Source: Nitratireductor basaltis (GTDB lineage: Bacteria > Pseudomonadota > Alphaproteobacteria > Rhizobiales > Rhizobiaceae). From it: a stretch of 64,000 nt of DNA. The notes under the pieces are model-generated. The model did no database searches, was not told the origin of the DNA, and saw only the letters and a list, made by a program, of their open reading frames with translations. The DNA is taken from the NCBI RefSeq assembly GCF_000733725.1, contig NZ_JMQM01000002.1, positions 434,001 through 498,000 on the forward strand, in the 5' to 3' direction. The position numbers and the translations under genes are program-made. Shown one piece after another: positions 1 to 64,000 of the stretch (position 1 is its first letter; the number at the start of each line of letters is the position of its first letter).

Positions 1-163
1 CCGCGACGAGAAGACGGGCGAGCGTCTCGACAATCTCGAGGACCCGTTCCGTCTTTATCGGTGCCACACGATCATGAATTGCACGCAGGCCTGCCCCAAA
101 GGGCTGAACCCTGCCAAGGCGATTGCCGAGATCAAGCAGATGATGGTGGAGCGCCGCGTCTGA
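1..163 (+). CDS. sdhB: Succinate dehydrogenase iron-sulfur subunit, C-terminal fragment
   Basis: Only the last 53 codons are present (reading frame from base 2, TGA at 161-163); the gene starts before the window. The stretch [18 protein letters not shown] carries the last cysteine cluster of succinate dehydrogenase/fumarate reductase iron-sulfur proteins, and the tail ending in MMVERRV is typical of SdhB. In the family this subunit passes electrons from the flavoprotein SdhA to ubiquinone at the inner membrane (complex II, TCA cycle). Being last in the usual sdhCDAB order, nothing further of the operon is expected downstream, and the next gene (msrA) is unrelated. Confidence 0.93.
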
Positions 164-196
164 TCGCACGCCATCCCATATCTGAACGCCCAGTTT

Positions 197-231
197 TTCA
201 AGCCGCTCACACAGACGTGTAGCGGCTTGAA
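197..231. repeat. Inverted repeat downstream of sdhB
   Basis: An 11-bp perfect inverted repeat (TTCAAGCCGCT at 197-207 and its complement at 221-231) lies 34 bp after the sdhB stop. It could end sdh transcription, but no T-run follows on either strand, so an intrinsic terminator is not demonstrated; a 3' processing or stability hairpin is equally possible. Confidence 0.5.
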
Positions 232-284
232 TTGCATTCAGGCGCGGTCACGCTAGGTGTCGGATGAGCCTTGAGGAGATTTCC

Positions 285-926
285 ATGCGCAGAATTCTGA
301 CACGCCTTGCCCTTGCTGCCGGTATTGTTGGTGCAAGCTTTTCCACCGTGAGTGCCGCGGAACAGACAGCCATTTTCGCCGGTGGCTGCTTCTGGTGCGT
401 CGAAGCCGATTTCGACAAGGTTCCCGGCGTAACGAGCACGGTTTCCGGATATACGGGCGGACGGACTCAAAACCCCACATATCGCACCCATACCAGCGGC
501 GGGCACCGTGAAGCGGTAAAGATCACCTATGACGACGCGCAGGTGAGCTATGCCGAGCTCCTCGATGTCTTCTTCCACTCGGTCGACCCAACGGATGCAG
601 GCGGGCAGTTCTGCGACAGGGGCGAGAGCTATACGACCGCAATCTACACGCTGTCGCCAGAGCAGGAGGCTGCGGCAAAGGAAGCAAAGACGGCTGCTGA
701 AAAGGAATTGGGACAGAGTGTGGTAACGCCCATTATCGGCGCCAGCACCTTCTGGACGGCCGAAGACTATCACCAGAACTACTATCGCAGCGACGAGCGC
801 ATCCTGACGCGGTTCGGACTGGTGACCAAAGCCGACGCCTATGAGGGCTATCGGCAGGGTTGTCGGCGTGATGCGCGTCTGAAGGAGGTATGGGGGGAAA
901 CCGCGCTGCGCGGCATCAAGAAATAA
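285..926 (+). CDS. msrA: Peptide methionine sulfoxide reductase MsrA, exported form
   Basis: A 213-residue protein that reduces the S-epimer of methionine sulfoxide in oxidised proteins. The family active site GGCFWC (nucleophilic Cys) sits just after a signal peptide of about 24 residues (MRRILTRLALAAG... cut near VSA-AEQ), so the enzyme should act in the periplasm. The conserved FCDRGESYTTAIY segment and a C-terminal QGCRRD (candidate resolving Cys) are present. The ATG at 285 is preferred over the in-frame ATG at 264 because it has GAGGAG about 7 nt upstream and gives a clean signal peptide. A DUF302 protein, also exported, follows 47 nt later and may be co-transcribed. Confidence in the family is high; periplasmic location is inferred from the signal peptide. 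Confidence 0.92.
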   Translation: MRRILTRLALAAGIVGASFSTVSAAEQTAIFAGGCFWCVEADFDKVPGVTSTVSGYTGGRTQNPTYRTHTSGGHREAVKITYDDAQVSYAELLDVFFHSVDPTDAGGQFCDRGESYTTAIYTLSPEQEAAAKEAKTAAEKELGQSVVTPIIGASTFWTAEDYHQNYYRSDERILTRFGLVTKADAYEGYRQGCRRDARLKEVWGETALRGIKK

Positions 927-973
927 GCGCATTGTCAGGTCATGCTCGCTTCGTTCGAACTGGAGTGATTTCA

Positions 974-1438
974 ATGAGCCAATTTCTGAAGAGTATTTTC
1001 GGTGCCAGCGCCGCCCTCATCCTTTCTGCTACTGCTTCCCTGGGCGCCGAAGGCTGGGTCATCAAGGACAGCCCGCACAGCGTGACCGAGACCGCTGACC
1101 GTCTGGCAGCCGCCGTGGAGGAGAGTCCCGCCAAACTCGTCGCGCGCCTCGATCATCAGGCGAACGCAGAGCGGGTCGATCTGAAGATGCAACCGGCAAC
1201 GGTTCTTTTCTTCGGCAATCCGAAGGTTGGCACCCCGATCATGCAGGCCAATCCACGCGCCGCACTGGACCTTCCTCTTCGTGTGCTGGTCTGGGAGGAA
1301 GAGGGCAAGGTTCGCGTTGGATATCTCTCCGCAGAAGCACTCAAGGAGCGCTACGGAGTGAATGGTGCCGATGAGGCTTTCGACGCGATGGCCAAGGCCC
1401 TTGACGGGCTGACGTCGAAAGCCGTCGACGAAGAGTAG
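974..1438 (+). CDS. DUF302 domain protein, exported
   Basis: A 154-residue protein with an N-terminal signal peptide (MSQFLKSIFGASAALILSAT..., cut near SLGA-EG) followed by one DUF302 domain. The domain shows the usual order: a phase resembling SVTETADRLAAAVEE, then FGNPKVGTPIMQANPRAALDLPLRVLVWEEE. DUF302 proteins are small alpha/beta proteins of unsettled function; heme or redox roles have been suggested for some relatives, which cannot be judged here. Start at 974 is chosen over the upstream in-frame ATG at 890 because GGAG lies 8 nt before it, it begins the signal peptide, and 890 falls inside msrA. It lies close behind msrA and may share its transcript. Confidence 0.85.
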   Translation: MSQFLKSIFGASAALILSATASLGAEGWVIKDSPHSVTETADRLAAAVEESPAKLVARLDHQANAERVDLKMQPATVLFFGNPKVGTPIMQANPRAALDLPLRVLVWEEEGKVRVGYLSAEALKERYGVNGADEAFDAMAKALDGLTSKAVDEE

Positions 1439-1488
1439 CGCGATCTGCAGGCGCTCCACCTTTTTGGGCGGGGCGCCAATTGCTGTCG

Positions 1489-2613
1489 TCAGGAGCGTTT
1501 GTCGGCGATACGGGCCATCGCGATATCAGAAGCGACTTCGTTGGTGGGCCGCTTTTCAGCATCTGCCTTCTGGAAGATAGCGGTGAGAGTCCGGGGTATC
1601 TCAGTCACCTTGCGCATTGTCGCCTCGCGGTTATAGCCGCCGGGTGCAAGCTCGGCTGCGACATTCATCAGGCCGCCTGCATTGATGACATAATCCGGCG
1701 CGTAGAGAATGCCGCGCTCCATCAGAAGGCGGGCATCTTCGTGGCGGGCAAGCTGATTGTTGGCGGCACCGGCGATGATGCCTGCTTTCAACTGCGGGAT
1801 CGTATCGCTTGAGAACAACCCACCCAGGGCGCAAGGTGCCAGGATATCCGCTTCGACGAAGAGGATGTCGCCCGCATCCGCCATGCGGGCACCAAATGTG
1901 TTGGCAGCACGGTCGACCGCGTCCGTGTCGATATCGGCAACCACAAGTTCTGCGCCTTCGGCATGGAGCTTTTCGCACAAAGACCACCCGACCGACCCAA
2001 GACCCTGTACCGCCACGAGGACACCTGCAAGGCGGTCACTGCCGCTCTTGTGGGCAAGAGCAGCCTTCAGACCCAGAAACACGCCCTCAGCCGTGACCGG
2101 CGAGGGGTTGCCGCTGCCGCCCTTGGATGTGCCGGAGATGTTGGGCGCGCGCTCCCGGATGAAGTCTGCGTCTGCAAGCGTCAGGCCTACATCTTCCCCG
2201 GTATAATATTGACCATCCAGTGCAACGAGCATCTCAGCATAGGCTTCAAGAAGCGCTTCGGTCTTGTCCTTCTTGGGATCGGCGATGATGACCGCCTTGC
2301 CGCCTCCGAAGGGCAGGCCCGCCACGGCTGCCTTGTAGGTCATCCCGCGAGACAGGCGCAGCACATCGGTCATTCCCGCTTCGAAGCTTTCGTGGGGCCA
2401 TACCCGCGTTCCGCCAAGTGCCGGACCAAGAGCAGTGTTGTGTATGCCCACAAGGGCCACAAGACCGCGCTCCTCGTCGCGTCCGCACCAGACGCGCTCA
2501 TGGCCGTCATAGGCCTCCAGCGCCGCGGCCTGGTCGGTGACATCGGTGATTTGCAGCGTGCTGTTCTTCGTGGACAGCTTCAGGTTGGTCGGCTGCGCAT
2601 GTGCATGCAGCAT
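1489..2613 (-). CDS. Leucine dehydrogenase-type amino acid dehydrogenase (Glu/Leu/Phe/Val family)
   Basis: A 374-residue NAD-dependent oxidative deaminase that interconverts branched-chain (or phenylalanine) amino acids and their 2-oxo acids, releasing ammonium. The catalytic-lysine region is visible as GLPFGGGKAVI, preceded by the glycine-rich TALGPALGGTR substrate loop, and the Rossmann fold as VQGLGSVGWSLCEKLHAEGA with an acidic residue at the end of the second strand (VVADIDTD), which favours NAD. Length and order fit leucine/phenylalanine dehydrogenases and not the ~450-residue glutamate dehydrogenases. GGGAGTGAG precedes the ATG. It stands alone, convergent with the DUF302 gene. Exact substrate (Leu, Val or Phe) is not resolved. 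It fits with the liv transporter and mmsA elsewhere in the window. Confidence 0.88.
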   Translation of the reverse strand: MLHAHAQPTNLKLSTKNSTLQITDVTDQAAALEAYDGHERVWCGRDEERGLVALVGIHNTALGPALGGTRVWPHESFEAGMTDVLRLSRGMTYKAAVAGLPFGGGKAVIIADPKKDKTEALLEAYAEMLVALDGQYYTGEDVGLTLADADFIRERAPNISGTSKGGSGNPSPVTAEGVFLGLKAALAHKSGSDRLAGVLVAVQGLGSVGWSLCEKLHAEGAELVVADIDTDAVDRAANTFGARMADAGDILFVEADILAPCALGGLFSSDTIPQLKAGIIAGAANNQLARHEDARLLMERGILYAPDYVINAGGLMNVAAELAPGGYNREATMRKVTEIPRTLTAIFQKADAEKRPTNEVASDIAMARIADKRS

Positions 2614-2783
2614 AGTCTCACTCCCATGTTCTCCTCGGCGGCAGGGCCGTTGCCAGCCCCTGTGCCATCTCCCATGGGATGATTTTACGCTCGCGGTGCA
2701 GTTCTTTGGTTGCGAAGACAGGAGGGGCCGCGACCGACCATTGCGTTTTGCAGCCCCTTTTGATGCCGAAACTGTCCGGCGCG

Positions 2784-3221
2784 TCAGGCGAAGCGGGCGG
2801 ACAGTGTGATCTTGATCGCACCGAGCGCCTTCGAGACCGGGCAGATCTCCTTCGCTTTCTCTGCGACTTCGACAAACTTTTCTTCTTCGAGACCGGGAAC
2901 CTTGCCGATGACGGTCAGTGCGCTGCCGCGGATCTCGAAGCCGCCACTCTGAGCAGGCTGGAGGTCGATTTCGGCTTTCGCATAGAGGGTCTCCGCCGGC
3001 GTTCCGTTCTCGGCGAGCATATGCGCGAGCTGCATCGAGAAGCAGCTTGCATGAGCACCTGCGATCAGTTCTTCCGGATTTGTGCCGGCGATGCCCTGTT
3101 CGTCCTCGAAGCGCGCCTTGAAGGTGATGGGCAGGTCGCCGATGGCCTGGCTTTGCGTGTCAAGCCGCCCAGTTCCCTGCGTAAGCGAACCCTTCCAGAT
3201 GGCGTTTGCGTGTCTTTTCAT
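2784..3221 (-). CDS. osmC: OsmC-family peroxiredoxin
   Basis: A 145-residue thiol peroxidase of the OsmC/Ohr superfamily that reduces organic hydroperoxides. Two conserved cysteines are seen: one in the helix IAGAHASCFSMQLAHML and one in KEICPVSKAL, the arrangement of OsmC. A TTG codon at 3233 would add four residues, but ATG at 3221 is better: the strand reads GGGGGATCTC just before it, a strong ribosome-binding site. The gene is monocistronic between the UbiH-like hydroxylase (same strand, ending upstream at 4480-3239) and the leucine dehydrogenase. The symbol is by family; Ohr-type proteins differ in motif spacing, and this one looks more like OsmC. Confidence 0.88.
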   Translation of the reverse strand: MKRHANAIWKGSLTQGTGRLDTQSQAIGDLPITFKARFEDEQGIAGTNPEELIAGAHASCFSMQLAHMLAENGTPAETLYAKAEIDLQPAQSGGFEIRGSALTVIGKVPGLEEEKFVEVAEKAKEICPVSKALGAIKITLSARFA

Positions 3222-3238
3222 GAGATCCCCCAAGAAAG

Positions 3239-4480
3239 TTAGATTGGTTCACCCTGCAGCAGCCTTGGTGCCGACCCTTGCGGGCTGGATGCCTGGCGAA
3301 TGAAGAAGTCTTTCAAAGCGGGCATGCGGTCGACAATGCCCAGGCCCAGGTCGCGGATGGCGCGCACGGGACCGATATCATTCGAGAACAGGCGGTTGAG
3401 GACATCGGTTGTCACGCCCATCTGCACCGTGTCGAAGCGGCGCCAGCGCTCGTAGCGCTGCAGGACATCAAGCGCACCGATATCCTCGCCCATCCGGTCG
3501 GCTTCAACAACGGTTTCAGCCAGGGCAGCAGCGTCCTTGAATCCGAGATTGAGACCCTGGCCGGCAATCGGATGGATCCCGTGCGCGGCATCGCCGGCCA
3601 GGGCAAAGCGTGGGCGCACGAAATCGCGGGCGAGCGTGAGGCCGAGAGGCCAGGCGCGGCGGGGTCCCTCGACGCGGATCTCGCCAAGCTTCAGGCCAAA
3701 GCGCATTTCAAGCTCCTGCTCGAAGATGAACTCGTCTTCATTGACGAGCCGCTCGGCATCGGCCGTGCGCTCGGTCCATACTATGGAAGAGCGATCGCCT
3801 TTCAGCGGAAGTGTTGCGAACGGGCCGGCGGGGAGAAAATGCTCTTCGGCGCGTCCGTTGTGCGGGCGCTCGTGCTTGACCGTGCAGACAATGCCTGACT
3901 GGCCATAATCCCAGTGAAGCGTCTTGATGCCCGCCATGTCGCGCAGGCGCGACTTGACTCCGTCGCAGGCGATCAGAAGGCGCGCGGAGATCGCAAGGCC
4001 ATCGCTCAGCCGCACTACAGTGCGTGCAGTGCCGCGGTCGAAACCCTCAACGCCCACACCCTGGACGATGTCTATGCCCAGTTCACCTGCTCGGGCGCGC
4101 AGCGCACCGTTCAGGTTCCGGTTCATGACCATGTGTGCGAAGGGCTCGCCGGGTCCGGCTTCGCCACCAAAGGTGAGGAAAACCGGGCGGACGGGGTCGG
4201 ATGTGCGAGAATCGGTAACGATCATCTCGTTGATGGGCTGGGCTTCCTCGACAAGCTCGTCCCAACAGCCGAGGCGGGAGAGCATGCGGGTGGCCGCAGC
4301 AGCTATTGCCGAGGCGCGGCCATCCTTCTGCCAGACGCCTTCCGGGGCGGCATCGACGATCATGATCTTCAGGCTTGGACGAGCCTGCGCGATTGAAACA
4401 GCGGTGGCAAGGCCGACATAGCCCGCACCAGCAATGAGAATGTCGATCTGTTCGCCGTGATGGGGGGCGGTTTCAGCCAT
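3239..4480 (-). CDS. UbiH/UbiF/COQ6-family FAD-dependent hydroxylase
   Basis: A 413-residue flavoprotein monooxygenase of the aromatic-ring hydroxylase class that modifies the ubiquinone ring. FAD-binding dinucleotide motif near residues 13-30 (ILIAGAGYVGLATAVSIA), the ACDGVKSRLR segment (DG motif) in the middle, and the second FAD motif LAGDAAHGIHPIAGQGLNLG near residue 290 are all clear. The family includes UbiH, UbiF, UbiI and the rhizobial UbiL/UbiM; the ring position it hydroxylates cannot be read from sequence. It lies 17 nt upstream of osmC on the same strand, but the genes need not be functionally linked. The start codon has a weak AGAGG-like site. It is divergent from tesB with about 94 bp between starts. 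Confidence 0.87.
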   Translation of the reverse strand: MAETAPHHGEQIDILIAGAGYVGLATAVSIAQARPSLKIMIVDAAPEGVWQKDGRASAIAAAATRMLSRLGCWDELVEEAQPINEMIVTDSRTSDPVRPVFLTFGGEAGPGEPFAHMVMNRNLNGALRARAGELGIDIVQGVGVEGFDRGTARTVVRLSDGLAISARLLIACDGVKSRLRDMAGIKTLHWDYGQSGIVCTVKHERPHNGRAEEHFLPAGPFATLPLKGDRSSIVWTERTADAERLVNEDEFIFEQELEMRFGLKLGEIRVEGPRRAWPLGLTLARDFVRPRFALAGDAAHGIHPIAGQGLNLGFKDAAALAETVVEADRMGEDIGALDVLQRYERWRRFDTVQMGVTTDVLNRLFSNDIGPVRAIRDLGLGIVDRMPALKDFFIRQASSPQGSAPRLLQGEPI

Positions 4481-4574
4481 GACAATATCCTCTCATTCTG
4501 GCCATCTGCCTTGACTTCCACTCTGGCGTTCGCTTTCTCGCCTGAAATACCGAATTGCTGCCGGAGGGATATCT

Positions 4575-5441
4575 ATGTCGTCTGCAATGAACGGGCTTCT
4601 CGACATACTTGATCTCGAGCCGCTTGAACACAACCTGTTTCGTGGCCGCAGCCCCCAGGTGGGCTGGCAGCGTGTGTTTGGCGGCCAGGTCATAGGGCAG
4701 GCGCTCGTCGCTGCCCAGCGCACCGTGGCAGAAGGCCGCCATGTTCATTCCCTCCATTGCTATTTCATGCGTCCCGGGGATCCTGCCGTGCCTATCATCT
4801 ACGAGGTGGATCGCATCCGGGACGGCGGCAGCTTCACGACGCGGCGGGTGGTGGCAATCCAGCATGGGCACGCAATCTTCTCGCTTTCAGCCTCTTTCCA
4901 GGTGGAAGAAGAGGGGCTTGAACATCAACTGCCAATGCCGCTCGATGTTCCGGGGCCGGAGACGCTGAAATCCCAGAGCGAGTTCATCGAGGCGTTCGGT
5001 GACAAGGTGCCGGAGAATATCCGTCGCTACTGGAAGCAGGAGCGTCCGCTGGAGATCCGCCCGCTGAATGTCGAACATTACACGACGCGAGACCCATTGC
5101 CGCCAGTGCAGAATGTGTGGTTGCGCGCGACCGGTCCGGTGCCTGACGACCGTGCATTGCAGGCGGCGATCCTTGCCTATCTGTCCGACATGACGCTGCT
5201 GGACACCTCGACATTCCCTCATGGGCGATCGGTCTTTGATCCCGAGCTTCAAATGGCCAGCCTCGACCACGCGATGTGGTTTCACAGGCCCACCAAGCTG
5301 GATGACTGGCTGCTCTACACCTCCGACAGTCCCTCTTCGCAGGGCGCCCGCGGTTTCTCTCGTGGGTCGCTTTATGCGCGTGACGGAACATTGGTTGCTT
5401 CGACGGCTCAAGAGGGGCTGGTGCGTATGCGCAAAAAATAG
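4575..5441 (+). CDS. tesB: Acyl-CoA thioesterase II
   Basis: A 288-residue double hot-dog thioesterase, the same length as E. coli TesB, hydrolysing medium and long acyl-CoAs. The three catalytic positions known from TesB are all recognisable: Asp in SLDHAMWFHRP, Ser/Thr in DSPSSQGARGFSRG, and Gln in STAQEGLVR. N-terminal hot-dog region contains LFRGRSPQVGWQRVFGGQV. GGAGGG sits about 7 nt before the ATG. The gene is followed by a strong intrinsic terminator (5491-5520), so it does not read into glnK by default. Confidence 0.93.
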   Translation: MSSAMNGLLDILDLEPLEHNLFRGRSPQVGWQRVFGGQVIGQALVAAQRTVAEGRHVHSLHCYFMRPGDPAVPIIYEVDRIRDGGSFTTRRVVAIQHGHAIFSLSASFQVEEEGLEHQLPMPLDVPGPETLKSQSEFIEAFGDKVPENIRRYWKQERPLEIRPLNVEHYTTRDPLPPVQNVWLRATGPVPDDRALQAAILAYLSDMTLLDTSTFPHGRSVFDPELQMASLDHAMWFHRPTKLDDWLLYTSDSPSSQGARGFSRGSLYARDGTLVASTAQEGLVRMRKK

Positions 5442-5490
5442 GCACTGAAAAATATCTGCCTATTAATTAATCTACAGGAACATCACTCAA

Positions 5491-5520
5491 CCTGCTGCGC
5501 ATCGCGCAGCAGGTTTTTTA
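5491..5520 (+). terminator. Intrinsic terminator after tesB
   Basis: A perfect 10-bp stem (CCTGCTGCGC at 5491-5500 and its complement at 5504-5513) with a 3-nt loop is followed by six Ts. It ends tesB transcription and insulates the glnK promoter region directly downstream. Confidence 0.9.
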
Positions 5521-5560
5521 ATTTATCAAAATCAATGGCTTACTGAATCGTATTTCAAAC

Positions 5561-5599
5561 TGGCACGGGACTTGAATCCATTCTGGCATAGCCGGCGCA
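5561..5599 (+). promoter_or_regulatory. Candidate sigma-54 promoter(s) of glnK-amtB
   Basis: TGGCACGGGACTTGAA at 5561-5576 matches the RpoN consensus TGGCACG-N4-TTGCW except that the -12 GC reads GA. A second candidate, TGGCATAGCCGGCGCA at 5584-5599, keeps both invariant pairs (GG and GC) at correct spacing but is poorer around TTG. Either would suit a nitrogen-regulated glnK-amtB operon, which in many proteobacteria is transcribed by sigma-54 with NtrC. I could not pick out a convincing NtrC site; only about 40 bp lie between the terminator and the first element. Confidence 0.6.
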
Positions 5600-5656
5600 A
5601 GGGGTGGGCTGGCGACATCTGAAAGCGGGAAACCGCACCAGCAGAGGTGGATCCTG

Positions 5657-5995
5657 ATGAAACTCGTCATGGCAATCATAAAGCCGTTCAAGCTGGAGGC
5701 AGTGCGAGAAGCGCTGACCGAGCTTGGAATTCAGGGCCTGACCGTCACGGAAGTGAAGGGTTATGGCCGCCAGAAAGGGCATACGGAAATCTATCGTGGG
5801 GCCGAATATGCAGTGAGCTTCCTGCCGAAGGTGAAGGTCGAAGTTGCTGTCGACAGCGACATTGCTGACCGCGCCGTCGAAGCGATCGCCGCGGCTGCCA
5901 AGACCGGCCAGATCGGCGACGGCAAGATCTTCGTTCTCAATGTGGACAGGGCCGTGCGTATCCGCACCGGCGAAGCCGACAGCGCCGCTCTTTGA
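5657..5995 (+). CDS. glnK: Nitrogen regulatory protein PII (GlnK)
   Basis: A 112-residue PII signal protein, the normal full length. The T-loop is intact, with the uridylylated tyrosine in RGAEYAVSF, and the PII signatures YGRQKGHTEIYRGAEY and AAKTGQIGDGKIFV are present. It senses 2-oxoglutarate, ATP/ADP and glutamine status and controls partners, above all the ammonium channel AmtB, encoded immediately downstream. The linkage to amtB is why GlnK is called and not GlnB, which usually sits beside glnA. AGGTGG precedes the ATG. Expression is probably nitrogen-controlled through the upstream sigma-54-like elements. Confidence 0.95.
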   Translation: MKLVMAIIKPFKLEAVREALTELGIQGLTVTEVKGYGRQKGHTEIYRGAEYAVSFLPKVKVEVAVDSDIADRAVEAIAAAAKTGQIGDGKIFVLNVDRAVRIRTGEADSAAL

Positions 5996-6024
5996 GCCGT
6001 CCGGATTTTACAGGGAGACTATCA

Positions 6025-7362
6025 ATGACAATTCGTTCCTTTTTGACCGCCAATGGCGGGCGGCTTGCCGGGGCGCTGGCCGTGACAGCGATGACCGCTG
6101 CGCCTGTGCTTGCCCAGGACGCAGAGGCTGCTCCTGCTGCCGGTGCCGACACGGCTTTCATCTTCAACACGCTTCTCTTCCTCATCGGCGGCTTCCTCGT
6201 CATGTGGATGGCCGCAGGCTTTGCCATGCTGGAAGCCGGCATGGTGCGTTCCAAGAACGTCTCCATGCAGCTCTTGAAGAATGTTGCGCTGTATTCCATC
6301 GCCGGTCTGATGTACTGGGTGGTGGGCTACTCGCTCATGTATGTCGACGTGACCGGCTGGATCGGCAGCTTCGGAGCCTATAGCTGGCCGGATGCCGGTG
6401 TGGCCAATGAAGGCGACTACTCGGTCGCTTCGGACTGGTTCTTCCAGATGGTCTTCGTCGCAACCGCAGCCTCGATCGTTTCCGGCACGCTTGCCGAGCG
6501 TATCAAGCTGTGGCCTTTCCTGATCTTCGTCGTTGTTCTCACCGGCTTCATCTACCCGATCCTGGGTTCCTGGAAGTGGGGTGCAGGCTGGCTCGACGCG
6601 ATGGGCTTCCAGGATTTTGCCGGCTCCACGATCGTTCACTCCGTCGGTGGCTGGGCCGCTCTTGCGGGTGCGCTGCTTCTCGGCTCGCGTCAGGGCAAGT
6701 ATGGAGCCAATGGCCAGGTTCAGCCGATCCCGGGCTCCAACATGGCGCTCGCCACGCTTGGTACGTTCATCCTGTGGCTTGGCTGGTTCGGCTTCAACGG
6801 TGCTTCGCAGCTCGCCATGGGCACCAACTCCGACGTGTCCGACATCAGCCGCATCTTTGCCAACACCAATCTTGCTGCCGCTGGCGGTGTCGTTGCCGCA
6901 CTTATCCTCACGCAGATCGTCTACAAGCGCGTCGACATCACCTTCGTGCTCAACGGCGCGCTGGCCGGTCTCGTCTCGATCACTGCCGAGCCGCTGACCC
7001 CGAGCCCGCTCATGGCCATCATCATCGGCGCAATCGGCGGCATCATCGTGGTCTTCACGGTTCCGCTGCTGGACAAGCTGAAGATCGACGATGTGGTTGG
7101 CGCAATTCCGGTTCACCTGATTGCCGGTATCTGGGGAACGCTGGCCGTGCCGCTGACCAATGGTGGCGCAAGCTTCGGCGTCCAGCTGGTCGGCATCGCG
7201 GCCTACGGCGTTGCAGCCTTCGCGGTTTCCTTCATCGTCTTCGCGATCCTGAAGGCCACCATGGGACTGCGTGTGTCACCGGAAGAAGAACTTTCGGGTC
7301 TTGATGTCGCGGAAGTCGGCGTTGAAGCCTATCCGGAGTTCATCGCCTCGCGCGTCCGCTAA
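6025..7362 (+). CDS. amtB: Ammonium transporter AmtB
   Basis: A 445-residue ammonium channel with a signal peptide (about residues 1-30, ending APVLAQ) and eleven predicted transmembrane helices, the Amt plan. Typical signatures include FFQMVFVATAASIVSGTLAERI, the twin-histidine pore region (VHSVGGWAALAGA and HLIAGIWGTLAV) and WLGWFGFNGAS. ATG at 6025 is chosen over 5992 because GGGAG lies upstream and the longer start overlaps glnK. It lies 29 nt after glnK and forms a two-gene operon; GlnK is expected to plug the channel when nitrogen is plentiful. An intrinsic terminator follows at 7452-7478. Confidence 0.95.
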   Translation: MTIRSFLTANGGRLAGALAVTAMTAAPVLAQDAEAAPAAGADTAFIFNTLLFLIGGFLVMWMAAGFAMLEAGMVRSKNVSMQLLKNVALYSIAGLMYWVVGYSLMYVDVTGWIGSFGAYSWPDAGVANEGDYSVASDWFFQMVFVATAASIVSGTLAERIKLWPFLIFVVVLTGFIYPILGSWKWGAGWLDAMGFQDFAGSTIVHSVGGWAALAGALLLGSRQGKYGANGQVQPIPGSNMALATLGTFILWLGWFGFNGASQLAMGTNSDVSDISRIFANTNLAAAGGVVAALILTQIVYKRVDITFVLNGALAGLVSITAEPLTPSPLMAIIIGAIGGIIVVFTVPLLDKLKIDDVVGAIPVHLIAGIWGTLAVPLTNGGASFGVQLVGIAAYGVAAFAVSFIVFAILKATMGLRVSPEEELSGLDVAEVGVEAYPEFIASRVR

Positions 7363-7451
7363 GTCGAGCAGGCGGGGCAAAAGCCTCGCCGCTTCATAAT
7401 TTCCCGTCGCAGCGAACAGGCACTTCCTCCCGCTTTGACCGCTGCAACTTT

Positions 7452-7478
7452 GGCCCGGAGTGATCCGGGCCTTTTTTT
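7452..7478 (+). terminator. Intrinsic terminator after glnK-amtB
   Basis: Seven-bp GC stem (GGCCCGG at 7452-7458 with CCGGGCC at 7465-7471), 6-nt loop and a run of seven Ts, 90 bp after amtB. Confidence 0.9.
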
Positions 7479-7510
7479 GTCCGAAAGGCAGTGGCGAAGG
7501 GTCTGCATGG

Positions 7511-7525
7511 TTAATGGGCCCTTAA
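7511..7525 (+). promoter_or_regulatory. CtrA-type box upstream of ftsK
   Basis: TTAA-TGGGCCC-TTAA matches the full alphaproteobacterial CtrA consensus TTAA-N7-TTAA with no mismatch and sits about 75-90 bp before ftsK. A GANTC (CcrM methylation) site, GAATC, lies between it and the gene at 7550-7554. Both suggest cell-cycle-controlled transcription of ftsK; binding has not been shown here. Confidence 0.6.
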
Positions 7526-7598
7526 CCTTCCAGTCCTAGTCTGCGGGGCGAATCCCCAGTGGCGGCCATTGCCGCATAAGTGATGCTTGGACGGGCAA

Positions 7599-10202
7599 AT
7601 GCGTATGAGTTCCGGTTCTTCCGCGACCTATGTCTATGACGAAGACAGCTATGGATTTAACGCCTTCCTGCTGCGACAGGCAGCGCGGCTGTCCGGGCTG
7701 CTGATCCTCGCATTTTCCGCATTCGCCCTGGCCAGCCTTGCCACCTGGAATGTCGCGGATCCAAGCTTCAGCTATGCGACCGACAATCCCGTCACCAATG
7801 CGATGGGCTATCCGGGAGCCGTGTTCTCCGACATTGCCATGCAGTTCTACGGGCTGGCCTCGGTGGCGGGGCTGGTTCCTGCAGTGTTTTTCGGTGCGCT
7901 TCTTGCGACCGCACAGGGCGTGGAACGTCCGGCTCGCCGTGTTGGAGCGTGGTTTCTGGGCTCAATCCTGGCTGCAGGCGTTGCAGGATGCGTCGCCCCG
8001 CCCGCCTCCTGGCCGCTGCCGACCGGCCTTGGTGGTGTGTTTGGAGACATGGTTCTTGCCGTACCGAAGGTGTTTATCGGCCAGTATCCAACCGGCTTTC
8101 TCGGTTTCATCATTGGTGCGTTGCTGATCGGACCGGCTGCCTGGCTCGTTCTCTACGCGTCGAGCATCCTGGGTCGTTCTCCTCGCGTTGCAGCGCCCGT
8201 GGCGGAAGCCGAGGAAGAGATCATCTATGATGCCGATTTCGTCGAGGATACCGGCAGTGGCTCGATTGCCCTTGGCTGGCTCACCCATTGGTGGCTGACG
8301 GCTTGCGCATTCGTGCGTCGGCGCCTGGCGGTCCGCGGGCCTGATCTCCCGGAAGAATATGATGTTCCGGTCATTGCTCCAAGCGGGCAGGGACCCACCA
8401 TCGATGATGGTGTGAAGATCGAGCCGGACTTTGACGATGATGTCTTCGGCGCGCATCCCGAGCGCGTCGGCCCTGCACATGTCCAAGCGCCCGAGACGGG
8501 ACATGACGAGGATGATGATTACCCCTGGGAGGAGCCGAGCCAGCGCGCAGCGCCTGCTGCTCAACCGCGTCCCGCTGGCGCACAAACGTCCCAAACCTCA
8601 CGCGTGGACAATCCCACGCCGCGTCCGCAGCCGGGCACGCGTGTGCGCCGTGAAGCACAGCCTTCGCTTCTTGGTGATGATGGCTTCGAGCTCCCCGCGC
8701 TGCATCTGCTGGCTGAACCGAAAGCCACGGCGAAAGATCCCTCTCTTTCCAGGGAGGCACTGGAGCAGAACGCGCGCCTTCTGGAAGGCGTGTTGGAGGA
8801 CTTCGGCGTCAAGGGCGAGATCATTCATGTCCGCCCGGGTCCCGTGGTCACGCTCTACGAGCTTGAGCCTGCACCAGGTATCAAATCCTCCCGCGTGATC
8901 GGCCTCGCTGATGACATCGCCCGTTCCATGAGCGCGATTGCCGCACGTGTTGCGGTGGTTCCCGGGCGCAACGCCATCGGCATCGAGCTTCCCAATTCCA
9001 CGCGTGAGACCGTGTATCTGCGCGAGCTTCTTTCCAGCCGAGACTTCGAATCGGCCAAGGCCAAGCTGGCGCTCTCGCTGGGGAAGACCATCAATGGCGA
9101 AGGCGTGATCGCGGACCTCGCCAAGATGCCTCACCTGCTCGTTGCCGGTACGACCGGCTCGGGTAAGTCGGTTGCGATCAACACGATGATCCTGTCGCTG
9201 CTCTACCGCATGACGCCGGAGCAGTGCCGCCTGATCATGATCGACCCGAAGATGCTCGAGCTTTCGGTTTACGACGGCATTCCGCATCTCCTGACGCCGG
9301 TCGTAACCGATCCGAAGAAGGCGGTTGTGGCGCTGAAATGGACCGTGCGGGAGATGGAAGACCGCTACCGCAAGATGTCCAAGGTCGGCGTGCGTAATAT
9401 CGAGGGCTTCAACCAGCGCGTTACGGCCGCCAAGAAGAAGGGCGAGACCATCCAGCGCACCGTCCAGACCGGCTTTGACCGTGAAACGGGCGAAGCCATT
9501 TACGAGACGGAAGAGCTGGATCTGGAGCCGATGCCGTTCATCGTCGTCATTATCGACGAGATGGCCGACCTGATGATGGTTGCGGGCAAGGATATCGAAG
9601 GCGCGGTGCAGCGTCTGGCACAGATGGCGCGTGCCGCGGGCATTCACGTCATCATGGCCACCCAGCGCCCGTCCGTCGACGTCATCACCGGCACCATCAA
9701 GGCCAACTTTCCGACGCGTATCTCCTTCCAGGTGACGTCGAAGATCGACAGCCGCACGATCCTCGGCGAACAGGGTGCAGAGCAGCTTCTGGGCATGGGT
9801 GACATGCTCTACATGGCCGGTGGCGGGCGCACCCAGCGTGTCCACGGGTCCTTCGTGTCCGACGGCGAAGTGGAGGAGGTGGTCGCGCATCTCAAGCGCC
9901 AGGGCGCACCGGCCTATCTCGAGGCCGTCACTGAAGATGATGGCAGCGACGAGGGTGACAGCTCCGGGGGCGGAGGCTCGGTCGGCAATCTCGGCAATTC
10001 CGACGACCCGTATGATCAGGCGGTTGCCGTGGTGCTGCGTGATGGCAAGGCTTCGACCAGCTATATCCAGCGTCGTCTTGGTATCGGCTACAATCGTGCA
10101 GCCTCCATCATCGAGCGCATGGAGCAGGAAGGCATTGTCGGTCCCGCAAACCATGCCGGCAAGCGCGAGATACTGGTGCCGACGGAGCAGGATGAGGTCT
10201 AG
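7599..10202 (+). CDS. ftsK: DNA translocase FtsK
   Basis: An 867-residue septal DNA pump. N-terminal part holds four hydrophobic segments (about residues 25-190) that anchor it at the division septum; a proline/charged linker follows (about 230-390); then the RecA-like motor with Walker A GTTGSGKS near residue 517, Walker [13 protein letters not shown] and the [12 protein letters not shown] motif; and a C-terminal gamma winged-helix ([11 protein letters not shown]...[21 protein letters not shown]) that reads KOPS sites and activates XerD at dif. The first possible start is TTG at 7587, with ATG at 7599 and 7605; 7599 is chosen for its GGACGGG, but the choice is uncertain by a few residues. 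A CtrA box lies upstream. Confidence 0.94.
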
Positions 10203-10320
10203 TCGGGCCCTGGCTCCATCGGGAACTTGAAGATGTTGCAGCCGTTCTCCTGAGGGAAGCCAAATTTCAGCCCAGTTGCGTTTGTATTCGCAACTATCAG
10301 ATTCAGCATCCGGAGCGATC

Positions 10321-10971
10321 ATGAACAAGACATCGAAGCTCAGCCGCACGATCCGCGCTTTTGCAGCTGCAATGGGGCTGGTGATGTTGGGAGCCGTGGC
10401 TGCGCCCGTCGCAGGACACGCGCAGGGCAATGCCTCTTCCGCGCAGGCTATCGCAAACCACTTCTCCAGCGTGCGTACCATGACCGGCGAATTCGTGCAG
10501 TTCGGTCCGAGCGGCGAGCAGACAGGTGGCAAGTTCTATATCGAGCGACCCGGCAAGGTGCGCTTCGACTATGAAGCACCTTCAAATGTGCAAGTGATCT
10601 CGGACGGCACATCTCTGGTCGTGCAGAACCGCAAGCTGCAGACGGCGGACGTTTATCCGCTTGGCAAGACGCCGCTGAAGCTTCTTCTTGATCGCCAGAT
10701 CGATCTTTCCGGCAGCAAGGTGCAAAGCGTAAAGCAGGATGACGAATTGACGACGATCAAGCTCGCCGACAAGTCGGTCTTCGGCGATTCGACGATCACC
10801 ATGATGTTCGACAGCAAGTCGTATGAGCTGCGCCAGTGGACGATCACGGATGCGCAGGGCAAAGACACGACCGTGATGATCTTCAACGTGCAGAACGGCG
10901 TGGCATTCGACCCCAGCACTTTTGCCATCGATTATCGCAAGGTGAACCAGATGAACCGCAAGCGTAACTGA
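10321..10971 (+). CDS. LolA-like outer-membrane lipoprotein carrier
   Basis: A 216-residue periplasmic protein with a signal peptide (to about residue 35, GHAQG). The rest follows the LolA fold: HFSSVRTMTGEFVQFGPSGEQTGGKFYIERPGKVRFDYEAP is the characteristic N-terminal beta-sheet, and PLGKTPLKLLLD and a C-terminal DPSTFAIDYR match the family. LolA shuttles lipoproteins from LolCDE to the outer membrane. Start at 10321 has GGAG 7 nt upstream; the in-frame ATG-like start at 10276 would spoil the signal peptide. The position directly after ftsK is common for lolA in bacteria (ftsK-lolA order). Alphaproteobacterial members are divergent, so it is named by fold. Confidence 0.85.
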   Translation: MNKTSKLSRTIRAFAAAMGLVMLGAVAAPVAGHAQGNASSAQAIANHFSSVRTMTGEFVQFGPSGEQTGGKFYIERPGKVRFDYEAPSNVQVISDGTSLVVQNRKLQTADVYPLGKTPLKLLLDRQIDLSGSKVQSVKQDDELTTIKLADKSVFGDSTITMMFDSKSYELRQWTITDAQGKDTTVMIFNVQNGVAFDPSTFAIDYRKVNQMNRKRN

Positions 10972-11100
10972 CAGATCCGTCAGCAGTGCTTGTGGAAAGT
11001 CGAGCCCGTCCCGGCCTTCTGCCGCGGCGGGCTTGTCTTATGGAGCCGCAGCATCCATTTTCGCGCCTGACCAAGAATAGTCTTGAAAGTTGGGGTGCGG

Positions 11101-11907
11101 ATGCCGCTGCGAATTGCCACCTGGAACATCAACTCGGTGCGTCTGCGCCTGCCGCTGGTTCTGCGTTTCCTTGAGGAGCATCAGCCCGATGTGCTGTGCC
11201 TCCAGGAGACCAAGTGTCCCAATGACCAGTTCCCGACAGCCGCCTTCCGCAAGATCGGTTATGATCATGTCGCGATCCATGGCCAAAAGGGCTATCACGG
11301 CGTCGCCACCATTTCGCGTCGTCCCATGTCGGTTCTGGAAACACGAACCTTTTGCGGCATCGAGGATTGCAGGCATCTGGCGACATCTGTCGAGCTTGGC
11401 AGTCGCCGCATCCATCTGCACAATTTCTATGTACCCGCAGGCGGTGACGAGCCGGATCCGGAAGTCAATCCGAAATTCAGGCACAAGCTGGACTTCGTGC
11501 AGGAGATGCACGACATCCTGCCCGCCACCATCGCCGATACGGGAAGCATACTCGTGGGTGATCTGAACATCGCACCGCTTGAGGCCGATGTGTGGTCGCA
11601 CAAGCAGATGCTGAAGGTCGTCAGCCACACGCCGGTGGAAACGGAAGGGCTGGAGGCCATGCGCAAGGCGGGTGGCTGGGTCGACATCATGCGCCAGCAT
11701 GTTCCGCCGGAAGAGAAGCTGTTTACCTGGTGGAGCTATCGCTCAAAGGACTGGGAAGCGTCGAACCGCGGGCGCAGGCTGGACCATGTGTGGTCCTCCC
11801 CCGATCTTTCTCCGGTGCTCAAGGATATGGCCGTGCTCAAGGACGCCCGTGGCTGGGATCGCCCATCGGACCATGTGCCGGTGATCACGGATTTCGATAT
11901 CGGCTAG
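11101..11907 (+). CDS. xth: Exodeoxyribonuclease III (AP endonuclease)
   Basis: A 268-residue enzyme of the exonuclease III/APE1 family that incises abasic sites during base-excision repair. The metal and catalytic motifs appear in order: ATWNINSVR, LCLQETKC (Glu ligand), GDLNIAP (Asp/Asn), RRLDHVW and the terminal SDHVPV His. ATG at 11101 is preferred over TTG at 11083; GGGGTGCGG precedes it and family proteins begin within a few residues of ATWN. Its stop codon shares the tetranucleotide CTAG at 11904-11907 with the stop of the convergent cNMP-binding gene. Confidence 0.92.
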   Translation: MPLRIATWNINSVRLRLPLVLRFLEEHQPDVLCLQETKCPNDQFPTAAFRKIGYDHVAIHGQKGYHGVATISRRPMSVLETRTFCGIEDCRHLATSVELGSRRIHLHNFYVPAGGDEPDPEVNPKFRHKLDFVQEMHDILPATIADTGSILVGDLNIAPLEADVWSHKQMLKVVSHTPVETEGLEAMRKAGGWVDIMRQHVPPEEKLFTWWSYRSKDWEASNRGRRLDHVWSSPDLSPVLKDMAVLKDARGWDRPSDHVPVITDFDIG

Positions 11908-12359
11908 CGCTGCAGACGGTTGGCGACAGCCTCTATCTGGCGCAGCATGGCCTGAAGATTGGCCGAGATGCGCCGGTGCAGGATCGCTGCGGTATCGGGA
12001 AACTCTTCCAGTATGCGGCGGAACATGGAGCGGCTGAGGCGGAGCAGCCTGGTCTCGTGTTCGGCCACCGCCTCCATCAAGCGCTGGCTTTCCGCGATCA
12101 GCGCAAATTCGCCCAATATCGCGCCGTTGCGCTCTGTGGAGACGCGCTCGCGCTTGCCGTCTTGCTGCCGGTAAAGGCCGATTTCACCTGAAATGATGAC
12201 AAAGGCGCAGTCGGCCGGAGCGCCTTCGGCATAGAGCTTCTTGCCGGGAGCAAGTGTGATGGTTTCTGCGCCGAAGGCCATCAGACGCAACTGTTCGTGC
12301 GTGAAACCCTGAAAAAGTCTCACACCGGACAGTACGCGAATATCATCGTCCAGCGCCAT
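11904..12359 (-). CDS. Single-domain cyclic nucleotide-binding protein
   Basis: A 151-residue protein that is almost entirely one cNMP-binding (Crp-type effector) domain: LFQGFTHEQLRLMAFGAE, GKKLYAEGAPADCAFVIISGEIGLY and GAILGEFALIAE (the phosphate-binding-cassette region), with a short helical tail. There is no helix-turn-helix, so it should not bind DNA itself. It lies 56 bp downstream of the OmpR-type regulator on the same strand; as I recall, Brucella melitensis otpR sits next to a gene annotated as a cAMP-dependent-kinase regulatory subunit, which is the same arrangement. It may be a ligand sensor or partner in that pathway; which nucleotide it binds is unknown. Confidence 0.82.
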   Translation of the reverse strand: MALDDDIRVLSGVRLFQGFTHEQLRLMAFGAETITLAPGKKLYAEGAPADCAFVIISGEIGLYRQQDGKRERVSTERNGAILGEFALIAESQRLMEAVAEHETRLLRLSRSMFRRILEEFPDTAAILHRRISANLQAMLRQIEAVANRLQR

Positions 12360-12415
12360 TCACCCGTCCCCGCCCGTGCCTTGTTCAAGACGGATGATGC
12401 CCCCGCATCCGGTCT

Positions 12416-13099
12416 TCAAGGGACGAGCTTGTATCCGCCGCTTTCTGTCACAAGAATTTCCGCTTTGGAAGGATCGCGTTCGATCTTTTGCCGCAGGCGG
12501 TAGACATGTGTCTCCAGCGTGTGCGTCGTAACGCCGGAATTGTATCCCCAAACCTCCTCCAGCAACACATCACGCGTCACGACCTTCTGGTCGGCACGGT
12601 AGAGGAACTTGATGATGGCGGATTCCTTCTCGGTAAGCCTTATTTTCCCGCCACGTTCGTCGATGAGAAGTTTCTGGCTCGGCTTGAAGGTGTAGGGCCC
12701 GACGGTGAACTTGGCGTCCTCGCTCTGCTCGTGCTGGCGAAGCTGAGCGCGGATGCGGGCCAGCAGAACCGCAAAGCGGAAAGGTTTCGTCACATAGTCG
12801 TTGGCACCGGCTTCAAGGCCCAGAATGGTATCGGAGTCGGTGTCCTGTGCGGTCAGCATGATGATTGGTGCACGGAACCCGCCCTTGCGCAGGATCTTCA
12901 CCGCCTCGCGCCCGTCCATGTCCGGGAGACCCACATCCATGATGATGAGATCGACCATGCCATTGCGGGCAGTATTGATGCCCTTGGTGGCATTCGGCTC
13001 CTGGAGCAGGTCGAATTCTTCATAGAGTGCCAGTTGTTCCACAAGTGTGGCGCGCAGATCATCATCATCATCAACGATCAGAATGGTACGTGGCGTCAT
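12416..13099 (-). CDS. cenR: OmpR-family response regulator, CenR/OtpR-like
   Basis: A 227-residue response regulator: receiver domain (residues 1-120) with the acidic pocket VDDDDD, phospho-acceptor Asp in LIIMDVGLPDMDG and the conserved Lys in DYVTKPF, followed by a winged-helix DNA-binding domain (about 130-227, ending TLETHVYRLRQKIERDP...GGYKLVP). No histidine kinase is adjacent. The pairing with a downstream cNMP-binding gene resembles Brucella otpR, whose Caulobacter relative CenR controls cell-envelope integrity; the symbol rests on this synteny and general similarity, so it is tentative. An L,D-transpeptidase gene is transcribed divergently 149 bp away, which fits an envelope role. 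Confidence 0.8.
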   Translation of the reverse strand: MTPRTILIVDDDDDLRATLVEQLALYEEFDLLQEPNATKGINTARNGMVDLIIMDVGLPDMDGREAVKILRKGGFRAPIIMLTAQDTDSDTILGLEAGANDYVTKPFRFAVLLARIRAQLRQHEQSEDAKFTVGPYTFKPSQKLLIDERGGKIRLTEKESAIIKFLYRADQKVVTRDVLLEEVWGYNSGVTTHTLETHVYRLRQKIERDPSKAEILVTESGGYKLVP

Positions 13100-13248
13100 A
13101 TTGCTTCCCGTCTGTGCTCAAAGCTGATGTTGACCCTGCCCGCCAAATCGGAAACCTAGCCCTAACGGTCAGGTTGCTGAGGGGCGGTACTGCCAAACTT
13201 TGCTTCCACCAAAGGATTATATGCGAGAAACAAAGGTTTGACAGGGGC

Positions 13249-13782
13249 ATGCTTCAATCCACACCCATACGGGTTCACGCCCAGCCGGGCCAGCCCTCCC
13301 GCGGAATACTCAATTACAATGGCATGACATTTTCGTGTGCGCTGGGGCGCGGCGGCATCAGCGCATTCAAGCGCGAAGGCGATGGCGCCACACCTCTCGC
13401 GCGCATGAAGGTGGTGGAAATTTTCTGGCGGGGCGACAAGACAACGCTTCCGGTGGCGCGGGCTGGACTGCCGATGCAGCGCATCCGCAGCGACATGGGC
13501 TGGTGCGATGCGCCCGGGGACGCCAACTATAATCGCCTGGTGCGTTTGCCGTTCAAGGCGAGCCACGAGACGATGAAGCGCGATGATCGGCTTTACAACG
13601 TCGTTGTCGTGCTGGATTGGAATTTGCGTCCGCGGACGCGCGGGCGCGGCAGTGCCATCTTTCTTCATATCGCGCGAGAGGGAATGAAGCCGACCGAGGG
13701 GTGTATTGCGGTTGAACCCCTCGTGATGCGCAGGCTTTTGCCTTTGCTGCACCCAGGCCGCAGCTTCGAGGTGGTGCGCTGA
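13249..13782 (+). CDS. L,D-transpeptidase (YkuD) family protein
   Basis: A 177-residue protein with a YkuD catalytic domain. The signature is HIAREGMKPTEGCIAV: His, then Thr/Ser-x-Gly-Cys, the nucleophilic cysteine; the usual Arg after GCI is replaced by Ala/Val, a variation common in short alphaproteobacterial members. Such enzymes make 3-3 peptidoglycan cross-links or tether proteins to peptidoglycan. No signal peptide is evident from the start at 13249, which has AGGGG just upstream; longer in-frame starts back to 13027 would run through the cenR promoter and coding sequence. Export therefore remains unexplained. It is divergent from the CenR-like regulator. Confidence 0.78.
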   Translation: MLQSTPIRVHAQPGQPSRGILNYNGMTFSCALGRGGISAFKREGDGATPLARMKVVEIFWRGDKTTLPVARAGLPMQRIRSDMGWCDAPGDANYNRLVRLPFKASHETMKRDDRLYNVVVVLDWNLRPRTRGRGSAIFLHIAREGMKPTEGCIAVEPLVMRRLLPLLHPGRSFEVVR

Positions 13783-13784
13783 AG

Positions 13785-14351
13785 TCAGCGCGCCATCGCG
13801 TGATATTCCTCGTTCGGTCGCATGTCGACGGCGGCTGCCATGCGGTTGGACATGTTGAAGAAGGATGCGACCGCTGCAATGTCCCATATGTCGCGATCGG
13901 TGAAGCCGGCATCACGCAGTGCCTGACGGTCGGGTTCCTCGATGCGGTCGGGCGTTTCGGTCAGCTTCACCGCGAAATCCAGCATGGCTTTCTGCTTCGG
14001 TTCAAGATCGGCTGCACGATAATTCATGACCAGCATCTCCCCCAATGCAGGATCGCCCGAGAGCTGTCGTACGGCTGCGCCATGGGCGGTGAGGCAGTAA
14101 TAGCAGTGGTTTACGCTGGATACGGCGACCGCGATCATTTCGCGTTCCAGCTTTGACAGCGACGAATCGGCCAGCATCAGATCGTTATACATCTGCGCGA
14201 AGGCCGTCAGCTTCGCATCATTGAACGCGTAGGCCGTCAGCACATTGGGCACCATGCCGAGCTTCTCCCGGCACTTTTGGAAGTAGGCCTCGTTTTCAGG
14301 CGAGAGTGGCGTTTCTGCCTCGATGTCCATAGCGGTCACGTCTTTTGTCAT
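13785..14351 (-). CDS. AhpD-like peroxidase-related protein (carboxymuconolactone decarboxylase fold)
   Basis: A 188-residue all-helical protein of the uncharacterised peroxidase-related branch of the CMD/AhpD family. The redox CxxC is visible as NHCYYCLTAHG, preceded by the family helix LEREMIAVAVSSVN. Relatives reduce peroxides with a dedicated thiol system, but the physiological substrate is unknown. ATG at 14351 is preferred over 14381: AGGTGA lies about 9 nt before it. The stop is 2 bp from the stop of the convergent L,D-transpeptidase. It is divergent from the glutamate dehydrogenase gene. Confidence 0.85.
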   Translation of the reverse strand: MTKDVTAMDIEAETPLSPENEAYFQKCREKLGMVPNVLTAYAFNDAKLTAFAQMYNDLMLADSSLSKLEREMIAVAVSSVNHCYYCLTAHGAAVRQLSGDPALGEMLVMNYRAADLEPKQKAMLDFAVKLTETPDRIEEPDRQALRDAGFTDRDIWDIAAVASFFNMSNRMAAAVDMRPNEEYHAMAR

Positions 14352-14477
14352 GATTAATTCACCTTTCCGGAGGAAGACCACATTTGTTCATCAGGTTCGC
14401 CGAGAGACATTGCCTCGTCAAACCATCCATATAAGGCTACGGTCAAAATCCATTGCGCTACGGAGGGATAGTCCCGA

Positions 14478-17400
14478 ATGAGCACCAAGGCATCCAAGGC
14501 AAAATCCGCCAAATCGGTATCGGGAATCAGTGAAGAGCGGCTTCGCGAGGCGATGGTGGCGCGTGCGCCGACCGAAGATCTGGCTGCTTATGATCGGGGT
14601 GACATCGACCATGCGGTGCGGCTGGCGGCTGAGTGTCTTGGCGCTCACAAGGCCGGCGACAGCATCGTGGAGATAGAGCCCGTTTCCGATATTCGCCACG
14701 AGGGGCGGGCGATCTCGACCATCACGGTCGTGAACGACAACATGCCGTTCCTGTTTGATTCGGTGCTTGGGGAAATTGCGGATTCGGGCGGTGAACCAAT
14801 TCTCGTTCTGCATCCCGTGCTTCTCGTGCGCCATGACGCGCACGGTGTGAGTGAGGTCCTGGGGGATGCGTCGATCAAGGCCGTGGCTGATGCGGAGAAG
14901 GTCAGCCTCATCCATGTTCACCTGCCTCGCCTTTCCGACGAAGATTGCAAGGCGCTCAAGGATCGGCTTTGTCACATACTTTCCCAGGTCCGCGCTGCCG
15001 TAACCGACTGGAAGCCGATGCTGGCGCGGCTCGATCAGGAGCTGACGCGGCTGCGCTACGCGCCGGTGCCGATCGAGCAGGACCAGCTTTCGGAAGCCAT
15101 CGAGTTTCTCGAGTGGTTGAGGAACGACAATTTCACCTTCCTGGGAATGCGCGAGTTCCGCTACACCGGAAACGAGGAAGAGGGAACGCTGGAGCGCTCC
15201 GATAAAAAGGGCCTGGGCATTCTTTCCGATCCCAAGGTGCTCGTCCTGCGCCGGGGTACGGAAGCCGTTTCGACCACGCCGGAGATCCGCGCCTTCCTGC
15301 ATGGGCCGGAGCCCATCATTGTCACGAAAGCCAATGCGCGCTCCGTCGTGCACCGGCGCATCTATCTCGATTATGTGGGCGTGAAGACCTTCGATGAGGA
15401 AGGAAAACTGACGGGCGAACTTCGCATCGTGGGATTGTTCACCTCCACCGCCTATACAAGCTCGGTCATGAAAATCCCCTATCTGCGTTCCAAGGCGCAG
15501 GCGGTGGTGCAGAAATCCGGCTTCGCTCCCACCGACCATTCCGGCAAGGCGCTGATGAATGTGCTGGAATCCTATCCGCGTGACGAGTTGTTCCAGATCC
15601 CTGTTCAACGCCTCCGCAAACATGCCGAGGCCATTCTCGCGCTGGGTGAGCGACCGCGCGTTCGTGCACTCTATCGGGTCGATCAGTTCGACCGTTTCGT
15701 GTCCGTCATCGTTTTCGTGCCGCGGGACCGCTACGATTCACGCGTGCGCGCCGAAATCGGCGAGTACCTGAAGACAGTCTTCGAGGGACGCGTCTCAGCA
15801 TATTATCCGGCCTTCCCGGAAGGCACGCTGGCACGCGTCCATTTCATCATCGGGCGTTCCGGCGGCAAGACGCCGCGCATCGATGCTGAAACGCTGGAAT
15901 CGGGCATCCGCAAGATCGTGCGTACCTGGGATGACAGCCTGCGTTCGGCTGTCGAGGACACGGCTGCAGAGCCCGAGATCGCTTCCATCGCATCGGGCTT
16001 TCCGGACGATTACCGAAACAGTTTTTCCGCAGAGACCGCACTGGTCGACGCAAGGCGCATTGCCGCGCTATCGGCAGAAAACGAAATCGAGATCGATTTC
16101 CATCGCCATGAGGACCAGAGCGAAAACCAGGCGGCCCTTCGCATCTATCACTATGGCAAGCCTGTTGCGCTCAGCCGTCGCGTCCCGCTTCTGGAGAATA
16201 TGGGCTTCCGCGTCATCTCCGAGCGCACCTTCGAGATGGGTGAACGCGATGGCCAGACCGTGTTCCTTCACGACATGGAGCTTGAGAATGCCTTCGCCGG
16301 CTCCATAGACCTGGAAGATGACGGCACTCTCTTCGAGAACCTCTTCCTGTCTGTCTGGCGGGGGCGGCATGACAACGATCCGCTGAACGCACTGGGGCAG
16401 ACCGCGCGTCTGCGCGCCGAGGAGATCGCGGTGCTGCGCGCCTATAGCAGGTATCTGCACCAGGCGAGCATTCCGCAAAGCCAGGACTTCATCGCGGCAA
16501 CGCTGAACCGTTATCCGGAGGTCTCCGCCCGTCTCTTCAAGCTGTTTGTTTCACGCTTCGACCCACAAGGGGTGAAGGAGGATCAGGCAGCACGATTGGA
16601 AGAGGAGATCGAAGATCTTCTGCAGGACGTGCCGAGCCTTGACGACGATACGATCCTGCGACGCATGGTCAACCTCATCCAGTCGACGCTGCGCACCAAC
16701 TGGTTCGCGCTGAAAGACATGCCGGAAAACCGCTCGCTGGCGCTGAAATTCGATTCCCACAAGGTTGAAGGTCTGCCCCAGCCGCGTCCTTGGCGCGAGA
16801 TCTTCGTCTACGGGCCGGAAGTGGAGGGCGTGCATCTTCGCTTCGGGCCGGTTGCCCGCGGCGGCTTGCGCTGGTCGGACCGTGCGCAGGATTACCGCAC
16901 CGAGGTGCTGGGGCTGGTGAAGGCCCAGCAGGTGAAGAACGGCGTCATCGTGCCGGTAGGCGCAAAGGGTGGGTTCTATCCGCGCCAATTGCCTGAAGGT
17001 GGTGATCGCCAGGCCGTGTTCGAGGCCGGTCGCGCAGCCTATGTCAATTTCGTTTCCAGCCTTCTGTCGCTCACCGACAATCTGGATGGCGACGATGTCG
17101 TACCGCCACGCAATGTGGTGCGTCACGATGAGAACGATCCCTATTTCGTTGTTGCCGCCGACAAGGGTACGGCGACCTTCTCGGATACGGCGAATGGCAT
17201 CAGCCAGGACCACGGCTTCTGGCTTGACGACGCTTTTGCTTCGGGTGGCTCTGCCGGTTACGATCACAAGAAGATGGGCATTACAGCGCGCGGCGCGTGG
17301 GAGGCGGTGAAGCGGCATTTCCGCGAGATGAACCGCGACATCCAGAAGGAGCCTTTCACCGCGGCAGGTGTCGGCGACATGTCGGGCGATGTGTTCGGCA

Positions 17401-19241
17401 ATGGCATGTTGTTGTCACCCTGCACGAAGCTGATTGCGGCCTTCGACCATCGCGACATCTTCATCGATCCCGATCCGAACACGGAGACAAGTTTCGAAGA
17501 GCGCCAGCGGCTGTTCGATATGGGCCGGTCAAGCTGGCAGGACTACGACCAATCGAAGCTTTCCAAGGGCGGCATGATCGTTTCGCGCAGCCAGAAGAAG
17601 ATCAAGCTGACGCCGGAAGCGGCAGCGGCGATCGGCTTCGAAGGCGAGGCAGGCTCCCCGACCGAAATCATGCGCGCGATCCTCAAGGCACCGGTAGACC
17701 TCATGTGGTTCGGCGGCATCGGTACCTATATCCGCGCGACATCGGAGACCAATGCCGAGGTCGGCGACCGCGCCAATGACGCCATCCGCGTCACCGCACC
17801 GGAGGTCAAGGCCAAGGTCATCGGCGAAGGCGCCAATCTTGGCGTCACGCAGCTTGCCCGCATCGAATTCAACAAGCATGGCGGGCGCGCCAATTCCGAT
17901 GCCATCGACAATTCCGGTGGCGTGAACTCGTCCGACGTCGAAGTGAACATCAAGATTGCGCTGGCTGCTGCCATGAGGGCGGACACGCTGACGCGCGAGG
18001 CGCGCGACAAGCTTCTTGCGAAGATGACGGAAGAAGTCGCCGCTCTGGTGCTTGAGAACAACTATCAGCAGACGCTGGCGATCTCGCTTGTCGAACAACG
18101 CGGCATGTCCGAACTGCCGCATCAGGCAAGGATGATGACGCTTCTGGAGCAGCGTGGACTGCTTGACCGTGCGGTGGAATTCCTGCCCGGACCCCAGGAG
18201 CTTGCCGAGCGCGAAGCGCGGGGCGAGCCGCTGACGCGTGCGGAGATCGGTGTGCTTCTGGCCTATGCGAAGATCGTGCTCTTCGACGAGCTGGTTGCGA
18301 GCGAAGTGCCGGACGAAGCCCATTTCGAGGCAGATCTCTTCGGCTATTTCCCGAAGGAAATGCAGAAGAAATATGCCGAGGAAATCCGTGGACATCGCCT
18401 GCGCCGCGAGATCATCGCGACCGAGCTTGGCAATGACGTGATCAACCGTGGCGGCCCGAGCTTCATCACGCGTCTGCAGGACCGTACAGGTCGGCCTGCT
18501 CCGCAGATCGTGGCGGCCTATGCGGTGGTGCGCGACGGTTTCGACCTGCGCTCGCTCTTTGGAGAAATCGACGCCCTCGACAACACGATTGATGGCGAGG
18601 CGCAATTGCGGCTTTACCAGCGTGTCTGGCGTCTGCTTCTCTCGGCCACCGCATGGCAGCTCAAATATGCGTCCGAGAAGGTCAATGTGGGCGAGCGGAT
18701 CAAGGGCCTGCAGGCAGCGCGCAAGGAGCTGGAACCCGCTCTCGACAACTTGCTGCCGGCGTTTCTGTCCAACCGTAGCGAGGAACTACGAGCCCAGTTC
18801 ATGGCCGATGGCGCACCGGAGGCCCTTGCCAGGCGACTGGCGAGCCTCAGCGTGATCGAGCTGGTGCCGGACATCATGCTGGCGGCAGAGAAAGCCGATA
18901 CGAGCCTGACCCGCGCCGCGCGCACATTCTTCGGTATCTCCGAAGCCTTCCGCATCAGCCGTATCGAGGACGCCGCGCGCACGATCACACCTGCGGATTA
19001 CTATGACGGTCTGGCGCTGAACCGTGCCACGGAAATGATCGATGCTGCACGCCGCGACGTGGCTGTTGCCGCCATCAAGGCCAATCCGGAGGCTGACGAT
19101 CCGGCGGTGCTTTGGGTTGAGTCCGGCGGCGAGCGTGTTGCCCGGGTGCGCGACCGGCTGACGTCGCTCATCGATACTGGCGATATTTCCGTCTCCAAAC
19201 TCACCGTTGCCTCAGGCCTCATGGCCGATCTGAGCATCTGA
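14478..19241 (+). CDS. gdhZ: NAD-specific glutamate dehydrogenase, large (about 180 kDa) type
   Basis: A 1,587-residue L-GDH180-class enzyme, the usual length, converting glutamate to 2-oxoglutarate and ammonium with NAD; it mainly works in catabolism. The first ~700 residues are the regulatory region of the family (ACT-like and helical motifs). The catalytic core starts near residue 785 with GPVARGGLRWSDRAQDYR and the lysine-rich QQVKNGVIVPVGAKGGF; later DMSGDVFGNGML and FGGIGTYIRA mark the cofactor domain. GGAGGG lies upstream of the ATG. A MFS gene follows after 2 bp, probably on the same transcript. With glnK-amtB and the leucine dehydrogenase it gives this window several routes that release or use ammonium. 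Confidence 0.93.
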   Translation: MSTKASKAKSAKSVSGISEERLREAMVARAPTEDLAAYDRGDIDHAVRLAAECLGAHKAGDSIVEIEPVSDIRHEGRAISTITVVNDNMPFLFDSVLGEIADSGGEPILVLHPVLLVRHDAHGVSEVLGDASIKAVADAEKVSLIHVHLPRLSDEDCKALKDRLCHILSQVRAAVTDWKPMLARLDQELTRLRYAPVPIEQDQLSEAIEFLEWLRNDNFTFLGMREFRYTGNEEEGTLERSDKKGLGILSDPKVLVLRRGTEAVSTTPEIRAFLHGPEPIIVTKANARSVVHRRIYLDYVGVKTFDEEGKLTGELRIVGLFTSTAYTSSVMKIPYLRSKAQAVVQKSGFAPTDHSGKALMNVLESYPRDELFQIPVQRLRKHAEAILALGERPRVRALYRVDQFDRFVSVIVFVPRDRYDSRVRAEIGEYLKTVFEGRVSAYYPAFPEGTLARVHFIIGRSGGKTPRIDAETLESGIRKIVRTWDDSLRSAVEDTAAEPEIASIASGFPDDYRNSFSAETALVDARRIAALSAENEIEIDFHRHEDQSENQAALRIYHYGKPVALSRRVPLLENMGFRVISERTFEMGERDGQTVFLHDMELENAFAGSIDLEDDGTLFENLFLSVWRGRHDNDPLNALGQTARLRAEEIAVLRAYSRYLHQASIPQSQDFIAATLNRYPEVSARLFKLFVSRFDPQGVKEDQAARLEEEIEDLLQDVPSLDDDTILRRMVNLIQSTLRTNWFALKDMPENRSLALKFDSHKVEGLPQPRPWREIFVYGPEVEGVHLRFGPVARGGLRWSDRAQDYRTEVLGLVKAQQVKNGVIVPVGAKGGFYPRQLPEGGDRQAVFEAGRAAYVNFVSSLLSLTDNLDGDDVVPPRNVVRHDENDPYFVVAADKGTATFSDTANGISQDHGFWLDDAFASGGSAGYDHKKMGITARGAWEAVKRHFREMNRDIQKEPFTAAGVGDMSGDVFGNGMLLSPCTKLIAAFDHRDIFIDPDPNTETSFEERQRLFDMGRSSWQDYDQSKLSKGGMIVSRSQKKIKLTPEAAAAIGFEGEAGSPTEIMRAILKAPVDLMWFGGIGTYIRATSETNAEVGDRANDAIRVTAPEVKAKVIGEGANLGVTQLARIEFNKHGGRANSDAIDNSGGVNSSDVEVNIKIALAAAMRADTLTREARDKLLAKMTEEVAALVLENNYQQTLAISLVEQRGMSELPHQARMMTLLEQRGLLDRAVEFLPGPQELAEREARGEPLTRAEIGVLLAYAKIVLFDELVASEVPDEAHFEADLFGYFPKEMQKKYAEEIRGHRLRREIIATELGNDVINRGGPSFITRLQDRTGRPAPQIVAAYAVVRDGFDLRSLFGEIDALDNTIDGEAQLRLYQRVWRLLLSATAWQLKYASEKVNVGERIKGLQAARKELEPALDNLLPAFLSNRSEELRAQFMADGAPEALARRLASLSVIELVPDIMLAAEKADTSLTRAARTFFGISEAFRISRIEDAARTITPADYYDGLALNRATEMIDAARRDVAVAAIKANPEADDPAVLWVESGGERVARVRDRLTSLIDTGDISVSKLTVASGLMADLSI

Positions 19242-19243
19242 AG

Positions 19244-20638
19244 GTGAGTGCCACGGATGGAGTGATCGAGGAAAAGCGGGTCTCGCGGCGCGGGATCTGG
19301 GGATGGATGCTGTTCGATTGGGCGCAGCAGCCTTTTCACACGCTCATCATCACATTCGTGTTCGCGCCCTATTTCGCCTCAGCCGTTGCGCCCAATGCGG
19401 CGCAGGGCCAGGAGATGTGGGGTCTTGCCACCGGTGTGGGCGGGCTGCTGATTGCACTTTCGTCACCCGTTCTGGGGGCGATCGCGGATGCTTCCGGTCC
19501 CCGCAAGCCCTGGATTGCCGTCTTTGCTGTCATCGGAATTTTGGCGAATACGGCACTCTGGTTCGCCGTGCCCGACATGCAGCATCTGTGGCTTGTCATG
19601 GCGCTCGTGTCGCTTGCGGTTTTCGGCATGGAGTTCGCCGCGGTCTTCAACAATGCGATGATGCCGGGGCTTGTGCCGCGAGAGGAACTGGGGCGGCTTT
19701 CGGGTTCCGCCTGGGGGCTTGGCTATCTGGGCGGGCTGGTCTCGCTCATCCTCGTGCTTGGTTTCATGTCGGCTTCGCCGGAGTCAGGGCTGACGATTCT
19801 GGGGGTCGAACCGATCTTCGGGCTCGACGCGGCTTCGCGTGAAGGCGACCGCGCGGCGGGTCCTTTGACTGGACTGTGGTTTCTCGTATTCGTCATCCCG
19901 ATGTTCCTCTTCACGCCCGATCAGCCCCGCCGTGAGGCGGTCGCTGGAGCAGTGCGGGACGGGCTGCGTCAGCTGATGAACACGCTGAAAAGCCTGCCCA
20001 CGCAGCGCAGCTATTTCAGCTTTCTCGCTTCTTCCATGCTGTATCGCGACGCGCTCAACGCACTCTATGCCTTCGGCGGGATCTATGCGGCCGGGGTACT
20101 CAACTGGTCGATCACGCAGATCGGGCTGTTTGGCATCCTCGCCAATGTGACCGGTGCTGCGGGTGCCTGGATCGGCGGCCGAATGGATCAGAAATTTGGT
20201 CCCAAATTCGTGGTCACGATCTCGATCCTCGTGCTGTCGGCCTGCTGTCTGCTGGTGATTTCCACCACGCGCAGCGAACTTCTTTTCGTTTCGCTCGGCA
20301 GTACGGACAGCTCTGCCCCGGATATTGCCTTCTTCATCGCAGGCGGTTTCATCGGTGCTGCAGGCGGTGCGATACAGGCCGCGTCGCGCACTCTGCTGGT
20401 GGATCAGGTCCCGCAGGAACGGGTGACGGAGGCCTTTGGGCTATATGCCCTGTCGGGCAAGGCCACGACATTCATAGGGCCATTCGCCGTCGCCGCCGCC
20501 ACCGCATTCTTCTCCTCACGGCTTTTCGATCTGTCGGTCGAGGATGCGCAGCGGTTGGGTGTGACGCCCATTCTTCTGCTCTTCGTTCTGGGGCTGGTTC
20601 TCCTGCCCATGGTGCAACAGCGGGTTGGCGAGGGTTGA
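19244..20638 (+). CDS. MFS transporter, UMF1/Atg22-like family
   Basis: A 464-residue membrane protein with about twelve transmembrane helices. The start motif GWMLFDWAQQPFHTLIITFVFAPYF is typical of the UMF1 branch (related to vacuolar Atg22 of yeast), whose bacterial substrates are unknown; yeast Atg22 exports amino acids from the vacuole. The coding frame begins with GTG at 19244, only two bases after the gdhZ stop, so translational coupling is likely; an internal GTG at 19262 is a possible alternative. Neighbourhood behind a glutamate dehydrogenase weakly suggests an amino-acid-related cargo, which is inference only. Confidence 0.82.
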   Translation: MSATDGVIEEKRVSRRGIWGWMLFDWAQQPFHTLIITFVFAPYFASAVAPNAAQGQEMWGLATGVGGLLIALSSPVLGAIADASGPRKPWIAVFAVIGILANTALWFAVPDMQHLWLVMALVSLAVFGMEFAAVFNNAMMPGLVPREELGRLSGSAWGLGYLGGLVSLILVLGFMSASPESGLTILGVEPIFGLDAASREGDRAAGPLTGLWFLVFVIPMFLFTPDQPRREAVAGAVRDGLRQLMNTLKSLPTQRSYFSFLASSMLYRDALNALYAFGGIYAAGVLNWSITQIGLFGILANVTGAAGAWIGGRMDQKFGPKFVVTISILVLSACCLLVISTTRSELLFVSLGSTDSSAPDIAFFIAGGFIGAAGGAIQAASRTLLVDQVPQERVTEAFGLYALSGKATTFIGPFAVAAATAFFSSRLFDLSVEDAQRLGVTPILLLFVLGLVLLPMVQQRVGEG

Positions 20639-20700
20639 GGCGACTTTTCGGCTGCGCTGCGGCGTGGCACATTTCCATATGACCACCGGGAGCGTTTTGA

Positions 20701-21867
20701 ATGGCTGAGACTTTCGTAATCGCGCAGGGCGGAGGCCCGACCGCCGTCATCAATCAAACCGTTGTCGGTGCAACGCTTGAGGCCAGGAAACGCTTTCCCG
20801 GTGCGCGTGTGCTGGGCGCGCTTCACGGTGTTCGCGGCATTCGCGACGGAAACTTCGTCACGCTTTCCGAGCTGAGCGAAGAGGAATTGCGCGCTATTGC
20901 GGCCACGCCAAGCGCTGCCCTCGGGTCAACGCGCGACAAGCCGGACGAGGCCTATTGCGCGCAGGTACTCAAGGGGCTTGAAGCTGTCGGAGCAGATGCT
21001 TTCATCAATATTGGTGGCAATGACACATCCGGCACGCAGGCCATTCTGAGGGATGCCGCGGGTGGCCGCATGACCTTCATGCATGCACCCAAAACCATCG
21101 ACAACGACCTTATGGAAAGTGACCATACGCCAGGATTTATCTCGGCTGCGGAATTCGTGGCCGGTGCATTTCTGAGCGTGGATCTCGATTTCCGCGCATT
21201 GCCGGGGGTCTATGTGGGTATCGTCATGGGGCGCCATGCCGGGTTCCTCACGGCTGCAGCATCCACTTGGGCGGCGGATGAAGCTTCAGGACCGCATCTG
21301 ACCTATGTGCCTGAGCGCGCCTTTGACCGCACGCGGTTCATCGAAGACGTGAAATCCGTGCTCGCCAGACATGGGCGCTGCATCGTTGCCATGTCGGAAG
21401 GCGTGTCGGATGGCAGTGGTACATCGCTGGTCGAAAGCCTGGTGCCGCCGGAAATGCTTGAGCGCGACGCGCACGGCAATGTCCGCCTTTCAGGCACGGA
21501 TCTGGGGCAAGCGGTGGAGCGGATGCTCGCCGAGGACCTGCCCGGACAGCGTGCCCGGGTTGATACTTTCGGCTATCTGCCGCGCGGCAATATTGCCACC
21601 ATCAACGACACCGATGCGCGCGAGGCGTTCGAGGCGGGTGCATTTGCGGTTGCCAGTGTCGAGCAGGGCGATGGTTCTGTCGCGTTGCAGTATAATGGCG
21701 TGAGAACGGAGCCGAAGCTGGTGCCCCTCGAAGCAGTGGCGGCCAAGACCCGCCACATGCCTGAGACCTTTCTGGAGCCTGATGCAAACAGGATATCAGC
21801 CGAAGGGCTGGGCTATCTGCAGCGTCTCGTGCCGCGGAAATTCGAGGTGGGGCGGGTGTTTGTCTAA
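20701..21867 (+). CDS. pfp: Pyrophosphate-dependent 6-phosphofructokinase
   Basis: A 388-residue phosphofructokinase. Phosphate-donor loops are at the N-terminus (IAQGGGPTAVINQ) and GGNDTSG near residue 103; PKTIDNDL carries the catalytic Asp with the preceding Lys that marks PPi-using enzymes, and VMGRHAGF is the substrate motif. It interconverts fructose 6-phosphate and fructose 1,6-bisphosphate reversibly using PPi. In the PPi family the donor loop usually reads GGDD; here it is GGND, a variant also used by some PPi enzymes. GGGAG precedes the ATG. The gene is convergent with, and ends 2 bp from, the LysR gene. Confidence 0.9.
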   Translation: MAETFVIAQGGGPTAVINQTVVGATLEARKRFPGARVLGALHGVRGIRDGNFVTLSELSEEELRAIAATPSAALGSTRDKPDEAYCAQVLKGLEAVGADAFINIGGNDTSGTQAILRDAAGGRMTFMHAPKTIDNDLMESDHTPGFISAAEFVAGAFLSVDLDFRALPGVYVGIVMGRHAGFLTAAASTWAADEASGPHLTYVPERAFDRTRFIEDVKSVLARHGRCIVAMSEGVSDGSGTSLVESLVPPEMLERDAHGNVRLSGTDLGQAVERMLAEDLPGQRARVDTFGYLPRGNIATINDTDAREAFEAGAFAVASVEQGDGSVALQYNGVRTEPKLVPLEAVAAKTRHMPETFLEPDANRISAEGLGYLQRLVPRKFEVGRVFV

Positions 21868-21869
21868 GG

Positions 21870-22751
21870 CTACACGAACAAGCCGCGCTCCTTCTCCACA
21901 AGCTTGGAGATAAATTCGGCGACCTTCTGAACGCGGCGGGAGGGGCGCATGGATTCGTGGTAGACGAGCCAGTAATTGCGCCGGATCGGCTGTGTGAGGT
22001 TCAGTTCTACCAGTTCGGGATGATTGCGCGCGATGAAGGTGTGCAGGATGCCGATGCCGAAGCCCGCGCGCACCGCTTCCACCTGGCCAAGTGCGGAGGA
22101 AACGGAATAGGCCGCTTCCCAGCCTTCGTAGATTTCAGTGGCGTAATCGAGGGTCCGGCTGATGATGAGGTCGGGGACATATCCGACAAGCCGGTGGTGC
22201 TTCAGGTCCTCCACGCGGCTTGGGGCGGGGTTCTCGTCCAGATAGGCGCGCGAGGCATAGAGATTGAGCGTGTAGTCCACCAGCTTCTGGGCAACGAGAC
22301 GGCCTTCGGTCGGACGTTCGACCGTGATCGCGATGTCGGCTTCGCGGCGTGACAGGGAGAAGGAGCGGGGGACGGGGACCAGTTGCACGGACAGTCCGGG
22401 ATGCTGGGCTGTGAGATTACCAAGCTGCTGGGCAAGAAAGGCCACGCCGAACCCGTCCGGTGCGCCAATGCGCACGGTGCCTGACACGGTTTCACCTTCG
22501 CCGCCGAGTTCTGCCCGGGCAGCAATCATGTCGGCTTCCATGCGCTCGGCCGATTCCATCAACCGCTCGCCGGCCGCAGTCAGTTCCGACCCGGTCGTCA
22601 AACGATGGAAAAGCTGTGTACCGAGCGACTCCTCAAGTGCCGCGACCCTGCGTGAGACCGTGGCGTGGTTCAAGTTCAGCCTTTTCGCCGCGCCCAGGAT
22701 CTGGCCCGCCCGCGCGACAGCCAGAAAAATTCTCACATCATCCCAGTTCAT
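21870..22751 (-). CDS. LysR-family transcriptional regulator, divergent from mmsA
   Basis: A 293-residue LysR regulator. The winged-helix domain (1-60) reads WDDVRIFLAVARAGQILGAAKRLNLNHATVSRRVAALEESLG, followed by the linker helix and a periplasmic-binding-like effector domain. GGGAGGAG precedes the ATG. LysR proteins generally regulate the adjacent divergent gene, here mmsA, from the shared 214-bp intergenic region, which holds a good inverted repeat (22794-22816). The effector would plausibly be a valine-catabolism intermediate, but this is inference. Confidence 0.9.
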   Translation of the reverse strand: MNWDDVRIFLAVARAGQILGAAKRLNLNHATVSRRVAALEESLGTQLFHRLTTGSELTAAGERLMESAERMEADMIAARAELGGEGETVSGTVRIGAPDGFGVAFLAQQLGNLTAQHPGLSVQLVPVPRSFSLSRREADIAITVERPTEGRLVAQKLVDYTLNLYASRAYLDENPAPSRVEDLKHHRLVGYVPDLIISRTLDYATEIYEGWEAAYSVSSALGQVEAVRAGFGIGILHTFIARNHPELVELNLTQPIRRNYWLVYHESMRPSRRVQKVAEFISKLVEKERGLFV

Positions 22752-22793
22752 TGACGCTCCTCCCGTTAAGCGTTTTTTGCACGCGACATATTA

Positions 22794-22816
22794 TTGCGCA
22801 TTTAATTTTTGCACAA
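22794..22816. promoter_or_regulatory. Candidate LysR operator between lysR and mmsA
   Basis: TTGCGCA (22794-22800) and TGCACAA (22810-22816) form an inverted repeat with one mismatch and a 9-bp AT-rich centre, a shape usual for LysR sites; the half-site TTTTGCAC recurs upstream near 22775-22782. It lies about 43 bp from the lysR start and 150 bp from mmsA. Confidence 0.5.
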
Positions 22817-22965
22817 CGGTTGGTTTTGGAGACGCGTTGCAATCGCCGCTCTTCCTCGCGAAAATACAGTTGAATTCACAGACAGCCCGCACCTCCCGGC
22901 GTGTTGTCTGCCGCCACGATCGGCGTGGCGGAATTTTGAACGCAGGACGCGATTGGAGGCATCCA

Positions 22966-24462
22966 GTGGAAGAATACGGACATTTCATCGGCGGCAAGCA
23001 TGTTGCCGGCAAGAGCGGGCGCACGCAGGATGTCATGCAGCCCATGGACGGCACGGTCCGTGCAAAGGTGGCGCTGGCGTCCGCAGCGGAAATGCGTGAG
23101 GCAGTCGAGAATGCGAAGGCCGCACAGCCTGCCTGGGCCGCGACCAATCCGCAGCGCCGCGCAAGAGTGCTCATGAAGTTTCTTCAGCTTGCACATCGCG
23201 ACTATGACGAGTTGGCGGAATTGCTGGCCCGCGAGCATGGAAAAACCATTCCCGACGCCAAGGGCGATCTCCAGCGCGGACTTGAAGTGATCGAGGTCTG
23301 CCTCGGTGCACCGCACATGATGAAGGGCGAGTTCACAGAAGGCGCAGGTCCGGGCATCGACGTCTACTCCATGCGCCAGCCGCTTGGTGTGGTCGCGGGC
23401 ATCACGCCTTTCAATTTTCCCGCCATGATCCCGCTTTGGAAGATCGGTCCCGCGCTGGCCTGTGGCAATGCCTTCATCCTGAAGCCGTCGGAGCGCGATC
23501 CGGGCGTGCCGATGAAAATTGCCGAGCTCTTCATCGAGGCAGGACTTCCCGCCGGCGTTCTCAATGTCGTCAATGGCGACAAGGAAGCCGTCGATGCCAT
23601 TCTGGATGATCCAGACATCAAGGCCGTCGGCTTTGTGGGCTCGACGCCGATCGCGCAGTATATCTACGGACGTGCCACGGCGAACGGAAAGCGCGCACAG
23701 TGTTTCGGTGGCGCGAAAAACCATCTCATCATCATGCCCGACGCGGATATGGACCAGACGGTCGATGCACTTATCGGTGCCGGCTACGGATCCGCGGGTG
23801 AACGCTGCATGGCTGTCTCGGTTGCGGTGCCGGTTGGTGAAGAGACGGCGAACCGGCTTGTCGAGAAGCTTATCCCACGCGTCGAAAGCCTGAAGGTCGG
23901 TCCTTCAACAGACAGCGCAGCCGATTTCGGTCCGCTGGTGACGGCCGATGCACTCGCGCGTGTCAAGAATTACGTCGATGTGGGTGTCAAGGAAGGGGCC
24001 AAGCTTGTCGTGGATGGCCGCGACTTCAAGATGCAGGGCTATGAAGACGGCTACTATATGGGCGGCTGCCTCTTCGACAATGTCACGCCGGATATGCGCA
24101 TCTACAAGGAAGAGATCTTCGGGCCGGTACTCTCGGTCGTGCGTGCCAAGAACTATGAGGAAGCTCTCGCGCTTCCCAATGACCACGAATATGGCAATGG
24201 TGTTGCGATCTTCACCCGTGACGGTGATGCGGCGCGTGACTTTGCCGCCCGCGTCGATGTCGGCATGGTCGGCGTCAACGTGCCCATCCCTGTGCCGATT
24301 GCCTATTACACTTTCGGTGGCTGGAAGGCTTCGGCCTTTGGTGACCTGAACCAGCATGGCCCTGACGCATTCCGTTTCTACACCAAGACCAAAACCGTCA
24401 CTTCGCGCTGGCCTTCGGGCGTCAAGGATGGTGCGGAATTCGTCATCCCCACCATGAACTGA
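22966..24462 (+). CDS. mmsA: Methylmalonate-semialdehyde dehydrogenase (CoA-acylating)
   Basis: A 498-residue aldehyde dehydrogenase that oxidises methylmalonate semialdehyde (from valine) or malonate semialdehyde (from beta-alanine or inositol) to propionyl-CoA or acetyl-CoA. The catalytic cysteine is in GYGSAGERCMAVS; GITPFNFPAMIPLWKIGPAL and PVPIAYYTFGGWKASAFGDL are strongly MmsA/IolA-specific. The reading frame is open far upstream, but GTG at 22966 is the start: GGAGG lies 8 nt before it and the protein then has the normal family length. It is monocistronic with a strong terminator at 24488-24520. A divergent LysR regulator suggests substrate control. Confidence 0.93.
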   Translation: MEEYGHFIGGKHVAGKSGRTQDVMQPMDGTVRAKVALASAAEMREAVENAKAAQPAWAATNPQRRARVLMKFLQLAHRDYDELAELLAREHGKTIPDAKGDLQRGLEVIEVCLGAPHMMKGEFTEGAGPGIDVYSMRQPLGVVAGITPFNFPAMIPLWKIGPALACGNAFILKPSERDPGVPMKIAELFIEAGLPAGVLNVVNGDKEAVDAILDDPDIKAVGFVGSTPIAQYIYGRATANGKRAQCFGGAKNHLIIMPDADMDQTVDALIGAGYGSAGERCMAVSVAVPVGEETANRLVEKLIPRVESLKVGPSTDSAADFGPLVTADALARVKNYVDVGVKEGAKLVVDGRDFKMQGYEDGYYMGGCLFDNVTPDMRIYKEEIFGPVLSVVRAKNYEEALALPNDHEYGNGVAIFTRDGDAARDFAARVDVGMVGVNVPIPVPIAYYTFGGWKASAFGDLNQHGPDAFRFYTKTKTVTSRWPSGVKDGAEFVIPTMN

Positions 24463-24487
24463 CGGCTTAGTCCGCAGATGCAAGGTG

Positions 24488-24520
24488 AAGCCCCGTTTCG
24501 GATCGAAGCGGGGCTTTTTT
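24488..24520 (+). terminator. Intrinsic terminator after mmsA
   Basis: A 13-bp stem with one G-U pair (24488-24500 with 24504-24516), 3-nt loop and a six-T run, 25 bp after the stop. Confidence 0.92.
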
Positions 24521-24729
24521 CATCCGTTGATCCTGAAGGAAACCGGCGGCGATAAGTCTGTATTTCGGGCGCAGCGCGCGCGCCACTCTCAAAAACGTGA
24601 CATCGGCTTCTGGCGGGCGCAGGGAACACCTGCCGCGCAAATCCGTTACTCCCCGGACAAGGCGCTAAAAAAGCGTAAACCAATGAGTGATGCCCCGTCA
24701 GACGACCGACGAGGTGGCAGGAGGTTCAG

Positions 24730-25047
24730 ATGATTAAGGCCATGAAAGCCGGCTTCGGCTTGACGGCGCTTGCCGCCGTCGCACTCTTTACCGGTTCGCA
24801 GCAGGCCACCAGTGAAGCGAGTGTGTGTGCACCGCGTGACGATCTGGTGAACCAGCTCGGCCTTCAGTTCAACGAAAGCCAGAAGGCTGTCGGTATGCTG
24901 GGTGCGGAAGCGGTTATGGAAGTCTTCACGTCCAGCCAAGGCAGCTGGACCATACTCACCACCGACGTGAATGGCAATAGCTGCATCATGGCCGCTGGCG
25001 AAGGTTGGGACGACAACTTCTCCACACTCGTGGGGCAGGGCGTCTGA
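24730..25047 (+). CDS. Small exported protein of unknown function
   Basis: A 105-residue protein with a signal peptide (MIKAMKAGFGLTALAAVALFTG..., cut near SEA) and a mature part of about 75 residues containing two cysteines (SVCAPRDDL and GNSCIMAAG) that could form a disulfide. The end, SWTILTTDVNGNSCIMAAGEGWDDN, looks like a small folded domain of the kind that recurs in rhizobial genomes, but I do not recognise a named family. GGAGG precedes the ATG. It is convergent with the GntR gene. Codon use looks like its neighbours. Confidence 0.75.
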   Translation: MIKAMKAGFGLTALAAVALFTGSQQATSEASVCAPRDDLVNQLGLQFNESQKAVGMLGAEAVMEVFTSSQGSWTILTTDVNGNSCIMAAGEGWDDNFSTLVGQGV

Positions 25048-25082
25048 GGAGTGACATGGTCCGGTAACAACCCGCCATGTCT

Positions 25083-25736
25083 TCAAATGCGGGCTGCGGC
25101 CTCTGCGTTCTTGCGCAGGAACGTCACAAGCTGGTCGGCGGCCTTGGCAGCCTCACGCTCGTCCCCGTCTAGTATGGCCTGGATTACGTGGATATGCTGC
25201 TCTGCTGCTGGTGCAAGGCCTGAATCGGCCTTGAAACGGTACCAAAAGCGGCGGCTGTGCGTCTGAAGCGGCGCGGCCGCACGTGCGGCATGGGGATTGT
25301 CTGATGCCAGCGCCATGGTTTCATCCACTTCACGGTCCGCCTCGAGAAATGCCATCGCGTTTCCAGCGACGGTAGCCTTCTGCATGCGCAGTGCTGCCTG
25401 GCGAAACTGAACGGCGAGATCCGCCGTGACGAAGCGTGCCGCAGAGCGCGCGAGTGCAACTTCCAAACCGCGTCTGGCGTCCAACACCTTCAGCCAGTCA
25501 CTCGCATTCAGGTCGGCAATTGCCAGGCCCGCACGCGGCCTGATTTCCACAAGCCCTTCCCACGACAGCCGTTGTATTGCCTCACGCACCGGTGTGCGAC
25601 CGAGGCCCAGCATCCTGATGAGCGCGCCTTCGGTTGTGACCGAACGTGGCGGAAGTTCAAGCGTGACGATCATCTTCTCGAGCGCGTGATAGGCACGCGC
25701 CGCTGCTGGCAGATTGGTCGGAGTGAGGGAATACAT
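25083..25736 (-). CDS. GntR-family regulator with FCD effector domain
   Basis: A 217-residue FadR/VanR-type regulator: winged helix at the N-terminus (TEGALIRMLGLGRTPVREAIQRLSWEGLVEIRPRAG) and an all-helical FCD domain (ARRGLEVALARSAARF... HIHVIQAILDGDE with the usual metal-binding His). The frame is open to 25814, but ATG at 25736 is favoured because the two operator-like repeats at 25749-25759 and 25803-25813 then fall upstream of the gene; starts at 25769 and 25814 remain possible. It is divergent from the FAD-dependent oxidoreductase gene at 26030, its most likely target. Confidence 0.87.
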   Translation of the reverse strand: MYSLTPTNLPAAARAYHALEKMIVTLELPPRSVTTEGALIRMLGLGRTPVREAIQRLSWEGLVEIRPRAGLAIADLNASDWLKVLDARRGLEVALARSAARFVTADLAVQFRQAALRMQKATVAGNAMAFLEADREVDETMALASDNPHAARAAAPLQTHSRRFWYRFKADSGLAPAAEQHIHVIQAILDGDEREAAKAADQLVTFLRKNAEAAARI

Positions 25737-25748
25737 GATGGTCCATTG

Positions 25749-25813
25749 TGATATATCTTGTTCAACCATAGCCGCCCGCATCCTCGAGCCGCCAGCATGA
25801 TAAAGATATATCA
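25749..25813. promoter_or_regulatory. Candidate GntR operator pair
   Basis: The 11-bp word TGATATATCTT at 25749-25759 occurs as its exact reverse complement at 25803-25813, 43 bp apart, and each has the palindromic core GATATATC. The placement, next to the regulator start and facing the divergent oxidoreductase, fits autoregulation. Confidence 0.55.
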
Positions 25814-26029
25814 ACAGAGTTATCTTACATGCCGGTCCACACGAGGCTCTCGAGGCGGTCCCGCGTCGTTGCCATGGACTTCAGGTGCCTGGTGAAGAGA
25901 CTGGACCAAGAGAAGGCGCTTGCACGGCTAGTCCTTCATGGGCAGCAATGCATATCAGGGACATGAAGACCGGCAACGGCGAGAGCGGGCCTGGGCGGCA
26001 CGACAAGTGTCAGCAGGCGGAGAGGAACG

Positions 26030-27268
26030 ATGGTCGAAGACATAGTCGTGCTTGGCGGCGGCATAATAGGGGTCAATGTCGCCGCACATCTTGCCGAAGC
26101 CGGGCAACGGGTCCTCGTCATCGATCGCTCGGGGATCTGCGAGGAGACGAGTTCCGGCAATGCTGGCGCACTTGCCTTCGCCGACGTCCTGCCATTGTCG
26201 CAGAAAGGCATGTTGCGACAGGTGCCGGGATGGCTTCTTGATCCGCTTGGTCCTTTCGCCATTCCACCTGGCTATGCGGCGCGGATCGCGCCATGGCTGG
26301 TCCGCTTTCTTATCGCCAGCAGACCGAAACACTATGACAGCGCGCTGGCAGCGCAGGCGGCCCTCATGAAGCTGTCAGCGAAATCCTGGCCGGATCTTCT
26401 GAAGCGTGCCGGCAGCATGGACATGTTGCGTGAAGAAGGAAGCCTGGAACTCTACACGGATGAGGCCGCATTCAAGGCATCCTTGCCCGGCTGGAAGGCG
26501 CGGGAGCAGTGCGGCATTTCATTTTCCCATGTGGAAGGAGCAGAGCTCGAGGCGTTGCAGCCGGGTCTGGCTGCGTTCATCAAGCGCGGCACCTATGTGC
26601 CCGGCTGGTACACGGTCGCCGACCCCCGATTGATCGGACAGCGCGTGTGGGCGCATGCGGAAGCGCATGGCGCTCGCTTCCTGCCCGGAGAAATCACCTC
26701 CATCGGATCAGCCGAGAGCGGAAAGCGAATCGTATTTTCCGATGGACGAAGCCTGATATGTCGCCGACTTGTGATCGCGGCCGGCGCCTATTCGCGCAAA
26801 TTTGCCAAGCGCTTTGGTGATCTCGTCCCGCTCGAGACTGAGCGCGGCTATAATACCACGCTTCCACTTGATGCGTTTCCGGTGCGCAAGCAACTCATCT
26901 TTGGCGCCCATGGCTTCATCGTCTCGCCGCTGGCAACCGGAATTCGCGTGGGAGGCGCGGTGGAGCTGGGTGGTCTGAGGCGCCCGCCAAATTTTGCGCG
27001 TGCCAGTGCGATGCTGGACAAGGCGCAACGATTCCTGCCGGGACTGAAGCGCGAAGGCGGGCGGCAGTGGATGGGATATCGCCCCTCATTGCCTGATTCA
27101 CTGCCCGTCATCGGGCGATCGCGCCGGGATCGGGACGTGATCTTGGCATTCGGCCACGGGCATCTCGGCCTGACCCAGGGCGCGGCGACGGGTAGGATTG
27201 TGCGCAGTCTCATGCTGGATGAAGCACCACCGCTGGACCTGACGCCGTTCTCACCGCAACGATTTTGA
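26030..27268 (+). CDS. FAD-dependent oxidoreductase, DadA-like (DAO family)
   Basis: A 412-residue flavoprotein with the FAD motif VLGGGIIGVNVAAHLAEAG at the N-terminus and the DAO-family C-terminal MGYRPSLPDSLPVIGRS and FGHGHLGLTQGAATG. This arrangement is that of D-amino-acid dehydrogenase (DadA) and of D-hydroxyproline dehydrogenases; it would strip electrons from a D-amino acid or an N-methyl/secondary amine and pass them to the respiratory chain. The substrate cannot be told from the sequence. A strong GGAGAGGAA precedes the ATG. It is divergently paired with a GntR regulator. No amino-acid racemase gene is adjacent. Confidence 0.85.
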   Translation: MVEDIVVLGGGIIGVNVAAHLAEAGQRVLVIDRSGICEETSSGNAGALAFADVLPLSQKGMLRQVPGWLLDPLGPFAIPPGYAARIAPWLVRFLIASRPKHYDSALAAQAALMKLSAKSWPDLLKRAGSMDMLREEGSLELYTDEAAFKASLPGWKAREQCGISFSHVEGAELEALQPGLAAFIKRGTYVPGWYTVADPRLIGQRVWAHAEAHGARFLPGEITSIGSAESGKRIVFSDGRSLICRRLVIAAGAYSRKFAKRFGDLVPLETERGYNTTLPLDAFPVRKQLIFGAHGFIVSPLATGIRVGGAVELGGLRRPPNFARASAMLDKAQRFLPGLKREGGRQWMGYRPSLPDSLPVIGRSRRDRDVILAFGHGHLGLTQGAATGRIVRSLMLDEAPPLDLTPFSPQRF

Positions 27269-27687
27269 GTGTCCCGGGGGCAGCCGCAAGGCGACCGGCA
27301 CCATCCTTGCACCGGTTCCGCTACAAATGCGCGACGTCAGCAACGCCGTGTAGAGCCTCCAGGCTGTCGCAGGGCTTAGAAAAGAGAATCCTCCGCAGTG
27401 AGCAAGCAGTTGCTGGCTATCTTGAATGCGCGCAAGAATTGTGCGTAACTTCGTCCAAATGCTGCGGATAATTCGAAAATTCGAAAAAAATCTGGCCTTC
27501 AACACAAGGACATTGCAGAGTGCGGGTGATAGCCTCCCCGCCACGGTTACGCCACAATGCGGGCATGGCACGATAAACAAGGTCGCGGGAAAAATATTGG
27601 ACCAGCAGAAGTCCGACCAGGCGACCAGGGAACAACAATGACGCAGCGGATCGTCTCTCGATTCCGCTCAGGGGAGATACGCGAAAT
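27269..27687. other. Non-coding region upstream of the liv operon
   Basis: About 420 bp with no gene that I can support. It is locally AT-rich, with two closely spaced TTCGAA words near 27473-27487, and has GACCAG three times near 27600-27628, just before livH. These could be the promoter and regulator binding sites of the liv operon (an Lrp-type protein would be expected), but no consensus can be assigned. Confidence 0.4.
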
Positions 27688-28617
27688 ATGGAATATTTCG
27701 TCCAGCAGCTTATCAACGGGCTGACGCTGGGTTCCATCTATGGTCTCATCGCCATCGGTTACACGATGGTCTACGGCATCATCGGCATGATCAATTTCGC
27801 CCATGGCGACATCTTCATGATCGGCGCGTTCATCGCGCTGGCGATGTTCCTCATTCTGACCAGTGTGCTCGGCTTCGCCTTTCTGCCGCTCGTTCTGCTC
27901 ATCGTGGTGATCGTCGCCATGATCTTTACCTCCGCCTGGGGGTGGACGGTTGAACGTCTGGCCTATCGGCCCTTGCGCGGTTCGTTCCGCCTGGCGCCTC
28001 TGATCACGGCCATCGGCATGTCGATCGTGCTGCAGAATTTCGTCCAGATCACCCAGGGCGCCCGCGTGAAGCCGCTGCCGCCCCAGATCCAGGGCGGTAT
28101 CACCCTGATGGAAGGCAACACGGAAACCGGCGCCATCGTCGTCCAGCTTTCCTACATGCAGATCATCATCATCCTGACGACGCTTGCGCTGATGGCTGGT
28201 TTCACCATGCTCATCAACCGCACCTCGCTCGGCCGCGCGCAGCGCGCCTGTGAACAGGATCGCAAGATGGCTGCATTGCTGGGCGTCAATGTCGACCGCA
28301 CCATTTCGCTCACCTTCGTGATGGGTGCAGCCCTTGCGGCCGTTGCAGGCCTGATGTTCCTGCTGCTCTACGGCGTGATCGACTTCTATATCGGCTTCCT
28401 TGCCGGCGTTAAGGCGTTCACCGCGGCTGTTCTCGGCGGCATCGGTTCGCTGCCCGGCGCGATGCTCGGGGGCCTGCTGATCGGTCTGATCGAAGTGTTC
28501 TGGTCGGGCTATTTCACGGTTGAGTACAAGGACGTCGCTGCCTTCTCGATCCTCGCGATCGTGCTCATCTTCCTGCCATCCGGCCTGCTTGGCCAACCTG
28601 AAGTGGAGAAGGTGTGA
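27688..28617 (+). CDS. livH: Branched-chain amino acid ABC transporter permease LivH
   Basis: A 309-residue inner-membrane permease with about eight helices and the LivH start (QQLINGLTLGSIYGLIAIGYTMVYGIIGMINFAHGD). The coupling sequence ENA-like SLGRAQRACEQDRKMAALLGVNVDR is the cytoplasmic loop that meets the ATPase. It forms the translocation channel with LivM for leucine, isoleucine and valine (and often other amino acids). First gene of the liv operon; its stop overlaps the livM start. GGGGAGA lies about 12 nt upstream of the ATG. Confidence 0.94.
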   Translation: MEYFVQQLINGLTLGSIYGLIAIGYTMVYGIIGMINFAHGDIFMIGAFIALAMFLILTSVLGFAFLPLVLLIVVIVAMIFTSAWGWTVERLAYRPLRGSFRLAPLITAIGMSIVLQNFVQITQGARVKPLPPQIQGGITLMEGNTETGAIVVQLSYMQIIIILTTLALMAGFTMLINRTSLGRAQRACEQDRKMAALLGVNVDRTISLTFVMGAALAAVAGLMFLLLYGVIDFYIGFLAGVKAFTAAVLGGIGSLPGAMLGGLLIGLIEVFWSGYFTVEYKDVAAFSILAIVLIFLPSGLLGQPEVEKV

Positions 28618-30071
28618 TGGCCGGACCTGCAAAAAACGTATCGGCGGACATTCAAAAGCCCGCAGGAGCCCAGGCCAAGGCGGAAGCGCGCCGCGAAGGC
28701 ACGCAGCCACCGGTGCCGACCGGCAAGACCATGCAGGATTCTCTGCGTGACGCGCTGACGGCTGCCGTTCTGGTCGGCGTGCTTGGACTGTTCTTCATCA
28801 ACGTGCGCACCGACATCGCACCGGGTGGGTTGGACGTCACCACCCGCTGGGTTGCCTGGTTCGTATCGATCCTCATTGCCTTTGCCGGCCGCCTGGCGCT
28901 GAACGTCTTCGTGTTCAATGCGCGCAAGCCGGCAACGGAGACGCTGGGGCAGAAGGTCGCCGCACTGGGCAATGCAGCACCGGGAATGGGAAAATGGTTC
29001 CTTCGGGGCCTTTTCATCTTCGCCTGCATCCTGCCCTTCTTCTTCACGATCCTCTTCCCCGGCCGTGACCGCCAGTTCATCGACCTGGCGATCCTGATCA
29101 TGACCTACATCATGCTGGGTTGGGGCCTGAACATCGTGGTGGGCCTCGCGGGTCTTCTCGACCTGGGCTACGTCGCCTTCTATGCGGTGGGTGCCTATTC
29201 CTTCGCGTTGCTTGCCCAGTATTTCGATTTCATCGGCTTCTGGGTGGCGCTTCCGCTTGCCGGTCTTCTGGCCGCGGTCTGGGGCATGGTGCTTGGTTTC
29301 CCGGTGCTGCGCCTGCGAGGTGACTATCTGGCCATCGTGACGCTGGCCTTCGGTGAGATCATCCGTGTCGTTCTGTTGAACTGGTACGAGTTCACCGGCG
29401 GCCCGGATGGCATTTCGGGCATTCCGAAGCCCACCTTCTTTGGTCTGGAACTGAAGCGCGGCGAGGGCGGGTTTGCCGATTTCTTCGGCATTGCCTATGA
29501 CCCGATCCACCGGTTCATCTTCCTCTACTACATCATCTTCGCACTCGCGCTTCTGACGAATTTCGTCACGATGCGACTGCGGCGACTGCCGATCGGGCGC
29601 GCCTGGGAAGCGCTGCGCGAGGATGAGATTGCCTGCCGTTCGCTGGGCATCAACACCCGCAACACGAAACTGACCGCCTTTTCCATCGGCGCGATGTTTG
29701 GTGGATTCGCCGGCTCGTTCTTTGCTACGCGCCAGGGCTTCATCTCGCCGGAAAGCTTCACCTTCCTGGAATCGGCCATCATCCTCGCCATCGTGGTTCT
29801 GGGTGGTCTTGGTTCGCAGGTCGGCGTGGTCATTGCCTCGGTCGTCATGATCGGCGGCATCGAGATGCTGCGTAATCTTGGCTTCCTCAGCCAGGTATTC
29901 GGACCGAATTTTGATCCGGTCCAGTACCGCATGCTGATCTTCGGCCTCGCCATGGTTCTCATCATGGTCTGGAAACCGCGCGGGCTTGTCTCGACGCGCG
30001 AACCTTCGGCCGTTCTCAAGGAGAAGAAGAAGATCGGCGCAGACATGGTTGCACAGGGTGAGGGTCACTGA
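28617..30071 (+). CDS. livM: Branched-chain amino acid ABC transporter permease LivM
   Basis: A 484-residue permease. Residues 1-150 are an N-terminal extension with two or three helices (the DUF3382-like part seen in long LivM proteins), after which the conserved core begins at YIMLGWGLNIVVGLAGLLDLGYVAFYAVGAYSFALL; the EAA-like loop is GRAWEALREDEIACRSLGINTRNTKL. The livH stop (28615-28617) and the ATG at 28617 overlap by one base, so translation is coupled; a GTG one codon earlier is also open. It partners LivH in the membrane. Confidence 0.94.
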   Translation: MAGPAKNVSADIQKPAGAQAKAEARREGTQPPVPTGKTMQDSLRDALTAAVLVGVLGLFFINVRTDIAPGGLDVTTRWVAWFVSILIAFAGRLALNVFVFNARKPATETLGQKVAALGNAAPGMGKWFLRGLFIFACILPFFFTILFPGRDRQFIDLAILIMTYIMLGWGLNIVVGLAGLLDLGYVAFYAVGAYSFALLAQYFDFIGFWVALPLAGLLAAVWGMVLGFPVLRLRGDYLAIVTLAFGEIIRVVLLNWYEFTGGPDGISGIPKPTFFGLELKRGEGGFADFFGIAYDPIHRFIFLYYIIFALALLTNFVTMRLRRLPIGRAWEALREDEIACRSLGINTRNTKLTAFSIGAMFGGFAGSFFATRQGFISPESFTFLESAIILAIVVLGGLGSQVGVVIASVVMIGGIEMLRNLGFLSQVFGPNFDPVQYRMLIFGLAMVLIMVWKPRGLVSTREPSAVLKEKKKIGADMVAQGEGH

Positions 30072-31456
30072 TGAACGCGATGACGGGAAAAAAGGCGCCC
30101 GCGGGCGCAGCGCTTCGTCGTTGGGAGCAGGACCCTGTTCTCTCGGTGGAGCATCTGACAATGCGCTTCGGCGGACTGGTTGCTGTCGGTGACCTGTCCT
30201 TTGATGTGGGGCGGGGTGACATCACCGCCCTGATCGGGCCGAATGGTGCGGGCAAGACCACGGTCTTCAACTGCGTCACCGGCTTCTACAAGCCGACCGA
30301 AGGGCGCATCATCATGCGTCACGGACCGGGGCGCCAGGACGATACGGTGAAGACCGTGACGGATAGCGGCCTGCGCTTCCACAAGGAAGGTGGCCAGGGG
30401 GTTTATCTTCTGGAGCGGATGCCCGACCACGAAATTTCGCACAAGGCGAAAGTGGCGCGTACCTTCCAGAATATCCGCCTGTTCGGCGGCATGACCTGTC
30501 TGGAAAACCTGCTTGTCGCCCAGCACAATCCGCTGGTGGTGGCATCCGGATTTTCCATTGGCGGCATTCTTGGGCTGCCGAGCTACAAGAAGGCGGAAGA
30601 AGAGGCGATCGAGCGGGCGGTCTACTGGCTTGAGCGTACGCATCTCATCGACCGCGCCGACGATCCGGCATCCGATCTTCCCTATGGTGCGCAGCGCCGT
30701 CTGGAGATTGCACGCGCAATGTGCACCGGCCCGGAGCTTCTGTGCCTTGATGAGCCTGCTGCCGGTCTCAACCCCCGCGAATCTGCCGAGCTGAATGATC
30801 TCCTGCGCTATATCCGCGAAGAACATGGCACCTCGGTGCTTCTGATCGAGCACGATATGGGCGTGGTGATGGAGATCTCCGATCACATCATCGTGCTGGA
30901 CTACGGCGTGAAAATCTCCGATGGCACGGCTGATGAAGTGAAGGCTGATCCGAAGGTCATTGCCGCCTATCTGGGCGTGGATGACGAGGAAGAGATCGAC
31001 ATTCCGGAAGTCCTGGAGGACGTGAAGGAAGTCGTGGAGGAGCATGAAGAACAGGTTCATGCCTCCTCGGACGTGCCCGAAGCACAGGAAATCGTCATCG
31101 CCGATGCGGCAAACTATCCCGGCCGCCAGCCGGTGGGTTCCATCGAGCCGCCGGCTTCGGGTGCAAACAACCTGACGCGGATCCGCGGCATCGGTCCGCA
31201 GAACGAGCGCAAGCTGAATGCGCTTGGCATCTGGACCTTCGGACAGATCGCCTCATGGAGTGCCGAAGAGATCCGGTGGGTCGGCTCCTATCTCGCATTC
31301 CCCGGTCGTATCGAGCGGGAAGAATGGGTTGCCCAGGCAAAGGTTCTGGCAGAAGGCGGGGACACGGAATTCTCCAAACGCGTCGACGGGGGGAAGGTGT
31401 CCTCCAGCCGCGCGGGTCGTGGTCCGGCCAAAGGTAGCAAGGGAGGCAAGGCATGA
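30071..31456 (+). CDS. livG: Branched-chain amino acid ABC transporter ATP-binding protein LivG with C-terminal extension
   Basis: 461 residues, much longer than the ~255-300 usual. Residues 1-300 are the ATPase: Walker A GPNGAGKT near 55, Q-loop in ARTFQNIRLFGG, LPYGAQRRLEIARAM (LSGGQ-equivalent), Walker B LLCLDEPAAGLNP, and the H-loop His in LIEHDMGVV. An insertion of about 25 residues lies between Walker A and the Q-loop. Residues 302-360 form a very acidic linker (DDEEEIDIPEVLEDVKEVVEEHEE), then about 367-430 form a helix-hairpin-helix-like module (LTRIRGIGPQNERKLNALGI, QIASWSAEEIRWVGSYL) and a Gly/Lys-rich tail. Start overlaps the livM stop by one base. Confidence 0.92.
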   Translation: MNAMTGKKAPAGAALRRWEQDPVLSVEHLTMRFGGLVAVGDLSFDVGRGDITALIGPNGAGKTTVFNCVTGFYKPTEGRIIMRHGPGRQDDTVKTVTDSGLRFHKEGGQGVYLLERMPDHEISHKAKVARTFQNIRLFGGMTCLENLLVAQHNPLVVASGFSIGGILGLPSYKKAEEEAIERAVYWLERTHLIDRADDPASDLPYGAQRRLEIARAMCTGPELLCLDEPAAGLNPRESAELNDLLRYIREEHGTSVLLIEHDMGVVMEISDHIIVLDYGVKISDGTADEVKADPKVIAAYLGVDDEEEIDIPEVLEDVKEVVEEHEEQVHASSDVPEAQEIVIADAANYPGRQPVGSIEPPASGANNLTRIRGIGPQNERKLNALGIWTFGQIASWSAEEIRWVGSYLAFPGRIEREEWVAQAKVLAEGGDTEFSKRVDGGKVSSSRAGRGPAKGSKGGKA

Positions 31457-32187
31457 CGAACGCGGCAGATACATTGCTTTCGGTCCGCGGCGTCGAGACC
31501 TATTACGGCAAGATCTGTGCCCTGCGGGGCGTGGATTTCGAGGTGCATCGCGGTGAGATCGTGACGATGATCGGCGCCAATGGTGCCGGCAAGTCAACGC
31601 TCATGATGACTATCTGCGGCAATCCGCAGGCGCGCACCGGTCAGATCATCTATGACGGCGTGGACATCACCTCGATGCCCACCCATGAGATCATGCGCAT
31701 GAGCATTGCCCAGTCTCCGGAAGGGCGGCGCATCTTTCCGCGCATGACGGTGATGGAAAACCTGCAGATGGGCGCTTCGCTTGTCGACCCGAAGCACTTC
31801 AAGTCGGACCTGGACAAGGTGTTCACGCTGTTCCCGCGCCTGAAGGAGCGCCAGCATCAGCGTGGCGGCACGCTTTCGGGTGGCGAGCAGCAGATGCTGG
31901 CCATTGGCCGTGCTCTCATGAGCAGGCCCAAGCTTCTGCTTCTCGACGAGCCGTCGCTGGGGCTCGCGCCGCTGATCGTGAAGCAGATCTTCGACGCGAT
32001 ACGCGAGCTGAACGAGACCGAGGGACTGACGGTGTTCCTGGTGGAGCAGAATGCGTTCCATGCGCTCAAGCTCGCCCATCGCGGCTATGTGATGGTCAAT
32101 GGCAACATCACGATGAGCGGCACGGGGCAGGAACTTCTCAAGAAAGAAGAAGTGCGTGCAGCCTATCTTGAAGGAGGGGCACACTGA
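31453..32187 (+). CDS. livF: Branched-chain amino acid ABC transporter ATP-binding protein LivF
   Basis: A 244-residue second ATPase, the normal length. Walker A GANGAGKST near residue 41, signature LSGGEQQMLAIGRALM, Walker B LLLLDEPSLGLAPL and H-loop-like VFLVEQN are present. It pairs with LivG to drive the LivHM channel. The ATG overlaps the livG stop by four bases (ATGA), showing tight coupling, and its own stop overlaps the next gene. Confidence 0.95.
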   Translation: MTNAADTLLSVRGVETYYGKICALRGVDFEVHRGEIVTMIGANGAGKSTLMMTICGNPQARTGQIIYDGVDITSMPTHEIMRMSIAQSPEGRRIFPRMTVMENLQMGASLVDPKHFKSDLDKVFTLFPRLKERQHQRGGTLSGGEQQMLAIGRALMSRPKLLLLDEPSLGLAPLIVKQIFDAIRELNETEGLTVFLVEQNAFHALKLAHRGYVMVNGNITMSGTGQELLKKEEVRAAYLEGGAH

Positions 32188-32555
32188 TGGAAGGCAATGC
32201 AAACAGTCTGATCTGGGAAGTCTCCGTCTGGGAATTCGTCTTCGTGACGGTCCTGCTTGCTGGCGGTGCGGCCTATCTCACGGGCAAGGCCGTGGCCAGT
32301 GCATGGCAGCCCAATCTCCAGCTGGCGGCCTATGTGCTGCTTCTGGGGCTGGCAACCCGCTTCATCCATTTCGCGCTCTTCAACGGCACGCTCCTGTCGC
32401 CCTATTATTACATTGTCGATGTAGTGGTGCTGATGGCGATTGCCTTTGTCGGGAAGCGGATCACGAGAGCGCGGCAGATGAGCACCCAGTACAGTTTTCA
32501 ATATTCGCGCAGCGGTCCGATGAACTGGACCAAAAAAGCCGCCGCGGATTCATGA
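32187..32555 (+). CDS. Small membrane protein of the liv operon (DUF6867-like)
   Basis: A 122-residue protein with three predicted helices (WEFVFVTVLLAGGAAYLTG, LQLAAYVLLLGLATRFIHFALF, YYYIVDVVVLMAIAFVGKRI) and a hydrophilic C-terminus (RARQMSTQYSFQYSRSGPMN). Its start overlaps the livF stop by one base, so it is translated with the transporter. I have no function for it; the linkage suggests an accessory membrane component of the Liv system, since proteins of this kind recur beside livF in rhizobia as far as I recall. Confidence 0.8.
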   Translation: MEGNANSLIWEVSVWEFVFVTVLLAGGAAYLTGKAVASAWQPNLQLAAYVLLLGLATRFIHFALFNGTLLSPYYYIVDVVVLMAIAFVGKRITRARQMSTQYSFQYSRSGPMNWTKKAAADS

Positions 32556-32697
32556 TTAACCAGAACAATAGCTTCACTTCGCGTTAGAATTGAGCTTTGA
32601 TGCTGGTTAAGCGGGCGCAGGCCCGCGCGGCAGAACCGGAAAGCCGAACACCATTTCCGGAAAGCTGTGGGAACATCAGGTGTTAAAGGGAGATACC

Positions 32698-33798
32698 ATG
32701 AAAAAAGCACTTCTGGCTGGCGCAGCGCTCAGCTTCGTGATGACCGGTTCCGCTTGGGCCGATATCACAATCGCAACCGCCGGCCCGATGACGGGGCAGT
32801 ATGCCTCCTTCGGTGCTCAGATGAAGGCTGGTGCAGAACAGGCCGTGGCCGATATCAACGCGGCTGGCGGCGTGAACGGCGAACAGCTCGTTCTGGAAGT
32901 TGGTGATGACGCCTGCGATCCGAAGCAGGCCGTTGCCGTTGCAAACCAGTTCGCCGGTCAGGGCGTGGCATTCGTTGCAGGTCACTTCTGCTCGGGTTCC
33001 TCGATCCCGGCTTCCAGCGTTTACGCTGAAGAAGGCATCATCCAGATCACTCCGGCTTCGACCAATCCGAAATTCACCGATGAGCGTCCGGGCGACGGCG
33101 TGTTCCGCGTTTGCGGTCGTGATGACCAGCAGGGTGAAGTGGCCGGCAACTTCCTCGTCGAGAATTTCGGCGACAAGAAGGTTGCTTTCGTTCACGACAA
33201 GACCGCCTATGGCAAGGGTCTGGCCGACGCAACCAAGGCTGCCTACGAGGCTGCAGGTGGCACGTCAGCGCTCTACGAAGCCTACACCGCTGGTGAAAAG
33301 GACTACACCGCGCTTGTTTCCAAGCTGAAGCAGGAAGGCATTGGCGTTCTCTATGTAGGTGGCTACCACACCGAAGCCGGCCTCATGGCACGCCAGATGC
33401 GCGAGCAGGGCATGGACACGGTTCTCGTTTCCGGTGACGCTCTCGTGACCGACGAGTACTGGGCCATCACCGGTGATGCCGGCGAAGGCACGCTCATGAC
33501 CTTCTCTCCGGATCCGCGCAAGAACGAAGTCGCGAAGCCGGTTGTTGAAGCTCTTGAAGCTGCAGGCAAGACCACTGAAGGCTATGCGCTTTACACCTAC
33601 GCAGCCATCCAGACCTGGGCGAAGGCTGCAAATGATGCCGGTTCGGTCGAGTATGATGCGGTGGTCAAGGCGCTCAATGAAGGCACCTTCGACACCGTTC
33701 TGGGAGAACTCTCCTTCGACGAGAAGGGCGACGTGACCCTGCCGGGCTATGTCTTCTACGAGTGGAAAGACGGCCAGTACGACTATCTCGAGCAGTAA
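32698..33798 (+). CDS. livJ: Branched-chain amino acid ABC transporter substrate-binding protein
   Basis: A 366-residue periplasmic binding protein with a signal peptide (MKKALLAGAALSFVMTGSAWA-DITIATAGPMTGQYASFG). The Leu/Ile/Val-binding protein fold is clear: GAEQAVADINAAGGVNGEQL, GVAFVAGHFCSGSSIPAS and KVAFVHDKTAYGKGLAD. Start at 32698 (GGGAGA upstream), not the in-frame codon at 32680. It is separated from the membrane genes by 142 bp and has its own Shine-Dalgarno and a strong terminator, so it may be transcribed separately and in excess, as is usual for binding proteins. LivJ/LivK distinction is not resolvable. Confidence 0.93.
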   Translation: MKKALLAGAALSFVMTGSAWADITIATAGPMTGQYASFGAQMKAGAEQAVADINAAGGVNGEQLVLEVGDDACDPKQAVAVANQFAGQGVAFVAGHFCSGSSIPASSVYAEEGIIQITPASTNPKFTDERPGDGVFRVCGRDDQQGEVAGNFLVENFGDKKVAFVHDKTAYGKGLADATKAAYEAAGGTSALYEAYTAGEKDYTALVSKLKQEGIGVLYVGGYHTEAGLMARQMREQGMDTVLVSGDALVTDEYWAITGDAGEGTLMTFSPDPRKNEVAKPVVEALEAAGKTTEGYALYTYAAIQTWAKAANDAGSVEYDAVVKALNEGTFDTVLGELSFDEKGDVTLPGYVFYEWKDGQYDYLEQ

Positions 33799-33821
33799 TC
33801 AAAGCTCGAATTGCAAGAATG

Positions 33822-33850
33822 CGGCCCGGCAGCAATGCCGGGCCGTTTTT
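33822..33850 (+). terminator. Intrinsic terminator after livJ
   Basis: A perfect 10-bp GC-rich stem (33822-33831 with 33836-33845) closed by a GCAA tetraloop and followed by five Ts, 24 bp after the stop. Confidence 0.95.
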
Positions 33851-34040
33851 GTTTGCGCAAGATCCTTTACAGGATCCTTCTCTTGCAAAGATATGCTCAT
33901 ACGGGACCTGACCTTGCGATATATGCGTTTGCGCTGCAGCATTCCGCACGCTAATCAATGCATGGCGTTTTTCGGGGAGGGGCGGCGCCTCGTGCCTCTG
34001 CCCGGCGAAGCGTACGCAATTTTGTTTCCTTCACCGGAGT

Positions 34041-37000
34041 ATGCCAGTGCAGATCAAGAAGCTTCTCGTCGCAAATCGTTCCGAAATTGCCATTCGCGTC
34101 TTTCGCGCAGCCAATGAGATGGGAATTCGAACGGTCGCGATATGGGCGGAAGAGGACAAATACTCGCTACACCGGTTCAAGGCCGACGAGTCGTACCAAG
34201 TCGGACGCGGGCCGCATCTGGACAGGGATTTCGGCCCGATCGAGAGCTATCTTTCGATTGAGGAAGTGATGCGCGTCGCAAAGCTCTCCGGCGCCGATGC
34301 AATCCATCCCGGATACGGCCTGCTTTCCGAAAGCCCCGAATTCGCCGAAGCTTGTGCGGAAGCCGGCATCACCTTCATCGGACCGAAGCCTGAAACCATG
34401 CGCCGCCTGGGAAACAAGGTTGCGGCGCGCAATCTCGCCGTCGAAGTGGGCGTGCCCGTCGTTCCGGCTACCGAACCGTTGCCGGACGATATGGATGCGG
34501 TTCGAAAGATGGCGGACGAGATCGGCTATCCGGTCATGCTCAAGGCCTCCTGGGGCGGTGGCGGTCGCGGCATGCGCGCCATCCGCAAGGCCGAAGACCT
34601 TGAACGCGAGGTGATGGAAGCCAAGCGCGAGGCAAAGGCCGCCTTCGGCAAGGACGAGGTCTATCTTGAAAAGCTCGTCGAGCGTGCGCGCCATGTGGAA
34701 GTGCAGGTGCTGGGCGACACGCATGGCAATGCGGTGCATCTGTTCGAGCGCGACTGCTCCATCCAGCGCCGCAATCAGAAAGTCGTCGAGCGTGCGCCGG
34801 CACCTTACCTTGACGACGCGAAGCGCGAAGAGCTCAGCGGCTATGCGCTGAAGATCGCGCAGGCAACGGACTATGTGGGGGCGGGCACCGTCGAGTTCCT
34901 CATGGATGCCGACACGGGCGCCTTCTACTTCATCGAGGTCAATCCACGTATCCAGGTGGAGCATACGGTCACCGAGGAAGTGACCGGCATCGACATCGTG
35001 AAGGCACAGATCCGCATTCTCGAAGGCCAGGAGATCGGCAACGGCAATACCGGCGTTCCGGTTCAGTCGGAGATCAAGCTCAATGGTCACGCGCTTCAGT
35101 GCCGCATTACCACGGAAGATCCCGAGCAGAATTTCATTCCCGATTACGGACGCATCACAGCCTATCGCGGTGCGACCGGCTTCGGTATCCGTCTTGACGG
35201 CGGCACGGCCTATTCGGGCGCGGTCATCACCCGCTTCTACGATCCGCTTCTGGAAAAGGTGACGGCATGGGCACCGACGCCGGAAGAAGCAATCCTGCGC
35301 ATGGACCGCGCGCTGCGCGAGTTCCGTATCCGCGGTGTCGCGACAAATCTGACCTTCCTTGAGGCGATCATTCGCCACGAGAAATTCCGCAACAACACCT
35401 ACACCACCCGCTTCATCGATACGACGCCGGAACTCTTCGACCAGGTGAAGCGCCGCGACCGCGCGACTAAGCTTTTGAACTATCTGGGTGATGTGACGGT
35501 GAACGGTCACCCCGAAGCACGTGACCGCCCGCGGCCCAAGGCCGATGCGGCTGCCCCGATCATCCCATATATCAACGGAGCCGTTCCCGATGGCACCAAG
35601 CAGGTGCTGGATGAGCGCGGTGCTGAAGGCTTTTCCAAGTGGATGCGCGAGCAGAAGCGCATTCTGGTGACCGACACCACGATGCGTGACGGCCATCAGT
35701 CGCTTCTGGCCACGCGCATGCGCACGCACGATATCGCACGCATCGCACCTGTCTATGCACGCGCGCTGCCGGAGCTGTTGTCGCTCGAATGCTGGGGTGG
35801 TGCGACTTTCGACGTTTCCATGCGCTTCCTGCAGGAAGATCCGTGGGAGCGTCTGGCATTGGTACGCGAAGGTGCGCCGAACCTGCTTCTGCAGATGCTT
35901 CTGCGTGGCGCAAACGGCGTCGGCTACACCAACTATCCCGACAATGTGGTGAAGCTTTTCGTGGAGAAGGCCGCAGAAGGCGGGATCGATCTCTTCCGCG
36001 TTTTCGACTGCCTGAACTGGGTGGAGAACATGCGCGTGGCGATGGATGCCGTTCGCGAGAGCGGCAAGCTCTGCGAAGCGACCATCTGCTATACCGGCGA
36101 TATCCTTGATCCGGAGCGCGCCAAATACGACCTGAAATATTATGTCGGCATGGCCAAGGAGCTTGAGGCTGCCGGTGCGAACATAATCGCTGTCAAGGAC
36201 ATGGCCGGCCTGTTGAAGCCGAATGCTGCGCGCGCGCTCTTCAAGGCACTGCGCGAGGCGACGGATCTACCGCTGCATTTCCACACGCATGACACGTCCG
36301 GCATTTCGGCAGCGACCGTTCTGGCGGCGGTGGAGAGCGGCGTGGACGCAGTGGACGCGGCCATGGATGCGCTTTCGGGCAACACCTCCCAGCCCTGCCT
36401 GGGCTCGATCGTCGAGGCGCTCAAGGGCGACGAACGCGACACCGGGCTCGACCGTGAATGGGTGCGCCGCATTTCCTTCTATTGGGAAGCCGTACGCAAT
36501 CAATATGCGGCCTTCGAGAGCGACCTGAAGGGCCCAGCCTCGGAAGTCTATCTCCACGAGATGCCGGGTGGTCAGTTCACCAATCTGAAGGAACAGGCAC
36601 GTTCGCTCGGTCTGGAGACGCGCTGGCACGAGGTGGCGCGCGCCTATCACGACGTCAACATGATGTTCGGCGATATCGTGAAGGTGACGCCGTCTTCAAA
36701 GGTCGTTGGCGACATGGCGCTGATGATGGTCAGCCAGGACCTGTCGGTTGATGAAGTCGTTGATCCGCGGAAGGACATCGCGTTCCCCGACTCGGTCGTC
36801 TCCATGCTGCGCGGCGATCTGGGGCAGTCGCCGGGCGGATGGCCCGAAGCGCTGCAGAAAAAGGCGCTCAAGAACGAGAAGCCCATCACCGTACGCCCCG
36901 GCTCGCTTCTGGAGCCAGCTGATCTGGAGGCAGATCGCAAGGAGCTGGAAGAAAAGCTTGGCCGCGAAGTCAGCGACTTCGAATTTGTCTCCTGGCTGAT

Positions 37001-37508
37001 GTATCCCAAGGTCTTCCTTGATTTCGCGGCCGCGCAGGAGACCTATGGCCCGGTCAGCGTTCTGCCGACGCCGGTCTTCTTCTATGGTGTCGAGACCGAG
37101 GAGGAGATCTTCGTTGATCTGGAGCGCGGCAAGACGCTAGTCATCCGCTGCCTTGCCGTCGGTGAGCCGGACGAGAAGGGCATGGTCACGGTATTCTTCG
37201 AACTCAACGGCCAGCCGCGCCGCGTGAAGGTGCCGGATCGCCGCCATGCAGGTGCTGCGAAGACGCGTCCGAAGGCGGAAGCCGGCAACGAGGCACATGT
37301 GGGCGCACCCATGCCGGGCGTCATCTCCTCCGTCTCGGTTACGACGGGTCAGGATGTGAAGGCGGGCGATGTCCTCTTGTCCATCGAAGCCATGAAAATG
37401 GAAACAGCGCTTCATGCTGAGCGTGACGGCGTGGTGTCGGAAGTTCTGGTGAAAGCCGGTGAGCAGATCGACGCAAAGGATCTGCTCGTGGTCTTCGAGA
37501 GCGCCTGA
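34041..37508 (+). CDS. pyc: Pyruvate carboxylase
   Basis: A 1,155-residue single-chain pyruvate carboxylase, closely resembling the Rhizobium etli enzyme in length and order. Biotin carboxylase domain at residues 1-450 (ANRSEIAIRVFRAANE, KASWGGGGRGMR, EVNPRIQVEHTVTE); carboxyltransferase from about 540 (TDTTMRDGHQSLLATRMRT, VKDMAGLLKP); biotin carrier at the C-terminus with the biotinylated Lys in SIEAMKMETALH (near 1119). It replenishes oxaloacetate from pyruvate. ATG at 34041 has GGAG only one base upstream; GTG at 34047, six bases on, has better spacing, so the true start may be there. A terminator follows. Confidence 0.96.
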   Translation: MPVQIKKLLVANRSEIAIRVFRAANEMGIRTVAIWAEEDKYSLHRFKADESYQVGRGPHLDRDFGPIESYLSIEEVMRVAKLSGADAIHPGYGLLSESPEFAEACAEAGITFIGPKPETMRRLGNKVAARNLAVEVGVPVVPATEPLPDDMDAVRKMADEIGYPVMLKASWGGGGRGMRAIRKAEDLEREVMEAKREAKAAFGKDEVYLEKLVERARHVEVQVLGDTHGNAVHLFERDCSIQRRNQKVVERAPAPYLDDAKREELSGYALKIAQATDYVGAGTVEFLMDADTGAFYFIEVNPRIQVEHTVTEEVTGIDIVKAQIRILEGQEIGNGNTGVPVQSEIKLNGHALQCRITTEDPEQNFIPDYGRITAYRGATGFGIRLDGGTAYSGAVITRFYDPLLEKVTAWAPTPEEAILRMDRALREFRIRGVATNLTFLEAIIRHEKFRNNTYTTRFIDTTPELFDQVKRRDRATKLLNYLGDVTVNGHPEARDRPRPKADAAAPIIPYINGAVPDGTKQVLDERGAEGFSKWMREQKRILVTDTTMRDGHQSLLATRMRTHDIARIAPVYARALPELLSLECWGGATFDVSMRFLQEDPWERLALVREGAPNLLLQMLLRGANGVGYTNYPDNVVKLFVEKAAEGGIDLFRVFDCLNWVENMRVAMDAVRESGKLCEATICYTGDILDPERAKYDLKYYVGMAKELEAAGANIIAVKDMAGLLKPNAARALFKALREATDLPLHFHTHDTSGISAATVLAAVESGVDAVDAAMDALSGNTSQPCLGSIVEALKGDERDTGLDREWVRRISFYWEAVRNQYAAFESDLKGPASEVYLHEMPGGQFTNLKEQARSLGLETRWHEVARAYHDVNMMFGDIVKVTPSSKVVGDMALMMVSQDLSVDEVVDPRKDIAFPDSVVSMLRGDLGQSPGGWPEALQKKALKNEKPITVRPGSLLEPADLEADRKELEEKLGREVSDFEFVSWLMYPKVFLDFAAAQETYGPVSVLPTPVFFYGVETEEEIFVDLERGKTLVIRCLAVGEPDEKGMVTVFFELNGQPRRVKVPDRRHAGAAKTRPKAEAGNEAHVGAPMPGVISSVSVTTGQDVKAGDVLLSIEAMKMETALHAERDGVVSEVLVKAGEQIDAKDLLVVFESA

Positions 37509-37529
37509 TCCAATCCGCGACCACCCAGT

Positions 37530-37560
37530 GAAAGCCGGCTCGTTGCAGCCGGCTTTCTTC
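37530..37560 (+). terminator. Intrinsic terminator after pyc
   Basis: An 11-bp stem (GAAAGCCGGCT 37530-37540 with its complement 37547-37557), 6-nt loop and a U-rich but interrupted tail (TTCTTCGTTC). Confidence 0.8.
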
Positions 37561-37665
37561 GTTCTGGACCAAATCGCGGGAACGCCATGTCTGTTGACCT
37601 CCTGTCACGAAACGGCGCTATGTGCAGCATTCGATTTTGCAAGGGGAGCCGGACGGCTCGTCTTA

Positions 37666-38844
37666 ATGGAAACCACCATGACTGATCGCACGAATATTCG
37701 CGGCCGCAGGGCCGGCGCTGCCTGTTTTTTCGCCAATGGCTTCATGGTCGGCAGCTGGGCGCCGCAGATACCTGAACTGGCACTGCGCTTTTCCCTCAGT
37801 GAATCGCAACTTGGGCTGCTGATCCTGGTTTTCGGCATCGGTGGGGTGAGCGCCATGCCGCTGAGCGGTATGCTGATCGGAGCCTATGGAACCCGCCCGC
37901 TCTTGCGTCTGTCTGCAATATTGCTCCCGACCGCATTCCTTGCCGTCATACTCGCACCCACACTGCCGCTTCTCGTGGTGCTGCTCGCACTGTTCGGTGC
38001 CATGCTGGGGGCGATGGATGTCTCGATGAATGCCAATGCGGTGCTGATAGAGCGCCGCCTTGGACGTGCAATCATGTCGTCTGCCCACGGGTTCTGGAGC
38101 CTTGGCGGCTTCGTCGGTGCGGGCGTCGGCGGGCTGGTGTTGGAAGCGAATGGCTATGTCTTCCATGCCATCGCGGTCGCCGTGGCTGCAATTGTGCTGG
38201 CGGTCATGGCGTGGCCGTATCTGCTTCTGGAGCGACGGCCGGTTCTGGAGGATCGGGGGAAGATGCGCCTGCCGCGCAATCCTGCGATCTATCTCGTGGG
38301 CATCATCACGCTGTTCTGCATGGCGCCGGAAGGCGCGGTTCTCGACTGGGCCGCGCTGTATCTGCGCGAGGAGATGGGCGCGAACATTGCCGTAGCGAGC
38401 CTTGCCTTCACGGCCTTTTCAGGTGCGATGGCATTGATGCGCTTTGCCGGTGACGGATTGCGCAATCGCTTCGGGGCAGTGCGGATGCTTCGTTTTTCTG
38501 GGATGCTGGCGGTGGTGGGAATGATCGGGGCAGGGCTCGCGCCATCTGCGGTCATTGCGATCGCGGCTTTCGCGCTTACCGGTCTCGGTATTGCCAACAT
38601 GGTGCCCATTGCCTTTTCGGCAGCAGGCAACCAGCCGGGTATTTCTTCAAGTGCGGGAATGAGCGTGGCGACCACGATCGGCTATTCCGGCCTGCTGATT
38701 GCTCCATCGCTCATCGGATATGTGGCCGAGCATACCGGCTTTCAGGTGGTCTATCTGGGGCTGGCAGGCCTCTTGGCTCTTGTTATCATGCTGGCCCAGA
38801 TCGTGGCACCTGCAGACCGGATTCTGTCTCAGCCGGCAGAATGA
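37666..38844 (+). CDS. MFS transporter, YbjJ-like
   Basis: A 392-residue membrane protein with twelve predicted helices. FFANGFMVGSWAPQIPELALRFSLSESQLGLLILVFGIGGVSAMPLSG is the YbjJ-type start; sugar or drug cargo is unknown. Start is either 37666 (METTMTDR) or ATG 37678; the reading frame remains open to 37459 inside pyc, which is not used. Neither start has a strong Shine-Dalgarno. A terminator follows at 38859. It is convergent with the DUF3309 gene. Function cannot be narrowed beyond the superfamily. Confidence 0.82.
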   Translation: METTMTDRTNIRGRRAGAACFFANGFMVGSWAPQIPELALRFSLSESQLGLLILVFGIGGVSAMPLSGMLIGAYGTRPLLRLSAILLPTAFLAVILAPTLPLLVVLLALFGAMLGAMDVSMNANAVLIERRLGRAIMSSAHGFWSLGGFVGAGVGGLVLEANGYVFHAIAVAVAAIVLAVMAWPYLLLERRPVLEDRGKMRLPRNPAIYLVGIITLFCMAPEGAVLDWAALYLREEMGANIAVASLAFTAFSGAMALMRFAGDGLRNRFGAVRMLRFSGMLAVVGMIGAGLAPSAVIAIAAFALTGLGIANMVPIAFSAAGNQPGISSSAGMSVATTIGYSGLLIAPSLIGYVAEHTGFQVVYLGLAGLLALVIMLAQIVAPADRILSQPAE

Positions 38845-38858
38845 CAACCATGTTGGAG

Positions 38859-38891
38859 GCGCCTGCACCCCGTGAGGGTACAGGCGCTTTT
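38859..38891 (+). terminator. Intrinsic terminator after the MFS gene
   Basis: A GCGCCTG/CAGGCGC outer stem (38859-38865 with 38881-38887) with an inner four-bp stem and CGTGA loop, followed by four Ts. Confidence 0.8.
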
Positions 38892-38901
38892 GTGTGGCCG
38901 G

Positions 38902-39060
38902 TCAGATCTGGCCCATCAAGACCAGTATCAGAATGATCACGAGAATCAGGCCGAGTATGCCCGAGGGCCCGTAACCCCAACCGCGTGAGTAGGGCCATGC
39001 GGGGATGGCGCCGATAAGCACAAGTATCAGGATGATAATCAGGATTGTGCCGAGTGACAT
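38902..39060 (-). CDS. DUF3309 small membrane peptide
   Basis: A 52-residue peptide (MSLGTILIIILILVLIGAIP...LGLILVIILILVLMGQI) consisting of two very similar hydrophobic helices of Ile/Leu/Val joined by a short WPYSRGWGYGPSG loop: the DUF3309 pattern. The ATG at 39060 is chosen because it starts exactly at the first helix; the open frame runs on to 39129 without sense. The function of the family is not known. It lies between the MFS gene terminator and the RND permease gene. Confidence 0.82.
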   Translation of the reverse strand: MSLGTILIIILILVLIGAIPAWPYSRGWGYGPSGILGLILVIILILVLMGQI

Positions 39061-39143
39061 GTGTGTTGCCCTTGCTAGAGATGAACCAACAGGCGCACAA
39101 CGCAAATGAAATGGGGCGGGTTCCAGCACCCGCCCCTCATGCT

Positions 39144-42100
39144 CTACTCAGCGGCCCTTGAATAGGGCAGATCATCATTCTCGCCGTCCAGGAAAGGCTC
39201 CTTGCGCTCCGCGGAAGACTTGCGGCGGAAAATGCGCGAGAGGATGCCGCGACGTTTTTCACCGGCGGGCTGATTTTCGCGCGTGAACACCATGAGAGCC
39301 GATGGTGTCACGATCAAAGTGAGGATCGTCGCAAAGGTCAGGCCATAGACGATGGCGCTCGACAGCGAAACCCACCACTGGGTCGAGGGCGCACCAATCG
39401 TTACCTCGTGGTCGAAGAGTTCCAGCCCGAGGCCAAACGCGATCGGCAAGACACCAAGCACGGCTGAAATGGCCGTTAGCAGAACTGGACGTGCGCGCTC
39501 TCGGCAAGTCTGCAGGATGGCTTCCTGCTTGCCCATGCCTTCGCTCCGCAAGCGGTCATAGGTATCGATCAACACGATATTGTTGTTCACCACGACCCCG
39601 GCAAGCGCGATGACACCGATGCCCGACATGACGATGCCGAAAGGTTGACCTGTGAGCAGCAGGCCGAGGAACACGCCGATCGTTGCCATCACCACGGTCA
39701 TCAGCACCAGGAAGACGCTCGTGAACTTGTTGAACTGCGCGAGCAGCACAACAAAGATCAGGAAAATCGCTGCGCCAAATGCCTTGCTCAGGAAGGAGGC
39801 TGCCTCATCGCTTTCCTCGCTGGAGCCTGCAAGCTTCCAGCGGGTCGCACCGAGGTCGAGACCTTCCATAGCCTGCGCGACATTTGCCTGCACCTGCGAG
39901 ACCTGGAACCCGCTCGACACATTGGCCGTCACTGAAACGGTTCGCTGGCTGTTGATGCGGTTCAGGATGCCCGTTGCCATCTCCGGTTCGCGCTCGACGA
40001 AATTGGAAATGGGTACGGGGCCCTGCGCTGTCTGGACCCGAAGCTGGTCGAGTGTCGAGAGCGTGCGCCGGTCTTCAGGCAGACGCAGGCGAATATCGAC
40101 CGCGTCATCGACACCGGCCGGACGGTAATCCGACAGCTTCAGACCATTGGTAACAAGTTGCACCACGGTGCCGACCGAGGCGGGGCTGACGCCATATTGG
40201 GCGGCCTTGGCGCGGTCCACCCGGATCGCCCAATCGATGCCCGGCGGCGGCAACCCGTCAGAGATGTCTATCACACCGTCGATCTCGCCGATCATGGATG
40301 CGACCTGTTGGGCCTGTTCGTTGAGATTTCGCGGATCGGCAGCGGAAAGCTGGATCTGGATTGGCTGGCCGGTGGGGGGGCCGGCTTCAGGTACACGAAC
40401 CTCGATTTCCACACCCGGCATGTTCGCCATCTCAGCACGCAGATCGTCCAGGATCTCGTTGGACGGCTTGCGTTCTCGCCAGTCCACGAACTCGTACTGG
40501 ATGACGCCGATCACATCCGCATCGATATCCTGTCCGCCGCCGCGGGTCTGGCCAACGCGGGTATAGACAGACTCGATGCCCGGCCAGCCGACAAGCTTGT
40601 CTTCTGCTGGGCGCACGAGACGGTCCATCTCGTCGAGCGAGAGGTTGCCGCGCGCGTGCACATACATCAGGCCGTATTCCGGTTCGACCTCGGGGAAGAA
40701 TTCGACGCCAGCGCCATATTTCGAATAGGCAAACTGGACACCAACCAGAAGAGCTATCGTCAGCAGAAGAACCGTCTTCGGGAAACGGATCGCGCCGCGC
40801 ACGAGGCTGATGTACCAGCCGTCCTTTTTGGGCTCTTCGTGAACCTCCGCCTTGGCGATGAGCGCGCCCAGCGTGGGGGTGAATATGAGGGCGTAGAACA
40901 TGGATGCTGCCAATGTCACGATCAGCGTGATTGGCAGATATTTCATGAACTCGCCCACGATACCGGGCCAGAATAGAAGTGGTGAGAACGCAGCGATGCG
41001 GGTCATGGTCGCCGCAATCACCGGACCGGCCATGCGCTTGGCGGCAAGCTCGAAGGCCGAGGCGCGATCCATGCCCTCGGTCATGCGGCGTTCTGCAAAT
41101 TCGGTGACGATAATCGCGTCGTCGACAAGCATGCCGACAGCCAGGATAAGACTGAAGAGCACGACCATGTTGACGGTGTAGCCCATCAGCGAGAGGGCAT
41201 AGATGCCCATGAGGAACGAAGCGGGCACGGCGAGGCCGATCAGGAAGGACGCGCGTCCCGATAGGGTGTAGAGCACGACGATGAAGACGAGGATCACCGC
41301 GATCAGAACGTGGTTCTGAAGATCCGAAAGCATGTCACGGATCATCACCGACTTGTCCTGGCTGAACGTGACATTCACGCCTGCGCCGGTCTCCTCAACA
41401 AAACTTTCGGCAATCGCCTTCACCTCATCCACGGTCTCCACGAGATTGGAGCCAACGCGCTTCTTTACCTCGATCGCGATGGCATTCTCGCCATTGAGAC
41501 GCGTAACCGTATCGGCATCGGTAAAGGTGGAGCGGACCGTCGCCAGATCACGCGCGCGGACCACCGCGTTCTGCGTGGCCACGATGGGCAGATTTGCCAC
41601 ATCTTCCACGTCCTCGATCAGCGAAGGAATCTTGACCGCATATTTGCCTTCGCTGCCTTCCAGGGCACCGGCAGCAACAAGACTGTTGGAGGCGTTCACG
41701 CCGCCGATCAGCTGATCGAGCTGCAGGCCATAGGATGAGAGCTTGACCGGATCGATGATGATCTCGACAAGCTCGTCGCGCGCACCCTGAATGGCGCCTT
41801 CAAGCACGCCCGGCACTTCTTCGATACGGTCGCGCAGTTCCTTGGCGGCATTGGTGAGAATCCGCTCCGGCACATCGCCTGAAAGGGTGACGACGAGGAT
41901 CGGGAACTCGGAGACATTCACTTCGTGGACACCGGGTTCGTCCGCACCCTGGGGCAGCTCGCGCTCTGCATCGGAAACCTTGGCGCGAACATCCTCGATG
42001 GCGTTGGAGAAGTCGTACCCGGCCTGGAACTCGACGAGTACATAGCCGCCACCCTGATAGGCGGAAGAGCGCATCTCCTTGACGCCTTCCAGCCCCTTGA

Positions 42101-42311
42101 GGGCCGTTTCGACGGGACGCAGCAACAGACGTTCGGAATCTTCCGGTGAAATGCCCTGATAAGACAGGCTCACATAGATGATCGGTATGGGAACATCCGG
42201 CTCAGCCTCCTTCGGAATGGACTGATAGGCCAGTGCGCCGGCGACGATGAAGAACATCAGAATCGACAGCGTCAGGCGCGCATTGCGTATGGCGAGACGA
42301 ACAATATCCAT
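39144..42311 (-). CDS. RND efflux transporter permease
   Basis: A 1,055-residue resistance-nodulation-division pump (AcrB-like HAE fold) with twelve helices and two large periplasmic loops. N-terminal helix followed by the AYQSIPKEAEPDVPIPIIYV region, and the proton-relay helix ILAVGMLVDDAIIVTEF with paired Asp residues; C-terminal half has GIGVIALAGVVVNNNIVLIDTYDRLR and GMGKQEAILQTCRERARPVLLTAISAVLG. It exports drugs, detergents or other hydrophobic molecules using the proton gradient. Adaptor gene is 12 nt upstream on the same strand. No outer-membrane channel gene is in the cluster, so a shared TolC-like protein is expected. Confidence 0.93.
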   Translation of the reverse strand: MDIVRLAIRNARLTLSILMFFIVAGALAYQSIPKEAEPDVPIPIIYVSLSYQGISPEDSERLLLRPVETALKGLEGVKEMRSSAYQGGGYVLVEFQAGYDFSNAIEDVRAKVSDAERELPQGADEPGVHEVNVSEFPILVVTLSGDVPERILTNAAKELRDRIEEVPGVLEGAIQGARDELVEIIIDPVKLSSYGLQLDQLIGGVNASNSLVAAGALEGSEGKYAVKIPSLIEDVEDVANLPIVATQNAVVRARDLATVRSTFTDADTVTRLNGENAIAIEVKKRVGSNLVETVDEVKAIAESFVEETGAGVNVTFSQDKSVMIRDMLSDLQNHVLIAVILVFIVVLYTLSGRASFLIGLAVPASFLMGIYALSLMGYTVNMVVLFSLILAVGMLVDDAIIVTEFAERRMTEGMDRASAFELAAKRMAGPVIAATMTRIAAFSPLLFWPGIVGEFMKYLPITLIVTLAASMFYALIFTPTLGALIAKAEVHEEPKKDGWYISLVRGAIRFPKTVLLLTIALLVGVQFAYSKYGAGVEFFPEVEPEYGLMYVHARGNLSLDEMDRLVRPAEDKLVGWPGIESVYTRVGQTRGGGQDIDADVIGVIQYEFVDWRERKPSNEILDDLRAEMANMPGVEIEVRVPEAGPPTGQPIQIQLSAADPRNLNEQAQQVASMIGEIDGVIDISDGLPPPGIDWAIRVDRAKAAQYGVSPASVGTVVQLVTNGLKLSDYRPAGVDDAVDIRLRLPEDRRTLSTLDQLRVQTAQGPVPISNFVEREPEMATGILNRINSQRTVSVTANVSSGFQVSQVQANVAQAMEGLDLGATRWKLAGSSEESDEAASFLSKAFGAAIFLIFVVLLAQFNKFTSVFLVLMTVVMATIGVFLGLLLTGQPFGIVMSGIGVIALAGVVVNNNIVLIDTYDRLRSEGMGKQEAILQTCRERARPVLLTAISAVLGVLPIAFGLGLELFDHEVTIGAPSTQWWVSLSSAIVYGLTFATILTLIVTPSALMVFTRENQPAGEKRRGILSRIFRRKSSAERKEPFLDGENDDLPYSRAAE

Positions 42312-42323
42312 CAGGGCTGGTTC

Positions 42324-43469
42324 CTACTGAACCGCTTGTTCCGCAAGGGAGCCAGCGAGTTTGCGGATGAGTTCAGGGTCGGCGTCGACCGCGTTGACCT
42401 TTTCGCCGTCGCGCACCAGATCCTGACCGGCCACGATGACCCGCGCATTTTCCGGGATGCCGGCGAGGTACAGCGCGCCGGGCGTGTCGTCGACAATGTC
42501 GATCGGGTAGAACGAAACCAAGTCTTCTTCGCCAACTGCGCGAATGCCGAGATCGCCGTCATTGCTCAATGTCACGACGGAGCGCGGCAAGGCGACCGTC
42601 TCGACCGACTCGGAGAGAATGCTGATCTCAGCAGTCATGCCGGCCGGAATGGTTCCAGCCTTGTTGTCGATAGCCACCTCGACCTGAAATGTGCGTGTCT
42701 GGGGTGAGGCTTCGCGGCTGACATAGCGGATGGTGCCATCCAGATCGCGACCATTCACGAGGCGCACACGCGCCTTGTCGCCGCTCTTGATCGTGCCGAG
42801 ATCGCGCTCGGACACTTCGCCGATCGCAAGCATCGGGTCGAGCTTCAGCAGGGTGGCGACCTCGCTGCCCTGCATGATGGAGCTGCCTGTCTCGACCGGT
42901 ACCGAATCGATAAGGCCGGCGAAAGGCGCCTTGACGATCACGCGATCAAGGTCGGCCTGTGCTGCCTCAACTGCCGAGCGTGCGCTGGCGAGTGCGGAAC
43001 GGGCTGCATCGAGCTGCAGGCGGGCAATATTGCCGCTCTTCGACAGGCGCTCGGCCGCGCTTGCCTCCGCTTCGCGCTGAGCAAGCGCCTGCTTTGCCGA
43101 AGCGAGCGCAGATTCCTTGCCCTCGGTCTGAAGCTTCAGAATGACTTCGCCTTCTTCAACATGTTGACCCTTTTCCACCGTCAGCTCTTCAACGATCCCG
43201 GAGGAGCGCGCGGCAAGAACCGACTTTTTGTCAGGAGCCGTGTAACCGGATACGCGAATGGTGCGGGCGTGCTCAAGGCGAGGGGGGACGGCAACCTGTA
43301 CCGTCTTCAGCGCAACTTCGCGCGCTGGTGCTTCCGCCGCTTGCGCCTGCTTCTCTTCAGCCTCGGCACTGGCGCTGCCAACGGACGCGAATTCGCCAGT
43401 CGCGATCCACGCGCTTGTTGCCAGCAGCACGACAATGGCTGCGACCTTGTGGAACTTTATCTTTGCCAT
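42324..43469 (-). CDS. RND efflux periplasmic adaptor (membrane fusion protein)
   Basis: A 381-residue adaptor with an N-terminal anchor/signal (MAKIKFHKVAAIVVLLATSAWIA), barrel-sandwich lipoyl motif (VLAARSSGIVEELTVEKGQHVEEGEVILKL), a long coiled-coil hairpin of Ala-rich helices (SALASAKQALAQREAEASAAERLSK...RSALASARSAVEAAQ) and the second half lipoyl (VIVKAPFAGLIDSVPVETGS). It links the RND pump with an outer-membrane channel. The frame is open to 43718, but ATG at 43469 is the sensible start. Transcribed divergently from the TetR regulator; the 296-bp intergenic region holds a cluster of TGACA/TGTCA half-sites. Confidence 0.9.
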   Translation of the reverse strand: MAKIKFHKVAAIVVLLATSAWIATGEFASVGSASAEAEEKQAQAAEAPAREVALKTVQVAVPPRLEHARTIRVSGYTAPDKKSVLAARSSGIVEELTVEKGQHVEEGEVILKLQTEGKESALASAKQALAQREAEASAAERLSKSGNIARLQLDAARSALASARSAVEAAQADLDRVIVKAPFAGLIDSVPVETGSSIMQGSEVATLLKLDPMLAIGEVSERDLGTIKSGDKARVRLVNGRDLDGTIRYVSREASPQTRTFQVEVAIDNKAGTIPAGMTAEISILSESVETVALPRSVVTLSNDGDLGIRAVGEEDLVSFYPIDIVDDTPGALYLAGIPENARVIVAGQDLVRDGEKVNAVDADPELIRKLAGSLAEQAVQ

Positions 43470-43686
43470 TCTACTTTTCCAGTGTGAAGCGCCTGCCTGT
43501 CGGCGACCGCGTGGGGGTCGCTGTGCGGCCCAGAAATCTCGTGCCGAGAAAAAGCACAACCACAACTCTACAATGCCGCAGCATTGGGAGAAAGATGGTG
43601 ACACTTCCCTCCTGACATCAAGGGTAAGAGGATTTCCCTTTTCAAACGTAAAGTTGAAGCGCTGACTTATGGGCCTATATGGCTCG

Positions 43687-43731
43687 TGACACATTGACAA
43701 AATACGAAAAAATGTCAACTTCCATCTGACA
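43687..43731. promoter_or_regulatory. Candidate TetR operator cluster
   Basis: Half-sites TGACA (43687-43691), TTGACA (43694-43699), TGTCAA (43713-43718) and TGACA (43727-43731) form one perfect inverted repeat TTGACA-N13-TGTCAA and others overlapping it, 35-80 bp upstream of the tetR start codon and about 220-280 bp from the adaptor gene. This could be the binding region of the adjacent repressor. Confidence 0.5.
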
Positions 43732-43765
43732 TGGGTCCCGTGATACCGGAAAGCGAAGGCTGAAA

Positions 43766-44374
43766 TTGGGCGAAAACAAGCGGTTGCGGATCGTTGAAGG
43801 TGCGCTGAGGACCTTCCTCACCTATGGTTTTGCACGCACGACGATGGACGATATCGCGCAGGCGGCAGGTCTCTCCCGCCCGGCCCTCTATCTGGAATTT
43901 CGAAACAAGGCCGACATATTCCGCGCCGTGGGGCAGGACCTTCTGGAGCAGTCGAGCGCCAAGGCAAAAGAGGCATTGCGAGGATCGGGGTCGCTGCGCG
44001 AGCGCATTCTGGCCGCGCTGGATGCCGCGGTCTTCGATCTCATGGACGAGATCAACGCCTCGCCGCACGGTGTAGAGCTGGTGGATATGGAAAACCGCAT
44101 CGCCTCCGACATCGTGAGCGGTTGGCGCGATGTTCTCGTGGAGGCATTCACCCATGAGTTCGCATCAGCAGCTCGGAGGGAAGGTGTCGTGCTTGCGGAA
44201 AGGGGGCTTACGGCGGCGAGCCTGGCCGAGATGCTTCTGGACATGCTGGAAGGCATGCGGATGCGCGGCGAATGCGGTCCGGGCGCTCGAGAGGCCGCCG
44301 ACCGTATGCTGCTGCTTGCCGAAACGGCGATCGAATGCGCGCGGGACGCGCGGATGACCGAGGCTGCAGGTTAG
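43766..44374 (+). CDS. TetR/AcrR-family transcriptional regulator
   Basis: A 202-residue repressor with the TetR helix-turn-helix near residues 5-50 (VEGALRTFLTYGFARTTMDDIAQAAGLSRPALYLEFRNKADIF). The remaining helices form the ligand-binding dimer domain. It starts with TTG at 43766, with AAGG 7 nt upstream; no better in-frame start exists. It is divergent from the RND adaptor/pump genes and, as with AcrR and BepR, probably represses them; effector unknown. It is followed by a symmetrical hairpin in the gap with the next gene. Confidence 0.9.
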   Translation: MGENKRLRIVEGALRTFLTYGFARTTMDDIAQAAGLSRPALYLEFRNKADIFRAVGQDLLEQSSAKAKEALRGSGSLRERILAALDAAVFDLMDEINASPHGVELVDMENRIASDIVSGWRDVLVEAFTHEFASAARREGVVLAERGLTAASLAEMLLDMLEGMRMRGECGPGAREAADRMLLLAETAIECARDARMTEAAG

Positions 44375-44392
44375 TTTCAACGCGACAGACCA

Positions 44393-44423
44393 AATAGCGC
44401 CCCACCGGCGGCGGGGCGCTATT
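44393..44423. terminator. Hairpin between convergent tetR and DUF883-like gene
   Basis: An 11-bp perfect inverted repeat (44393-44403 and 44413-44423) with a 9-nt loop in the 68-bp gap between two convergent genes. There is a short TTTGG tail on the minus strand only. Likely a shared terminator, of moderate strength. Confidence 0.55.
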
Positions 44424-44442
44424 ATCAATCGGTGTTTGCAGC

Positions 44443-44760
44443 TTAGCGGCGCAGGAAGAAGGTTGCGGCCAGGCCAATGGCAACGAGCCCTGCAGCTGCA
44501 ACGCCTGCACTGGCAGCCGGATTGTCGCGCGCGGTGCGCTCAAGCCGGTGTGCGTTCTTGCGGATTTCGGGAAGAGCGGCGTTCAGATATTCGCGTAGCG
44601 TCTCTCCGAATTCCGCGCTCATGTGGCGAGTATCGTTGAAAGCGCGTGCGCTCTTGCGCGACATCTGCCGGCGCAGATCGGCCACTTCGCTGGAGAGGCT
44701 GGCAATCTGATCATGGAGATCATCAGCCATGGAATCCCGGTAGCGGTGCATGGAGGTCAT
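44443..44760 (-). CDS. DUF883/YqjD-like membrane-anchored protein
   Basis: A 105-residue protein with a charged N-terminal helical part (MADDLHDQIASLSSEVADLRRQMSRKSARAF) and a C-terminal glycine/alanine helix (NPAASAGVAAAGLVAIGLAATFFLRR) ending in the arginines typical of inner-membrane anchors. The layout resembles the DUF883 (ElaB/YqjD) proteins that attach ribosomes or other factors to the membrane during stationary phase, though sequence similarity is only general. ATG at 44760 has AAAGGA upstream; ATG 44730 is an alternative. Confidence 0.7.
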   Translation of the reverse strand: MTSMHRYRDSMADDLHDQIASLSSEVADLRRQMSRKSARAFNDTRHMSAEFGETLREYLNAALPEIRKNAHRLERTARDNPAASAGVAAAGLVAIGLAATFFLRR

Positions 44761-44913
44761 TTCCTTTCATGTTCCCAACTGCGAAGGAAACGGCGCATCG
44801 GGCTCGTGGTTCCATCATCTTCCGGAGCGTGGTGTCACGGGAGCGACCATTGACATTCACACCTCGCTCAGCCACCTGAAGGCCTTGAGCGGCTTGAACA
44901 AGCGGAATGTGCC

Positions 44914-46176
44914 ATGAGCGGCAATTGCCTCCCGAACTACCTCGACAAACCTTTCCCACGGCGCCCTTCGGTGAATGTGGATGTGGGTGGCGTCACCGTG
45001 GGCAGTGATGCGCCGGTGGTTGTCCAGTCGATGACCAATACGGACACTGCCGATATCGATGCGACGGTCGCACAGGTTGCCGCATTGCATCGCGCAGGTT
45101 CGGAGATCGTGCGCATCACCGTTGACCGTGACGAGGCAGCGGCTGCGGTTCCGAAAATCCGCGAGCGGCTTGAGCGCGTTGGCGTGGATGTGCCGCTGGT
45201 CGGTGACTTCCACTATATCGGCCACAAGCTTCTCGCCGATCATCCGGCTTGTGCGGAGGCGCTGGCAAAGTACCGGATCAATCCGGGCAATGTCGGCTTC
45301 AAGGACAAGAAGGACAAACAGTTCGCCGCGATCATCGAGACCGCGATCCGCTACGACAAGCCGGTGCGCATCGGGGTGAACTGGGGCTCGCTCGATCAGG
45401 AGCTTCTTACGCGCCTGATGGATGAGAACCAGACAAACGGTTCTCCGATGACCGCGCAGGAAGTGACGCGGGAGGCGATTGTCCAGTCGGCATTGCTCTC
45501 AGCGGAACTGGCCGAGGAGATCGGCCTGCCGCGCGAGCGCATCATTTTGTCGGCCAAGGTCAGCCAGGTGCAGGATCTGGTCGCCGTCTACACAGAGCTG
45601 GCAAAGCGCAGCAATCATGCTCTTCATCTTGGTCTGACGGAAGCAGGCATGGGGTCGAAAGGCATCGTTGCCTCGTCGGCCGCGATGGGCATCCTGCTTC
45701 AGCAGGGGATCGGCGACACGATCCGCATTTCGCTGACGCCCGAACCTGGCGGTGACCGCACGCGTGAAGTGCAGGTTGCTCAGGAACTTCTGCAGACCAT
45801 GGGCTTCAGGCAGTTCGTGCCCGTGGTTGCTGCCTGCCCCGGCTGTGGGCGCACGACCTCAACAGTCTTCCAGGAACTGGCGCAGAAGATCCAGAACGAC
45901 ATTGCCCGCAACATGCCGGTCTGGCGCGAGCGCTATCCCGGGGTTGAAGCCCTGAAAGTCGCCGTGATGGGCTGCATCGTCAATGGACCGGGCGAATCCA
46001 AGCATGCCGATATTGGCATCTCGCTGCCGGGCACCGGCGAGACACCGGCTGCACCGGTCTTTATCGACGGCAAGAAGGCTGCAACCCTCCGCGGGCCTGA
46101 AATTGCGCAGGACTTCGAGAAGATGGTCGGCGAATATATCGAGCAGCGTTTCGGGCAGCAGGCGGCGGCCGAGTAA
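44914..46176 (+). CDS. ispG: 4-hydroxy-3-methylbut-2-en-1-yl diphosphate synthase (IspG/GcpE)
   Basis: A 420-residue [4Fe-4S] enzyme making HMBPP from MEcPP in the non-mevalonate pathway. TIM-barrel motifs [16 protein letters not shown] and [12 protein letters not shown] are at the N-terminus; cluster cysteines are in [13 protein letters not shown] and [11 protein letters not shown] near the C-terminus. Length and motifs are standard for the bacterial short form. Its product feeds isoprenoid synthesis, for which a prenyl diphosphate synthase is encoded at 48830-49744. The Shine-Dalgarno is weak. It is followed convergently by the hybrid kinase gene. Confidence 0.95.
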
Positions 46177-46212
46177 CCGCACCCGGTCAAAGCTGCATGA
46201 ATGGCGGCAGCG

Positions 46213-48732
<2,520 letters not shown>

Positions 48733-48783
48733 GAATCGCCCCACTAACCCCTTGTTCCCGGGAGCTAAAATCGAGCAATCCGA

Positions 48784-48798
48784 TTAAGCCGTGATTAA
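48784..48798 (-). promoter_or_regulatory. CtrA-type box upstream of the hybrid kinase
   Basis: TTAA-GCCGTGA-TTAA, read on the plus strand, is a perfect TTAA-N7-TTAA CtrA consensus about 52 bp upstream of the kinase start codon. A GANTC site (GAATC, 48733-48737) lies right against the start codon. Both are cell-cycle signals in alphaproteobacteria; not tested here. Confidence 0.6.
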
Positions 48799-48829
48799 CG
48801 CCGCGTCACCTTGTTCCGTAAACTGCAGC

Positions 48830-49744
48830 CTAGTGCTGCCGATCCGCAACGAAGCGTGCCGCCAGGCGCAAGACCGCAGCTTTTTCGCCAAATGGAAGGA
48901 GTAGCTGCTCTGCCTGTTCGACAAGACCGGCAAGCTGTCGGCGGGCCCATTGCTCGCCGTTCATGGCAACGAGCGTTGCCTTGCCGGCGGCCGCGTCCTT
49001 GCCGGTTGCCTTACCCATCTGTTCTGCGCTGGAGGTGACGTCCAGCAGATCATCGGCCAACTGGAAGGCAAGGCCGATGATTTCACCAAACTGGATCAGA
49101 TGCTCGCGCTGGCGTTCGTCGGCGCCGCCTATCAATGCACCGGCCTCGCAGGCGAAGCGGATCAATGCACCGGTCTTCATGGCCTGCAGCAGGATGACGC
49201 CCTGCTCATCGGGTGCAGATTTCTCAGCCAGCAGATCAAGGGACTGTCCGCCGGTCATCCCGCCAAGGCCCGCCGCGCGCGCCAGCTTCTTCACCAGGTC
49301 GACCTGCACGATCGGCGAGAGCTGCGTTTTCTCGTCGGTGATGATGTCGAAAGCATAGGTCAGCAGGCTGTCGCCTGCCAGGATGGCGTCAGCCTCGTTG
49401 AAGGCGCGGTGGACGGTTGGCTGGCCGCGCCGATAATCGTCATCGTCCATTGCAGGCAGGTCATCATGGATGAGCGAATAGCAATGCACGCATTCCAGTG
49501 CGGCGGCCACGCGCAGGGCTGCATGATGGCCGGCGTCGAAGAGGCAGGCAGTCTCCACCAGGAGGAAGGGGCGCAGCCGTTTTCCTCCATTGAGAACCCC
49601 GTGGCGCATGGCTGCCAACAGCCCCTGGGGGCGTGCCAGTTCTCCGTCTCTTGGGCGGGCGCTCAGGAGTTCCCTGAGAAGGGCATCCATTTCTTCTGCA
49701 CGCAGTGCAAGAAGTGCTTCGAAGGGTGGGGCTGTCTCATCCAT
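48830..49744 (-). CDS. ispA: Prenyl diphosphate synthase (farnesyl diphosphate synthase type)
   Basis: About 304 residues, the length of bacterial IspA. The first Asp-rich motif is [14 protein letters not shown] (DDxxxxD type, with the preceding residues determining chain length) and the second is [19 protein letters not shown] and the GGQSLDL helix are typical. It condenses IPP with DMAPP and GPP to give FPP, feeding undecaprenol and quinone synthesis. The frame opens with TTG at 49780 (12 residues longer); ATG 49744 was chosen although it lacks a clear Shine-Dalgarno, so the start is uncertain. Chain length (C15 vs C20) is not certain. It is divergent from mtgA. Confidence 0.9.
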
Positions 49745-49866
49745 GGGCGGAGCGATGCCGTCAAAACGTTGTGCGGTCAAGTGCGGCTGGCGTGAGCCGA
49801 GCGTCTTGTGCGTTGCCAGAGAAGACGCGCAGGGCTATCGAAGGGCTGGCAAGGGGGAAAAGGTCC

Positions 49867-50613
49867 GTGGCTGCACCACAGGTGGAAGGCGAGAAAAGGC
49901 AGGTTCGACGACGGCGCAAGAAGAATGCTCAACGCCGTCCCTTGCGGCGCGTGCTGCGATATGGGCTGCTGACGGTACTTGCGCTGCTGGCGCTGCCGGT
50001 CCTGCTCAGCCTGCTGTACCGAATTTCCTGGGTGCATCCGGTTTCCACGCTCATGGTGAAGGACCTTGTCACGCTGCAGGGCTATACGCGGCAATGGACT
50101 TCCATTGACGATGTGGCACCGGTGGCGGTCCATTCCGTGATCATGTCCGAAGACGGACGTTTCTGTTCGCATTCCGGAGTGGACTGGGAAGCGCTGAACA
50201 CGGTGATCGAAGACGCGCTGCAGGGCGAGAAGGCAAGGGGTGCCTCGACCATCTCGATGCAGACGGTGAAGAACCTCTATCTGTGGCAGGGGCGGTCCTT
50301 CGTGCGAAAGGCGATGGAGGTGCCGCTGGCGCTCTATTTCGACGCAGTCGTATCGAAGAAGCGCCTTATGGAAATCTATCTGAACATTGCCGAATGGGGG
50401 CCTGATCTGTACGGAATTGAAGCCGCGGCCCAACATCATTTCGGGCGCAGTGCCGCAAATCTCACCGCAAGGCAAGCAGCCTTGCTGGCGGTCACGTTGC
50501 CGAATCCGGCAGAGCGAAACCCGGCCCGGCCCGGCCCCGGTCTCTCGCGTCTTGCCGGTCTGATAGAACGTCGCGCGGCCAAGGCCGGTGGCTATGTGGG
50601 ATGCGTCAGGTGA
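49867..50613 (+). CDS. mtgA: Monofunctional peptidoglycan transglycosylase
   Basis: A 248-residue glycosyltransferase family 51 enzyme with an N-terminal Arg/Lys-rich tail, one transmembrane helix ([20 protein letters not shown]) and the transglycosylase domain with catalytic Glu in [17 protein letters not shown] and the [16 protein letters not shown] and [10 protein letters not shown] motifs. It polymerises glycan strands from lipid II at the outer face of the inner membrane. GTG at 49867 has an excellent AAGGGGGAAAAGG upstream and gives normal length; the frame stays open to 49705 through the ispA promoter. A hypothetical gene follows 13 nt later. Confidence 0.93.
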
Positions 50614-50626
50614 AGGAGCGTGCGGA

Positions 50627-51037
50627 ATGGTGAAACGCGGCGCATCCATTGGCTTCTTCGGACGGTTCGGCCGCTCGCAGGACATGCGAAATCTCGACCG
50701 CGCCCTGCGCTTCTCGGGCCTGCATCCAGCGCAGGTTCCTGAAGGGGTGAAGCTTGCTGCCGTCGGCATCATCGCAGGTGAAGGGGAGGGTGAACCTCCC
50801 GATTCGGCCTATCCGCCTGCCGGCGAATTGATGGCTTTGTGTGCCTTGGGTGAAGAGCATTTTGCGCATGAGAATGGTCAGGCTCGAACGGAAAGTGCCC
50901 GCAACCGGCTGGAACGGGCGCTTGAGGAAGGTGAGGGGATAGATGCCGAACTCATTCTGCTTCTGCTGCACGCGAAGCTGATCCACCCGGTTACAGTCGA
51001 TCAGTATGATCTGCGTGCAGTGGAGCGCGGAGATTAA
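50627..51037 (+). CDS. Conserved-looking hypothetical protein behind mtgA
   Basis: A 136-residue cytoplasmic protein with no signal peptide or membrane segment. The N-terminal part ([28 protein letters not shown]) is basic and the C-terminal half strongly helical and acidic ([41 protein letters not shown]). I recognise no family. ATG at 50627 has GGAG in the mtgA stop region, so translation is coupled to mtgA; it may be in an operon with mtgA. It is followed by rpmF. Presence of a good start, codon use like its neighbours and operon position support a real gene. Confidence 0.75.
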
Positions 51038-51200
51038 CTGCCGGCGAAAGAGCCGTTGGCAGCAAAAACATGGGCTCACCTACTGGCCAAAGCTGCAATT
51101 GCAGTGTATAGGCGAGCCGAATTCAGATACCCGACTGGCTTTGCGGGGCACCCTGGATGGGGGCCGCAGGGCCGGTTTGACCGAATATCGGAGCAGAACA

Positions 51201-51383
51201 ATGGCTGTACCTAAAAGGAAAACGACGCCGTCCAAGCGCGGCATGCGCCGCTCGGCAGATGCGCTGAAGAACCCGACCTATGTCGAGGACAAGAATTCCG
51301 GCGAACTGCGCCGCCCGCACCATGTGGACCTGAAGTCCGGCATGTATCGCGGTCGCCAGGTTCTCCAGCCGAAGGACGCGTAA
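51201..51383 (+). CDS. rpmF: 50S ribosomal protein L32
   Basis: A 60-residue L32 protein ([22 protein letters not shown], then the [16 protein letters not shown] end). The N-terminal [18 protein letters not shown] is universal. This version lacks the zinc-binding cysteines and is the C-minus type. GGAG precedes the ATG, and a strong terminator follows. It is not next to the fatty acid genes (plsX, fabH) that accompany rpmF in many other bacteria. Confidence 0.96.
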
Positions 51384-51413
51384 GCTTCCTTTCCGGCAGT
51401 GTAGCGTTTCAGA

Positions 51414-51442
51414 AAAGACCGGTCCTTGTGGCCGGTCTTTTT
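51414..51442. terminator. Bidirectional intrinsic terminator between rpmF and phaR
   Basis: AAAGACCGG (51414-51422) pairs with CCGGTCTTT (51432-51440) around a 9-nt loop; a T-run follows on both strands. It lies 31 bp after rpmF and 39 bp after the end of convergent phaR. Confidence 0.92.
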
Positions 51443-51480
51443 GCGTTTTCGGAATATATCGGATTGTTTGGCGTGCAGCC

Positions 51481-52104
51481 TTAGTCGCGACCCATGGAGT
51501 CGAGCTTTCGCTGCATTGCGGCAATCTGCTCGCGCAGATCGTTGAGGTCGTCCTGAGCGCCTTCCCTCGTAGGCGCAGCCGTTCGCTCATCCTCATTCGT
51601 CGATGAATGATTGGCGGTGGGCGATGGGGCAGGCGCGAACATCTGCATGGCGCTCTGGAACATCTCCAGATTGCGGCGCGTCTGCTCCTCGATCATTTTC
51701 ATGGGCGCAGAAAAATCCATCATGTCCGCATGCTTGCCGCCGAAGGCTTTCTGCATGTGCTCGCGCATGCGTTCCTGCTCCTTGGAGAAGGCCTGCATGG
51801 ACTGTTCCAGAAAGCTCGGCACGACCATCTGCATCTGGTCGCCGTAGAAGGCGATAAGCTGGCGCAGGAAGGAGATGGGCAGCATGTTCTGCCCGTCCTT
51901 GTCGTTTTCGAGTTCGAATATGATCTGGGTCAGAACGGTGTGTGTGATGTCATTGCCGGTCTTGGCGTCCTGCACGACGAATTCCTCGTCGCGCTTGACC
52001 ATTTCCGCAAGGTCCTCAAGCGTCACATAGGTGCTGGTTCCAGTATTGTAGAGGCGCCGGTTCGCATATTTCTTGATGACGACCGGATCGTCCTTCTCTG
52101 GCAT
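51481..52104 (-). CDS. phaR: Polyhydroxyalkanoate synthesis repressor PhaR
   Basis: A 207-residue PhaR. The family N-terminal domain is present: VVIKKYANRRLYNTGTSTYVTLEDLAEMVKRDEEFVVQDAKTGNDIT, followed by the PHB-accumulation domain and a helical Met/Gln-rich region (EQERMREHMQKAFGG) and a short coiled coil at the end. PhaR binds PHB granules and represses phasin and other genes until granules appear. GGAGGG precedes the ATG. It is transcribed divergently from phaA with 219 bp between, a layout known for alphaproteobacterial PHB clusters. Confidence 0.95.
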   Translation of the reverse strand: MPEKDDPVVIKKYANRRLYNTGTSTYVTLEDLAEMVKRDEEFVVQDAKTGNDITHTVLTQIIFELENDKDGQNMLPISFLRQLIAFYGDQMQMVVPSFLEQSMQAFSKEQERMREHMQKAFGGKHADMMDFSAPMKMIEEQTRRNLEMFQSAMQMFAPAPSPTANHSSTNEDERTAAPTREGAQDDLNDLREQIAAMQRKLDSMGRD

Positions 52105-52323
52105 CCTCGACCCTCCCTGGCGCTTTTTTAGGCAAGCTTCGCGATCTGTCCTGCCCTTTGGGTGCAGGATATGCGAAAGAATGCGGCAAATGAAAGCGGT
52201 TTATACGCAGTGCAGCAAAGCCGCTTTGCCGCTGGCCTAAAAACTGGTCATGGCGCTGCCTTTTGATTGACCGGAACAGACGCCCATATATCCTCCGGAA
52301 CGACCTATTCTCAGGAGTTGAAG

Positions 52324-53514
52324 ATGGACAAAGCGAATTCGATTGTCATTGCGAGTGCAGCGCGTACGCCTGTCGGTTCTTTCAATGGCTCCTTTGCCCA
52401 TACTCCGGCTCACGAGCTTGGTCGCACCGTGATCGAGGCGCTGCTTGAGCGAGCTGGCGTGGATGCAGCAGAAGTGGATGAAGTCATCCTCGGTCAGGTG
52501 CTTACGGCCGGGCAGGGGCAGAATCCCGCTCGACAGGCTGCCGTGAATGCAGGCTTGCCGATCGAGACAACCGCCTGGGGCATCAATCAGGTCTGTGGCT
52601 CGGGTTTGCGGGCGGTCGCAATCGGCATGCAACAGATCGTTTGCGGTGACGCGCAGGTGGTTATTGCCGGCGGGCAGGAATCCATGTCGCTCGCACCTCA
52701 TTGCGCGCATCTGCGCAGCGGAGTGAAGATGGGTGATTTCCAGATGATCGACACCATGATCCGGGATGGATTGTGGGATGCCTTCAACGGCTATCACATG
52801 GGTGTCACGGCGGAAAATGTCGCTGAGAAGTTTCAGATCTCGCGTGAGGAGCAGGACGCATTCGCGCTTGCTTCCCAGAACAAGGCGGAAGCCGCGCAAA
52901 AGGCAGGCCGCTTCAGGGATGAGATCGTTCCCGTCACGCTCTCGAGCCGCAAGGGTGAGGTGAAGGTTGATGAGGACGAGTATATTCGTCACGGCGCCAC
53001 TCTCGAGGCGATGCAGAAGCTGCGGCCGGCTTTTTCGAAAGACGGGTCGGTTACGGCCGGCAATGCATCCGGTCTGAATGATGGCGCAGCCGGCGTGCTC
53101 CTGATTAGCGAGGCGGAGGCTCAGCGTCGCGGGCTGAAGCCCCTTGCGCGCATTGCGTCCTGGGCCACTGCGGGGGTCGATCCGCAGATCATGGGCACCG
53201 GCCCCATCCCCGCTTCAAGACGAGCACTCGAAAAGGCTGGCTGGAAGGTAGGCGACCTTGATCTGGTGGAAGCCAACGAGGCCTTCGCCGCTCAGGCCTG
53301 CGCAGTCAACCGGGACATGGGCTGGGATCCGGAGATCGTGAACGTGAATGGCGGGTCGATCGCCATTGGTCATCCGATCGGAGCTTCCGGTGCAAGGGTG
53401 CTGAACACGCTGCTGCACGAGCTGCGGCGCCGTGGCGGCGGCAAGGGTCTTGCGACCCTTTGCATTGGCGGCGGCATGGGTGTTGCCATGTGTGTTGAAG
53501 TCTTCGAGGGCTAA
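52324..53514 (+). CDS. phaA: Acetyl-CoA C-acetyltransferase
   Basis: A 396-residue thiolase that condenses two acetyl-CoA to acetoacetyl-CoA. The active-site cysteine is in [12 protein letters not shown], the His in [17 protein letters not shown], and the second Cys in [24 protein letters not shown] is also typical. Biosynthetic thiolase I type. ATG at 52324 has AGGAG upstream. The neighbouring phaR implies a role in PHB synthesis, hence phaA. The usual partner phaB (acetoacetyl-CoA reductase) is not directly downstream: 630 bp of non-coding DNA follow. Confidence 0.94.
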
Positions 53515-53706
53515 TCGCCATATTCGGGCGCCAGCGATCTGGCGGGAGCTTCGAATTCCCGCCGGATCACACGCTTCCTATTTAACTTTTGCCTCTCCTG
53601 TTGCTGTCCCGTTTTGGGGCAAGTCGCTTCTTGGAGTTCGTCCTGTTCCACAATGTTTGGCGGACTTTCGGTGGAAAGCCTGTTGATAGCTGGTGGAAAA
53701 CACTAC

Positions 53707-53787
53707 ATCTTGTAGTGAACATACAGGGAACATGCGCGAACAGCCGATTCGTCGCCGATTCGTTCTTCCTTTGGCCGCTTTGTTAAT
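53707..53787. repeat. Duplicated 81-bp element, copy 1
   Basis: Aligns without gaps to 53978-54058, about 70% identical by my hand count, with a 24-bp perfectly identical block (53742-53765 matching 54013-54036). Both copies begin ATCTTGT and end TTGTTAAT at the same offsets. Confidence 0.75.
53717..53731. promoter_or_regulatory. SOS-box-like GAAC-N7-GAAC
   Basis: GAAC-ATACAGG-GAAC matches the alphaproteobacterial LexA site GAACN7GAAC (GTTCN7GTTC), and both arms are followed by A as in known sites. No LexA-regulated gene lies close by; the next gene starts at 54145. Confidence 0.5.
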
Positions 53788-53998
53788 CGGAACCGCTGGC
53801 GGCCTTCCGAATGGGTTAACCAGTTGTTAGGAAAACCTAACGCTTTCAAGGATTTCAGATTTTCTGCCCCGTCGCGGCAGACGTTCCGCCCGCAAAAGTT
53901 AACGACCAAAGGTCAATCCCGACATCTGGAGAACTTGCTCGATCAGCATCTGCTCCATATCTTGTGGACCCGTCCATATCTTGTGGTGAACAAAAGCG

Positions 53999-54043
53999 GA
54001 ATCCGGCCTGGAAGCCGATTCGTCGCCGATTCGTTCCAGACTC
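53999..54043. promoter_or_regulatory. Cluster of GANTC methylation sites
   Basis: GANTC, the CcrM methyltransferase site, occurs at 53999, 54017, 54028 and 54039; the last three are exactly 11 bp apart. Two more at 53746 and 53757 are in copy 1 of the repeat. Such sites are generally sparse in alphaproteobacterial genomes and concentrate in cell-cycle promoters. Confidence 0.7.
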
Positions 54044-54047
54044 GTTC
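54033..54047. promoter_or_regulatory. SOS-box-like GTTC-N7-GTTC
   Basis: GTTC-CAGACTC-GTTC, the reverse-complement form of GAAC-N7-GAAC, overlaps the third 11-bp-spaced GANTC site, 98 bp before the helicase start. Could be LexA-controlled or simply reflect the repetitive GTTC motif. Confidence 0.4.
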
Positions 54048-54144
54048 CAATTGTTAATGCTGCGGGTTTTTGCCTTTTGCTCTTTGGTCGCCATCCTATA
54101 TGTCTAGCGCGGGCGCGCGCCGCCTGGCAGTGAAAAGGCTTTGG

Positions 54145-57123
54145 ATGAATATTCAGCCATATGAGAAATCTCCCACCGCGCTGACGGGACGCGGCGTGAC
54201 CGCGATATTGGGTCCGACCAATACCGGCAAGACGCATATGGCGATCGAGCGGATGGTGGCGCACAGCACCGGGGTCATCGGCCTGCCGCTGCGGCTGCTC
54301 GCGCGCGAGGTCTATCAGCGCGTGGTGCAGCGTGTGGGTCCCGAGCATGTCGCGCTCATCACGGGTGAAGAAAAGATCGTACCGCCCAAGGCGCGCTATT
54401 CGGTTTGTACTGTCGAGGCCATGCCGCGCGAAACGACCGCGGCATTCGTTGCAATCGACGAGGTCCAGCTCGCCGCGGATCTGGAACGCGGCCACATCTT
54501 CACGGACCGGCTGCTTCATCTGCGCGGGCGCGACGAGACGCTGCTTCTGGGTGCGGGCACCATGCGCGGGCTGCTGGAGAAGTTGCTGCCGGGCATCTCG
54601 GTGATCACTCGACCGCGCATGTCGGTCCTCACTTATTCCGGTTCCAAGAAAATCACGCGCCTGCCGCGCCGGTCTGCAATTGTGGCCTTCTCTTCCAACG
54701 AGGTTTACGCAATTGGCGAGTTGATCCGCCGTCAGCGCGGTGGTGCGGCCATCGTCCTCGGCGCGCTCAGCCCGCGGACACGCAATGCGCAGGTGGCGCT
54801 CTACCAGTCCGGCGATGTCGATTATCTCGTGGCGACCGATGCGATTGGCATGGGGCTCAATCTCGATGTCGACCATGTCGCCTTTGCGCAGAACCGCAAG
54901 TTCGACGGTTTCCAGTTTCGCGACCTGTCTGCCGCTGAGCTTGGCCAGATTGCAGGCCGCGCGGGTCGCCATGTGCGGGACGGCACGTTCGGCGTCACGG
55001 GTCATGTCGACCCATTCGACGATGCTCTCGTGGAGCGTATCGAGACCCATCATTTCGAGCCGGCCAAGGTATTGCAGTGGCGTACGGCCGATTTTGATTT
55101 CTCGAGCCTGAAGGCGCTGCGTGTGTCGCTGGAGACGCCGCCCAACCGTGAAGGGCTTACAAAAGCGCTTCCTGCAGCCGACCAGCGTGTGCTTGAGCAT
55201 CTGGCAAATGACGAGGATGTGGCAAGGCTTGCCGACAGCCGCGCGCGGGTCGCGCTGCTATGGGAAGCCTGTGCATTGCCCGATTATCGCAAGATTGCAC
55301 CCGCTCAACACGCAGAAATTGTGGCTGCCGTCTATCAAGACCTTGCCCGGCAGGGGCATGTTGATGAAGATTACATGGCCGATCAGGTGCGGCGCGCGTC
55401 ATCCACCGAGGGTGAGATCGACACGCTGTCGCACAGGATTGCGCAAATTCGCACCTGGACCTTTGTCTCCCACCGGCCGGGGTGGTTGTCGGATCCGACA
55501 CACTGGCAGGAAAAAACACGGGAGATCGAGGACAGCCTGTCCGATGCGCTGCATGAGCGATTGACGAAACGCTTCGTGGACCGCAGGACTTCCGTGCTCA
55601 TGAAGCGCCTGAGAGAGAACAGAATGCCGGAAGCTGAAGTTAGTAACGCTGGTGAAGTCCTGGTGGAGGGGCACCACGTGGGTGAAATGCAGGGATTCCG
55701 CTTCACCGCGGACAAGACTGCCGAAGGTGAAGATGCGCGTGCGGTGAAGACTGCAGCGCAAAAGGCACTTGCTGCAGAGTTCGAAACCCGCGCGGAGCGC
55801 TTTGCATCTTCTGCCAATGGCGATCTGGCCTTGTCGTCGGAAGGCGTGGTTCGTTGGCTCGGTGCGCCGGTGGCCACCCTGGTTGCAGGTGATGATCCGC
55901 TTCGGCCGCGCGCGATACTCCTGGCAGACGAGCAACTGACCGGCCCTTCGCGTGACAAGGTTGCCGCACGTGTTGATCGCTATGTGAATTTCCAGATCGA
56001 AAGCCAGCTCAAGCCGCTTGTCGACCTGAAACAGGCTGACAACCTGACGGGCATTGCCCGCGGCCTTGCCTTCCAGCTTGTCGAGAATTTTGGTCTTCTC
56101 AATCGTCGCGATGTTGCAGAAGAGGTGCGCTCGCTCGATCAGGATGCGCGTGCGGCACTACGCCGGCTCGGCGTCCGCTTCGGTGCCTATCACATCTTTG
56201 TTCCGGCTCTCGTCAAGCCCGGTCCTGCAGGCCTTGCTACGCTTCTTTGGGCGCTGGCAAATGACGGCAAGGACAAGCCCGGCTACGGCGATGTCGTGGC
56301 TGCGCTTGCCTCCGGCAGAACGTCGCTGGTGACGGAACCGGAATTCGACCGCGCCTTCTACCGGCTCGCCGGCTATCGCAATCTTGGTCGTCGTGCGGTC
56401 CGCGTAGACATCCTTGAGCGTCTTGCCGATCTCATCCGCCCCGCGCTTTCATGGAAGATTGGTCAGCACGAGCGTCCGGAGGGAGCCTATGACGGTTCGG
56501 CCTTCCTGGTCACGCCCGCGATGATGTCGATTCTGGGTGCAACGCCGGATGACATGGAAGCGATACTGAAGGGCCTGGGCTATCGTGCGGAGGCCAAGCC
56601 TGCTGACGAGGTTGAGAAGCGGCTGGCGGAATTGGCGCCCAAGCCTGAACTGGAAGGTGCCGAGGCAAGTGCGGCACCCGCTCCTGCAGATACCTCAGGA
56701 GAAGCTGAATCCGCTCCTGCTCCGGCTGCCAGTGAGGCAGCGGCCGCAGCAACGGCGGCTCCCGCAGTCGCCGAAACCGGAACCGAGAGCGTGAATGCTG
56801 CGCCCGTAGAAACGGCTGCAGAAGCTGAGGCCGTGGTTGAAGCTGAAGCCGAAGAGCCCAAGCCCGTGTTGCTCTGGCGTCCCGGCCGCTCCGAGCGCCG
56901 TCGGCCCCAGCGTGGCAATGAGCGCCCCAACGACGCCAACAAGGGCAAGGGTGCAAAGGGTCGCGGACCTCGCCAGCGTCATGAGGGCGGACCGCGGAAG
57001 GGTGGCAAAGGCGGTGAAAACCGCAATGGCCCACGCCAAGCCCGACCTGAACGCCCGGCACGGATCGATCCCGATTCACCGTTCGCCAAGCTCGCTGCTC
57101 TCAAAGATCAACTCAAGAAATAG
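54145..57123 (+). CDS. SUV3-like superfamily 2 RNA helicase
   Basis: A 992-residue DExH helicase, homologous to the mitochondrial degradosome helicase SUV3. N-terminal motor: motif I ILGPTNTGKTHMAIERM near residue 23, motif II FVAIDEVQL, motif III/IV region, ATDAIGMGLNLDVD and GQIAGRAGRH (motif VI). The middle carries the helical part and a C-terminal tail (about 820-992) that is low-complexity: Ala/Glu/Pro-rich, then Arg/Gly/Lys-rich (RSERRRPQRGNERPND), likely RNA-binding. ATG at 54145 has AAAAGG upstream; earlier in-frame starts lie in the repeat region. In alphaproteobacteria its role in RNA turnover is not well known. The S4 protein is 9 nt downstream. Confidence 0.88.
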   Translation: MNIQPYEKSPTALTGRGVTAILGPTNTGKTHMAIERMVAHSTGVIGLPLRLLAREVYQRVVQRVGPEHVALITGEEKIVPPKARYSVCTVEAMPRETTAAFVAIDEVQLAADLERGHIFTDRLLHLRGRDETLLLGAGTMRGLLEKLLPGISVITRPRMSVLTYSGSKKITRLPRRSAIVAFSSNEVYAIGELIRRQRGGAAIVLGALSPRTRNAQVALYQSGDVDYLVATDAIGMGLNLDVDHVAFAQNRKFDGFQFRDLSAAELGQIAGRAGRHVRDGTFGVTGHVDPFDDALVERIETHHFEPAKVLQWRTADFDFSSLKALRVSLETPPNREGLTKALPAADQRVLEHLANDEDVARLADSRARVALLWEACALPDYRKIAPAQHAEIVAAVYQDLARQGHVDEDYMADQVRRASSTEGEIDTLSHRIAQIRTWTFVSHRPGWLSDPTHWQEKTREIEDSLSDALHERLTKRFVDRRTSVLMKRLRENRMPEAEVSNAGEVLVEGHHVGEMQGFRFTADKTAEGEDARAVKTAAQKALAAEFETRAERFASSANGDLALSSEGVVRWLGAPVATLVAGDDPLRPRAILLADEQLTGPSRDKVAARVDRYVNFQIESQLKPLVDLKQADNLTGIARGLAFQLVENFGLLNRRDVAEEVRSLDQDARAALRRLGVRFGAYHIFVPALVKPGPAGLATLLWALANDGKDKPGYGDVVAALASGRTSLVTEPEFDRAFYRLAGYRNLGRRAVRVDILERLADLIRPALSWKIGQHERPEGAYDGSAFLVTPAMMSILGATPDDMEAILKGLGYRAEAKPADEVEKRLAELAPKPELEGAEASAAPAPADTSGEAESAPAPAASEAAAAATAAPAVAETGTESVNAAPVETAAEAEAVVEAEAEEPKPVLLWRPGRSERRRPQRGNERPNDANKGKGAKGRGPRQRHEGGPRKGGKGGENRNGPRQARPERPARIDPDSPFAKLAALKDQLKK

Positions 57124-57132
57124 GATACACAT

Positions 57133-57516
57133 TTGGTCGTCAGTGATCGGCAGCGTGTAGACAAGTGGCTCTTCTTCGCCAGGGTCGTGAAGTCGCGGTC
57201 GCTTGCTGCCAAGCTGGCGCAGGCGGGCAAGGTTCGGGTCAATCGCAACCGGATCGAGCAGGCCTCATATCCGCTCAAGGTGGGAGATGTGTTGACCATC
57301 ACTCTTGAGCGGCGGGTGCTGGTCTACCGGGTGATTGATCCGGGCACGCGGAGAGGACCGGCTGAAGAAGCGCGGAAACTCTATGAAGATCTGACCCCGC
57401 CCGAGCCCGCACGGGAAGCCGAGCCAGCGGATATCGCAGTACGCGATCGCGGGGCCGGTCGTCCGACAAAGAAGGACCGCCGCCAACTGCAGCGCATCTT
57501 TGGCGAAGACACCTGA
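57133..57516 (+). CDS. S4-domain RNA-binding protein (Hsp15-like)
   Basis: A 127-residue protein whose first half is an S4 RNA-binding domain (RVDKWLFFARVVKSRSLAAKLAQAGKVRVNRNRIEQASYPLKVGDVLTI), similar to Hsp15/HslR which recycles stalled 50S subunits. The rest is a short acidic linker and a basic C-terminus (RGAGRPTKKDRRQLQRIFG). Start codon is TTG at 57133, with AGGA 7 nt before it; no ATG is available. It follows the helicase gene by 9 bp, so it is in its operon. The pairing of a helicase with an S4 protein suggests an RNA role for both. Confidence 0.88.
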   Translation: MVVSDRQRVDKWLFFARVVKSRSLAAKLAQAGKVRVNRNRIEQASYPLKVGDVLTITLERRVLVYRVIDPGTRRGPAEEARKLYEDLTPPEPAREAEPADIAVRDRGAGRPTKKDRRQLQRIFGEDT

Positions 57517-57710
57517 TTGCAACGAATTGGAAAGCTGTTTCCCTTCAGGGTGATCTGGCGCAACAGCCAACTCTTGCCAGCGTCGGACAAAGCGGCTACC
57601 TCACCGCCACGACCTTCGCAGCGCTTGTCTCAAGCGGCCTGGCGGGTATCCACTAGCAGATGATGTCGGCGGAAGCGGCTTAGCCGTTCGCCTTCGCCCG
57701 GGAGTTCCTG

Positions 57711-58049
57711 ATGACCTATCTCGTGACCGACAATTGCATCAAGTGCAAGTATATGGACTGCGTGGAGGTATGCCCGGTCGACTGCTTCTATGAAGGCGAG
57801 AATATGCTTGTCATCCATCCGGATGAGTGTATCGACTGCGGTGTCTGCGAGCCGGAATGCCCGGCTGAAGCCATCAAGCCGGATACGGAGCCGGGTCTCG
57901 ACAAGTGGCTCCAGGTCAATACCGAATATGCCGAAAAGTGGCCCAATATCACCATCAAGCGCGACGCGCCCGACGATGCGCAGAAGTTTGACGGCGAAGA
58001 AGGCAAGTTCGAAAAGTATTTCTCGGCTGAGCCGGGCCAGGGCGACTGA
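57711..58049 (+). CDS. fdxA: 7Fe ferredoxin FdxA
   Basis: A 112-residue ferredoxin with the cysteine pattern of Azotobacter-type FdI, holding one 3Fe-4S and one 4Fe-4S cluster: [18 protein letters not shown] at the N-terminus and [12 protein letters not shown] at about residue 40, followed by the C-terminal extension ([12 protein letters not shown]). It carries low-potential electrons and is often linked to oxidative-stress control (NADPH:ferredoxin reductase). GGGAG precedes the ATG. The gap from the S4 gene (195 bp) suggests its own promoter. Confidence 0.95.
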
Positions 58050-58429
58050 CGTCACACATGTGGGCTTGCCGCTCGCATAGCCATTTCAGCCTCTGCGACT
58101 CTTTGTCGCGAAAACAGCGTGGTGCGAATCTGGCCCCTGCGCCGGAAAGCTTCAACTATGGCAAATAGTTGATTTCCTCAGCTTTTTGTGGTAGCTTCCG
58201 AAGACATGCCGATTTCAACACGTCTGCAGATGGCGCAGAAAACCTAATCATTCGAAAGGTGCGTTACATTCCAAGGCCAAGACTTTTCGGGGCCTTGAGG
58301 ATCGGCATGACTGCCGGTGCCCGTGCGGCATGTAACTCCTGAATTGACGCCATTTCCAGCCAGCATCGGCATTGCGACCGGGCGGAGACGCGAATCTCCT
58401 CGGCCCATAAAAACAGGAGTGTTAGGCGT
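58050..58429. other. Long leader upstream of carD
   Basis: 380 bp without a gene. An 8-bp inverted repeat TCAACTAT-N5-ATAGTTGA lies at 58152-58172, followed by a plausible promoter (TTGATT near 58169 and TAGCTT near 58192), and a hairpin CAAGGCC-N12-GGCCTTG at 58272-58297 would be in the 5' leader. These suggest transcription starts about 200 bp before carD, with a structured untranslated leader. Not assigned to a known riboswitch. Confidence 0.45.
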
Positions 58430-59002
58430 ATGGCAACCCAGCAGAAAAAATCGTCGCAGCGAAATGGCTTCAAGACCGGTGAGTTCATCGTCTATCCAGC
58501 ACACGGGGTAGGCCAGATCGTCGAGATCGAAGACCAAGAAGTTGCGGGCCACAAGCTGGAGCTGTTCGTTATCGATTTCCAGAAAGACAAGATGCGCCTG
58601 AAGGTGCCGGTTGCGAAGGCTTCCTCCATCGGCATGCGCAAGCTTTCCGAGACCGATTATGTGGATCGCGCTCTAAAGGTGGTGCAGGGCCGTGCACGCG
58701 TGAAGCGCACCATGTGGTCGCGCCGCGCGCAGGAATATGATGCAAAGATCAATTCCGGTGATCTCATCTCCATTTCGGAAGTTGTCCGCGACCTCTATCG
58801 CGCGGAAAACCAGCCGGAGCAGTCCTATTCGGAACGCCAGCTCTACGAAGCGGCACTTGATCGCATGGCGCGTGAAATCGCAGCCGTCAACCGCATGTCG
58901 GAGACGGAAGCGGTGCGCCTGATCGAGACCAATCTGAACAAGGGTCCGCGCCGCGGTCCGAAGGCTGAAGACGAAGAAGCAGCGAAGGAAGAAGCTGCCT
59001 GA
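58430..59002 (+). CDS. carD: CarD-family transcriptional regulator
   Basis: A 190-residue CarD/CdnL protein. N-terminal RNA polymerase-interacting domain has GEFIVYPAHGVGQIVEIEDQEVAGHKLELFVIDF, followed by helical DNA-binding domain (VLRNW-like, MWSRRAQEYDAKINSGD). It binds the RNA polymerase beta subunit and stabilises open promoter complexes, notably at rRNA and growth genes. The 190-residue size with C-terminal acidic tail is normal for alphaproteobacteria. GGAG upstream is 12 nt from the ATG, and a nearer AGGCG is present. Terminator follows at 59036-59081. Confidence 0.92.
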   Translation: MATQQKKSSQRNGFKTGEFIVYPAHGVGQIVEIEDQEVAGHKLELFVIDFQKDKMRLKVPVAKASSIGMRKLSETDYVDRALKVVQGRARVKRTMWSRRAQEYDAKINSGDLISISEVVRDLYRAENQPEQSYSERQLYEAALDRMAREIAAVNRMSETEAVRLIETNLNKGPRRGPKAEDEEAAKEEAA

Positions 59003-59035
59003 TCTTCCGTGCCCTGAACGGCATCTGATTATTTC

Positions 59036-59081
59036 TGCATGAAGCCCGGTCTCCGAGTGATGGCCGGGCTTCATGCATTTT
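59036..59081 (+). terminator. Intrinsic terminator after carD
   Basis: A perfect 14-bp stem (59036-59049 with 59064-59077), 14-nt loop, and four Ts. Confidence 0.92.
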
Positions 59082-59107
59082 GAGCTGCATCCGGCTTTTA
59101 GTGCAGC

Positions 59108-59132
59108 GGAACCTTTCTCGTAGTCTGTTGTT
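59108..59132 (+). promoter_or_regulatory. RpoE2/EcfG-type promoter of rpoH2
   Basis: GGAAC at 59108-59112, then 18 bases and TT, matches the extracytoplasmic general-stress sigma factor consensus GGAAC-N18-TT described for Sinorhizobium RpoE2 (GGAAC-N16-17-CGTT in other alphaproteobacteria; here the second element is TGTT). It sits about 60 bp before rpoH2, an RpoE2 target in Sinorhizobium. Confidence 0.7.
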
Positions 59133-59192
59133 ACCTTTTGTGATCAGCAGTGTGGCCCGCCGCCATTCTGCTCCTGCCGAAGGGAGCCATTA

Positions 59193-60056
59193 ATGCAGGA
59201 CAGCGCGAGACAGGAAATGGTCCGAGCCGCCATGAAGGCTCCTTATCTCGAACGGGACGAAGAGCAGGAGCTGGCGCGCCGTTGGAAAGAGGCGCAGGAC
59301 CAGGAAGCGCTTCACCGTATCACCCTGGCTCATATGCGTCTTGTCATTGCGATGGCGTCCAAATTCCGTTCCTTCGGTCTACCGGCAGGCGATCTCATCC
59401 AGGAGGGATATGTGGGTCTGCTGGAAGCAGCGGCACGCTTCGACCCTTCGCGCGAAGTCCGCTTCTCGACATATGCGACATGGTGGATCAGGGCTTCGAT
59501 GCAGGACTACGTACTGCGCAACTGGTCTATCGTGCGCGGCGGCACAAGCTCCGCACAGAAGGCGCTCTTCTTCAATCTTCGCCGGCTGCGCGCAAAGATG
59601 CAGCGCGCCGGCGGGGAAGCCATGCCATCCGGCGACCTCTACCGTGAAGTGGCGCACGCGCTGAAAGTACCGGAGAAGGATGTCGCGCTGATGGATGCGC
59701 GTCTGTCCGGTTCGGACACATCGCTCAATGCACCGCTGAAAAGCGATGGCGAGCAATCCTCCGAACGGCTCGATCTGCTGGTCAGCGATGACCCGCTGCC
59801 CGATGATGTTGCGGGCGAATCCATTGATGGAGAGCGCCGGACCGCATGGTTGGAGCAGGCGCTTGAAACGCTCAATGTGCGCGAGTTGAAAATCGTGCGA
59901 GAGCGTCGCCTGTCGGAAGATGGCGCAACGCTTGAAGCTCTTGGCGAGAGTCTCGGTATTTCCAAGGAGCGGGTTCGTCAGATCGAAAGCCGCGCCCTTG
60001 AAAAGCTGCAGGAATGCTTGAGCCGCAAACATCCTGAGTTGCGCGCGCCGGCATAA
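59193..60056 (+). CDS. rpoH2: RNA polymerase sigma factor RpoH2 (sigma-32 family)
   Basis: A 287-residue sigma-32-type factor. Region 2 contains LAHMRLVIAMASKFRSFGLPAGDLIQEGYVGLLEAAARF and the RFSTYATWWIRASMQDYVLRNWSIV core motif; region 4 has EALGESLGISKERVRQIESRALEKLQ. RpoH-specific QRALFFNLRR-like region is present. Alphaproteobacteria often carry two RpoH factors; the linked GGAAC-type promoter and the sequence in the middle favour RpoH2, a general-stress branch. GGGAG precedes the ATG. The gene is convergent with the M48 protease gene, ending 5 bp from it. Confidence 0.9.
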   Translation: MQDSARQEMVRAAMKAPYLERDEEQELARRWKEAQDQEALHRITLAHMRLVIAMASKFRSFGLPAGDLIQEGYVGLLEAAARFDPSREVRFSTYATWWIRASMQDYVLRNWSIVRGGTSSAQKALFFNLRRLRAKMQRAGGEAMPSGDLYREVAHALKVPEKDVALMDARLSGSDTSLNAPLKSDGEQSSERLDLLVSDDPLPDDVAGESIDGERRTAWLEQALETLNVRELKIVRERRLSEDGATLEALGESLGISKERVRQIESRALEKLQECLSRKHPELRAPA

Positions 60057-60061
60057 ACTGA

Positions 60062-61525
60062 TCAGCGATCGGTAATGATCTTCGCCTTTTCCCCTGCGGT
60101 CAGCGTCGCGCCGGGGCCGAGGGTATTTATCAGGCGGAACAGCTCAAGCTTGCGTTCCACGCCCACCATTTGGGAGGCCAGCGTCGCTACCGTGTCACCC
60201 GGTCCGACATTTACCACGCGAACGCGCAACGGCTTCAGATCGGCCACTTCCGACTGACTCATCATGCGGAAGCTGCTGGTGATCTCGTTTGCCACCGCGT
60301 CCAGTTGACTGCTGTCTCTGGGTGCTCCGGTCAACAAGCGATATACCTGCTCGCCAACACGCACGACAGTTACGTCAAATTGCCAATCGGAGGAATATGC
60401 GCGCCCACGGGCAGCCGGCAGGCCGTTGATGGTCGTGACGCGGACCGATGAGGGATCAAGCCCATCCAACCAGCCACTGCCGAGATAGTCTGTGAGCTGA
60501 GTGCCGGTATCGACCGTCGTTCCATCAAAACGGAATGCAAGATTGCCAGGCCCTGCGGCAACGACTTCGCCGCTTGAATTATCCAGAACGAAGCCATTCG
60601 GAACGGTGAAAGCGACGCCCAGTCCGGGGTGCAGGAAGGAGCGTTCGCGTACATAGCCCTGCGAGGGCTTGTCACCGAACAGGATACCATCGATGCCTGC
60701 GAGATATTGCTCGCGCTCCTTCAGGCCGCTACCCGGAGGGCCAAAATTGCGCGCATGGCGTTGGGCAAGTTCGATCCGCCGTGGGGCATTGGGGTGGCTT
60801 GCAAGGAAGTCCAGGCTGGCATCCGAGCTGCCGCTGACATTGTGGAAGGATTGGTACTGATCCATGGAGCGCAAAAAGCGCGCTGCCGCATAGGGGTCGT
60901 AACCTGCGCGGCCGATCGACCTGATGCCGACCGAATCCGCTTCCAGTTCCTGATTGCGCGAGAATTGCGCCAATCGCAGTTTTCCGCGAACGGCAGCCGC
61001 ACGTGCAGTGCCATTGCTACCCAGAACCTCGTCGACCACGCGGGTTGCCAGATTGGCTTCGGCCTCGCGACGCTGACGCTCAAGGCCGTGATTCGCCGTC
61101 ACATGCGCCATCTCATGAGCAAGTACGGCTGCAATTTCGGCCGAATCGTTCGCAAGGGCCAAGAGCCCGCGCGTGACGTAGAGATAGCCGCCGGGCAGTG
61201 CGAAGGCGTTGATATTGGGCGAATCGAGGATGGTGATGCGGTAGCTTTGCTCCGGATTGTCAGGATCCAGTGTCAGCTTTCCGACAACGCGGGCGAGCAT
61301 GCGCTCCAGCTTCGGATCGGAATATTCGCCACCATAGGTTTTGAGAATCTTGGGGTGCTGGCGTTTCGCCAGGCCAGCCAGGCGGTCCCCGCGAGTAACC
61401 GTGTCCACCGTGACCGGGTTTGACGAGGGGACGAAGTTCTTTTCGTTCAGGTCCAGTGTCTGGCAGCCGGCAAGCAGCGTCACGAGGAGAAGTGCGGAGC
61501 CTGCTCTCAGGCGGCCGAACCTCAC
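60062..61525 (-). CDS. M48-family metalloprotease, BepA-like lipoprotein
   Basis: About 487 residues. The lipoprotein signal MRFGRLRAGSALLLVTLLAGC (Cys at 21) places it on the periplasmic face; the zinc site is LAHEMAHVTANH with the third ligand Glu in FSRNQELEADSVG. The C-terminal half includes a LysM-like end (VVNVGPGDTVATLASQMVGV). BepA-type proteases check assembly of outer-membrane proteins such as LptD. GTG at 61525 is chosen over the ATG-less extension to 61591, because a 21-residue lipobox signal is ideal while 43 residues would be unusual. No Shine-Dalgarno is strong at either. Confidence 0.87.
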   Translation of the reverse strand: MRFGRLRAGSALLLVTLLAGCQTLDLNEKNFVPSSNPVTVDTVTRGDRLAGLAKRQHPKILKTYGGEYSDPKLERMLARVVGKLTLDPDNPEQSYRITILDSPNINAFALPGGYLYVTRGLLALANDSAEIAAVLAHEMAHVTANHGLERQRREAEANLATRVVDEVLGSNGTARAAAVRGKLRLAQFSRNQELEADSVGIRSIGRAGYDPYAAARFLRSMDQYQSFHNVSGSSDASLDFLASHPNAPRRIELAQRHARNFGPPGSGLKEREQYLAGIDGILFGDKPSQGYVRERSFLHPGLGVAFTVPNGFVLDNSSGEVVAAGPGNLAFRFDGTTVDTGTQLTDYLGSGWLDGLDPSSVRVTTINGLPAARGRAYSSDWQFDVTVVRVGEQVYRLLTGAPRDSSQLDAVANEITSSFRMMSQSEVADLKPLRVRVVNVGPGDTVATLASQMVGVERKLELFRLINTLGPGATLTAGEKAKIITDR

Positions 61526-61708
61526 CTCGCGCGAAATTCTCAGAGATCGGACACTGCAATGCGACAGGGCGCTAATCCTTCCGATTTCCATGAGCCAGTC
61601 TCGCGGTGGAACTAGCCACAGCTAAGACCACAAGACAAGAAGCAGGTCCTGCCATTCATCCCGGCTTTGCGTAAACATAGTGGTGAAATAACGGCTTTCC
61701 AACGCCGC

Positions 61709-62434
61709 TCAAGCGCGATTTTTTCCCAGATAGTCGCGGAAACCCTCAGGAGCCTGCCCGCCGAGGTAATCCTTGGTTGCACCAATGCCGGCGATGCGGC
61801 CTTCGGCCACATGTACCAGGCGATCGGTCAACCTGCCGGCATCTTCAGGTGCATGCGTGGCCATCACGATCGTCATCTTGCCCTCCAGATGCAGATCAGC
61901 GATGAGCGCCAGCATCTCTTCGCGCAAGGCCGGACCGAGGGAGGCAAGCGGCTCGTCAAGCAAGAGCACCGCGCGATTGCGCACGAGGACGCGTGCGAGG
62001 GCCACGCGCTGGCGTTCTCCGCCGGACAGGGCGGCAGGCAGGCGGTCCGCCTTGTCGCCAAGGCCGGTACGCATCAGGGCTGATTCCACCGCTTGCCTGT
62101 CACAATCGTTCAATCGCAGTGACGGAGACCGGCCAAGGCCTACATTCTGCCTCACACTCAGATGCGAAAACAGATTGTTCTCCTGGAATACCATCGAGAC
62201 CGGGCGCTTGTCGGGGGGAAGTGTCGTCACATCCTGTCCGTCAATCAGAATGCTTCCCTCTTGCGGGCGCTCGAAGCCGGCAATCAGGTTGAGCAATGTG
62301 GACTTGCCCGAACCGCTGGGGCCCATGACGGCCACTTTCTCACCAGCACGAATCTTGAGATCGAAGACCATGTCGGCTCCGCCGGGATAGGAAAAGCGGA
62401 TATCACGGAGTTCGATCGTGGCAGGGGCAGTCAT
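61709..62434 (-). CDS. thiQ: Thiamine ABC transporter ATP-binding protein ThiQ
   Basis: A 241-residue ATPase with Walker [10 protein letters not shown] near residue 37, Q-loop [11 protein letters not shown], signature [15 protein letters not shown], Walker [13 protein letters not shown] and H-loop ATHAPEDA. The pattern [17 protein letters not shown] is characteristic of ThiQ. It powers uptake of thiamine or its diphosphate. The ATG at 62434 overlaps the thiP stop (62431-62433), so the two are translationally coupled; the alternative start at 62485 lies in thiP. Confidence 0.93.
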
Positions 62435-64000
62435 GGATGTCTTTCCCTTGAGAGGCGGCTTGCAACGAGCATAAGCAACAAGCACAGCAGACCGAGAAAA
62501 AGGGCAAGTCCCGCCGCATCATCGGTTCGGTAGCTGCCCATTCGTTGCAAGAGGAGATAAGGCAAGGTCTGAACCGCGTCGCTTCCGAACAAGGCGATCA
62601 CGCCAAGATCGCCGAGCGAAAGGGCCATTGCGAATGCGAATGCCACGGCCATCGGGCGTCGAAGCACCGGCCATTCCACCAGCCGCAGTCGGTTGATGCC
62701 CCGAATCCCGAGACTGGCACATAATTTCTCATGGCGGGCGCTTGCGGCATCATGAGCCGGGCGAAGGACGCGCATGGCAAATGGCATTGCCATGGCTGCG
62801 TTCACTGTCACGACCATGAGGGGGGCAAAGCTGAAGACGCTTCCAAAATGGCGCAGAAGAATGAACCAGCCCGCTCCGATCACGACGGGGGGAATGATCA
62901 GAACGAAGCTCGCACCCGCATCGCTCAAATGTTCAAGGATTCCGCGTCCTTCGGTGCGGCGCTCCAGTTCCAGCTGCCGACGCGCCATTATCAGTGCGGT
63001 GGAAATGACGACGGAAAGCAGAGCCGAAAGCGTCGCGAGAACGAGGCTGGTCACTGTCGCATGAATGACCGCCTTGTCTTGGGCGAGACGCGCAAGATCA
63101 GCGTCAATTCCGGCCATGAACGTTGCTGCCATCGGCCCGGCCACGAATAAGAGGGCGAGCAGGATGAGAAGGCTGTTCAGCGTGGTTTCAACCTTGCCGG
63201 CAAAAACAATCCGTCGTGGCGCGGTCGGCAGATTGGCATCTGCGGTAATGGTTGCGCCAAGGCGGGCGAGGATCAACACGATGAGCAGTGTGAGCGCGAC
63301 CTGTGCCACTGTCAGCGCGAGCGCACGAGCCAGATCGAAATCGAATCGCAATGCCTGATAGATCGCGACCTCCAGCGTTGTGGCCCGGGGGCCGCCACCA
63401 AGCGTGAGAACGATGGTGAAGGAGGTTACGCACAGCATGAAGACGAGTGCAGCCACTTGCGGCAGTGAACCGCGCAGCACCGGCCATTCGATGAACCGGA
63501 AAGAGGCCAACGGTCCCATTCCGAGCTGCGCGCCAAGGCGCCAGTGGTTTCCCGGAACCGATTCGAGCGATGCCAGCAAAAGCCGTGCCGCCAGCGGCAG
63601 GTTGAAGAAGACATGAGCCACCAGGATGCCGGACAGGCCGTATATGCCTTCCCAATGACTGTTGCCCAGGATCGACAGGTATGGTGCCAAATATCCCGCA
63701 CGACCGTAGAGAGCCAGCACCCCAAGGGCCGCGACAATGGCGGGCAGCGCCAGCGGAACCGCAAACAGGCTGAGGATCAGGCCTCGCCCTGGAAATTGCG
63801 GATGCCGTGCAAGCGCGCGGGCGATGAGGATTGCGGGTAGGACAGAGAGGAGCGTCGAAAGTGATGCCTGCAGCAGCGTGAAGCGCATGACACGCAGGAG
63901 ATAGCCATCGAATGCCGCGACTGCGGCACCCAGGGAGCCGGAAGCTTCTGCAACAAGACCTGCAAATGCACCGCCGATGAGAAGGGCGAGAAAGCTCAAG
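62431..64000 (-). CDS. thiP: Thiamine ABC transporter permease ThiP, partial at the window end
   Basis: A long permease of which 522 codons are visible; the first codons lie beyond the window end (usual length about 540). It has two homologous halves with about twelve helices and two EAA loops ([53 protein letters not shown]). Both halves belonging to one chain is the ThiP layout. With ThiQ and a binding protein ThiB (expected upstream, outside the window) it imports thiamine. A TPP riboswitch would be expected before thiB, beyond the window. Confidence 0.93.

Follow-up and report, generated by a model that had tools for sequence, protein, structure and literature searches.

Background

The 630 bp that separate phaA from the gene of a SUV3-like helicase in Nitratireductor basaltis raise a simple question: what is this DNA for, in which one sequence occurs twice and no gene can be recognized? 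The stretch opens at 53515, directly behind the phaA stop codon, and closes at 54144, the last base before the helicase ATG, in the window (the whole stretch of DNA that was analysed, 64,000 nucleotides in length). An initial annotation had described it as a functional element kept by selection and had left its nature as regulatory, structural or an RNA.

The helicase has been named mgpS in S. meliloti (SMc03877), and Brucella mgpS is referred to as an ATP-dependent helicase, in the passages drawn on here from two sources (PMC4941405, PMC4070974). The protein is related to mitochondrial SUV3 and its role in bacteria is poorly known; the module described below offers a concrete handle on whether it belongs to a replication-stress programme. 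No published description of this module was found in the open-access literature, most subscription papers lying outside that scope. Its assembly, age and tie to the helicase gene appear to be new, while its component parts resemble known operators.

Results and discussion

Two copies of a module upstream of the helicase gene

The two ungapped 81-bp copies (53707-53787 and 53978-54058) and their common 24-bp block are present as first drawn, the copies being identical at 56 of 81 positions. The block is the longest exact repeat within the 630 bp, and the longest repeat in any of 1000 resamplings under a Markov-1 model of that sequence was 15 bp. The conserved units proved to be slightly wider than 81 bp and are given in Table 1 as copies A and B, with their scores under R1, a sequence-only model of the copies. 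The words GANTC and TTAA are concentrated in the stretch: there are six GANTC against 0.87 expected from the window, and five of the window's 24 TTAA fall here. Small open reading frames can be drawn, but what is conserved is the pair of modules, with poorly alignable sequence between them; no gene is supported. Promoter-like words stand at the place matching the putative helicase promoter in many aligned relatives, again as read by eye.

By BLAST the stretch occupies one place in its own genome, where R1 gives two matches, copies A and B, and the possibility that the repeats were scattered low-complexity sequence can therefore be set aside. The triple of GANTC words at 11-bp steps in copy B also occurs at a single place in this genome. 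Two local peculiarities were noted: a 14-bp word, TCCATATCTTGTGG, is found twice, 19 bp apart (53954-53967 and 53973-53986), with no second copy seen in aligned relatives, and the phaB C-terminus, which lies between phaA and the module in many relatives, is absent there in N. basaltis.

Table 1. Features of the phaA-helicase intergenic stretch (positions in the window)
Feature	Position	Strand	Remarks
Intergenic, putative control region, phaA / SUV3-like helicase	53515..54144	+	G+C 0.53, against 0.60 in the window
Module copy A (distal type)	53700..53790	+	R1 65.4 bits, E 1.2e-19 within the window, for a copy used in building R1
Module copy B (proximal type, adjoins putative helicase promoter)	53973..54060	+	R1 76.7 bits, E 3.7e-23 within the window, for a copy used in building R1
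24-bp identical block, copy A	53742..53765	+	
24-bp identical block, copy B	54013..54036	+	
NrdR-type palindrome core CNANATNTNG, copy A	53703..53712	.	Core in 35/42 aligned copies
NrdR-type palindrome core, copy B	53974..53983	.	More at 53955-53964 (19 bp upstream) and 53920-53929
LexA-like GAAC-N7-GAAC, exact, copy A	53717..53731	+	Form as in own uvrA and ssb boxes
LexA-like GAAC-N7-GAAT, degenerate, copy B	53988..54002	+	
LexA-like GTTC-N7-GTTC, exact, inverted, copy B	54033..54047	-	
YGATTCG twice, 11 bp apart (GcrA/CcrM-type), copy A	53745..53762	+	
YGATTCG twice plus GACTC, three GANTC at 11-bp steps, copy B	54016..54043	+	
TTAA closing copy A	53783..53786	.	More TTAA at 53816-53819 and 53899-53902
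TTAA closing copy B	54054..54057	.	
Putative helicase promoter CTTTTG-N17-TATATG (sigma70)	54074..54102	+	Read by eye
SUV3-like helicase (DEXQc_Suv3, Helicase_C)	54145..57123	+	

Conservation and spread

A BLAST search of the stretch against 61 genomes, its own included, gave matches in 27, namely all 16 of the genus (N. basaltis among them), ten of the 21 further family members and one of 24 from other families, so that conservation in close relatives was found throughout the genus. The match fell in two places in 17 of the 26 matching relatives, and at all 27 BLAST loci examined the module lies directly upstream of the helicase gene. From these loci 42 of the 51 copies found were aligned at the family level; 20 columns show no variation and another 18 reach 90% conservation or more. 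R1 reached much further: of 297 genomes from the order 226 matched, and of 289 from the class 33, a matching genome having between one and five matches. The 33 include three from the own order and several weak matches; the second matches in G186 and G157 are also weak. The core of the module thus persists in distant members of the class, and the view that a functional element is kept here by selection is well borne out.

In 24 loci, the own one included, where a core word picked out two copies, the distance from copy to copy is 243-283 bp, and in 16 of them it is 271-274 bp. Spacings of 263, 271-274 and 282-283 bp in close relatives suggested helical phasing, with R 0.71 at a period of 10.5 bp, neighbouring periods being no less sharp; in other genera they range over 202-281 bp and appear unphased by eye. 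The copies are also of distinct types: among 18 loci paired in the alignment, TTTGGCC occurs in ten A copies and no B copy, exact GAAC-N7-GAAC in 11 A and no B, and AGA(C/G)TCGTTCC in no A and 14 B. Occurrence of the element on phages was considered and rejected, the 76 phage records retrieved at E 0.07 over 33% of the query being taken as chance.

Association with the helicase gene

The helicase gene adjoins the module in 56 of 59 fetched loci, comprising all 30 best-scoring loci of the order and 26 of 29 from the class; one of the three exceptions (L134) is a weak match and perhaps due to chance. The neighbour on the opposite side differs by lineage and may be phaB, an acyl-CoA dehydrogenase, a HAD hydrolase or a flavin monooxygenase gene. 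Starting from the helicase instead, 61 of 80 named helicase loci (the best 80 among the matches listed) carry 102 R1 matches, every one upstream of the gene and on its strand. Sinorhizobium meliloti and Rhizobium leguminosarum are among the species with the module at the helicase (loci L149 and L154). The remaining 19 gave no R1 match even at E 10; since loci of this kind, which include Aureimonas, Jiella, Fulvimarina, Pseudovibrio, Methylobacterium and Xanthobacter, do without the module, so evidently can the helicase.

Two further observations concern the helicase genes themselves. Jiella avicenniae has two SUV3-like helicase loci (L167 and L207), both without the module, and the helicase of genome G026 (L022:1720-3066) appears as two separate, overlapping match pieces in different frames, which may reflect a frameshift or a sequencing error.

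Module layout and NrdR-type boxes

Over 46 matches from the class, the module reads C-N-A-N-A-T-N-T-N-G, N4, GAACRAA, N4, GAA and N15 in its 5' part, followed by GATTCG(G/T)NC, N2, GNTTCGTTC, N7, GTTC, N6 and TTAA. The words GAAC-N7-GAA and TTC-N7-GTTC are mirrored around model position 49.5. Conservation is highest in YGATTCG with the GNTTCGTTC block that follows it, and conserved and free bases alternate.

The 5' palindrome has the fixed bases of the NrdR box consensus. Its exact core CNANATNTNG is present in 35 of 42, 78 of 102 and 30 of 46 copies of the family-level, named-locus and class-wide alignments, and 91 of the 102 named-locus copies hold at least five of the six fixed bases. Among these 91, a second palindrome lies upstream at exactly 31 bp in 38 and at 32 bp in 11, that is, at either distance in 49 of 91 copies and 43 of 57 loci; other spacings between 15 and 89 bp average 0.34 and never exceed 7 (a first count of partner spacings took in 84 rows). 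The spacing of NrdR boxes is given as about 31-32 bp in the part of PMC2892513 consulted. In a further locus set, which overlaps partly in families with the named loci, 18 of 45 have a partner at 31 bp, the mean over spacings being 0.5. The window copies have no partner box at 31 bp, the best candidate being a palindrome with four of six bases at 30 bp from copy B.

Boxes of the same type occur at expected genes of N. basaltis. Upstream of nrdJ two boxes with six and five of six fixed bases stand 31 bp apart, and nrdA has a box whose 31-bp partners reach just four of six. A cobalamin riboswitch (RF00174, 124 bits; L220:809-1024) precedes the second ribonucleotide reductase gene of this genome, taken for nrdA, and an NrdR-type box overlaps its start.

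LexA-like, GcrA/CcrM-type, TTAA and DnaA words

The sequence GTTC-N7-GTTC is named as the alphaproteobacterial LexA motif in the section of PMC3323433 used here. In N. basaltis the form GAACAAAnnnnGAAC is carried by uvrA, ssb and a DNA-repair radical-SAM gene; LexA-like boxes lie upstream of two radical-SAM genes (L223:1546-2772 and L224:1593-2747), one of which belongs to a DNA-repair-linked family. The module shows that form, in most copies with a weak second half. Within it, exact GAAC-N7-GAAC was found in 12 of 42, 2 of 102 and 1 of 46 copies of the three alignments, and either this or GTTC-N7-GTTC in 36 of 42, 58 of 102 and 19 of 46. Because the exact left repeat is rare beyond the first alignment, LexA binding appears plausible for some copies of the module and doubtful for many.

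The hexamer GATTCG is nearly universal (42 of 42, 99 of 102 and 45 of 46 copies) and fits YGAKTCG, described as an extended GcrA/CcrM motif; according to the same portion of that source, this motif was not detected in B. subvibrioides (PMC7987155), which warns against over-reading it. Across two alignments with 88 copies, the free position of GANTC is always T in this word and a pyrimidine (C or T) stands before it; recognition by CcrM alone is accordingly disfavoured.

Around 85 copies, 55 TTAA fall in bin 80-89 of the model positions and 52 in the bins 61-80 bp upstream. Outside the modules TTAAC or GTTAA occurs 128 times against 18.4 expected, in 43 of 61 loci. The CtrA box is TTAA-N7-TTAA, and just two full boxes were found around the 85 copies; with full boxes nearly absent, CtrA binding at the module is no more than a possibility. 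In some genomes of the genus tandem CTGTGGA words precede copy A, a lead that pointed to a cluster of DnaA boxes. TTWTNCACA boxes are enriched (9 against 0.8 expected) yet confined to seven of 61 loci, so that such a cluster is not a general feature.

A proposed composite regulatory module of the helicase gene

Conservation, spacing, orientation, adjacency to one gene, agreement of motifs, and NrdR- and LexA-type boxes at the expected genes of the own genome are all direct observations. On balance, and with moderate confidence, we take the module, duplicated in tandem, to be a composite cis-regulatory element that serves the gene of the SUV3-like helicase. Judging from its motifs, the helicase promoter is most likely coupled to dNTP level and to replication or methylation state, and perhaps to the SOS response. 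Each copy offers, at fixed spacing, an NrdR-type box, which is often paired in tandem, together with LexA-like repeats, YGATTCG once or twice and a TTAA; copy B lies directly upstream of the putative promoter and copy A about 270 bp higher. NrdR would read the ATP/dATP state at the module. Methylation of GANTC by CcrM, read by GcrA, would report the passage of the fork at an origin-proximal place, and LexA would add a DNA damage signal in part of the copies. The two copies, in the same orientation, might form one nucleoprotein complex that sets helicase expression. Which proteins bind is deduced from the motifs alone, and the direction of control and any looping between the copies are likewise inferences.

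Copies away from the helicase gene

Among 26 genomes picked for having matches, several have further copies elsewhere, and nine such loci in eight genomes were examined (L248, L281, L284, L285, L286, L288, L289, L290 and L291). The helicase gene is absent from all nine. At five of them the copies are flanked by convergent genes, where a promoter is not expected, in three independent arrangements: between transketolase-like and acyl-CoA dehydrogenase genes (L281); between DUF3108 and Exo_endo_phos genes (L290 and L291, one arrangement in two genomes of one genus); and between GST or a cupin-like frame and a conserved gene of 74-77 aa (L285 and L286, again one arrangement in two genomes of one genus). 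The match at L288 is weak (22.5 bits). By genome, away copies lie near DUF3108 genes in G063, G123 and G086, by the transketolase-like and acyl-CoA dehydrogenase genes in G101, and beyond GST in G071 and G230.

Departures from the usual order were seen with other copies as well. Genome G386, 93% complete, has the module and no helicase that could be found; there the module sits between an acyl-CoA dehydrogenase gene, a divergent neighbour at several other loci, and a LolA-like gene. In L151 and L156 (the second from Ciceribacter) an inserted gene block separates copy A from copy B, and copy A, now flanked by a YunG-like gene and a small gene convergent with it, has its motifs intact in both. 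Together with the away and convergent copies, these cases count against a pure promoter role. In G532 the module and the helicase gene are 4.7 kb apart.

A DUF3108 gene recurs beside the array with or without the helicase (L283, L248, L290 and L291). It precedes the second array in G063, G123 and G086, and in G145 the array at the helicase; DUF3108-array-helicase may be an older gene order that was split later, module copies being kept on both sides. Genome G145 also has a copy (L284:2967-3040), closely similar to one at the helicase, among phage-type genes (capsid, connector and tail completion), possibly a prophage or a gene transfer agent cluster.

Chromosomal position and a possible autonomous site

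In all 24 genomes measured, which are those with parS among 25 searched (21) and three others, the distance between parS and the main locus is 33-990 kb, with a median of 0.12 of half the chromosome; these genomes are related, and their positions are not independent observations. In N. basaltis parS is 247 kb away on the same contig, with hemE and parS at 247-255 kb. The strand of the module relative to the origin, assessed by eye, is mixed (15 of 24 co-directional).

The stretch is not oriC itself, since hemE and parS are about 250 kb off in the own genome and the window has no skew switch. In 20-kb samples with small counts, KOPS-like words of G004 switch strand between about 1.88 and 2.42 Mb, an interval that contains hemE/parS (2.08 Mb) and excludes the element (1.84 Mb); in G011, sampled likewise at 20 kb, there is no clear KOPS-like switch near the element.

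The copies outside helicase loci in several families, five of nine of them between convergent genes, the helicase-free genome G386 and the origin-proximal position would all be accounted for if the module were an autonomous chromosomal site for replication or chromosome control, for which the helicase gene is ancient company only. The module also had no match in 72,556 plasmid records, in one blastn query of limited reach. This explanation we regard as possible and no better than tentative: a site of that kind leaves unexplained why one gene adjoins it class-wide with a constant strand relative to the helicase, its strand relative to the origin is mixed, DnaA boxes are rare around it, and the relatedness of the 24 genomes weakens the positional argument. 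The evidence on a regulatory or a structural role is mixed, with the regulatory role favoured.

Other explanations

Plain control by several SOS and dNTP operators, with NrdR and LexA as sole binders and the GATTCG core lying within their sites, would suffice for the NrdR spacing and the LexA-like repeats. It is nevertheless improbable, for YGATTCG and the GNTTCGTTC block, the most conserved part of the module, are explained by neither known site, and most distant copies lack exact GAAC-N7-GAAC.

An intergenic stretch conserved on one strand could also be transcribed as a leader or small RNA, and this was one of the natures first proposed for it. That part of the proposal found no support. The stretch has no match in Rfam, tRNA and Rfam searches were equally empty at 13 and 12 other loci, and none of six predicted base pairs showed two-sided change, for which reason we read the module as DNA. 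The alternation of conserved and free bases and the 31-bp dyad spacing are as in protein-DNA contacts, the position upstream of the putative promoter also speaks against an RNA, and a conserved RNA is very unlikely here.

A mobile, MITE-like repeat inserted twice is hardly credible: despite the several copies and the dispersed one by phage-type genes in G145, the own genome has a single locus with no dispersed copies, the A and B types differ consistently, and class-wide synteny with the helicase contradicts it.

Implications

Replication origins and RNA genes apart, it is unusual for some 84 bp of non-coding DNA to have 38 positions at least 90% conserved at the family level and a core still present in distant members of the class. 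The module unites predicted sites of NrdR, LexA and GcrA/CcrM, systems that have mostly been studied separately, and possibly informs how alphaproteobacteria read fork passage. A bolder proposal, which we think rather unlikely, is that the module serves the whole class as an autonomous checkpoint site, an origin-proximal array where the passing fork, the supply of nucleotides and damage to DNA are sensed together. If so, its GANTC sites would become hemimethylated at fork passage, operators for the dNTP sensor NrdR and LexA-like repeats would stand beside them, helicase control would be one output, and convergent or helicase-free arrays would have a direct effect on replication or on the handling of the chromosome.

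Comparison with known systems

Like NrdR operators, the module has the same fixed palindrome bases and, in about half of its copies, a partner at 31-32 bp. It differs in that the partner is missing in the other half, the window copies included, that no ribonucleotide reductase gene lies beside it, its neighbour being the helicase, and that the palindrome is embedded in a larger conserved block. Alphaproteobacterial LexA boxes are matched by GAAC-N7-GAA on one side of the module and GTTC-N7-GTTC on the other; in contrast to them, the left repeat often ends in a half-site other than GAAC, and the module has two inverted-order repeats around a different core. With GcrA/CcrM promoters the module shares one or two YGATTCG and dense GANTC, whereas it has T alone at the K position and, at distant loci, stands at no recognisable promoter.

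Among chromosomal sites, the alphaproteobacterial oriC at hemE/parS is likewise intergenic, AT-richer and provided with TTAA and GANTC words, but the stretch is far from hemE/parS and no skew change crosses the window. Sites that act in replication or chromosome control include datA and DARS of E. coli and crtS of Vibrio; to our knowledge, no datA or DARS sites have been described for alphaproteobacteria. The module resembles these sites in being non-coding, in its conserved chromosomal place and in clustered binding sites, which in its case are predicted, and it departs from them in having DnaA boxes at few of its loci and in being tied to one gene in most genomes.
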